From Mariniblastus sp. (GTDB lineage: Bacteria > Planctomycetota > Planctomycetia > Pirellulales > Pirellulaceae), in assembly GCA_022447555.1 (NCBI GenBank), contig JAKVBF010000021.1, positions 1 to 37,257 of the forward strand: 37,257 nucleotides of DNA, written 5' to 3'. The translations under genes were made by a program, and so were the position numbers. Below, one piece after another: positions 1 through 37,257 of the stretch. Within the stretch, counting starts at the first letter, position 1. Each line of letters opens with the position of its first letter. Under the pieces are notes generated by a model. That model saw nothing but the letters and a program-made list of their open reading frames with translations, did no database searches and was not told the DNA's origin.

Positions 1-446
1 GTTTTACCGTGGTCAGTGTAACTTCCTTGAATGTGACCATTGCCGTTAACTGTGCCGTTGTTGGTGAACGTACCATGGGTCGTATCAATCGTCCCTTCGG
101 TTTGTGTTAACGTGCCATCATTAGTCAGAGTGCCAACGTTAATCAGCGTGCCCGGGCCGGTTGTCATCGTGCCACTGTTGATCAGCGTACCCCTATTGGT
201 CAGCGTACCGGCAATTTGAAGCAAACCGTTGTTGTTCAGCGTGCCGGAGTTGGTCAGCGTACTCCCATTCATAAAGGTGACACCAATCGTCCCATTATTG
301 TTGAATAACACCGTATTATAAGCATCTTTGGTATCAACATTGATCGTGTTACCCACCGGATTCGGGTTGGGTGATATCTGTTGTGCCACGCAAACCGAAG
401 GGATGGTCAGTAGGCAGATGACTGTAACGGCGGGTAGGTATTTCAT
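1..446 (-). CDS. Secreted repeat protein, N-terminal part (runs off left edge)
   Basis: Reading from an ATG at 446 on the minus strand gives 148 codons with no stop before the window edge, so the gene is partial. The first residues (MKYLPAVTVICLLTIPSVCVA) form a typical Sec signal peptide ending near residue 21. The mature part is low-complexity and made of short degenerate units of the type N-x-G-T-L-x-N-x-G, rich in Asn, Gly and Thr, such as LTNSGTLNNNGLLQ and LTNDGTLTQTEGT. Such units occur in large exported beta-helix or autotransporter-like surface proteins. The end visible here (NGNGHIQGSYTDHG) resembles the GxGxIxGxYxxxx motif of autotransporter-associated beta-strand repeats. No catalytic domain is visible. 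Function is unknown; a structural or adhesive surface role is an inference. Confidence 0.75.
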   Translation of the reverse strand, partial: MKYLPAVTVICLLTIPSVCVAQQISPNPNPVGNTINVDTKDAYNTVLFNNNGTIGVTFMNGSTLTNSGTLNNNGLLQIAGTLTNRGTLINSGTMTTGPGTLINVGTLTNDGTLTQTEGTIDTTHGTFTNNGTVNGNGHIQGSYTDHGK

Positions 447-490
447 CGGTGTGGTTCCATGGAAGTGATTCAGACAACCTCTAGTATAAT

Positions 491-512
491 CAGGCAACTT
501 TCCCGTTGCCTG
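491..512. promoter_or_regulatory. Perfect 8-bp inverted repeat upstream of the left-edge gene
   Basis: CAGGCAAC (491-498) and GTTGCCTG (505-512) are perfect inverted arms separated by 6 bases. The element lies 45 bp upstream of the ATG at 446 and next to an AT-rich ATTATACTAG stretch (minus-strand sense). No T-tract follows on either strand, so it is not an intrinsic terminator. It could be an operator or a 5' UTR hairpin. Confidence 0.35.
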
Positions 513-666
513 AAGCAATCTGGAAAAGTATCGTTCAAGGTTCATTTGGTGGAACGTTGGGGGTGCATTGGTGGTGCGCCCGACGGCCGATGCAGCGATG
601 GATGATCACTCAGCTGATCACTTTGGGCCAAAACAGCCTGAACACCGGGGAAAAGAGAGAAGGTAA

Positions 667-740
667 TACACCCCAGAGGATTCGAACCTCTAACCTCCTG
701 TTCCGTAGACAGGTGCTCTATCCAGTTGAGCTAGGGGTGC
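667..740 (-). tRNA. tRNA-Arg (anticodon ACG)
   Basis: On the minus strand the sequence folds as a complete cloverleaf. The acceptor is GCACCCC/GGGGTGT, with a G-U pair at 1:72. The D stem is GCTC/GAGC. The anticodon stem CCTGT/ACAGG encloses loop CTACGGA, giving anticodon ACG, which as inosine-34 reads CGN arginine codons. The T arm is AGAGG-TTCGAAT-CCTCT. The discriminator base is A and no CCA is encoded. Length is 74 nt. Confidence 0.96.
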
Positions 741-872
741 CCATTCTTTTTGAAAGAACTCGAAAATTCTAGCAGACCTATCGACCAACGCAAGGTCACC
801 TCCCGCCGAAGTGATGCGCTTCCTAACAACTTCGAAAAGGCGTCGTTACGAGGCGGGCAACCTTCATATACT

Positions 873-903
873 GAAAAAAAAACGTGCCCCGCTACGAGGC
901 ACG
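873..903 (-). terminator. Intrinsic terminator of the YTV gene
   Basis: On the minus strand a hairpin with stem CGTGCC/GGCACG (898-903 with 883-888) is followed directly by nine T residues (874-882). It lies about 30 bp past the stop of the gene ending at 934. Confidence 0.85.
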
Positions 904-933
904 CTCCTATTTCATTGATGGCGTCGTGGTCGA

Positions 934-2754
934 CTAGCTGCAGCAACCACCACATCGAGCTCGACGCTTGCCAAAGCAAGAAAACAGTCGGCAACGATGA
1001 CTCAGCAAGGCACCAAAACAACGTGGCTTGCAGCACGGATCGCAACAAGGATCAACGACACAAGGATCACAACATTTGGGAACACAGACCGGAACCTGAA
1101 TCGTCTTGGCGACTCGCTGGCAAACCTGCACGGGGACTTCTTCGGTGTACGTCTCAGGAACGCAAACCGTGTAAGTCTGTGTGCGAGTTTCCGGCTTGCA
1201 GGCCATGACCGTCACCATTCGTTTCTCTTCCTTGGGAACCATCACGCAATAGGTGCACTCACGAGTGCGCTCTTCCTTGCGGTATTTGGTCACTGTGCAC
1301 TGCCGCGTCCGCGTCTCGGTTTTGCATGTCACAACAGGAACCATTCGTGTCTTGGTTTCCATTCGCTGCTTGCAAACCTTAACGGTCCGTGTTTTGGTTT
1401 CCATTCGCTGTTTGCAAACGTTGACCATTCGCGTACGGTTTTCGCAGCGGTATTTGGTGACTTCACACGTTCGAGTCTCCATTTTGGTTTTGCAAACGGG
1501 AACCATTCGGGTCCGCGTTTCGGTCCGACACTTATTAACCGTAACTTCACACGTTCGCTCTTCCATTCGCTGCTTGCAAACCTTGACTTTTCGCTCACGC
1601 TGCTCGGTCTTGTACTCCGTACAGCGAACCATTCGCGTCCGCTGCTCGGGCACCATTTTGCACACCTCATAAGTGTATTCCTGCGCTTCCTGGCGGCACT
1701 TGGTGACCGTGTAAGGGACTTCCTCCTCAACCATCTTGGGAACCCAAACGCGACAGGTGACCGTTTGCATCGTGGGCTCGCAACTATCACCACCACTTTC
1801 GCATGGATCACAGCAGTTGCTTACGCCCGCTTTACGGCAACAATGCCCTAAAAGGCCGAGTAAACCGCGTCGATCAGCAGAACTACTACAGGGCACCTCC
1901 TTGGTCACCGTCTCCCAACTCCCTTCGTCCCGACAAACCGTACGCTGAACCGTCTCCTGATAGGGAACATTCACCATTCGGGTACCGGTCTTGGTCTCTT
2001 TGTGTGGCACGCAAACCGTGTACGTCTGTTCAACTACCTTTTGGACGGGAACCCGACAGGTATAAGTTTGAGTCACCTCTTCCGTATACGGGACGCATAC
2101 CTTGTAGGTGCGTGTCTCTTTTTCCGTGTAGGGAACGTTAACGGTGTAGGTCTTCTCAACATTTTCTGTGTGGGGCACACAAACTTTGTAAGTCATGGTT
2201 TCCTTGTAGGGCACCCGAACCTGATACGTCTGTTCGACTTGCTCAGTGTAAGGAACACATACCTGATAAGTCTGTTCCACTTCTTCGGTGTAAGGAACAC
2301 AAACGGTGTAGTTCTCTTCACGCTGAGTCGTGACCGGTACCCGTACGGTGTAGGTTTGAGGGACCGACTCGGTATACGGGACGCAAACCGTGTACGTCTC
2401 CGTTTTGGTCCGTTTTTCCGGAACCATCACTTTGCAGGTCTGCTCTTGTTGCACGGGTACTTGCACGTTGACCGTTACCTCACACGTGCGGGTCTCTTTC
2501 CGCAGGCGAGTGCGAGTAACCGTCCGCATTTGCGTGACCATCTGATTCTCGTAAACCGTGCATGACCGATATTCCGTTGTTGTATCGCAGCAATCGTTGC
2601 CTCCGGTACAACATGGATTGACTACGGAACTGCTACAGCAATCCCCCACGGGGCTGGCAACTTGGCCACACCCATTGGTTTCGGCATGAACGGCAAACGG
2701 CGCCGATAACGCGAAGCAGATCGCTGCCATCATGGCCATCATTCGTTGCGACAT
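934..2754 (-). CDS. Cysteine-rich YTV-repeat envelope protein
   Basis: The 606-residue product starts with a signal peptide (MSQRMMAMMAAICFALSAPFAVHA). It then has a Cys-rich linker (about 25-65) and a first block (about 65-290) of degenerate units of roughly 14 residues built on YTVCVPYTEEV. A second Cys-rich linker follows, then a second block (about 330-550) of units such as RMVxVCKxxMETRT. The tail is very Cys-rich, with CCDPCCKPRC-like runs. The YTVxVP units match the YTV domain (PF07639), known as planctomycete-specific and proposed to build a disulfide-rich proteinaceous envelope. No enzymatic motif is visible, so a structural role is inferred. AGGAGA lies 7 nt before the ATG and supports this start. 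The gene has its own terminator and appears monocistronic. The reverse frames are open over long stretches because of the repeats; those are shadows. Confidence 0.9.
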   Translation of the reverse strand: MSQRMMAMMAAICFALSAPFAVHAETNGCGQVASPVGDCCSSSVVNPCCTGGNDCCDTTTEYRSCTVYENQMVTQMRTVTRTRLRKETRTCEVTVNVQVPVQQEQTCKVMVPEKRTKTETYTVCVPYTESVPQTYTVRVPVTTQREENYTVCVPYTEEVEQTYQVCVPYTEQVEQTYQVRVPYKETMTYKVCVPHTENVEKTYTVNVPYTEKETRTYKVCVPYTEEVTQTYTCRVPVQKVVEQTYTVCVPHKETKTGTRMVNVPYQETVQRTVCRDEGSWETVTKEVPCSSSADRRGLLGLLGHCCRKAGVSNCCDPCESGGDSCEPTMQTVTCRVWVPKMVEEEVPYTVTKCRQEAQEYTYEVCKMVPEQRTRMVRCTEYKTEQRERKVKVCKQRMEERTCEVTVNKCRTETRTRMVPVCKTKMETRTCEVTKYRCENRTRMVNVCKQRMETKTRTVKVCKQRMETKTRMVPVVTCKTETRTRQCTVTKYRKEERTRECTYCVMVPKEEKRMVTVMACKPETRTQTYTVCVPETYTEEVPVQVCQRVAKTIQVPVCVPKCCDPCVVDPCCDPCCKPRCFGALLSHRCRLFSCFGKRRARCGGCCS

Positions 2755-3198
2755 AAAAATCTCCTGGGATCAAGTCGTGCATCAAAGGTGTTTGGAAAAG
2801 GTTCACGCAACGGTACGCGAACGGGTTTTTAAAAGGGCGTTTCTGTCACAGTGCAAGCACGCCAGAGGGAGTGCGAGGGAGTGCGGAAAAGGCCTTATAT
2901 TTCACCCAAGTTGCATATTTTAGCTGCGCTACTATAGGTGTCAATAAGCCAAAAAACCCACTTTCCACCTACTTATCCCCAACCCCACAGACTCTCAACT
3001 CACCTTTCTAATGCATGGAACCGCGTTCGACCTTGGGAACGTTTTCATATGTTACCGGGAAAAACAGTCGGCCTAGGATCAACCCCAAAAAAAACCCACC
3101 TGAGGTTTTTCCGCAGGCGGGTTTAATCATTTTCAGCGACGGTTTTTCCTTCGACCTTCGAAGAAAGAAATCCAACTCAATCAAACAAGCTGGCAATG
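2755..3198. other. Intergenic region between two minus-strand genes
   Basis: These 444 bp hold the terminator of the propeller gene (3087-3121) and the upstream region of the YTV gene. An AGGAGA ribosome binding site lies just before 2754. A short direct repeat of GAGGGAGTGC is present around 2868-2890. I saw no convincing -35/-10 pair and no small gene. Confidence 0.6.
3087..3121 (-). terminator. Intrinsic terminator of the propeller-protein gene
   Basis: On the minus strand CCCGCCTG (3114-3121) pairs with CAGGTGGG (3095-3102), with one G-U pair, across an 11-nt loop. Eight T residues (3087-3094) follow. It is about 80 bp downstream of the stop at 3199. Confidence 0.88.
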
Positions 3199-6100
3199 TT
3201 AATCATCATCCCCTTCGCCAAACTCCAACCAAAATTCAAGCTCCTCATCCATGGGCAATGCGTCTGCCGCGGCGTTCGGGTCACTGACAACTTGCAGCGT
3301 CTCTTTAAACGTTTGACCGTCCACCTTTAACGTCACCAAATACGTCCCAGTCGGAACGGTCGGTCCACCAAAGCCGCGCCTTGAGCCACCGCGGCCACCC
3401 GACCCTCTACCCTGATTATTGGAAGCTCGACGCAGATCCCAATCAACGGTATGGAGACCTTTGCCCGCTTCCAATTCATCAAACTCACGGACCACTGAGC
3501 CTGTCACATCAGTAACCATAAGCTGGACGTCCCTGGCACTCTTGCCTAACGAGTATTGTAACGCAGCCGAAGCCGACCGGTTTTCGCCTGTGAATTTTCG
3601 TGTTCCGCTACTGCCTCGTTCGGCACCGCGTCGCCATCGGATGACTTTGTTAGGTTTGTAAAGCACAGCATCCTTGGCAATATTCTCTTCGTTGAATTGA
3701 CGCAATCCTGAGATATCGCCGATCCAGATCGCGCGTCCATGGGTCCCCACCACCACTTCACCCGACGTCGGGTGAAAGGCAAATTCATGGACCGCCACAG
3801 TCGGCAAGTCGGCCAGACGACTCCAGGTACCACCACGATCAACTGAGACCCACGCTCCAAATTCGCAGCCAAGGAACAACAAGTTTTCACTCACGGGGTC
3901 CTCGCGTAAAACACGCACGGAACCTGCCGAGGTTGGCAAGTTGCCTCGAATGGACTTCCAGTTCTTACCGTAATCTTCGGTAACAAAAAGATACGGTTCA
4001 TCATCGTTACTTCGATGACCGTCGAATGAAATATAACATCGACCCGCATTGAATTTTGAAGCACTCAATGAGCTAACCCAACGAGGGCCTGGCATCATTT
4101 CTGCAAGACTAGATGTCGTCTTTTCGTCTTTTTCTTCTTCCTGGTTCTCAACAGCCTTTTCGCCCTCTTTGTCGGGCGACGTTTCCGGTTTCGTTTCAAC
4201 CACTTTGGCCGCACCCGTCCGTTTTAGTTCAAACTCCATACTGAAGGTCCCGCCATTGAACTCAGCTTCTCCTTCAAAATTACCGTCTTCGACTTTACCA
4301 ACAAACTCCAAGGTGAATTGCCCACTGTCGGATAACACGCTCAGTTCTTTTGTTTTTGGATTGAATGTCCCTTCTGTGATATCACCATCGAAACGATCCG
4401 TTGCGTAGGTACCGGTAATCTCTTTGTTTGACTTCCAAGTAAGCTCAACCGTCAAATCCCGCTCACCTTGCCTTGAAATCATCATCCCAGTCCATTTACC
4501 GGAAACCGAATCAACCGTCGCTACCTCAGTAGAGGCATCCTGATTGGAGGACGTTGCCTCGGCATCCTGCGTTTTATCTGCCGTCTCCCTCTCGTTATCC
4601 GACTTCTTTTTCTCGGCTTTAGCTTTCTCGGCTTTCGCTTTGTCGGCCTTCGCTTTGTCCGCTTTAGCTTTGTCCGCTTTAGCTTTGTCCGCTTTAGCTT
4701 TGTCCGCTTTAGCTTTCTCGGCCTTCGCTTTGTCGGCCTTCGCTTTGTCCGCTTTAACTTTGTCGGCCTTCGCTTTGTCCGCTTTAACTTTTTCGGCCTT
4801 TGCTTTGTCCGCTTCGGCTTTTTCCGCTTTGACTTTGTCGGCCTGCTTTTTGTCGGACTTCGCCGAACGGGCTTTTGCCGCCTTGATCTGCTTGGCCATA
4901 AAGTCAGCCGTCATCTGGCCATTTCCTGCAGCCATATCACCCGACATCGTTTTCCCATCGACCGTCGCTTCGAAGTCCAAAGCAAATTGCTCGTTTTCAG
5001 CCATAAAGAAAATCTTGTTGTTCTTGGGGTTAAACTCTCCCTCCTCAATGTCCATCGTTCCTTGGGGAGATTCCAATTCACCGGTGATTTTGTTTTCATC
5101 ATCTAACTCAATCATCAGCGTGAATTCAATTCGTCCGTCTGGGAGGTTCTCATTTTCAACGACGCATTCCCAAGTCCCGGCAACCGCGTTTTCTTCATCT
5201 TGTTGCCCCTTGGCGGTTAACAGACCGCTCATCAGTGCAGATGCCGTGGGCAACATTGGAACGCGAACAGAACTAACGCTTTGCGGATTATTTTTTTTGC
5301 GAGTCACCGAGAACTCGACGGTAAATTGCCCGTTGCCTGCCGTCATTTCACCGGACATCTCATCGCCGTTCACCTTCGCCGTGTACTCACGACTGCCACG
5401 TTCCCCGTCAATCACCAACGTCAGTTCGTTCTTCTCTGAATCGAATTTACCTTCGGAGATCGGGCTACTGCCGCGTCGACTCTCAACTTCGCCGGTCACT
5501 TTACCATCTGACTCAAGCTTCAACTCTAAACTTACCCGAGGAGCTTGGCCTTCTGGAAACCGATCGGAGATTAAAACACCCGACCAAGATCCCGAGACTA
5601 AATCTTTAACCGCAGGCTTCTCAGTCGATTTGGCAGGGGAAGACCCCTCCGGTTTTTTTCCTTCGCTCGATTTTTCAACCATGACTCGGCCGTCATCATC
5701 GTTGGAAACTGGCCTATCGCCACGTCCACTCCGTTGACGTTTTTCGGAACCGTTCGATGATTCTTCAGTTTTCCCACTCTCCTCTTCTTCCTCTTTTTTA
5801 ACCGAATACAGAGGCGTCCAGTTGTTCCCACCATCTTTGGTCATCCATACAGCACCGTCGGTGGTACCGACATACAAAACGCCTGGCTCTCTGGGGGACT
5901 CGGTAAGTGCGCTACCAGCCCCTTTGTCGGAATTGGTAATATCCGGCGAGATCGCCTTTACGCCAGACCCTTTTTTCACGGATTTGAAAACATGGTTTCC
6001 CGCGCTATAGTGGATCTGCGAATTATGGGGAGACAACAAAAACGGCGTTTTCCAATTGAACCGATACCGCACGCCACGTGTTTGCGGGCGAATGAATCCC

Positions 6101-7947
6101 CGAGCGCCCGTCCGTAGATTAATGCTGCCCATTCCACCATTTTGGCTTTCATAATAAATCTGATCCGAGTCATTGGGGTCAACCAGGGTGACAAAACCGT
6201 CCCCGCCGCCGACCCGATACCAGTCCGTGTTGACGGGGCCCGAATCGTTTGTCACGTGTGCCGGACCACCCCAAGATCCATTATCCTGCATGCCGCCAAA
6301 GACGTGATAATCGTCTCGTGTGTCGAGACCCACGTGGTAAAACTGACCAATCGCAACGTGATTTTGATGATCCCAGTTCTCCATTCGATCGTTGGTGATG
6401 TGGATCCCCCCATCATTCCCCAAAATCATGTGACGTCCATCCGTGGGGTCAATCCACAAAGCGTGATGATCCACGTGGATTCCGTCCGAACCACCATCAC
6501 CGGTGAAGGTCTCGCCACCATCTTTGGACCTGTAAAGCGATGTCCCAAGAACATACATATTCTTCCGGTCGGTTGGATCGACACGTATTTGACTGTAATA
6601 CATCGGCCGAGGATTCAGTGTGTTGATTCGTTTCCAACTGGAGCCTCCATCTTTGGACAGATAGACGCCTCCGTATTCTTCTTCGTTTTCGTTACCCTGT
6701 TGACCCTGAAGGTTGGCAGCTTGACCACCCAGTGTCCCCGTGAATTCAGTGCTGGGACTTCGTGAGCGACCCGAGCGCCGTGAACTGGTCCGCGGTTTGG
6801 GATATTTCCCCAATTCCATCTCAACATCGACCGTTTTGCGATCGCGGGAAACGATCATTTTGACAACGTCTCCCGCTTTGTGGGAACGTATCTCCTTGTC
6901 AAGATCTTGCTTGGAGTGGACTAAATTTCCATCCACAGAAATCACGATGTCGTCCTCTTTGAGACCGCTTTTTTCGGCATTCCCATCGCCGGTAACGCGA
7001 GTGATTCGCGCACCAAACCCTTCGGCGTCTTCCGCGCGAAAATCAGCGTACGCTGCATTCTCTGGCCGTTTTGCGATCTTCTCCGATTCAATCAACGCCA
7101 CGACATATTTAGGGTCCTTGCGGTAATAACTCAAACCGATCCGGCCCAGCTTGCAACTTGGCAATCCTTTACTGATTCGTTCGAACGTCTCACCGCCATC
7201 AGTCGATTTATAAACTCCTGAACCTTCACCATATTTTGTCATGGGGTCATTGCCATCAAAGCCATCCCGCTGACGCTCGTAAGTGGCAACCAACATCTCG
7301 TCAGGGTTTTTTGGGTTCAACTGGACATCAATCACACCCGTTTTATCGTCGACGTAAAGAATCTTCTTCCAAGTCTTTCCACCATCGGTTGTTTTGAACA
7401 GGCCGCGTTCTTCATTGGGGCCCCACAAGCGACCCAATGAACCCACAAAGACAACGTCGTCATCTTTGGGATGGATCGCCATGCGGCCGGTCTGAAAGGT
7501 CTTTTTGAGACCCATGTTTTTCCACGTCGCACCACCGTCGGTCGATTTGTAAACGCCATCGCCCCAGGAGACACTGTTTCGTGGGTTGGCTTCTCCGGTT
7601 CCAACCCAGACGAGATTTGGGTCATTCTGGGAAACCTGCACGTCCCCGATCGATACGGTTGATTGGTCGTCAAACTGGTGTTCAAAGTCATGGCCATTAT
7701 TGATGGTTTTAATGAGACCACCCGACGCCGAGGCCGCCCACCAGATATTGGGGTCCTTCTCATGAACCGCGATCGAAGTGATTCGTCCCGACATAGTGGC
7801 CGGTCCCACGGATCGAAATTTGACTTGCTCAACCCAATCCTTAGGCAACGTAGAGCCCTGGCCGAATGCCGATGGCGAACCAATCAATAAGAAGCAAATA
7901 GAAAAAATTCCGCAGCCAAATAGGCTTACGTTAGACAACGACTTCAT
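3199..7947 (-). CDS. Secreted BNR/VPS10-type propeller protein with PDZ domain, triple beta module and KADKA repeat
   Basis: I chose the ATG at 7947 (1582 residues) over one 45 bp upstream because GGAG precedes it and a signal peptide (MKSLSNVSLFGCGIFSICFL...SAFGQ) starts there. Sortilin/BNR repeats with the motif KSTDGGxTW fill about 25-290 and resume at 425-745 and 1270-1410. A PDZ-like domain interrupts the propeller at about 308-385. Three copies of a ~95-residue module follow (about 785-885, 922-1018, 1149-1245). Each opens with G-x-W, has a central ITG-type turn followed by an EGxF-type turn, and ends in GxF/M. A Lys/Ala/Asp repeat (1035-1114) separates copies 2 and 3. The C-terminus (about 1440-1560) resembles a FlgD/Ig-like domain with GTYLVTLKVDG. 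Bacterial VPS10/BNR proteins are often annotated as glycosyl hydrolases or sialidases, but I see no catalytic motif. A role in binding or processing at the envelope is possible. Substrate unknown. Confidence 0.85.
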   Translation of the reverse strand: MKSLSNVSLFGCGIFSICFLLIGSPSAFGQGSTLPKDWVEQVKFRSVGPATMSGRITSIAVHEKDPNIWWAASASGGLIKTINNGHDFEHQFDDQSTVSIGDVQVSQNDPNLVWVGTGEANPRNSVSWGDGVYKSTDGGATWKNMGLKKTFQTGRMAIHPKDDDVVFVGSLGRLWGPNEERGLFKTTDGGKTWKKILYVDDKTGVIDVQLNPKNPDEMLVATYERQRDGFDGNDPMTKYGEGSGVYKSTDGGETFERISKGLPSCKLGRIGLSYYRKDPKYVVALIESEKIAKRPENAAYADFRAEDAEGFGARITRVTGDGNAEKSGLKEDDIVISVDGNLVHSKQDLDKEIRSHKAGDVVKMIVSRDRKTVDVEMELGKYPKPRTSSRRSGRSRSPSTEFTGTLGGQAANLQGQQGNENEEEYGGVYLSKDGGSSWKRINTLNPRPMYYSQIRVDPTDRKNMYVLGTSLYRSKDGGETFTGDGGSDGIHVDHHALWIDPTDGRHMILGNDGGIHITNDRMENWDHQNHVAIGQFYHVGLDTRDDYHVFGGMQDNGSWGGPAHVTNDSGPVNTDWYRVGGGDGFVTLVDPNDSDQIYYESQNGGMGSINLRTGARGFIRPQTRGVRYRFNWKTPFLLSPHNSQIHYSAGNHVFKSVKKGSGVKAISPDITNSDKGAGSALTESPREPGVLYVGTTDGAVWMTKDGGNNWTPLYSVKKEEEEESGKTEESSNGSEKRQRSGRGDRPVSNDDDGRVMVEKSSEGKKPEGSSPAKSTEKPAVKDLVSGSWSGVLISDRFPEGQAPRVSLELKLESDGKVTGEVESRRGSSPISEGKFDSEKNELTLVIDGERGSREYTAKVNGDEMSGEMTAGNGQFTVEFSVTRKKNNPQSVSSVRVPMLPTASALMSGLLTAKGQQDEENAVAGTWECVVENENLPDGRIEFTLMIELDDENKITGELESPQGTMDIEEGEFNPKNNKIFFMAENEQFALDFEATVDGKTMSGDMAAGNGQMTADFMAKQIKAAKARSAKSDKKQADKVKAEKAEADKAKAEKVKADKAKADKVKADKAKADKAKAEKAKADKAKADKAKADKAKADKAKADKAKAEKAKAEKKKSDNERETADKTQDAEATSSNQDASTEVATVDSVSGKWTGMMISRQGERDLTVELTWKSNKEITGTYATDRFDGDITEGTFNPKTKELSVLSDSGQFTLEFVGKVEDGNFEGEAEFNGGTFSMEFELKRTGAAKVVETKPETSPDKEGEKAVENQEEEKDEKTTSSLAEMMPGPRWVSSLSASKFNAGRCYISFDGHRSNDDEPYLFVTEDYGKNWKSIRGNLPTSAGSVRVLREDPVSENLLFLGCEFGAWVSVDRGGTWSRLADLPTVAVHEFAFHPTSGEVVVGTHGRAIWIGDISGLRQFNEENIAKDAVLYKPNKVIRWRRGAERGSSGTRKFTGENRSASAALQYSLGKSARDVQLMVTDVTGSVVREFDELEAGKGLHTVDWDLRRASNNQGRGSGGRGGSRRGFGGPTVPTGTYLVTLKVDGQTFKETLQVVSDPNAAADALPMDEELEFWLEFGEGDDD
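4606..4845 (-). repeat. 15-bp coding minisatellite (KADKA units)
   Basis: Sixteen consecutive 15-bp units encode five-residue units of the type K-A-D/E-K-A/V inside the propeller protein. Many neighbouring units are identical or differ by one or two bases, mostly at third positions or D/E codons. Units stay in frame. The product would be a highly charged, probably helical or extended spacer between module copies 2 and 3. Confidence 0.92.
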
Positions 7948-8175
7948 AGAAGACTCCAAAGCGTCAAAAATAGTATTAAAATTGCAGCGCATGTTGCCGT
8001 TGTTAAAACAACGGAATGACTCTCTCGACCCAGTCCAATATTAGCAGCAGCTCACGACATGTTCAAACGACTTACGTCGCCTTTTGGTAATTTTCATGGG
8101 TAGACCGCCGGTTTTTGAGGGCGCTTGATGAGGTTAGAATGAATTCTTTGCAATTCACTCTTCAGCCGAATCGCC

Positions 8176-8733
8176 ATGAACCGCTCGTTGAATCGATCTA
8201 CTCGCAAGCTGCACCGGTTGGGCGCTATCTTGACCCTTTTACCTTTGCTTGTGGTGATCTCGACCGGCATCCTGCTGCAGGTAAAGAAGGAATCAACATG
8301 GATTCAACCTGCTACGGCGGTGGGCACCGAGGGCGACCCACTAGCGGATTGGGAAACGATCCTTCAAACCGTCAAGCAAAATCCAAAATCCGAGGTCGCG
8401 TCTTGGCAGGACATCAACCGACTGGATGTTCGGCCCAACAAAGGGATTGTCAAAGTTCAATGCTCGAACCGTTGGGAAATTCAAGTTGACTTGAGCACCG
8501 GCGCCGAGGTGGCGTCCAATTATCGGCGGTCGGATTTGATTGAATCGCTGCACGATGGCTCTTTCTTTCACGAACAAGCGAAACTATGGGTCTTCCTACC
8601 CAATGGCCTAATATTGCTAGGTCTTTGGTTCACCGGCGCCTACTTATGGTGGCTTCCCTTCCGAGCAAAACGCATCCAGAAAAAACGAAAGCAACAAAAA
8701 ATTTTAGAATCGAAAACCGAAACGCCCTTTTGA
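8176..8733 (+). CDS. PepSY-associated membrane protein
   Basis: The 185-residue product opens with RSTRKLHRLGAIL, the typical start of PepSY-associated transmembrane proteins, in a first membrane helix (about 14-35). A soluble extracytoplasmic segment (about 40-130) follows, with a PepSY-like ending (WEIQVDLSTGAEV). A second helix (about 137-160, ending GLWFTGAYLWWLPF) and a basic, lysine-rich cytoplasmic tail complete it. Relatives often accompany iron uptake or metal reductases, but no such gene is adjacent here. It is short compared with multi-helix PepSY_TM proteins and looks like a stand-alone two-helix form. Specific function is unknown. Confidence 0.8.
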   Translation: MNRSLNRSTRKLHRLGAILTLLPLLVVISTGILLQVKKESTWIQPATAVGTEGDPLADWETILQTVKQNPKSEVASWQDINRLDVRPNKGIVKVQCSNRWEIQVDLSTGAEVASNYRRSDLIESLHDGSFFHEQAKLWVFLPNGLILLGLWFTGAYLWWLPFRAKRIQKKRKQQKILESKTETPF

Positions 8734-8921
8734 TCATAACGGATAAAAACCATCATTAAATTCGACATCCAATCGCCGCTGTCCTTCAGATCGGTGACGA
8801 CCGTTTCCACCCCGGAACGATAAGACTTCCTCTGTTTGCCATGAGCGCAAGCGGCAATGACTTTGCCTTAAAAAATCGTATTCATTCCACTCACTCCATT
8901 TCTCCACAGGCTCCGTGCACC

Positions 8922-9830
8922 ATGGCTATTCTTGTAACAGGCGGCACCGGCTTCATCGGTCAACGACTCATACCGCTACTTGGCAAGGCGTTGATCACCA
9001 GTCGCAATCCGTCCACAGCGGCCGGGAAATTTGAAGGGTTACCCGTCGACATCCTTCAGTGGACCCCAACAAACCAACCCCTCACCCTGGATCCCGACAC
9101 CCGCGTCGATGGTGTGATCAATCTCATGGGCGAATCGATCGCCGACGGACGATGGGATTCCGCAAAGAAAAAAAGGATTCGAGAAAGCCGTGTGGACGGA
9201 ACGCGCGCGTTGATCGATGGATTAAAGATTTTAAAACAACCCCCTAAGTTTTTCGTATCGACCTCAGCGATTGGGTACTACGGTGATTGTGGAGACAACA
9301 TCCTCACTGAAGAGGCGTTACCGGGTAAAGGATTTTTATCCGACGTATGCGTCGAATGGGAGCAAGTGACGCAGGAGGCCTCCCAACTCGGCATGCGTGT
9401 TTCCATCATCCGCGTAGGCATTGTCCTGGGACTCGGTGGCGGCGCCTTGGACGGGATGCTACCGATTTTTAAGAAAGGGCTCGGTGGCCGTCTTGGGAAT
9501 GGAAAACAATGGATTTCTTGGATCCACATTGACGACTTAGTTCAACTTTTCCATTGGGCCGCCGTAAACGATTCGGTTCAAGGAGCGTTTAATGGGACGG
9601 CTCCCGAACCCGTGACGAATGCTACCCTAACTGCTGAACTAGCATCCGCACTCCGTAAGCCAGCTGTATTACCCGTCCCCCGTTTTGCGGTTCGCCTCAA
9701 ATTCGGCGAATTTGCTGATTCTCTTTTCGAATCACAGCGGGTCAGTTCGGAAAAGGCCTGCGATCAGGGTTTTTCATTTAAATACCAAAAACTGAATGAT
9801 TGCCTTACGGACTTATTGCCTTCACGTTAA
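8922..9830 (+). CDS. TIGR01777-type NAD(P)-binding epimerase (YfcH-like)
   Basis: I favour the ATG at 8922, because family members begin directly with M-x-I-L-V-TGGTGFIG. An in-frame ATG at 8841 would add 27 unlike residues. From 8922 the protein has 302 residues, the usual family length. It shows the Rossmann motif TGGTGFIG near the N-terminus, the NLMGESI segment, the SAIGYYG active-site region, an I-x-R-V-G-IVLG motif and WISWIHIDDL. A C-terminal DUF1731-type region contains FNGTAPEPVTN. These are extended short-chain dehydrogenase features. The substrate of this family is not established. The next gene begins 17 bp downstream, suggesting one operon with the methanofuran-type genes, but a role in that pathway is only inferred. 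Confidence 0.9.
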   Translation: MAILVTGGTGFIGQRLIPLLGKALITSRNPSTAAGKFEGLPVDILQWTPTNQPLTLDPDTRVDGVINLMGESIADGRWDSAKKKRIRESRVDGTRALIDGLKILKQPPKFFVSTSAIGYYGDCGDNILTEEALPGKGFLSDVCVEWEQVTQEASQLGMRVSIIRVGIVLGLGGGALDGMLPIFKKGLGGRLGNGKQWISWIHIDDLVQLFHWAAVNDSVQGAFNGTAPEPVTNATLTAELASALRKPAVLPVPRFAVRLKFGEFADSLFESQRVSSEKACDQGFSFKYQKLNDCLTDLLPSR

Positions 9831-9847
9831 TAAAAAATGAGTTTGTG

Positions 9848-10927
9848 ATGACTACCTGTCTGGGATTCGACATTGGTGGAGCCAACATAAAAGTCGCTTC
9901 GACTGAGGGCATGGCCGTCCATCAGCCTTTTCCTATGTGGAAAGCACCCCAGACACTTGGCTCTCAGTTGGTGGAGCTCCTTTCAGAATTCCCCACCACA
10001 CTGCCTATCGGTGTCACCATGACGGGGGAATTAGCCGACTGCTTTGAATCCAAACAAGACGGGGTCAATTACATCGTGAAAACGTGCCAGGAAACAATGG
10101 GCGAGCGCGCGGTTTTTTATCAAAACCAAGGCCAGTTTGTAACTGCCGGAACGGCCACTCAGTCCTGGCTCCAAACGGCCGCGGCGAATTGGCATGCCCT
10201 TACAACCTGGGTGGCTCAACAAGTCGAAAGTGGTTTTTTATTCGATATTGGTTCCACCACAACAGACATCATTCCCTTCCAGAACTGCACGTCCCTATCC
10301 ATTGGCAAGTCCGATCTCGAGCGGTTATGCCACCAAGAGCTAATTTACACCGGAGTCGGACGCAGCCCCATCAGCTGCATGCTGTCCTCTGGAGCCATAC
10401 GAGCCCATCCTCACATTGCACTGGCACAGGAACTCTTTGCTTTCATGCAAGATGCATACCTCGTTTTGGGCCGAACCCACCCCGAACCCCAAAACCAAAA
10501 TACCGCCGATGGAAAGCCTCTGACGCGAAATCATTCCCGTCAGCGAATTGCGAGGTTGCTCTGTGCCGATCGATCCGAATTAATCAATCAAGAGATCGAA
10601 CAAATTGCCCAAGCGGCCGTAACGGCTCAACACGCCCAAATAACGACCGGACTTCAAAAACTACTAACCACACATCCCGATCTACCAAAACGATTTGTGG
10701 TTTCCGGCCAAGGGGAGTGGTTGGCACGCGATATTGCCCTCACTGAAGCTGGAGCAGCCTGCGAAATCGTTACCTTCGCCGAACTGATCAACAAGTTTCT
10801 CGGCCCTTGCGATACGGGCGATTCTGTAGCCAACCCATCGATTGATGAGGAATCTTGGGTCACCCTCTCGGACTGCGCTCCAGCGTTTGCCGTCGCCTGC
10901 CTGCTGAAAGACGGCCATGATCGCTAA
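9848..10927 (+). CDS. mfnF: H4MPT-linked C1 pathway protein, MfnF-like
   Basis: The start at 9848 places GFDIGGANIKVAS at the N-terminus, as expected for the phosphate-1 loop of the ASKHA fold; an upstream start at 9800 would overlap the previous gene. The 359-residue protein also has GVTMTGELADCF, ANWHALTTW and FLFDIGSTTTDIIP, all typical of the family described as H4MPT-linked C1 transfer pathway protein (TIGR03123). In methanogens the homologue MfnF joins the phosphorylated furan precursor of methanofuran to gamma-glutamyltyramine. In bacteria the family occurs with the H4MPT formaldehyde pathway. It overlaps the next gene by 11 bp, which implies translational coupling. Assignment rests on remembered family motifs. 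Confidence 0.8.
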   Translation: MTTCLGFDIGGANIKVASTEGMAVHQPFPMWKAPQTLGSQLVELLSEFPTTLPIGVTMTGELADCFESKQDGVNYIVKTCQETMGERAVFYQNQGQFVTAGTATQSWLQTAAANWHALTTWVAQQVESGFLFDIGSTTTDIIPFQNCTSLSIGKSDLERLCHQELIYTGVGRSPISCMLSSGAIRAHPHIALAQELFAFMQDAYLVLGRTHPEPQNQNTADGKPLTRNHSRQRIARLLCADRSELINQEIEQIAQAAVTAQHAQITTGLQKLLTTHPDLPKRFVVSGQGEWLARDIALTEAGAACEIVTFAELINKFLGPCDTGDSVANPSIDEESWVTLSDCAPAFAVACLLKDGHDR

Positions 10928-11477
10928 TCCCCAGCTGCAAATCGTCAAGGTTGGTGGCAGCCTGTTGTCGTCTCCTGAAACCCCGGACCGGTTTCGCCTC
11001 TGGCTGAACAGCCAAACGGATCATCAAAACATTTTAATTGCTGGGGGAGGAGCTCGAGTCGATGCCGTTCGCGCCCGTTATCAAGCGGGACAACTGAACG
11101 AGTGCGAGTCTCATTGGCAGGCAATTAATAGCATGTCCGACAACGCCCGTCGGTTACAGGAATGGTTGGATGTGCCCATGCTGGAGCGCATCGAGGCCGT
11201 TCATATTTGCTCGACCCGAAATCTCGTTTTCGATGTCGAGCCTTGGATGCGGTCCCGAAATGATTTCCCCATCAGCTGGTCTTTTACCAGTGACTCCATA
11301 GCGGCTGCCTTGGCAACCCATCTCAAGGCCACCTGCCTTACCTTACTAAAATCTTGTCTCCCACCTTCGGATAGCGAGTCGCTTTACGAACTTTCCCAGA
11401 CCACCTATGTCGACCAACATTTCCATCGCTATGCGAGTCCTCTAGCCTTTGTGCGGATGATCGATCTGACGACCTGA
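10917..11477 (+). CDS. Amino-acid-kinase-fold protein, probable MfnE-like furan phosphate kinase
   Basis: The 186-residue product starts with IVKVGGSLL, the phosphate-binding opening of the amino acid kinase fold, followed by ILIAGGGARVD, a second glycine-rich loop of that fold. It is shorter than glutamate or aspartate kinases and ends with a ~45-residue stretch containing a TSDSIA-like motif (FTSDSIAAAL). In methanogens MfnE is a small amino-acid-kinase-type enzyme that phosphorylates the aminomethylfuran precursor, producing the substrate of MfnF. The 11-bp overlap with the MfnF-like gene strongly suggests the same pathway. Alternative: another small-molecule kinase of this fold. Confidence 0.72.
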   Translation: MIANPQLQIVKVGGSLLSSPETPDRFRLWLNSQTDHQNILIAGGGARVDAVRARYQAGQLNECESHWQAINSMSDNARRLQEWLDVPMLERIEAVHICSTRNLVFDVEPWMRSRNDFPISWSFTSDSIAAALATHLKATCLTLLKSCLPPSDSESLYELSQTTYVDQHFHRYASPLAFVRMIDLTT

Positions 11478-11589
11478 ACTGGGGATGATCCTCGTTCCCT
11501 ACCTGCCGTTTATTTTGTTTCCTAAAAACGGAGATAGGCGGACTGGCGACGGATGGTACTCACGTCCATTACGCCGCCCTAGTGACGGC

Positions 11590-12939
11590 TCAATTGATCC
11601 GAGAGGCGGCTTTCAATAACCAATCAACCCCATCGAGTTGTTTAAGGGGTTCCGACAAACGACGGCTTGTAAACACGCGAACCTGCTTTACAAAATCATC
11701 GAATTGACGCGTCGCCAAAGCACTCACCACGGGCGAAATCTCTCCCAATGGGCGAAAACCACTCCGTTCCGGATTCCTTACTTGAACATCAAATTGAACT
11801 TCCAACCCTACCGGCGGCGCGTCGATCAAAATCTCATGAGGCTCGATTTCGATTCCTAATTCTTTCGACAACAAGGTTCCCAGATGATTGCCACATTGAA
11901 CCAACCATGGATATGGGTTTTGAGCAATCAGGCGATAAGCTTCTTCGTGATCAAAACAGCTAAAACTGACCCACCTTTTATGGAGTAGTCGGCGGGGCCC
12001 AAACAGACCTACCGTTAATTGTCGACTAGCATTGGGCGATTCGGCATTTCCGATCCGATCCACCAACTCAGAAGGCGTATCATGCATCCAGAGGTTGTCT
12101 GCTACGCCAGACCCTTCCACATACCATTCGTAAAACGCCCGCTGAAACATCGCGGTAGCGCTGCGTACGGCGTGGTGCCAGTAGACCTCGCTAAACATGA
12201 CATACCGCGCGAAGACCATCAATTCGGCCGCCGTTCGACCTTTGGTGGTGATGGCAATCCCATCCGAACTCCCATTCAGTACCAGACTTCCAATCAGGCG
12301 AGGTGCGTCAAAATTCCGCCCGTAGGGGACTCCAGCGTGAAGGCTGTCACGGTACAAGTAATCCATCTTGTCTACGTCAATGGGTCCCGACAGGATGGAT
12401 CGTAACACTTTATTTTCAGGACCTGAATGCTCACCGGCCAACAACTGAATCACTTCTTCAGGTGACGTTTCCCATTCCTGTTGAATTAAATCGCTAATTT
12501 CCCCATCTGCGATGTACTCAGCAGCGCAAGTCTCGTGGGAGGGAATACGATCCAGACCCAAGTCTTCTATGGGGTGGCAGAAGGGCCAATGACCGATGTC
12601 ATGGAAAAGAGCGGCCAACAACAAGGACTCAATTTGTTTCTGGTCTACGTTTGTTAAAGCGCCGCATCGGTCCAGCTGTCGAACAAACAACAAGGTATTC
12701 CGATACACCCCCAAGGAATGTTCAAACCGGGTGTGTGTTGCGCCTGGATAAACCAGCGCGACTAGACCCAATTGCGGAATTTCTGAAAGGCGCCTAAACG
12801 ATGCGGTATCAATTAGATGTTTGACGCGGTCTGTGAACGGCACATCGATTTGATCGGGAACACGAATCACATGGGCCGGACAATCCAGAGCCTGAAGTTC
12901 GAGAACATCAGCAATACCACCCATCTGCAAACCGATCAC
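11590..12939 (-). CDS. HD-domain phosphohydrolase (dNTPase/SAMHD1-like)
   Basis: The 449-residue protein carries the HD metal-site motifs: HTRFEHSLGVY (H74), LFHDIGHWPFCH (H113-D114, H117) and IDVDKMDYLYRD. These spacings match the YdhJ/YwfO and SAMHD1-like branch of HD phosphohydrolases, which act on nucleotides such as dNTPs. The exact substrate cannot be read from the sequence. The start is a GTG immediately after the TAA of the upstream gene (TAAGTG). An in-frame ATG five codons later is an alternative. It is the last gene of a three-gene minus-strand operon and converges on the MfnE-like gene with about 110 bp between them. Confidence 0.88.
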   Translation of the reverse strand: MIGLQMGGIADVLELQALDCPAHVIRVPDQIDVPFTDRVKHLIDTASFRRLSEIPQLGLVALVYPGATHTRFEHSLGVYRNTLLFVRQLDRCGALTNVDQKQIESLLLAALFHDIGHWPFCHPIEDLGLDRIPSHETCAAEYIADGEISDLIQQEWETSPEEVIQLLAGEHSGPENKVLRSILSGPIDVDKMDYLYRDSLHAGVPYGRNFDAPRLIGSLVLNGSSDGIAITTKGRTAAELMVFARYVMFSEVYWHHAVRSATAMFQRAFYEWYVEGSGVADNLWMHDTPSELVDRIGNAESPNASRQLTVGLFGPRRLLHKRWVSFSCFDHEEAYRLIAQNPYPWLVQCGNHLGTLLSKELGIEIEPHEILIDAPPVGLEVQFDVQVRNPERSGFRPLGEISPVVSALATRQFDDFVKQVRVFTSRRLSEPLKQLDGVDWLLKAASRIN

Positions 12940-13707
12940 TTATCCGAGAAACATGAAACCGTTAAACGGAAAACCACCGTCGATAAGATACGAAATGGTG
13001 GTTGTCGTTGGAGCCGTGGTTGATTCATCCATACCTGGCAACGCACCGACACCCACCAACCAACGTCCGATGAGGCAAACACCAAGGTACATGCCGTAAT
13101 GCATCAAGCCGGTCAGATAATCAAAGTCCAACAAATAAAAGGCCACCGCTGCTCCCAGTGCCAGCATGGCCACAACGGCCGAGAGGGATGCACCGAAATC
13201 GTTCCCAGCAAACGCGTATTTCATTAAGGGCAACGCCGCCCATAAAACGGTGTAGGCAGCCGAACAAAACAACATCCGATAGGCTAAAGGTTTCCCAACG
13301 AAACCGCTCAACTCCTGATTTCTTAAAAACGCATAACCCGAGAACGTCGTGGGTAGGGCAACAAAAAATGCACCGATGGCCAAATAGGCTGGTGGGAACG
13401 CCGACTTGTCCTCAACCATAAAACGCAGCAAAATCGCACCAATAAAAAAGCCCAAAATCGAAACCGCAATCAGGGTCCAATGAACACCTGATAGATTTGT
13501 TTCTGTGCGAGTTATGGGTTGGAGAACCGATCGGCCTTCGGTATCAACAGGGCCAGCATCCGCCGGCGCGTGGATCACGACCTCTTCCTCGAGAGAGGGG
13601 ATCTGGATCATCTTGTCACAAGCTGGGCAGGGACCTTCTTTTCCTGCATATTTTTCACTTACATTGAAACGTTTGTGGCAGCCGGTACAGGTTACGCGAA
13701 TAGACAT
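12940..13707 (-). CDS. Zinc-ribbon membrane protein of unknown function
   Basis: The 255-residue protein begins with a zinc-ribbon-like module (C7-x2-C10 and C27-x2-C30), a form common at the N-terminus of planctomycete membrane proteins. A linker (about 35-70) leads to five or six hydrophobic segments (about 75-240). The C-terminus ends in a Thr-rich stretch and a short hydrophobic tail. I do not recognise a named family beyond the ribbon. Its stop codon abuts the start of the HD gene, so the two are probably translationally coupled. A sensor or scaffold role at the membrane is possible but not shown. Confidence 0.75.
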   Translation of the reverse strand: MSIRVTCTGCHKRFNVSEKYAGKEGPCPACDKMIQIPSLEEEVVIHAPADAGPVDTEGRSVLQPITRTETNLSGVHWTLIAVSILGFFIGAILLRFMVEDKSAFPPAYLAIGAFFVALPTTFSGYAFLRNQELSGFVGKPLAYRMLFCSAAYTVLWAALPLMKYAFAGNDFGASLSAVVAMLALGAAVAFYLLDFDYLTGLMHYGMYLGVCLIGRWLVGVGALPGMDESTTAPTTTTISYLIDGGFPFNGFMFLG

Positions 13708-13784
13708 GGAACTAAGTTTCGACCAAAAGGTTTAGTTTATGGATGACGCATGCCGCCCGGAGGTAAGCAATGGTTATTGAACCT

Positions 13785-14285
13785 CTAAATCATATCCAAT
13801 AAGTCGTTTTCGGTTACCAACTGAAAACCCTCACAGACCAAAGTGTGTTGGCCCAATTCAACATTGTCTACCATCAACGCGACGACTGTGTTCTCACCCT
13901 CCGGCCGAACTAATAGCGGGTAGGTCTGCACCAGATTCACTTCTGCATGCAATAACGCGGCACAGACCGCAACCAATGGCTGGTTGGATGTTGGCAATTG
14001 GACGCCTATCAGATCATGCTCAATCATGGCCAATCCTGCCCGCTCCAAGATTTCACGGCCCTGTTCAGGATGGGTCAGCACAAACCGCACCACACTACAT
14101 TCCGTGGAATCATTGATATTCATTGCAACAATGCGGGATTGCGTGTTATCAAATCGCCTCAAAATACCGAGCAACATCCCAATCCGGTTCTCGAGGAAAA
14201 CCGTGAACTGTCGGAGTGTAGGATAATCCCTACCTCGCATCGTCTCAAAATCAACGGTTGAACCGGAGTCTTCGCCATAGCTCAT
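13785..14285 (-). CDS. Tandem ACT-domain protein
   Basis: The 166-residue protein contains an ACT-type domain (about 26-100), with FTVFLENRIGMLLGILRRF and a central MNINDSTECSVVRFV strand. A second, more divergent ACT-like half (about 100-166) contains AEVNLVQTYPLLV and ALMVDN. ACT domains bind amino acids and regulate enzymes. Relatives are sometimes annotated as acetolactate synthase small subunits, but no large subunit is adjacent. It is the first gene of the minus-strand operon with the zinc-ribbon and HD genes (77 bp to the next) and is divergent from the thioesterase gene across 120 bp. Ligand unknown. Confidence 0.82.
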   Translation of the reverse strand: MSYGEDSGSTVDFETMRGRDYPTLRQFTVFLENRIGMLLGILRRFDNTQSRIVAMNINDSTECSVVRFVLTHPEQGREILERAGLAMIEHDLIGVQLPTSNQPLVAVCAALLHAEVNLVQTYPLLVRPEGENTVVALMVDNVELGQHTLVCEGFQLVTENDLLDMI

Positions 14286-14405
14286 GGATTTCTACTCAGA
14301 AAAAGTTAAGGTAACGTCTTGTGATTTAATGAACCGAATGGCGACAAAAAACGAATTCGGTCGTCATTGTACCCGAGAGCGAAGCGAATCTAACTAAAAA
14401 AAAGC

Positions 14406-14822
14406 ATGTCAAACGCCAAACCTTCAATTTCCATCCCCCTCGTACATCAGACTGAAATTCGTGTCCGCTACCAAGAAACGGACGCCCAAGGTCGGGTCCA
14501 TCACGCCAACTACGTTAAATATTTCGAAATCGGTCGAGTCGAAATGTTACGGGCCAGCGGGATTAGTTATCGTCAGTTGGAACAGTCTGGGATAATGCTT
14601 GTTGTGACCGATCTGAAATGCCAATTTTTTACCGGTGCACGTTATGACGATCTACTGACATTGACCACGAAAATCAAAAAATCCCGTGGTGTTCGTATTC
14701 AACACACCTACGAACTGACGCATAAGGGTGAACTCGTGGTGGCGGGCGAAACGACCGTGGCGTCGGTTAATCCGGAGGGTCAGGTCGTTCGACTTCCTCA
14801 GTGGCTGCGCGTCAACCCATAA
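14406..14822 (+). CDS. Hotdog-fold acyl-CoA thioesterase (YbgC/4HBT family)
   Basis: The 138-residue protein has the family signature RVRYQETDAQGRVHHANYVKYFE. D26 is at the usual catalytic position, followed by H33 and the helix EIGRVEMLRASG. A C-terminal hotdog strand contains VAGETTVASVN. Length fits the YbgC/4-hydroxybenzoyl-CoA thioesterase family, which hydrolyses acyl-CoA thioesters in the cytoplasm. The acyl group cannot be predicted. It stands alone between a divergent operon and a 350-bp gap. Confidence 0.92.
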   Translation: MSNAKPSISIPLVHQTEIRVRYQETDAQGRVHHANYVKYFEIGRVEMLRASGISYRQLEQSGIMLVVTDLKCQFFTGARYDDLLTLTTKIKKSRGVRIQHTYELTHKGELVVAGETTVASVNPEGQVVRLPQWLRVNP

Positions 14823-15170
14823 ACGCACGCCCCATATTTCATCTCACAAACTACCTCTTTAACAGAAGTTGCCTGTTTTATGACATCTGTTAGAAAAAAT
14901 GGTCCGGCCGAACCAACAAAACGCTATCATCCAGCCTTCCTTTGAGCCTCGGTTTACGGGATTTTCCCGCTCCTTCAGCATGCTTCTGAAATTTGCAAAA
15001 ACTCTTTTGGTCACCTTGTTAAGCTTTTCCGATTCCCAAGCACCTTCTAATTTGAACCGCAGCTGTGTTCCGAAGTAACCCTGTGTACCCAAACACGCCG
15101 CGTAATCCGTGCGATCCCGAATGCCGGATTGTTGGTGAGCCAGACCTAAAATCAGACACAGCGAACCCGT
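14823..15170. other. Intergenic region upstream of the HtrA-like gene
   Basis: These 348 bp separate the thioesterase from the protease. A weak inverted repeat AACAGA/TCTGTT (14861-14866 and 14886-14891) is present without a T-tract. I saw no credible small gene, RNA or clear promoter. Confidence 0.5.
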
Positions 15171-16502
15171 ATGCTTTCAAGACGCAGCTATAAAAACCGG
15201 TTGTTGCTGCTATTCGCATGCACCGCGATGCTCCCGGCATCCTGGTCCGTTGCTGACCTAAATGACCGTGAGACGCCCCTTGTCCGTGCCGTCGCCAATT
15301 GCCGATCAGCGGTAGTGAATCTGCGTGGACGTAAGACGGTGAACGATGATCAAAGCACCCTGCCAAGCTCCTCTGTCAAACAGGTGAACGGCATGGGAAC
15401 AGGCGTCATTATCGATCCAAGAGGTTACGTCCTGACCAACTATCACGTCGTAGAAGGGGTTCAGCAAATACAGGTAACAACGTCCGATCGTCAACAAACA
15501 ACAGGAAGACTGATCGCCCACGATCCTGCCACCGACCTCGCCATCTTAAAAATCAATGGCAGCAAGCCATTCGACACCATCAATATTGGAACCTCCTCCG
15601 ATTTAATGCTGGCCGAAACCGTGGCTGCCGTAGGGAATGCATATGGCTATGAACACACGGTCACGGTCGGCATCATCAGCCAACTCGGTCGAACGGTTCA
15701 AGTGAACGACGAACAAATCTACAGAAATCTGATTCAAACCGATGCACCGATCAACCCAGGAAATTCAGGTGGGCCTCTCCTCAATTTAGAGGGGAAGATG
15801 ATTGGCATCAACGTTGCGGTCCGCATCGGAGCCCAGGGAATCGCGTTCGCCATCCCGGCCAATGACGCGATGGTCGTCGCTTCACGCCTGATGGAAAACG
15901 TTTCGGGCCCCAGCCTGATTCACGGCATTACCACCAAAACAACCTATGAGGATCACCTACCAAAATTAGTGATCGACGCGATTCACCCCAGCAGTCCGGC
16001 CGCCTCGCTGGGCCTTACCGCTGGCGATGTCATCACCCAAATTAACGAGCGTGATTCATATCGCTGCCTCGACCTACAGTGCGCCCTCATCGATTGCGAA
16101 CCCGAATCCGAATTAAAACTAGAGGTACTTCAGGGTGAGACAAAGCGGTCAATCAATCTTTTCTTGGAGAGAAATACTCAAGTCACGAGTCGTGTGGGGT
16201 GGACCCCACTGGGCGTCGCCGTGATTCCCGTCTCCGAAGCCGAAATGGCGAACCGACACCCCAACTACACACGTGGTCTAAGGATTACCGAAGTCCGAAA
16301 AGGGAGTCCGGCTGAAGTCGAGGGGATTCTGGAGGGTGATATCCTGGTCGCGATGCACGGCTGGAAGACCGAAACCAAAGAAAACCTTGAATTCATCCTG
16401 CAACAATCAGACGTAAAAAACCGTAAAAATTTCATGTTTTATATATTACGAGAACAAGAACCTTTTTGGGGTCAGATGCGAATAGCTTCGCAGAAACGGT
16501 AG
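15171..16502 (+). CDS. HtrA/DegP-like trypsin-type serine protease with two PDZ domains
   Basis: The 443-residue protein has an N-terminal signal sequence or membrane anchor (about 8-28). A trypsin-like domain (about 35-245) carries the full catalytic triad: H92 in NYHVVEG, D122 in ATDLAIL and S199 in NPGNSGGPL. Two PDZ domains follow (about 255-340 and 350-440), each with an ITxI/ITEV-type carboxylate-binding start and a GLTAGDV or VEGILEGDI turn. HtrA proteases degrade or refold misfolded envelope proteins. Gene length is normal for the family. A strong intrinsic terminator follows, so it is probably transcribed alone or as the end of a unit. Confidence 0.93.
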   Translation: MLSRRSYKNRLLLLFACTAMLPASWSVADLNDRETPLVRAVANCRSAVVNLRGRKTVNDDQSTLPSSSVKQVNGMGTGVIIDPRGYVLTNYHVVEGVQQIQVTTSDRQQTTGRLIAHDPATDLAILKINGSKPFDTINIGTSSDLMLAETVAAVGNAYGYEHTVTVGIISQLGRTVQVNDEQIYRNLIQTDAPINPGNSGGPLLNLEGKMIGINVAVRIGAQGIAFAIPANDAMVVASRLMENVSGPSLIHGITTKTTYEDHLPKLVIDAIHPSSPAASLGLTAGDVITQINERDSYRCLDLQCALIDCEPESELKLEVLQGETKRSINLFLERNTQVTSRVGWTPLGVAVIPVSEAEMANRHPNYTRGLRITEVRKGSPAEVEGILEGDILVAMHGWKTETKENLEFILQQSDVKNRKNFMFYILREQEPFWGQMRIASQKR

Positions 16503-16550
16503 CGATGGGCTGCTGCGATTCCGCGCCGTGCCTCAAAGGTTCCTTACAGG

Positions 16551-16584
16551 AAACCGCCACTCTCAAGAGTGGCGGTTTTTTTTT
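16551..16584 (+). terminator. Intrinsic terminator of the HtrA-like gene
   Basis: ACCGCCACT (16553-16561) pairs with AGTGGCGGT (16568-16576) as a perfect 9-bp stem, followed by a run of nine T residues in total (16576-16584). It begins about 50 bp past the stop at 16502. Confidence 0.95.
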
Positions 16585-16724
16585 AAGATCCTTTTCAATC
16601 CCCATGGCCAACCGGTTCACGCGGGGCACCCCGCATACCCACTACCCACGAATCAAGGTTACAATGCGCTTCGTTCTGCTTTGCGGTATTGAACCCAACC
16701 TTTTCAGAATTTTGAACGACAATC

Positions 16725-17648
16725 ATGGAACAAGAGATTCTCAGATGGATCCATTCCGAATGTCAAACCTCTGCGGATTTCATATGCATGGGTGTCGGTG
16801 ATGATGGGGCCATTCTCAACCCCACGGGTCCCTTGGTGTTGACGACCGACACGATTGCCGAAGGAACCCATTTTAGCCGGCCATTGATGGGATTGGCTAA
16901 CATCGGGCGTAAAGCAATGGCCGTCAATCTTAGCGACCTTGCGGCAATGGGTGCTCAACCCCGAGCCGCACTGATCACACTCCAGCTTCCATTCGAGCTC
17001 ACATTCGACCAAGTAAAGCTTCTGTTTTTGGGAATGAAGGAATTGGCAAGCGAATATGAAGTAGCGATTGTCGGTGGCGACACCAATCGATGGGATGGCC
17101 CCCTTACCGTCGGTGCGACTTTGATCGGATCCCATTACCCCTCCGATGAAGGGCGAACTGGGTTCTGGTCTCTTGGTGGAGGACGTGCGGGGGACGGCAT
17201 TTGGGTATCGGGTTGCTTTGGAGGAAGCATTCTAAGCCACCACTTTCAGTTTCAGCCGCAAATTCACTTGGCGGCGCACCTCGTTTCCCATCACGGTATT
17301 ACCGCGGCAACCGATGCATCAGACTCGCTCGCTCATGATTTATCTCAACTTGCTATTGCGAGTCAGACGGGCTTTGAAATCGATAGTCGTTTGATACCGA
17401 TTTCAGAGGATGCCGTAAAACAATCTGCCTCAACGGGGCGTCCTGCATTGGAACACGCACTTTACGATGGTGAGGATTTTCAACTGATCTGCTGCGTCCC
17501 AGCAGGCGAAGAACAAAAGATCGAACAGGACCGTGAGTTACCCTCACCCTTTACGCGGATTGGAAGGTTGACGGAAACAACCAGCTTTACAATCATCAAT
17601 GGGACGGGCATCCGTGAACCGCTCATCATCAAAGGCTTCCAACACTAA
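16725..17648 (+). CDS. thiL: Thiamine-monophosphate kinase
   Basis: The 307-residue protein shows ThiL signatures: GVGDDGAIL (24-31), LVLTTDTIAEGTHF, the helix IGRKAMAVNLSDLAAMGA, IVGGDTNRWDG and, near the C-terminus, LYDGEDFQLICCVPAG. ThiL phosphorylates thiamine monophosphate to thiamine diphosphate, the last step of cofactor synthesis. The Asp and Gly residues of the Mg-ATP site are present. Length is normal. TsaE starts 11 bp downstream, indicating an operon. No strong ribosome binding site precedes the ATG. Confidence 0.94.
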   Translation: MEQEILRWIHSECQTSADFICMGVGDDGAILNPTGPLVLTTDTIAEGTHFSRPLMGLANIGRKAMAVNLSDLAAMGAQPRAALITLQLPFELTFDQVKLLFLGMKELASEYEVAIVGGDTNRWDGPLTVGATLIGSHYPSDEGRTGFWSLGGGRAGDGIWVSGCFGGSILSHHFQFQPQIHLAAHLVSHHGITAATDASDSLAHDLSQLAIASQTGFEIDSRLIPISEDAVKQSASTGRPALEHALYDGEDFQLICCVPAGEEQKIEQDRELPSPFTRIGRLTETTSFTIINGTGIREPLIIKGFQH

Positions 17649-17659
17649 ACGGAAACATT

Positions 17660-18148
17660 GTGGCTTCAACCATCCAAATCGCAGTAACCCACGAAGAGCA
17701 AACGGCGTCCTTAGGTCGTTTTTTGAGTGAATATTTGAAACCGGGTTTCGTCGTCGCACTAGACGGAAATTTGGGAGCTGGGAAAACGCGGCTGACCCAG
17801 AGCATCTCCGTTGGCCTTGGGATCCCGTCCGGACAGGTAAACAGCCCAACGTTCACGTTGAGCGTACCCCATTCCGGACGGCTGGAACTACTGCATGTGG
17901 ATGCCTATCGGATTCAGAGCCTTAACGAAGTCGACGAACTCGGATTGGATGAATGGGTCGAAGACGGAGGTCTCTTGATTGTTGAATGGGCAAGCAAAAT
18001 CATGCCGGCTCTCCCACCCGTTGACCTTTCCATCAAGATTGAATCACCGTCGCCCAGTGAGCGGATCTTTCGTCTTTCCGCATATTCGCCCTTAGGGCGT
18101 GAAATCACGGCCAGATTGGCCGACTGGAATCCGCCCCAGATGATCTGA
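17660..18148 (+). CDS. tsaE: tRNA threonylcarbamoyladenosine biosynthesis ATPase TsaE
   Basis: The 162-residue protein starts at a GTG preceded by GGAA. It contains the Walker A motif GNLGAGKT (36-43), VNSPTFTL, LLHVDAYRI and the Walker-B-like segment LLIVEWASKI. This is the TsaE pattern. TsaE is the ATPase that supports the TsaB-TsaD complex in forming t6A37 on tRNAs reading ANN codons. It lies 11 bp after thiL and converges on the nqr operon. No clear terminator was seen between 18149 and 18240. Confidence 0.94.
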   Translation: MASTIQIAVTHEEQTASLGRFLSEYLKPGFVVALDGNLGAGKTRLTQSISVGLGIPSGQVNSPTFTLSVPHSGRLELLHVDAYRIQSLNEVDELGLDEWVEDGGLLIVEWASKIMPALPPVDLSIKIESPSPSERIFRLSAYSPLGREITARLADWNPPQMI

Positions 18149-18240
18149 ACCGCGGCGGATCGTCGCTATGCTGTCGAGATGTCCGGCTTCCAGACAGTTC
18201 CCGGCAAATTAGATTCCGAAAGATAGGTCTGTTTCAACGT

Positions 18241-19617
18241 CTAAACCGACCGAGAACCATTCGGCTCTTGTTGCTCTGGACATTCCGCCACCGGCTTAGA
18301 GCAAAGCGAACAGGCGGACCCGCCCTCTTCCCCGGGTTTCACTGCAATTCCTCCGCAAGACCCCGTGATTGGCTTGTTGGCAAAAATGGCCCCAACGGCC
18401 ATCGCTGCGATCGCCAAACCAAAAAGCAAAAGGGCTCCCAAAAAGGCTGGCCAAATAGAACGTGAAGCCCTTGGTTGGGAAACGATCCGACCCGGGGCCT
18501 CTGCGGCCATGGGAAACGAAGCGGTTGAAAATGTTTCCCAGTTCATCACCTCAGTGTTGGCGTCTGGGTTCTTTTGCAGAACGAAAAACCCGTCTGCCTG
18601 ATGATTCTCACAAAAGTTTAAGCATCTTTTTTTGGCCGACTGACTATCCCCATTTTCCCCGGAAGCCGTCACCATCAAGGCGGTCGCCAAGGCGTCCGCC
18701 GTCATGCAACCTTTTGGCTCTGCATTGGTCTGTATTAGGGACGCTGACGCTAAACCATAGCGAACCGGCCGGCACGTCCTAGGGTCAATCGTGTGCGTGT
18801 ATTTCTGGCCGTCAATGATCCGAAAATTACGGTAATCACCGGAGGTAGCGAGCGAGCTATTCTCCATCACCGTGACCGCCAGAACCTCCCGAACGTTAGC
18901 CGTCGGCTTTTCGATACCGATCTTCCAGGGGTCTCCCTCCGGATTCACCCCATCGGTGCGAACCTCTCCCCCAACTTCAACCATGTAATTAACAAGCGAG
19001 CCACGATTGAGACGTTCGGCCACTTGGTCCACTGCAAACCCCTTGGCAATTGCCGAAAGATCAATCTGCACCCCAGGTTTTTTTTTCCGGATAGCCGGGG
19101 GCTCCTCCCGTACACGGATCATGGAATAGCCCACGATGGACAAGACATCTGCAACTTGTTGGTCGGTTGGCAGTTCCGAACCCATCCCCTCGGGTCCAAA
19201 ACTCCAAAGATTTACCGCAGGCCCGATCGTGATATCAAAAGCTCCATCGGTCAGTTCGCTGATTTCAAGCGAACGTTTCACAACCCGTGCCGTGAGCGGA
19301 TCAACCGGAAACCAATCAGTTGACTGACTGCGGTTAAAGCGCGTGACATCGGAATCGTCCCGATACGTAGACATTAATTCATTGACTTGGTCCAGCTCTT
19401 CCTGCACCCAACCCGCAAGAGTTTGCCGCGGAGGCAATTTTCCGTTATCGCCAACGACCACGCGATACTGTATCGGCCCCATCGTCTTGCCGGAAACCTC
19501 GATTGCCAACTGCGCGCAGGCTTCACTCGTGAGAAAGCAAAGGATCAACAAAAAAACGATCCGGCTGCATCTCACAACCCGATCGTTGGCCACCGATATT
19601 CGATCGTTGAGGTTCAC
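18241..19617 (-). CDS. apbE: ApbE FAD:protein FMN transferase fused to an NqrM-like C-terminal domain
   Basis: The 458-residue product starts at a GTG one base after the preceding stop. It has a signal peptide (about 14-36) and an ApbE domain (about 37-345): KTMGPIQYRV, MSTYRDDSDVTRFNR, GAFDITIGP, QIDLSAIAKGFAVDQ, ATSGDYRNFR, HTIDPRTCRPV and MTADALATALMV. ApbE transfers FMN from FAD to the Thr of SGAT-type motifs in NqrB and NqrC, both encoded upstream. After a linker, a membrane helix (about 395-417) ends in AMAVGAIFANKPITGSCGG, with further cysteines at 436, 439 and 446. This matches NqrM (DUF539), a small protein of one helix, CGG and four cysteines that is needed for the NqrD/NqrE iron site. 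NqrM is normally a separate gene after apbE. The usual Gly of DPRTGRP is Cys here. Confidence 0.88.
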   Translation of the reverse strand: MNLNDRISVANDRVVRCSRIVFLLILCFLTSEACAQLAIEVSGKTMGPIQYRVVVGDNGKLPPRQTLAGWVQEELDQVNELMSTYRDDSDVTRFNRSQSTDWFPVDPLTARVVKRSLEISELTDGAFDITIGPAVNLWSFGPEGMGSELPTDQQVADVLSIVGYSMIRVREEPPAIRKKKPGVQIDLSAIAKGFAVDQVAERLNRGSLVNYMVEVGGEVRTDGVNPEGDPWKIGIEKPTANVREVLAVTVMENSSLATSGDYRNFRIIDGQKYTHTIDPRTCRPVRYGLASASLIQTNAEPKGCMTADALATALMVTASGENGDSQSAKKRCLNFCENHQADGFFVLQKNPDANTEVMNWETFSTASFPMAAEAPGRIVSQPRASRSIWPAFLGALLLFGLAIAAMAVGAIFANKPITGSCGGIAVKPGEEGGSACSLCSKPVAECPEQQEPNGSRSV

Positions 19618-19618
19618 G

Positions 19619-20011
19619 TCAGTCCTTCTTCTCCGCCAAACGCGTACCGTTCAACAACCCCGCTTTGATCAAATCCGCAAACGTCATCTTTTTCTTTTCG
19701 ACGATGATTAAAACTTCTTTAAAGGAGGCAACCATCTCATCTTCGTACGCCTTCTGCTGTTCTTCCCCCAACGCCTTCGCCGCTTCGTATTTCTTTGAGA
19801 TCTCGCGACCTTTAAACTCGTCAGCGAAATACTGGCCGAAGGTGTTGTGTATGGAACGGTCTTTACTGTTTGGATGGCACGTCTTGCAGGAGACCGTCTT
19901 CAAACCGTAGCGTTCTTCCAACGGTTCTTTGTAAACGTCGTGGGCCTGCACTGCCGCCGATTGCGCAGCTACCAAACAAACAAAAGCAACCCAACAACAC
20001 TTGAACATCAT
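19619..20011 (-). CDS. Small secreted CxxCH (c-type heme) protein inside the nqr operon
   Basis: I chose the ATG at 20011 because GAAGGAAAG lies just upstream and a signal peptide starts there (MMFKCCWVAFVCLVAAQ..., cleavage near AVQA-HD). The open frame extends 49 codons further with no family-like sequence. The mature part (about 105 residues) has VSCKTCHPN, a single CxxCH heme c motif at about residues 42-46. FGQYFADEF follows, then a helical Lys/Glu-rich region. No clear distal Met ligand is visible; the one Met in the Lys-rich region is a candidate. It is 173 bp downstream of nqrF and its stop is one base from the ApbE-NqrM start. A periplasmic electron-carrier role linked to NQR is an inference. 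Confidence 0.75.
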   Translation of the reverse strand: MMFKCCWVAFVCLVAAQSAAVQAHDVYKEPLEERYGLKTVSCKTCHPNSKDRSIHNTFGQYFADEFKGREISKKYEAAKALGEEQQKAYEDEMVASFKEVLIIVEKKKMTFADLIKAGLLNGTRLAEKKD

Positions 20012-20184
20012 CTTTCCTTCTCCAGCTAAACACGTGCCGATTCTACTCAAATCGGGTGACGACTTAATGACAAACCACCGGCCAAATGCGCCGGACCCTT
20101 CGCGGACATCGTTTCGATTCCAATCCAAGAGGGGAGCCTGTTCGCTACCTTGGGTCACGAACCGGAGCTCAGGCCGTTCCTATG

Positions 20185-21405
20185 TTAACCACCGAAATCG
20201 TCGAATGCTATGCTTTCAGGTTCAACCCCAAGATCATCCAACATTTTGAATACCGCCGAATTCATCATGGGAGGCCCGCAGATGTAATACTCAATATCTT
20301 CCGGAGCCACGTGTTCTTCCAGATAGTTGTCCAACAACACTTGGTGAATGAAACCCGTATAACCATCCCAGTTGTCTTCCGGCAAAGGCTCCGAGAGCGC
20401 GATATTGAATTGAAAGTTGGGAAACTCTTCTTCAATTTTTCGGAAATGATCGATATAGAACAACTCACGCAAACTCCGACCACCATACCAATAGGTCACT
20501 TTCCGCCCAGTTCGAAGGTTCTTAAACAGCTCAAAAATATGACTTCGAAGCGGCGCCATTCCAGCACCACCACCGATGTAAACCATCTCTGATTCGGTCT
20601 CTTTGATGAAGAACTCGCCGTAAGGACCTGAGATGGTAACCTTATCACCCGGTTTCAAATTGAAGATGTACGAAGACATTTGTCCCGGGGGTACATCTGG
20701 CAGACGCGGCGGGGGCGATGCCACCCGCACGTTCAACATGATGATTCCTTTTTCTCCTGGATAGTTCGCCATGGAATAGGCGCGAACCACCGTTTCGTCG
20801 ACGCTTGAATGATACCGCCAGACATCATACTTATCCCAGTCTTCTCGATATTCGTCTTCGATCTCAAAATCTTTGTAATCCAATTCGTGCGGAGGCGCTT
20901 CAATTTGAATGTAACCTCCCGCCTTAAAGGCTACGTCTTCGCCTTCGGGTAATTCTAAAACCAATTCCTTGATGAACGTGGCAACGTTGTGATTCGAACG
21001 TACCGTGCATTCCCATTTTTTTGTTTCAAATGCCTCCTCGGGTACCTCGACTACCATGTCCTGTTTAACTGCGACTTGGCAAGAGAGACGGCAGCCTTCG
21101 CGTGCCTCCCGCTTGTTGATGTGCCCCGTTTCCGTGGCGAGGATCTCACCCCCGCCTTCGGAAACCTTCACCAGACACTGGGCACACGTTCCACCCCCGC
21201 CGCAGGCTGAGGAGACAAAGATTCCCGCATCCGCCAAAGCACCCATCAATTTCCCTCCGGCGGGAACGGAGAGTTCTTTTTGGTCGTTGACCAAAATCTT
21301 TACTTCACCACTCGCTACGAGAAAGGATTTTGCTACGAGAATGACGCCAACCAGAGCCAGAACAGTTCCGACGAACAGTATCACGCCAAGCAGGATTTCA
21401 AACAT
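20185..21405 (-). CDS. nqrF: Na+-translocating NADH:quinone reductase subunit F
   Basis: The start at 21405 gives 406 residues with an N-terminal membrane helix (about 3-28), matching NqrF; an upstream start at 21507 would add 34 unlike residues. The 2Fe-2S ferredoxin domain has C68, C74, C77 and C109 ([10 protein letters not shown] and CRLSC). The FAD domain has [10 protein letters not shown], and the NADH-binding part has [13 protein letters not shown] and [12 protein letters not shown]. The C-terminal FDDFGG is typical. This subunit takes electrons from NADH and passes them through FAD and 2Fe-2S into the membrane complex. Confidence 0.97.
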
Positions 21406-21481
21406 ATTAAAAGGCTCAACAAGTTCGAGTTGTATCAGTAAACAAAAGCAACAGTAAACGGGGGTTGATCGGACCAACCAC

Positions 21482-22069
21482 CTAGGGTTCGATACCGCTG
21501 AAAGCAAGGAAACCTAACGCCATAAGGCCAACAATCATGAATGTGATCCCCAGCCCACGTAAACCATGGGGGATATCGCTGTACTTCATCTTTTCACGGA
21601 TCCCTGCCAAAGCGGCGATTGCGACCGCCCAACCGAAGCCCGAAGAAATACCATACCGACAGCTGGAAAGAAAATCTAAGTCATCGGTCACCATGAATAG
21701 CGTGCCACCCAAAATAGCGCAGTTTACGGTGATCAATGGAAGGAAAATCCCCAGCTGGTTGTAGAGCACTGGAAAAAACTTATCGAGAGTCATCTCAAGG
21801 ATTTGGACCATCGCCGCAATCACCCCGATGTAGCAAATCAACCCCAGATAGTCGAGTTCGAGCGGAAGCAAAACCTGACGATAGATCAGGTTATTAGCGG
21901 GAACGGTAATCGCTTGCACGACGATAACGGCTACCCCAAGTCCAAGAGCGGTTTTAACATTTTTGGAGACGGCCAAGAATGTACACATCCCTAAAAAGTA
22001 GGTCAGCGCTAAGTTCTCTACGAACGCTTCATTCAAAAAATTACGAAACTGATCTGATAGAAAATCCAT
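21482..22069 (-). CDS. nqrE: Na+-translocating NADH:quinone reductase subunit E
   Basis: The 195-residue protein has six predicted helices and is paralogous to NqrD. The conserved cysteines are in [11 protein letters not shown] and [11 protein letters not shown]. With the NqrD cysteines they hold the intramembrane iron centre. The segment [17 protein letters not shown] is typical. Three bases separate it from nqrD. Electrons pass through this centre from NqrF to the FMN of NqrC. Confidence 0.97.
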
Positions 22070-22072
22070 GAT

Positions 22073-22699
22073 TTACGCCTCCTCCATCTGGTCTGTTTTC
22101 CAACACCTCAAAACCCAAATGAAGATTCCGATAATAAAAAATGCACTGGGGGAAAGTAACATCAAACCGTTCGGTTCATACCAGCCCGCCTCACCTTTCG
22201 GCAAGACTGTGAAACCCAACAGGGTACCACTACCAAATAATTCTCGAATCGATCCAACCACGACCAGTATCAAACCATATCCAAGGCCGTTCCCAATTCC
22301 GTCGAGGAAACTGTCCCGAACGGTATTTTGCATGGCGAACCCTTCGGCCCGCCCCATCACAATACAATTCGTAATGATCAGCCCCACAAAAACCGAAAGT
22401 TCTTTGCTCAACCCATAGTTGAACGCTTTCAGGAATTGATCTACTAAAATAACCAACGAAGCAATGATGGTCATTTGAACGATGATCCTGATACTCGATG
22501 GTATCCTGTGGCGGATCAACGCGACTCCCGCGCTGGCAAACGCACACACGAAGATCACCGCGATCGACATCGTGATCGATTTATCCAACTTGGTTGTGAC
22601 TGCCAACGCCGAACAAATTCCAAGAATCTGCAGGGCAATCGGATTGTTGTTAAACACCGGATCCCAAATAAGATCCTTGGCACTTGCTTTTTTCGCCAT
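22073..22699 (-). CDS. nqrD: Na+-translocating NADH:quinone reductase subunit D
   Basis: The 208-residue membrane protein has the NqrD signatures [11 protein letters not shown] and [16 protein letters not shown], with the two cysteines of the NqrD/NqrE iron site. [21 protein letters not shown] and [17 protein letters not shown] follow. It begins directly after the nqrC stop, so translation is likely coupled. Confidence 0.97.
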
Positions 22700-22700
22700 A

Positions 22701-23588
22701 TCAATATCCCTCCGGGTTGGAGGTGGTTGGGTTAGAAGCGGTTTTCATTTCAAGACTTTTTTGTTTTTCGATAAACGGCCCAAACCCTTGTGGACCCATC
22801 CAGAATTTAAGCATGTTGGTCACACCGCGTGAGGTAATCGTGGCTCCCGAAAGGCCATCTACCGCATATTCATCGCTTGGCTCGGCGGCCCCTTTGACAA
22901 CCTCTATAACGACGTTGCCGTCATCGCCAAAGATTTTTTTAGGATTGTCAGGATCGCGCCATAAATCCTTCCACCATTTGGCATCGACTTCGCCGCCCAG
23001 ACCGGGCGTCTCAGCGTGTTCGTAATAGGTCAAACCAGCAATGGTGTCGAAATCATTATCGACCGCGATGAATCCCTTCAGAATCGACCACAGCCCTTTC
23101 CCTCGAACGGGAAAGACGTACTTTGAAATCCTACCGTCCTCGCCTTTAACGAGGTAAACATGGGAATAAATCTCTACATTGGAAACCCCTGCGGTATTCT
23201 CCTCCGCTGTCAGTTTCCGGGAAAGCCCCTCTTCGAGTGACTTAGCATCCTTGGCCGTTTGGATCTGATCGTAATCCGCCAAAGCCTGTTGATCACTGCT
23301 GAATTTATCATCCACGGAAACCAGTTTGTCGGCTGCCCGCTCACCGGTGGCCAGATCGATGATGATCGGTTCGACACGACTATCATACAGCGACTCCACG
23401 TCTCCGGATGACGCGAGTTGAACACTGGAGAAACCCGCCGCCTGGAGAATGTTTTTCTTCATGTCCAGAGCAATATTTTTTTGCTGCAAGTCTCGCAAAC
23501 CAACCGCGGCGGTGGACACGAACAGACTGCAGACCAGGCAGACGCCGGCGGCGACGACCAATGTGTTGGCGATACTATCGCGTTGCAT
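22701..23588 (-). CDS. nqrC: Na+-translocating NADH:quinone reductase subunit C
   Basis: The start at 23588 yields 295 residues beginning [17 protein letters not shown], the usual NqrC opening with one membrane helix; an upstream start at 23636 is less likely. It overlaps the end of nqrB by 14 bp. The extracytoplasmic FMN-binding domain contains [14 protein letters not shown] and [13 protein letters not shown]. The Thr of SGAT (about residue 250) is the covalent FMN site modified by ApbE. Confidence 0.96.
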
Positions 23589-24900
23589 AACGTGCCACCC
23601 TTCGTTTGATATTAGCCTGAACCACAAAGTAATCAATTAACGGGGCAAACACATTGGCGAATAGAATTGCCAACATGATCCCCTCAGGAAAGGCCGGGTT
23701 CACCGACCGAACTAAGACCGTCATGAATCCTATCAAACCTCCATAGACCCATTTACCTTGCCGCGTCATCGATGCCGAAACGGGATCAGTCGCCATAAAG
23801 ACCGTACCGAAGGCGAACCCACCGATCACCAAATGCCAGATCGGCGAAATGTGCATCACCGGTTCGGAGAAAGGGAGCAGATAAAGTAGGCTGGAAAAGG
23901 CCGTCATTCCAACCACCACGCCAGCCATGATCCGCCAACTTCCGATTTTTGAGAAGATCAGAATCGCTGCGCCGATTAAGCAACACAGGGTTGATGTTTC
24001 TCCGAGTGAGCCGTGAATATCGCCAATAAAACATTGCCACCAAGTGGTCCCTGAATCGGGTCCCCCTATCTCGGCCACAATTTGTGACGTCGAGACCGTT
24101 GCCCCGTCTGCCAGAGCCGGCGTTTCAGCAATTTTGGCCAGCGCCGTCGCCCCGGAGTATCCATCCACGGCCGTCCAAACCCCGTTTCCGCTGATCTGTT
24201 TGGGATAAGCAAAGTATAAAAAAGCTCGCCCCGTCAATGCCGGGTTTAAAAAATTGCGGCCGGTCCCACCAAAAATCTCTTTGCCCACCACGACGCCAAA
24301 GGCGATTCCCAAGGCAACCTGCCACAAGGGGATTGTTGCGGGCAACGTAAGCGGGAAAAGCATACCTGTTACCAGGAAGCCTTCGTTGATTTCGTGTTTC
24401 CGGATCACACTAAAAATCAACTCGCAGGTCCCTCCTACCGCCATTGTCACGATGTATATGGGGACAAAAAACAACGCTCCATGAATCAGACACGGCAGCC
24501 AACTCCCAAAACTCAGAAAGCCTCCTGGGTTGGTTGTGTAGGAAACACCCAACGCGTCCATCACCGAATAACGCCAGGTGCCATGCCACAAATTTTCAAA
24601 GAGCGATCCGTAACTCAACTTGTATTGAACCGCCGCGTCCGCGCTCGCCGAGAGGACTTTGTCGGCTTGATAGCCCGTATTGTAAAGGGCCATCAAAATA
24701 CATGGCAACAACGCAACGATGACCATCGACATCATTCGTTTCGTGTCGATCGCATCGCGAACGTGGGTCGAGCCCTTGGAGACTTCACCCGGCGTAAAAA
24801 GGAACGTATCGTTCGCTTCATACAGCGGATACAGCTTTTCCAGCCGTCCCCCTTTTTTGAACAGGGGCTCAATCTTATCCAGTAGGTTTCTCAAAAACAT
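23575..24900 (-). CDS. nqrB: Na+-translocating NADH:quinone reductase subunit B
   Basis: The 441-residue membrane protein begins [20 protein letters not shown] and has about ten helices. The covalent FMN site lies in [11 protein letters not shown], with T252 as the flavinylated residue. [18 protein letters not shown] and [12 protein letters not shown] are typical. NqrB forms the main Na+ path and binds riboflavin and quinone near its N-terminus. It begins 7 bp after nqrA. Confidence 0.97.
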
Positions 24901-24907
24901 TCCGAGC

Positions 24908-26248
24908 TTATCCTTCTTTCTCGATATGATTCAGGTTTTGACGCAAGATCGAACCGTAATCGTATTTGCCAGGACAAACGTAGGTACAAAGAGCTAAGTC
25001 CTCTTCCCCTAGTTCGAGGCAGCCAAGTGATTGTGCTAGGTCAGTATCGGCCGTGATAAGCGCTCGCAGTAGTTGTGTGGGCAACATATCGAGCGGCATC
25101 ACGCGTTCATAAGTCTCAACAGGCACCATCGCACGTGCGCTACCTCCCGTGCTGGTGGTCATGTTGAATTTCTTTCCACGGCTAAAACTTCCCGCGTAGA
25201 TGTTAGTAACCGAGAATTTCTCCAAACCAGGACCTTGCCAGCCGAGAAATTCCCGCTTATTACCCTCCTCTAAGACCGTCACCTGCAAGTCGTAACGTCC
25301 GAGGTAATTATTTGGGTGCTGAGAGATGTGTCCATTGAGAACCGAACCCGAGATCACGCGGGCATTGTCCAGATCAACTCTCCCTTGAACCAGTTGATCC
25401 AAACAGGCTCCAATCCGAGTACGATAAAGCCCCGGATCCTCCACCAGCGGCCCCCCCATCGCGACCACTCGCTCCGTCATCAATTTCCCGGTGGTAAAAA
25501 GGTGGCCGATCGCGATCAGGTCCTGATAATTTAGGTGCCAAACCGTCTTCTCGGGATTCACCGGATCCAAAAAGTGAATGTGTGTCCCGACCAAGCCTGC
25601 CGGATGTGGCCCGTCAAACCGAGCAAACTCAACACCAGTAATGTCTTCTCCAGGCACCCTCGAATCGTCTCGTGTGCAGACAAACGTCTTTCCCGCCGTC
25701 AGCTGCTTTACAACCGTCAGACCGGCTACAAACAGATCAGCGTGTTCCGCAATCACCAACTCGGGCTCTGCGGCCAATGGATTTGTGTCGATCGCAGTAA
25801 CAAAAATGGAATGCGGTTCAGACTCCGGTGACGGGACTTTGTCAAAAGGCCGAGTCCGCAAGGCGGTCCACAAACCGCTGTTTAGCAAATTCTGCCGGAT
25901 CACCGCCCTATCGAGTCCTTCTAGGCCGTCGTACTTTTGGAAATTCTCTTGGTCATCACCATCAAGGGCGATCACCAGCGATACAAACCGTCGTTTTTCT
26001 CCGCGGTTGATTTCCGTGACCGTACCACAACCTGGGGCTGTATAAATTACGCCCGGATTCTTTTTGTCCTCAAACAGCCGTTGTCCCTGTTTGACCCGAT
26101 CGCCGATCGCCACGTCCATCGTCGGACGCATGCCTTGATAATCGTCACCCAGTAAGGCGACGGATTCGACGGGCGGACCTGGCTTAATTGCTTGAACCGG
26201 TTGGCCCGTAATGGGGACATTTAGACCTTTTTTGATTTGGTAGACCAT
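24908..26248 (-). CDS. nqrA: Na+-translocating NADH:quinone reductase subunit A
   Basis: The 446-residue soluble subunit opens with [14 protein letters not shown] and carries [30 protein letters not shown] and, near the end, [23 protein letters not shown], all typical of NqrA. It is the first gene of the nqr operon. A perfect palindrome sits about 115 bp upstream. NqrA binds quinone-site inhibitors and associates with NqrB on the cytoplasmic face; it carries no confirmed cofactor. Confidence 0.97.
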
Positions 26249-26602
26249 ATAATTTTCGCCGAATTCGGTATCTTTCGTCGCCGACGCGTCGTTTCATTAG
26301 AAACCGTGCTTGTCGGCCATTATTAATACTAGCGACATCGTGAATTTTTTCACACACTATCCTCGCAAAATACCAATTTTGCGCGTAAATACACGTTTTT
26401 GCTGGCAAAAAGCGCGAATAGAAAACGCCGATGATAGGCAAATTCTGATTTATCGCAACATCACCCTGGCAACGTTTTACATTCTGAGTCGGGCACCCCC
26501 GCAGAAACGCCGCCCCACTGAGTACCGAGCGGAAAAAAAAAGATCCTTCCCAGACATTTCTATCAACCATAAGTAGGATTTCGTGCCGTTTTGAATCCTA
26601 AG
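26249..26602 (-). other. Upstream region of the nqr operon
   Basis: This 354-bp gap lies between the J-like gene and nqrA. It holds the perfect palindrome at 26364-26383, a second small inverted repeat GTGAA-TTTT-TTCAC (26340-26353), the palindrome CCGAATTCGG (about 26260-26269), and an inverted repeat TAGGATT/AATCCTA (26574-26600) just past the upstream gene. A 129-codon frame here (26184-26570) has no family-like features. A promoter for nqrABCDEF must lie here or upstream, but I cannot place -35/-10 boxes with confidence. Confidence 0.55.
26364..26383. promoter_or_regulatory. Operator-like perfect palindrome upstream of nqrA
   Basis: CGCAAAAT (26364-26371) and ATTTTGCG (26376-26383) are perfect 8-bp inverted arms with a 4-base centre (ACCA). 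Arm length and spacing resemble a dimeric repressor or activator site. It lies 115 bp before the nqrA start and has no T-tract of terminator type. The binding protein is unknown. Confidence 0.45.
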
Positions 26603-28753
26603 CTATTGCATCCGAGCCAATTCTCGACTGAGGTCTGTAAAGCCATTTTTTGTCGCCGACTCAGCCATCCTCTTTTGAAGTTTTCTAAGTTTAGACCCTT
26701 GAGCCAAGTCTCCTAAATTACTTCTCAAAAATCGAAGATACGCTTCAATACAGAGCCTCGAGTTGGATCGGTCCAAATCCGATTGGATCAATTGATTAAA
26801 GGTTTCTACCGATTCATTAACCAGATCGACGCGGGCCCATACACGCTCTTCTTGAAGGGACTCCAGAGCCAGGTCGACTTGCCCCGCTTGAATGGCAAGC
26901 AAGCGATTCAGTTCACACAAGGTTGCGCGTTCCTGCGTCTTATCGGCCGGCATACCAATCATCTGTTCGTCTAGCCGATCAACCCATGATAGGCATTCAT
27001 CTTTTGACAAAGATTCCAACGAACTGGGCATTCCCAAATCTTTTTTGACGGCCCGGACCTCGTCACTTTGAACGGCTTCACTCAAACCCTCGCTGGGGGT
27101 GTCGGGCCGCCCGATGGATGCAACATTCGTAGAGAGGTAGGTCCTCAAATAGCCCATGTCGTGGCCGCTTTCCTCGGCGATCAAAAGACAGTCGAACGCT
27201 CGGTCTCGATATTTCAAGTCGACGTTACGATTGGCCGCATAGAAAGCTGCTTTGTAGATGTTCCATGTCGGCACATCTTCTTTATCGGTGGACTCCGCCA
27301 AGGCCATTGCTAAACCGGCAGGTAATTCCATATAAGCGAATCGCAGATTTTCACCGGCAGACCTGATAATGATGTAGTCGTCGGCCGCTTCGACGACCGA
27401 TGCAAAGGTCTCTCGGATTGAAATATCACCGTCATTGGACTTGCCACTTGCTTTGACTTCTTCCCAGAAACCTTCCAAGTCACCCGACATTTCAACCACC
27501 GCTGCCGCGAGTTGAAACAACCTACCGCGCTCGGATTCACTGGATTGAACAGCCGCATCGGGGCCCAGTAATTCTTGAGCCTGCCTCCCTGCTTGGGCTG
27601 CCAATTCCGTATTTCGCTGAAACAATTGGCGATCAGCTCGCTGAAGCAGTCGACGAAAGGCGGCATTTTCGCCGAATGTTAGCGGGGTCGATGAGGGTTT
27701 GTTTACCGACTCATCCGATGGCTCATTCGCTACCGATGCAGATTCGACCATCGGTCTCTCTAGTGGTTTCGTATCAAGCAATTTTTCATTGGGCGAATCT
27801 TCATCTTTTTGAGAGGGCACTTGGGACATCTGGTTATCAGAATCTGCCATCACATCCGTGGTGATAGGGTCACTTAACGGATTCTTATCTGGCCCCAGGT
27901 TCGACCGCTGCCGAACAACTTTGGGGGGCTCTTCCACAGCGGGTTCGTCCATGACCGCGGATTGCGATAAAACGGTCGTTGGGTCCGCATCCCGATCCCC
28001 CGATTTTGTTGCCACCGCATCGGTTGGTAACGTCCCCACGCGGTTTTGTTCTCGGTCCATATACTGGAATACAAAATACAAGAGGCCACTAACACCGACG
28101 ACAAAGAAAAACATACTCGTCAAGGGCATAATCAGCGAGCTTGTGGTTCTGGACTTACTTTTAGAACGCACCTTGGAACGCACCTTAAACCGCCCGCTCA
28201 AAGATTCCGATTTCCCGAGGGACTCCAACCCCCCAATGCTTGGTTCACTAAAATTCATTTCGTCTTCGATCGATGGTTCGCTCTGCTTCACCTCGCCCAG
28301 AGGGATCGCCATCGGAATCGTTGAATCCCCATCCATCTTGATAGGCTGCGCGACGGCTGCTGGGCGAGTGTTGCCATCCTCGGCGTCAGCGTTCGTTCGG
28401 GCTTTGGGAGGCAGCATGTCTTCCATGCCCGGAGCGTCCAACGCCCCCTTGTTGTCGGCTCCATTCGGGTTGTTTGCTTTCGCTAACGCCCGATCAAATT
28501 TCGCGTCGTACACCGCGCGCTGGTCCGTGTCACTCAACGTCGCACCGGCCTTCTTGATGGCCTCCACCACGGATTTCATTTCTGGCGCTTCGAGGTCAGC
28601 CCCCTCGGCGCCGAGTTGCCGAAGGCGGTCCTCAACCGCTTGTTGAACCTGTTCGAGATCCGCAAACCGCGAAATTCCCAGTAACTGGTAATAATGGGGT
28701 CGGCGCGATTGGATTCCCAGTGCTTTGAGAATTGCGTTTTTTGATTTCGCCAT
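26603..28753 (-). CDS. Membrane protein with degenerate J-like N-terminal domain
   Basis: The 716-residue protein has an N-terminal J-like region (about 20-90) containing HYYQLLGISRFADLEQVQQ and LSDTDQRAVYDAKF. These match helices I and IV of DnaJ, but the HPD motif between helices II and III is absent. A disordered, acidic linker (about 95-200) precedes one membrane helix (about 205-230). A long Ser/Pro/Asp-rich region follows, then an alpha-helical C-terminal domain (about 360-716) that may be TPR-like or another solenoid. Without HPD it is unlikely to stimulate DnaK. A minus-strand TATAAT at 28848-28853 lies about 95 bp upstream. A scaffold role at the membrane is inferred. Confidence 0.8.
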   Translation of the reverse strand: MAKSKNAILKALGIQSRRPHYYQLLGISRFADLEQVQQAVEDRLRQLGAEGADLEAPEMKSVVEAIKKAGATLSDTDQRAVYDAKFDRALAKANNPNGADNKGALDAPGMEDMLPPKARTNADAEDGNTRPAAVAQPIKMDGDSTIPMAIPLGEVKQSEPSIEDEMNFSEPSIGGLESLGKSESLSGRFKVRSKVRSKSKSRTTSSLIMPLTSMFFFVVGVSGLLYFVFQYMDREQNRVGTLPTDAVATKSGDRDADPTTVLSQSAVMDEPAVEEPPKVVRQRSNLGPDKNPLSDPITTDVMADSDNQMSQVPSQKDEDSPNEKLLDTKPLERPMVESASVANEPSDESVNKPSSTPLTFGENAAFRRLLQRADRQLFQRNTELAAQAGRQAQELLGPDAAVQSSESERGRLFQLAAAVVEMSGDLEGFWEEVKASGKSNDGDISIRETFASVVEAADDYIIIRSAGENLRFAYMELPAGLAMALAESTDKEDVPTWNIYKAAFYAANRNVDLKYRDRAFDCLLIAEESGHDMGYLRTYLSTNVASIGRPDTPSEGLSEAVQSDEVRAVKKDLGMPSSLESLSKDECLSWVDRLDEQMIGMPADKTQERATLCELNRLLAIQAGQVDLALESLQEERVWARVDLVNESVETFNQLIQSDLDRSNSRLCIEAYLRFLRSNLGDLAQGSKLRKLQKRMAESATKNGFTDLSRELARMQ

Positions 28754-28967
28754 TTTTGTTGTGTGTTTTCTTTACCCTACCGAACAAAGTCACGCCGAAT
28801 GCCCTCAGGCATTGCTCTTATCATAATACGTTGTCACTCTGAATCCTATTATACGTTTTTAACCATCCGCTTTCATTTACGACCTTTGGACAAACAGAAC
28901 TCTGACGTAAAATCACGTTGGTTAGTTCCCTCACGATGAAGAAAACCAAAATGGGTTGATTCCAGCA

Positions 28968-30794
28968 ATGGAAAAACTGAATTCTCAATTCGCATCCGCA
29001 ACCTCATCGATTAAGGAGTATATCAATCTATCGGCCTATAAGTTTGTCGATTTGGATAACTTGGAAAGCCGCCGAACAGCGATTCTCAAGGTCAGTCGCG
29101 AACTGGGTTTAAAAGGGACGGTTTTGCTCAGTCCTGAGGGGATCAACTTATTCATCGCGGGTGAACGATCCAACGTCAAACGGTGGCTGGACTTCCTTTA
29201 CCAGCACCCCGAATATACCGATCTTCCCATCAAAGAAAGCCTATCGGACCATCAACCCTTCAGCCGAATGCTCGTTCGCATCAAAAAAGAAATCATTACG
29301 TTTGGCGTCGAAGGCATCGCACCCCAAAATCGCACCAGTCCAAAATTAGCAGCGGAACAACTAAAGCAATGGCTGGATGCTGGCAAGGATATTACCCTGC
29401 TCGACGTCCGCAACGACTACGAAGTTGATTTGGGCACCTTCGAACGAGCCACCCGAATTGGTGTTGATCATTTCCGCCAGTTCCCCGACGCGGTCCAAAC
29501 ACTGCCGGATGAGATGAAGACCAAACCGCTGGTCATGTTTTGCACGGGTGGAATCCGATGTGAGAAGGCGGGACCGTTTATGGAGCAACAAGGCTTCGAG
29601 GAGATTTATCAGCTGGACGGCGGCATTCTACGCTATTTTGAGGAGTGCGGTGGTGACCATTACAAAGGGGAATGTTTTGTCTTTGACAAACGTGTTGCCG
29701 TTGATCCAAACCTTCGCGAAACCGAGACCGAACAATGTTACGCCTGTCAACATCCTCTTACGGCGGAAGAACAAGCATCCGATCAATACCAACCCGGTCA
29801 GTCGTGCCCACATTGCTACCGTTCCCCCGACGAAATCATGCGCGAGAGAATCATGCTTCGTCAAGCCGCTATCAATCAACTGACGAGGACGTTGCCAGGT
29901 AGCCAACCCTATGACAATCAACGGCCTTTGAACGTCCCGGCCCGCTACGACCAATTTACAGTGATCAACTTTTTGTCGGCCTACCATCCACATGTCCCCC
30001 GGTCTCGTTGGCTAGAAGAAATTGATGGAGCTCGAATTCAATATCAAGGCAAGCCGGTTTCTGAATCAAAACGACTGCGGGCAGGCATGCGACTGGATCA
30101 TCTCATACCGGAAACGGTTGAGCCCGACGTCGCAGCGGACATAAAAATCCTATACGAGGACGATGATTTAATTATCGTCTCAAAACCGGCGCCACTGCCG
30201 ATGCACCCCTGCGGTCGGTTCAATCGCAATTCCTTGATCTACATTATCGACCAAGCTTTTCCCGGGGAAAAAATACGCATGGCGCACCGTCTGGATGCAA
30301 ACACCTCGGGTTGCGTCATTTTGTGCCGGAAAAAAGCGATCTGCCAGGACCTTCATCGGCAATTTGAATCTGGTCGGGTTGAAAAACTGTACCTTGCACG
30401 CGTACTTGGTCGGCCCGATTGGACCCACCACACATCGCGAGAACGGATTTCTACCGGACCCTCAACGGCGGGAGTTCGGCAAATTGATCCCGAAGGTTTA
30501 ACGGCCGAAACACGGTTCCAGAAAATTTCGGAGTTTAATGATGGAACATCGTTGATTCAGTGCCGCCCTATGACGGGACGCACGAATCAGATTCGACTCC
30601 ATTTGTGGAACAGCGGATTTCCGATTCAGGGGGACCCCGTATTCCTACCTTCTCACCAATTCGGCTCGAAGCAGACATTGGACGTCGGTTCGCCGCCCAT
30701 GTGTCTCCATGCATCGCAAATTGTGTTTGAACACCCTCGTTCGAAACAGCCGGTATCGATACAAACCGAATCACCCAGTTGGTGTTCAATTTGA
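28968..30794 (+). CDS. Fusion of TrhO-type tRNA U34 hydroxylase (rhodanese) and RluA-type pseudouridine synthase
   Basis: I use the ATG at 28968; the in-frame TTG at 28956 is less likely. The 608-residue protein has two enzymes. The first (about 1-300) is TrhO/YceA-like: an acylphosphatase-like N-terminus with LKGTVLLSPEGINLFIAG, a rhodanese domain with LLDVRNDYEVDLGTF, and an active loop FCTGGIRCEKAG (C192). A Cys-rich C-terminal motif contains CYACQHPL and CPHCY. TrhO makes 5-hydroxyuridine at tRNA position 34. The second (about 315-608) has an S4-like segment, then the RluA catalytic motif HRLDANTSG (D443), with KLYLARVLG and TGRTNQIRLHLW. RluA enzymes convert uridine to pseudouridine in rRNA or tRNA. 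Both active sites look intact. Confidence 0.92.
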   Translation: MEKLNSQFASATSSIKEYINLSAYKFVDLDNLESRRTAILKVSRELGLKGTVLLSPEGINLFIAGERSNVKRWLDFLYQHPEYTDLPIKESLSDHQPFSRMLVRIKKEIITFGVEGIAPQNRTSPKLAAEQLKQWLDAGKDITLLDVRNDYEVDLGTFERATRIGVDHFRQFPDAVQTLPDEMKTKPLVMFCTGGIRCEKAGPFMEQQGFEEIYQLDGGILRYFEECGGDHYKGECFVFDKRVAVDPNLRETETEQCYACQHPLTAEEQASDQYQPGQSCPHCYRSPDEIMRERIMLRQAAINQLTRTLPGSQPYDNQRPLNVPARYDQFTVINFLSAYHPHVPRSRWLEEIDGARIQYQGKPVSESKRLRAGMRLDHLIPETVEPDVAADIKILYEDDDLIIVSKPAPLPMHPCGRFNRNSLIYIIDQAFPGEKIRMAHRLDANTSGCVILCRKKAICQDLHRQFESGRVEKLYLARVLGRPDWTHHTSRERISTGPSTAGVRQIDPEGLTAETRFQKISEFNDGTSLIQCRPMTGRTNQIRLHLWNSGFPIQGDPVFLPSHQFGSKQTLDVGSPPMCLHASQIVFEHPRSKQPVSIQTESPSWCSI

Positions 30795-31070
30795 ACCCCC
30801 CAACCGGTCGAAAAAATACAAAATAGCCGGAGGCCTTGGGTTTCCTTGGTTTCCCCTTGAAGCGGTCGTTAGGCTTTAAATACCCACAACACTCCAAGAG
30901 AGTTGGCCTAAACCACGGACATTTCCCGTATAATTAGGTATCTTGCCGTTTTTGGGTTAAAACAGAAAATAATATCGCCCAGACGCACATTGTATACGTA
31001 AAGGGTGCGAGGCGCAGTGATTTACTTCGCAGCCACACTCATTGAGTCTGACTCAGTCTTAGGAATCCTC

Positions 31071-33194
31071 ATGGTAGTTGTAAAGAAACGACACTGGCTT
31101 TTCTACTCGGCCAGTCTTTTGATCATCGGAACGTTCACTTTGTTAACGGGGACCGTTTTCGCTCATGACTCGTCCGAGTCGACCCGTTCTGTGAGTCACC
31201 TACCTCGCGAGCAAGCTTCCAAAATGTCGAATCAAATCGACGCATTGGTACAGGCCAAGTTGGCGGAACACGGACAGTCCCGAAACCGTCCCGCGTCCGA
31301 CGAGATTTTTCTTCGCCGCGCTTACTTAGACATCATTGGCCGGATTCCAACCCTCGAAGAGGCCAAACGCTTTTTAAACTCCAAAGATCGCAACAAGCGG
31401 CAAAAACTGATTGACCAACTCCTCGACTCCTACGGTTACGTCAGTCGCCAATACAACTTCATCGCCGATCTTTTAAGGATCAAGAGCAAGGTTCGCAACC
31501 AACTGACCGGCCAACCTTACATCGATTATGTCAAGGACTCACTTTACGAGAACAAACCTTACGATGAATTCGTTCGTGAGCTACTCGTGGCCCAAGGTTC
31601 AAACATGGAACGAGGCAACGGCGCTGTTGGGTACTACCTACGTGACTACAACATGCCCGAAGACAATATGTCGAATACCGTCCGCGTCTTCCTGGGAACA
31701 CGACTCGAATGCGCTCAGTGTCACGACCACCCATTTGACAAATGGACACAGAGACAATATTTCGAAATGGTGGCATTCACTGGCGGAATGAATTTCCGGC
31801 TAAACACGCCTTACTCCGAAAACGCCGAAGACATCAAAAACCTTCGCCGCGATCCTTCAATTAATCAACAGACGAAGGCCGTTCTTCGCCGATTGGTCGA
31901 TCCCATGACCTTTGGTGTTGTGGGCACAGGGACCGGTTTGGCACGTCTTCCCGAAGGATTCATGGGAGATGACGGTGATGAATTCGATATCGTTACGGCA
32001 AAAACCATGTTCGAGGGGGATGAATTGGTTGCCCCTAAACCGATGTCCAAATCCAACAAGGCTTCGCGGGCCCGAAATCGAAATCCGCAACAAATAAAAG
32101 GAGCCCGTAACATCGGCTCGCGTGACGCCTATGCCAATTGGATGACCGATTCTACCAATCCTCGGTTCGCAAAAGTGTTCGTCAATCGCCTCTGGAAACA
32201 GGCAATGGGTCTTGGCTTAGTTGAACCCGTCGACGTCTTCGAAGACGGAACCGTCGCCTCGAACCCAGAGCTTCTCGATTACCTAACGCAGGCGTTTATC
32301 GACTTGAACTACGATATGAAACAGATGCTCCGCATCATCTATAACACCAAGACTTATCAGGCTAAAGCCTACCCAAAAGACGTCCTTAAAAGCGCAGAAT
32401 ACTATTTCAACGGGCCTATCGTGCGCCGGATGTCAGCCGAACAAATCTGGGATTCGCTGTTGACAATGACCGTCCCAGATACGGATCAACGCCAATCCGC
32501 CCGTAGCAACAACCGCTTAGATCGCTACGTGGGTGGAGACGACATCTACGAAACCTATGATAAGCTTCACGAAATGACCGCCGACGAATTAGTCGATCTG
32601 GCAAAATCGGTTTCGAGTGGTGGCAAATCGATGCAAAATATGATGGCCTCCGACCGTCGTAAAAAAACGCAAGCCAATGCCCGCATGCAGCAAGCCCGAA
32701 AAAAATTGACCAATGAGATTCGAGCGGCAAGAAAACAAGGGAACTCGGCCAAGGTTCGGCGTCTGATGAACCAACTGAATTCGATGGCGGAAGAGACGCG
32801 GAAACAATCTGGGGGCAGCGGCATGTACCGGGCCTCGGAAATCTCATCACCCGCGCCGGCCGGCCATTTCCTGCGGGAATTTGGTCAGTCGGATCGGGAA
32901 ACGATTGAGAATGCGAATTCCGAACCTTCGGTGACTCAGGCACTCTCTTTAATGAACGGTTACATCGAAACACGCATTGCCAAGAATTCAACCACCGTTT
33001 TGATGCAAAACATCTATGAAGCGGCTCCTAAAGACCGAGTGGATGCGGTTTACCTGACCATGCTCGGGCGAAAACCGACCAAGGTCGAAGAAGCGGGTTG
33101 GGTGAAGGATTCCAAAAACCAAACGGCGGCCCAAGTCATTTCTGACTTGATCTGGACCTTGGCCAATTCCAACGAGTTCATTTTCATTAAATAG
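31071..33194 (+). CDS. DUF1549/DUF1553 planctomycete cytochrome-like protein
   Basis: The start at 31071 has AGGA 8 nt upstream and a signal peptide (VVVKKRHWLFYSASLLIIGT..., cleavage near FAH-DS); an earlier GTG at 31005 adds 22 unlikely residues. The DUF1549 (PSCyt2) region contains FLRRAYLDIIGRIPTLEEA, YDEFVRELL and LECAQCHDHPFDKW, a CxxCH heme-like motif. The DUF1553 (PSD1) region contains NWMTDSTNPRFAKVFVNRLW and GLGLVEPVDVF. A Lys/Arg-rich, Met-rich insert (about 505-580) is unusual. These proteins are strongly expanded in planctomycetes and are usually paired with DUF1501 proteins, as here, 51 bp downstream. Function is not established; involvement with polysaccharide use or electron transfer is suspected. 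Confidence 0.92.
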   Translation: MVVVKKRHWLFYSASLLIIGTFTLLTGTVFAHDSSESTRSVSHLPREQASKMSNQIDALVQAKLAEHGQSRNRPASDEIFLRRAYLDIIGRIPTLEEAKRFLNSKDRNKRQKLIDQLLDSYGYVSRQYNFIADLLRIKSKVRNQLTGQPYIDYVKDSLYENKPYDEFVRELLVAQGSNMERGNGAVGYYLRDYNMPEDNMSNTVRVFLGTRLECAQCHDHPFDKWTQRQYFEMVAFTGGMNFRLNTPYSENAEDIKNLRRDPSINQQTKAVLRRLVDPMTFGVVGTGTGLARLPEGFMGDDGDEFDIVTAKTMFEGDELVAPKPMSKSNKASRARNRNPQQIKGARNIGSRDAYANWMTDSTNPRFAKVFVNRLWKQAMGLGLVEPVDVFEDGTVASNPELLDYLTQAFIDLNYDMKQMLRIIYNTKTYQAKAYPKDVLKSAEYYFNGPIVRRMSAEQIWDSLLTMTVPDTDQRQSARSNNRLDRYVGGDDIYETYDKLHEMTADELVDLAKSVSSGGKSMQNMMASDRRKKTQANARMQQARKKLTNEIRAARKQGNSAKVRRLMNQLNSMAEETRKQSGGSGMYRASEISSPAPAGHFLREFGQSDRETIENANSEPSVTQALSLMNGYIETRIAKNSTTVLMQNIYEAAPKDRVDAVYLTMLGRKPTKVEEAGWVKDSKNQTAAQVISDLIWTLANSNEFIFIK

Positions 33195-33245
33195 TTTTCG
33201 ACTTACAACACCACGTTACGTCACAGTAAAGATCAGGAATAGCAA

Positions 33246-34535
33246 ATGGCTTTTTTCTTACCGCAATCCTCAACCCGTCGTAGCTTCGTTTCCGGAGCCG
33301 CCAAATCCATTCTGGGTGTGGGGATGTTGCCGATGTTGCCAAAGATGGGACACGCCAGTGCCCGCAACGCGAAACAGGGTGGAACCGCAAAATCGGTGAT
33401 CTACGTTTATCTCAATGGTGGAATGAGTCATATCGACTCCTTCGACACCAAACCGGGCAGTGAAACGCAGGGTCCCGTCGAAACTCTGAAAACCTCCGCT
33501 GACGGCGTTCGCGTTAGTCAGTACTTCCCTCAGCTTGCGAAGCAGATGCATCATGTATCGGTCATTAATTCATTGAATTCGACCGCGGGAGCCCACGCTC
33601 AGGGCCGTTACTACATGCATACCGGCTACACGCTTCGAGGAACGGTTCGGCATCCTGATTTGGGCGCATGGAACTCGTACCACAACGGAAAACGGAACCC
33701 AGGATTACCGGCCAACGTCAGGATTGGTGGTAGTAGTGATGGCAACGGCGCCGGATTCCTAGAATCCAGTCATGGAGCACTCCCCATTGGTAGCCCTACC
33801 GCCGGTTTGCAATACAGCGAACTCCCCAAAGGGGTCGATTACGAGCGTTTCAACCGCCGCATGGCACGCCTCAAGCGAATGAACAGACGGTTCACCGACG
33901 AATACGACACGAAACAGGCCCGCGCCTATGCGGCGATGTACGACGAAGCGGTCAAACTGATGAAGAGCGACGACATCAAATCGTTTGATCTCACTCTTGA
34001 AGACCAAACGACCCGAGACCGTTATGGTGACAACCCACTCGGGCAAGGCTGCCTGCTGGCTCGCCGATTAGTCGAGAAAGGGGTTGGCTTCATCGAAGTG
34101 AACGACGGTGGTTGGGACACGCATGATGATAACTTTGGACGATTGGCGGACAAAACAGCTCCGCTGGACCAAGCCCTGTCAGCGCTGCTATCGGATCTCG
34201 AACAGCGGGGACTGCTGAATGACACCCTTGTCGTGTTGGCGACCGAATTTGGCCGCACGCCGACCATTCAAACCGACCGAAACAATGGACGCAATCATTA
34301 CCCACAAGCCTTCAGCTGTTTGCTGGCCGGCGGTGGTGTAAAAGGTGGTTACGTCCATGGAAAAACCGATGAAGAGGGTCGAGAGGTCATCGAAGACCTT
34401 GTCACCGTTCCCGATTTCAATGCCACCATCGGCCACGCCATGGGGTTGCCACTGGACAAAAAGGTTATGTCCCCCTCGATGCGGCCCTTCACGGTCGCCG
34501 ACAAAGGGGAGCCGGTTCTGAAAGTCTTTTCCTAG
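33246..34535 (+). CDS. DUF1501 secreted protein (sulfatase-like fold), Tat-type leader
   Basis: The 429-residue protein has a twin-arginine-like leader (STRRSFVSGAAKSILGVGML) and a DUF1501 domain: VIYVYLNGGMSHIDSFDTKPG, HAQGRYYMHTGYTLRG, IEVNDGGWDTHDDNF and LVVLATEFGRTPTIQ. DUF1501 proteins belong to the alkaline phosphatase/sulfatase-like superfamily. Catalytic activity is not established; a formylglycine CxPxR site is absent. AGGA lies 9 nt before the ATG. It follows the DUF1549/DUF1553 gene by 51 bp, the standard planctomycete pairing. Confidence 0.93.
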   Translation: MAFFLPQSSTRRSFVSGAAKSILGVGMLPMLPKMGHASARNAKQGGTAKSVIYVYLNGGMSHIDSFDTKPGSETQGPVETLKTSADGVRVSQYFPQLAKQMHHVSVINSLNSTAGAHAQGRYYMHTGYTLRGTVRHPDLGAWNSYHNGKRNPGLPANVRIGGSSDGNGAGFLESSHGALPIGSPTAGLQYSELPKGVDYERFNRRMARLKRMNRRFTDEYDTKQARAYAAMYDEAVKLMKSDDIKSFDLTLEDQTTRDRYGDNPLGQGCLLARRLVEKGVGFIEVNDGGWDTHDDNFGRLADKTAPLDQALSALLSDLEQRGLLNDTLVVLATEFGRTPTIQTDRNNGRNHYPQAFSCLLAGGGVKGGYVHGKTDEEGREVIEDLVTVPDFNATIGHAMGLPLDKKVMSPSMRPFTVADKGEPVLKVFS

Positions 34536-34838
34536 ACACGCCCACCGTCGTGCCCATGGCAAACAAGGCGACCTCACGCAGCACCCTCCGAAACCTTACC
34601 CAAAAGCCGATCAAAACGGGAAGGGGAGTTTTCTCCTTTCCCAAAGGGATGCGTTGCTACGGCAAACGTCCCAACGAGCCACAAAGCACCAGGTACCAAT
34701 GGCAGTCGGGCAACTCGCCCCCTTTTTATGGTTAACCAAACTTCTCGGCGTGAGAAAAAAGAGTTGAATAACGTAGTTGAGTGACATGACAGACACCGGC
34801 TAAAATGGGGATATCCGATCCACACTTTATTCGGAGCT
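34536..34838 (+). other. Intergenic region between DUF1501 and sulfatase genes
   Basis: These 303 bp contain an imperfect hairpin (34618-34642, GGGAAGG...CTTTCCC) without a T-tract. A 4-bp GGGC/GCCC hairpin followed by CCTTTTT (34708-34727) might act as a weak terminator. No gene or RNA was recognised. Confidence 0.5.
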
Positions 34839-36353
34839 ATGGTGGCTATTCCACAACTCAACCTCCACGTTTTATCTCTCCTCGTCATCAGCTCGATTTG
34901 GTTTATTGAGCCGACCTGTCCGAAAGCGACGGCGCAAGCTCCGCAGCAACCTGATGTCTTATTCCTTTCCATCGATGACCTGAACGACTGGATTGGTCCC
35001 TTGAGTGGCCACCCTCAGGCAATCACTCCTAACTTGGACCGACTCGCCAAACGGGCCGTCGTCTTCACCGACGCGCATTGCCAAGCTCCGATCTGTAACC
35101 CCTCTCGCATCAGTCTGTTAACAGGTCGCCTACCTTCAACCACTGGAGTCTACTATCTCTCTCCCTTGATTCGTCAGTGCGCCACAACAAAACATGCCGT
35201 TACGCTCCCTCAGTATTTCTCCAAACACGGTTACCTAACACTGGGAGTTGGCAAAACCTTTCACACCGAGGGCCCAAAGGAGTTCGACGTATATGGCGGA
35301 AAGTTTGGTGGCATGGGCCCACGTCAGAAGACAAACCTTAATTGTGATCACGTGCACCCTCTCTGGGATTGGGGCCCCTTACCGATTGCTGATCAAGTCA
35401 TGCCGGATCACCAAGTGACCGACTGGGCTATTGAACAACTCACACAATCGCCCAAGCAACCCCGTTTCATGGCCGTTGGATTTTTCCGGCCCCACGTCCC
35501 GCTTTATGTGCCCGAGAAATGGTTCGAACCCTTCCCACTTGAATCGATCGAACTGCCTCTTGTCCCCGAAGATGACCTTCGGGATATCTCCCGATTTGCC
35601 CAAGACCTGACGTGGGGCGCTGTCGCCCCTCGGCACACCTGGTTTCAGGAACAACCCGAGCAATGGAAAAAAGCGGTTCAGGCCTATTTGGCCAGCATCG
35701 CTTTCGTCGACCATCAAGTTGGGCGGTTGCTGGATACCCTCGAACAATCTGAGCGGGGTTCCAACACCATCATCGTGATGTGGTCCGATCATGGATTCCA
35801 TTTGGGTACTAAAGAGCGCTGGGGCAAACGATCGCTCTGGACCGACTCGACTCGGGTCCCGTTAATGATCGCCACCCCTTCGATGAAACAGGGGACTCGG
35901 TGCCAGGCACCGGTCGGATTGATCGACCTGTTCCCCACCCTCACCGATTTGTGCCAACTCCCACCCAAACAAGACCTCGAGGGTCATAGTCTCGTCCCGT
36001 TATTGAACCAGCCAAAACTGACATGGCCGCACGCCGTTTTAACGCAATTTGGCCCCAACAATGACGCCGTTCGGACCTCTGATTGGACACTCATTCAATA
36101 TGAGGATGCATCCGTTGAACTGTATGACCGCAAATCCGATCCCCATGAGTTCCAGAATCTGGCCGGTCAGGAGGTTTATCGGCCAAACATAGCGGAGCTT
36201 CGCGAACACTTCCCCCAGACACGAGCCGCGTTGGCACCCGGTAGTGCGCATTTGGATGCGCGTCCCGGTTCACCCGTCGATATTGATGGCCCGCCGGATT
36301 TTGATCGAATGTGGGGCAGAAGGCGTTCCAACGACCCACCCAAAGATCCTTGA
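34839..36353 (+). CDS. Secreted sulfatase, iduronate-2-sulfatase-like
   Basis: The 504-residue protein begins with a hydrophobic signal segment (about 8-24). The sulfatase domain has DVLFLSIDDLNDW, with metal-binding D46 and D47. The formylglycine motif is C86-N-P-S-R90 in APICNPSRISLLTGR, a Cys-type CxPxR site needing conversion to formylglycine. FFRPHVPLYVPEKWF and WSDHGFHLGTKERWGKRSLW follow, as in iduronate-2-sulfatase-like enzymes. Such enzymes remove sulfate esters from polysaccharides, and planctomycetes carry many of them. The natural substrate cannot be read from the sequence. No maturase is in the window. Confidence 0.94.
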   Translation: MVAIPQLNLHVLSLLVISSIWFIEPTCPKATAQAPQQPDVLFLSIDDLNDWIGPLSGHPQAITPNLDRLAKRAVVFTDAHCQAPICNPSRISLLTGRLPSTTGVYYLSPLIRQCATTKHAVTLPQYFSKHGYLTLGVGKTFHTEGPKEFDVYGGKFGGMGPRQKTNLNCDHVHPLWDWGPLPIADQVMPDHQVTDWAIEQLTQSPKQPRFMAVGFFRPHVPLYVPEKWFEPFPLESIELPLVPEDDLRDISRFAQDLTWGAVAPRHTWFQEQPEQWKKAVQAYLASIAFVDHQVGRLLDTLEQSERGSNTIIVMWSDHGFHLGTKERWGKRSLWTDSTRVPLMIATPSMKQGTRCQAPVGLIDLFPTLTDLCQLPPKQDLEGHSLVPLLNQPKLTWPHAVLTQFGPNNDAVRTSDWTLIQYEDASVELYDRKSDPHEFQNLAGQEVYRPNIAELREHFPQTRAALAPGSAHLDARPGSPVDIDGPPDFDRMWGRRRSNDPPKDP

Positions 36354-36390
36354 GCTATCCTCAGGCCAGCTTCCCCCCTCCCTTTCCATG

Positions 36391-36424
36391 GCAAATCCTC
36401 AGCCCCTGCAAATCCTCAGCCCCT
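36391..36424. repeat. Perfect 17-bp tandem duplication
   Basis: GCAAATCCTCAGCCCCT occurs twice head to tail (36391-36407 and 36408-36424). A degenerate third piece (CAAAGCCTCAG) follows. It lies in non-coding sequence past the sulfatase gene. Confidence 0.9.
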
Positions 36425-36644
36425 CAAAGCCTCAGACCACCAAACCCTTAGCCCCCTCGACGGCAGTTCCAAAATCCGACAATTCCCCTTCTCTTCCCCC
36501 TCGGCGAATCGGTTTTTTGGATAAACCTTACCACCACGGTGCACAAGATTCTGAGAAACTGAGGTTGGGGCTTTGCGGCGGCGCGTTTTTTGGTATCTTT
36601 TTAGCCTGTCACTAGCGATTCATTAAATCGCTTTGCTAGTGAAG

Positions 36645-36668
36645 GCCGATGTTTCAGCATCGGCGTTT
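36645..36668 (+). terminator. Terminator-like hairpin upstream of tRNA-Lys
   Basis: GCCGATG (36645-36651) pairs with CATCGGC (36658-36664), a perfect 7-bp stem with a 6-nt loop, followed by GTTTTC. The T-run is short, so termination may be partial. It is about 290 bp past the sulfatase stop and directly follows another hairpin (36610-36641). Confidence 0.55.
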
Positions 36669-36735
36669 TCATTGGTTAGGGTGATTTCCTGAATCACTTT
36701 CGTCGACTCCTTGTGAGAAGACAACCCGATGAAAA

Positions 36736-36808
<73 letters not shown>

Positions 36809-37109
36809 CTTGTTTTACCCCGGTTTTTACCGTGCGAAACGTGATCTTGGTGTACAGACTCCGTAGGTCTTCGATTTGAGTACACCACTTTGTACACCAT
36901 TTGGCGTTTTCGCAAAAACCGCTATGGCGGAATTACTAACATTATCGGTCGTTTGAACAGGATGTTCGAGCGGCTTTTTTAATGCGCTGAGATCCAACAA
37001 AGAACGAAAACAAAGACCAAACCTCGCCCCGCACCATTTCTTTCAGACAAAGGACGGATCTGTTACGCTTATCAACATAATAGTTCCCCATCATTCTTAC
37101 GGTTTTCTG
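36809..37109 (+). other. Structured stretch downstream of tRNA-Lys
   Basis: These 301 bp carry no protein gene I can support. GGTGTAC (36849-36855) can pair with either of two copies of GTACACC (36880-36886 or 36892-36898), with an inner AGAC/GTCT stem. Small hairpins GCG-TTTT-CGC and CCGC-TATG-GCGG follow, and then the terminator at 36948-36980. A minus-strand frame across the tRNA (36694-36915) is a translation artefact of the tRNA. Confidence 0.5.
36948..36980 (+). terminator. Intrinsic terminator downstream of tRNA-Lys
   Basis: GTCGTTTGAAC (36948-36958, written from its first G) pairs over 11 positions with GTTCGAGCGGC (36964-36974), including three G-U pairs. The loop is AGGAT, and six T residues (36975-36980) follow. 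It would end a transcript that includes tRNA-Lys and about 140 nt of trailer. Confidence 0.8.
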
Positions 37110-37257
37110 ATGCAAAAGCACGTATTCCGACTTTTTATAGTATCACTGTTCGTTCCCGGTTTCTCCACAAGTAATTCACTTGCCGACGACGGCCTGTTCC
37201 GCATTTCCATCAAGCCGAGCAAAACGATTATTGGCGAGGTCGTCTCCAAAACAGATT
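37110..37257 (+). CDS. Secreted protein, N-terminal part (runs off right edge)
   Basis: An ATG at 37110 opens a frame of 49 codons with no stop before the edge. The first residues (MQKHVFRLFIVSLFVPGFS) followed by SLADDG form a signal peptide with a likely cleavage after LA. The visible mature part (DGLFRISIKPSKTIIGEVV) is too short to assign. No strong ribosome binding site is seen. Function unknown. Confidence 0.65.
   Translation, partial: MQKHVFRLFIVSLFVPGFSTSNSLADDGLFRISIKPSKTIIGEVVSKTD

Follow-up and report, generated by a model that had tools for sequence, protein, structure and literature searches.

Substrates of the flavin transferase ApbE carry a motif of the form D-x-x-(S/T)-G-A-(T/S), and in Vibrio the CGG cysteine of the small protein NqrM is reported to be the essential one. 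The NqrM of Vibrio harveyi was reportedly described by Kostyrko et al. in 2016. As set out in the available portions of PMC12174285 and PMC6209661, ApbE attaches FMN covalently to NqrB and NqrC of Na+-NQR, and NqrM seems to be needed for the intramembrane iron-sulfur centre to be inserted; how the NqrD/NqrE iron site is built is an open question in the literature, as far as these portions go. Most characterised ApbE members carry a lipoprotein signal according to the accessible part of PMC12052999, which also describes a trypanosomatid fumarate reductase with an N-terminal ApbE domain.

In a stretch of 37,257 nucleotides from Mariniblastus sp., analysed here as a whole and called the window, one gene carries both maturation factors. 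Its C-terminal domain shares with NqrM (DUF539, PF04400), as known from V. harveyi, the single helix, GSCGG followed by three further cysteines, a place in an nqr operon and a position after ApbE (PMC12174285 and PMC6209661), but it is part of the ApbE polypeptide, in a single open reading frame (ORF), and not a separate small protein. Compared with the ApbE flavin transferases (PF02424; PDB 6nxi, 3pnd), the whole catalytic domain is kept, including the conserved H275 and TADALAT, and the nqrB and nqrC target motifs are likewise present in the operon; the fusion adds a C-terminal membrane helix and a cysteine motif, and most fused forms lack the usual lipoprotein cysteine. Both this protein and the trypanosomatid enzyme join ApbE to a functional partner, but there the partner is the substrate of ApbE (PMC12052999, accessible part), whereas here ApbE is joined to another factor that matures the same complex. 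This architecture of two known maturation factors is real and recurrent, and the literature searched does not mention it within the portions available, including those of PMC12174285, PMC6209661, PMC12682751 (reference entry only), PMC12052999, PMC8238504 and PMC4014512.

The apbE-nqrM gene and its operon

From N to C terminus the protein consists of a secretion signal, ApbE, a variable linker, one membrane helix and the NqrM domain (Table 1). The original prediction had the coordinates of the ORF right, and the order of ApbE, one helix and CGG, as well as all four cysteine positions, were as it described; the frame is uninterrupted on the minus strand, and the plus strand of the same interval has stops in the translated frame. 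The signal peptide would be of type I, cleaved after ACA.

Table 1. Features of the apbE-nqrM gene and of the nqr operon in the window
Feature	Position	Strand	Basis or remark
apbE-nqrM fusion gene	18241..19617	minus	ORF, 458 aa; GTG start at 19617; no internal stops
N-terminal signal peptide, about residues 1-35 (...TSEACAQ)	19513..19617	minus	by eye
ApbE flavin transferase domain, residues 67-318	18664..19419	minus	PF02424, E 5.6e-79
Single transmembrane helix, about residues 388-412	18382..18456	minus	hydrophobic stretch, preceding CGG
NqrM domain, about residues 388-447, with three more Cys after GSCGG	18277..18456	minus	Pfam NqrM, alignment
Cys421 codon (CGG cysteine)	18355..18357	minus	sequence and alignment
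Cys436 codon	18310..18312	minus	sequence and alignment
Cys439 codon	18301..18303	minus	sequence and alignment
Cys446 codon	18280..18282	minus	sequence and alignment
nqrF	20185..21507	minus	TIGR01941, E 2e-201, from residue 38; true start probably internal
nqrE	21482..22069	minus	Cys29 and Cys117 in LGMC and VNC contexts, taken as iron site
nqrD	22073..22699	minus	Cys29 and Cys112, taken as iron site
nqrC	22701..23636	minus	ApbE target motif DGLSGATIT, ORF residue 260; true start probably internal
nqrB	23575..24900	minus	ApbE target motif DGYSGATAL, residue 246
nqrA	24908..26248	minus	upstream of nqrB

The gene closes a complete nqrABCDEF operon, as its predicted placement at an operon end implied: nqrA to nqrF lie upstream in the same orientation, and a single small ORF separates nqrF from the fusion, whose GTG start lies one base past the TGA of that ORF. 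NqrB and NqrC of this operon both carry the ApbE substrate motif. The pairs Cys29/Cys112 of NqrD and Cys29/Cys117 of NqrE are taken to be the iron site, an assignment based on known structures.

The intervening ORF (19619-20158, minus strand; probable start MMFKCC, 130 aa) encodes a small secreted protein with one CxxCH haem-type motif (SCKTCHP). A Pfam search with it gave no match. Across the fetched loci phmmer returned 27 matches, many of them duplicate fetches, which fall in the host genus and in named records corresponding to it; many other loci end before this region. Elsewhere in the window, the minus strand encodes a 1597-aa protein (3199-7992) with a repetitive lysine/alanine-rich stretch (AEKAKADKAKADK...) and a 606-aa cysteine-containing protein (934-2754) with many YTVCVPYTE-type repeats.

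The ApbE domain scores 265.8 bits against a Pfam cut-off of 25.6, and our ApbE profile A1 matches solved ApbE structures, best 6nxi at E 9.3e-103. The putative core residues S83, D197, H275, A307, D308 and T312 are invariant in 35 aligned sequences. For the C-terminal domain, the Pfam NqrM match covers residues 411-426; its score rises from 19.2 bits with the whole protein to 20.9 with the final 79 aa and 21.6 with the final 63 aa, all under the cut-off of 22. A match to NqrM in the C-terminus, on which the original prediction had staked the identity of this domain, was thus seen, but at 20.9 bits for the last 79 aa it fell just short of the cut-off, and the claim came close to failing on the Pfam score of the window protein. 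Among six related fusions scanned whole, five pass (27.0-30.6 bits) and one, L022, lies below at 21.0; all 17 C-terminal pieces compared with PF04400 at E<=0.1 match it, the best at 2e-8 (13 fused and 4 stand-alone, from the same order). The pattern M..G..KPxxGSCGG..C..C..C is invariant in 25 of 25 aligned sequences (7 fused planctomycete, 18 proteobacterial stand-alone), with a longer stretch from CGG to the second cysteine in the window than in most of the proteobacterial ones. The four-cysteine pattern is kept in 71 of 72 fused proteins, the exception, G323, having a different but cysteine-bearing motif. A sequence search for a solved NqrM structure gave five chance-level matches, the best at E 0.7. 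Three tests agree in identifying the C-terminal domain as NqrM and bear out the predicted fusion to ApbE: the Pfam matches of the C-terminal pieces and related fusions, the invariant motif in the alignment, and the lack of any other match to a local NqrM profile in the host genome.

A separate nqrM elsewhere in the genome had been named as a point to check. Our local NqrM profile A3, built with the window sequence included, gave one match at E<=10 in the host genome (62 contigs, 97.5% complete, so that 2.5% of the genome may be missing; all 33 first-look candidates scored), namely the fusion itself, and no second NqrM. The Pfam NqrM model gave no match in this genome at E<=0.001, not even at the fusion locus, and none in 14 control genomes; since it is silent even at its own locus, the Pfam search is uninformative on absence, for which the local profile is our sole basis. 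None of the 123 matching genomes of the order yielded more than one NqrM match, with up to 14 candidates scored per genome.

Distribution of fused and split forms

A survey of planctomycete genomes, which had been proposed at the outset, was run and found the same fusion recurring in the order and, over all genomes pooled, in four families. In the host genus it is present in 21 of 25 genomes (24 relatives and the window's own), and it can therefore be neither a frameshift nor an assembly artefact. Of the four host-genus genomes in which it was not found (G011, G013, G018 and G020), G018 and G020 also lack a convincing NqrF; G011 and G013 fall outside the NqrF sample. Order-wide, an NqrM profile match occurs in 123 of 396 sampled genomes: in 54 it is fused to ApbE, in 65 it is a separate gene with apbE immediately before it, in 3 there is no ApbE in the vicinity, and 1 is unconfirmed (G058, whose weak match, L184, was dropped). 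A protein was called fused if, after the locus was fetched, ApbE lay in the same stop-to-stop frame as NqrM; one CxC-type protein is counted in each of the two groups, and the fused group also takes in a locus whose sequence contains a run of unknown residues. A long open frame alone was rejected as a criterion: G434 has a 456-aa frame with ApbE in another frame, and in-frame ApbE was therefore required.

Pooling a first search of 40 genomes (own genome included), the order scan and the fetched loci of a phylum scan gives 161 genomes, of which 72 are fused, 80 split, 4 with NqrM alone and 5 without NqrM. The phylum scan matched 57 of 392 genomes; 26 of the 57 were left unfetched and unclassified and are probably split, because their frames are of 195 aa or shorter. 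By family, the 72 fusions comprise 58 in f1, 7 in f7, 6 in f21 and 1 in f17. Whole genera are fused, with 21 of 21 NqrM-bearing genomes in g1 and 9 of 9 in g23, and genus g103 is mixed, with 2 fused and 9 split. In named records, where a closer profile set (A4) was used, the best 80 of 494 confirmed loci included 17 planctomycete loci, all fused, and 63 proteobacterial loci, none fused (51 split, 12 without ApbE in the stretch); records were ranked by likeness to the Mariniblastus-type query, which favours fused planctomycete loci, so that 17 of 17 is not a frequency.

NqrF (TIGR01941) scores above cut-off in 178 of the 396 order genomes. Compared by hand, the NqrM match tracks NqrF closely in family f1; the exceptions seen were G302, in which ApbE runs into the contig end, and G354. 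In family f7, NqrF is present but NqrM unmatched in G198 and G218, and the opposite holds for G246, all three being incomplete genomes. In three genomes of genus g29 (L201, L202, L216) an NqrM gene without ApbE nearby lies about 170 kb to 1 Mb from nqrF, and at L025 (G039) an ApbE has a C-terminal hydrophobic stretch without the NqrM cysteines.

A tree of the ApbE domain alone (148 rows, NqrM left out) calls for at least 14 changes between fused and split, falling to 8, 5 and 4 when branches with SH-aLRT support below 80, 90 and 95 are collapsed; it comes from a quick search with 47 open forks and omits the CxC-type L183 and L219 and the short rows L057 and L182. Twelve proteobacterial ApbEs added as an outgroup failed to group. 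If the root is taken as split, 9-13 fusions and 0-4 fissions are required when both cost the same, and 5 fusions and 11 fissions when a fission costs half as much; the number of fusions thus ranges from 5 to 13 with the price set on fission. The fused/split state has changed repeatedly, and each change may have been a fusion or a fission. Domain spacing is alike in the two forms: the gap between the ApbE and NqrM domains of the 80 split pairs is 112-404 bases, with a median of 132 and 74 of the pairs falling in the range 100 to 215, and the fused linker, variable in both length and sequence, is 43-76 aa (median 54.5, n=72).

Membrane anchoring, proposed role and alternatives

ApbE proteins were scored for a lipobox by rules of our own, a hydrophobic core and then a cysteine in a lipobox context, in a strict and a loose version. 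Among 147 of the 148 tree rows, one having too little N-terminus, the strict rule finds a lipobox in 5 of 69 fused versus 52 of 78 split ApbEs and the loose rule in 9 of 69 versus 68 of 78; a first version on 148 proteins, L183 included, gave 6 of 70 versus 53 of 78 under the strict rule. The window signal (SEAC) passes the loose rule, which denotes a possible lipobox, and fails the strict one. Ten split ApbEs have no lipobox under either rule, and several of them resemble, by eye, proteins with uncleaved N-terminal helices. Because the proteins are related, Fisher p-values for these counts are not meaningful alone. In 12-13 independent pairs, taken as non-overlapping paths on the best tree whatever the branch support, the loose rule gives on average 8.5 pairs in the expected direction and never the opposite (median p 0.008), and the strict rule 6.6 to 0 (p 0.016); confined to strongly supported branches there are 4 pairs, of which 2.1-2.2 agree with expectation and 0.1-0.3 go against it, a number too small to reach significance. 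At genus level a lipobox is the majority state in 2 of 23 fused genera under either rule and, in split genera, in 27 of 30 (loose) or 21 of 30 (strict). A lipobox is thus common in split and rare in fused ApbEs, and the NqrM helix therefore seems to substitute for the lipid anchor in the fusion. The helix, together with the contrast of 52 of 78 split to 5 of 69 fused, also lends support to the original suggestion that one polypeptide anchors the flavin transferase at the membrane. In our reading, ApbE has to stay attached to the membrane, a task that a lipid usually performs and that falls to the NqrM helix in the fusion, and the loss of the lipid anchor upon fusion is a natural experiment on this need.

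With ApbE exported and one helix following it, the NqrM cysteines would lie inside. Counts of lysine plus arginine are higher on the C-terminal side of the helix in 44 of 71 fused proteins, with 16 equal and 11 reversed, and in 57 of 79 split proteins, with 13 equal, a bias that fits an N-out/C-in orientation of the helix as judged from residue counts. Since the ApbE end is necessarily outside, the fusion tells the orientation of NqrM and hence where its cysteines would meet their iron source.

The gene very probably encodes a two-domain maturation factor for Na+-NQR, with ApbE outside the membrane and the NqrM helix and cysteines spanning it and reaching the inside. The outer domain would attach FMN to NqrB and NqrC; the helix, taking over from the lipid that normally anchors ApbE, would cross the membrane; and the CGG/cysteine motif, facing the cytoplasm, may act as stand-alone NqrM does, in the iron supply to the NqrD/NqrE site proposed in the literature. 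This iron-site role is put forward by analogy with published work on stand-alone NqrM and from the conserved cysteines of NqrM, NqrD and NqrE. Fusion would fix ApbE and NqrM at one copy each and keep both at the same enzyme, where one molecule could serve the flavin and the iron steps on one complex. On balance we lean, if slightly, towards a broader proposal: that ApbE and NqrM have repeatedly been joined in Planctomycetota into a maturase that spans the membrane, with the NqrM helix in place of the lipid anchor and with one molecule performing flavin attachment outside and iron-site building inside on one nascent Na+-NQR, and that one family of the order additionally has a second class of NqrM, with C-[SA]-C only, fused to ApbE in some members.

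The sub-cut-off Pfam score of the window protein and its longer stretch between CGG and the second cysteine would both suit a different view of the C-terminus, as a degenerate membrane anchor derived from NqrM, its role in iron supply having been lost or taken over by another factor. We consider this very unlikely: GSCGG and the four cysteines are kept in the window and the four-cysteine pattern in nearly all fused proteins, G323, the sole exception, still has cysteines in its motif, and no second NqrM match turned up in any of the 123 matching order genomes among the up to 14 candidates scored in each. Least probable, to our mind, is that the polypeptide is cleaved after translation into an ApbE and an NqrM that act separately; the variability of the linker in length and sequence would agree with it, but cleavage would free an ApbE that lacks a lipobox from the membrane, and no conserved linker site is visible by eye.

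A possible but doubtful alternative is that the fusion reflects simple stop loss between neighbouring genes, selectively neutral and without functional gain. It is compatible with a two-function protein, denying the advantage and not the functions, and it accords with the closeness of the split genes (median gap 132 bases), with a fused linker of similar length and with the recurrence of fusions interspersed with split genes. Against it stand the retention of the fusion across whole genera (all NqrM-bearing genomes of g1 and g23) and the loss of the lipobox from most fused ApbEs, which indicates that fusion was accompanied by a changed anchoring of the enzyme. The fusion suggests a coupling of flavin attachment to iron-site building that is tight enough for one polypeptide to serve both, and it offers a bigger handle with which to pull NqrM onto the complex. 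What makes it valuable is the anchor swap, the fixed topology and the ease of testing, rather than any new chemistry.

Divergent CxC-type NqrM-like proteins in family f17

In family f17 NqrF is present and canonical NqrM almost absent. Six of its loci have, beside ApbE or fused to it, one helix followed by C-S-C (ECSCKTTARVM, GCSCKAARRIM and similar); L183 and L279 are fused, and L219, L267, L270 and L278 split. The gene for NqrF lies just upstream in five of the six; L219 stops at a contig end, and its genome is without a convincing NqrF. At L272, with nqrF and ApbE present, no CxC-type protein was seen. Downstream of nqrF in 14 of 19 f17 loci (L263-L266, L268, L269, L271, L273-L277, L280, L281) neither ApbE nor NqrM occurs in the stretch, and the nqr operons of these 14 may therefore be without linked maturation genes.

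Pfam did not recognise NqrM in the three CxC proteins tested. A profile of all six (A7) aligns with canonical NqrM at an hhalign probability of 96.6 (E 6.6e-10, 44 columns), the second cysteine of C-x-C falling on the CGG cysteine, and it cross-matches canonical NqrM loci such as G131 and G105. Within f17, by hand count, A7 matches 41 of the 53 genomes that have NqrF at E below 1e-89 versus 4 of the 59 that do not, or 36 of 48 versus 3 of 58 once the six genomes that supplied the profile are set aside. We regard the C-[SA]-C proteins as a lead, as divergent NqrM-like proteins of putative function, and such variants may reveal which cysteine positions of NqrM are dispensable. Among 20 further A7-matched loci (L283-L302), 14 have no ApbE in the stretch; 10 ORFs neighbouring the CxC gene at five ApbE-less loci comprised 7 with Pfam matches, none of them respiratory, and 3 without a match. 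In the other 6, ApbE lies beside the CxC gene, and in 4 of these (L283-L286, genus g105) the two are fused.
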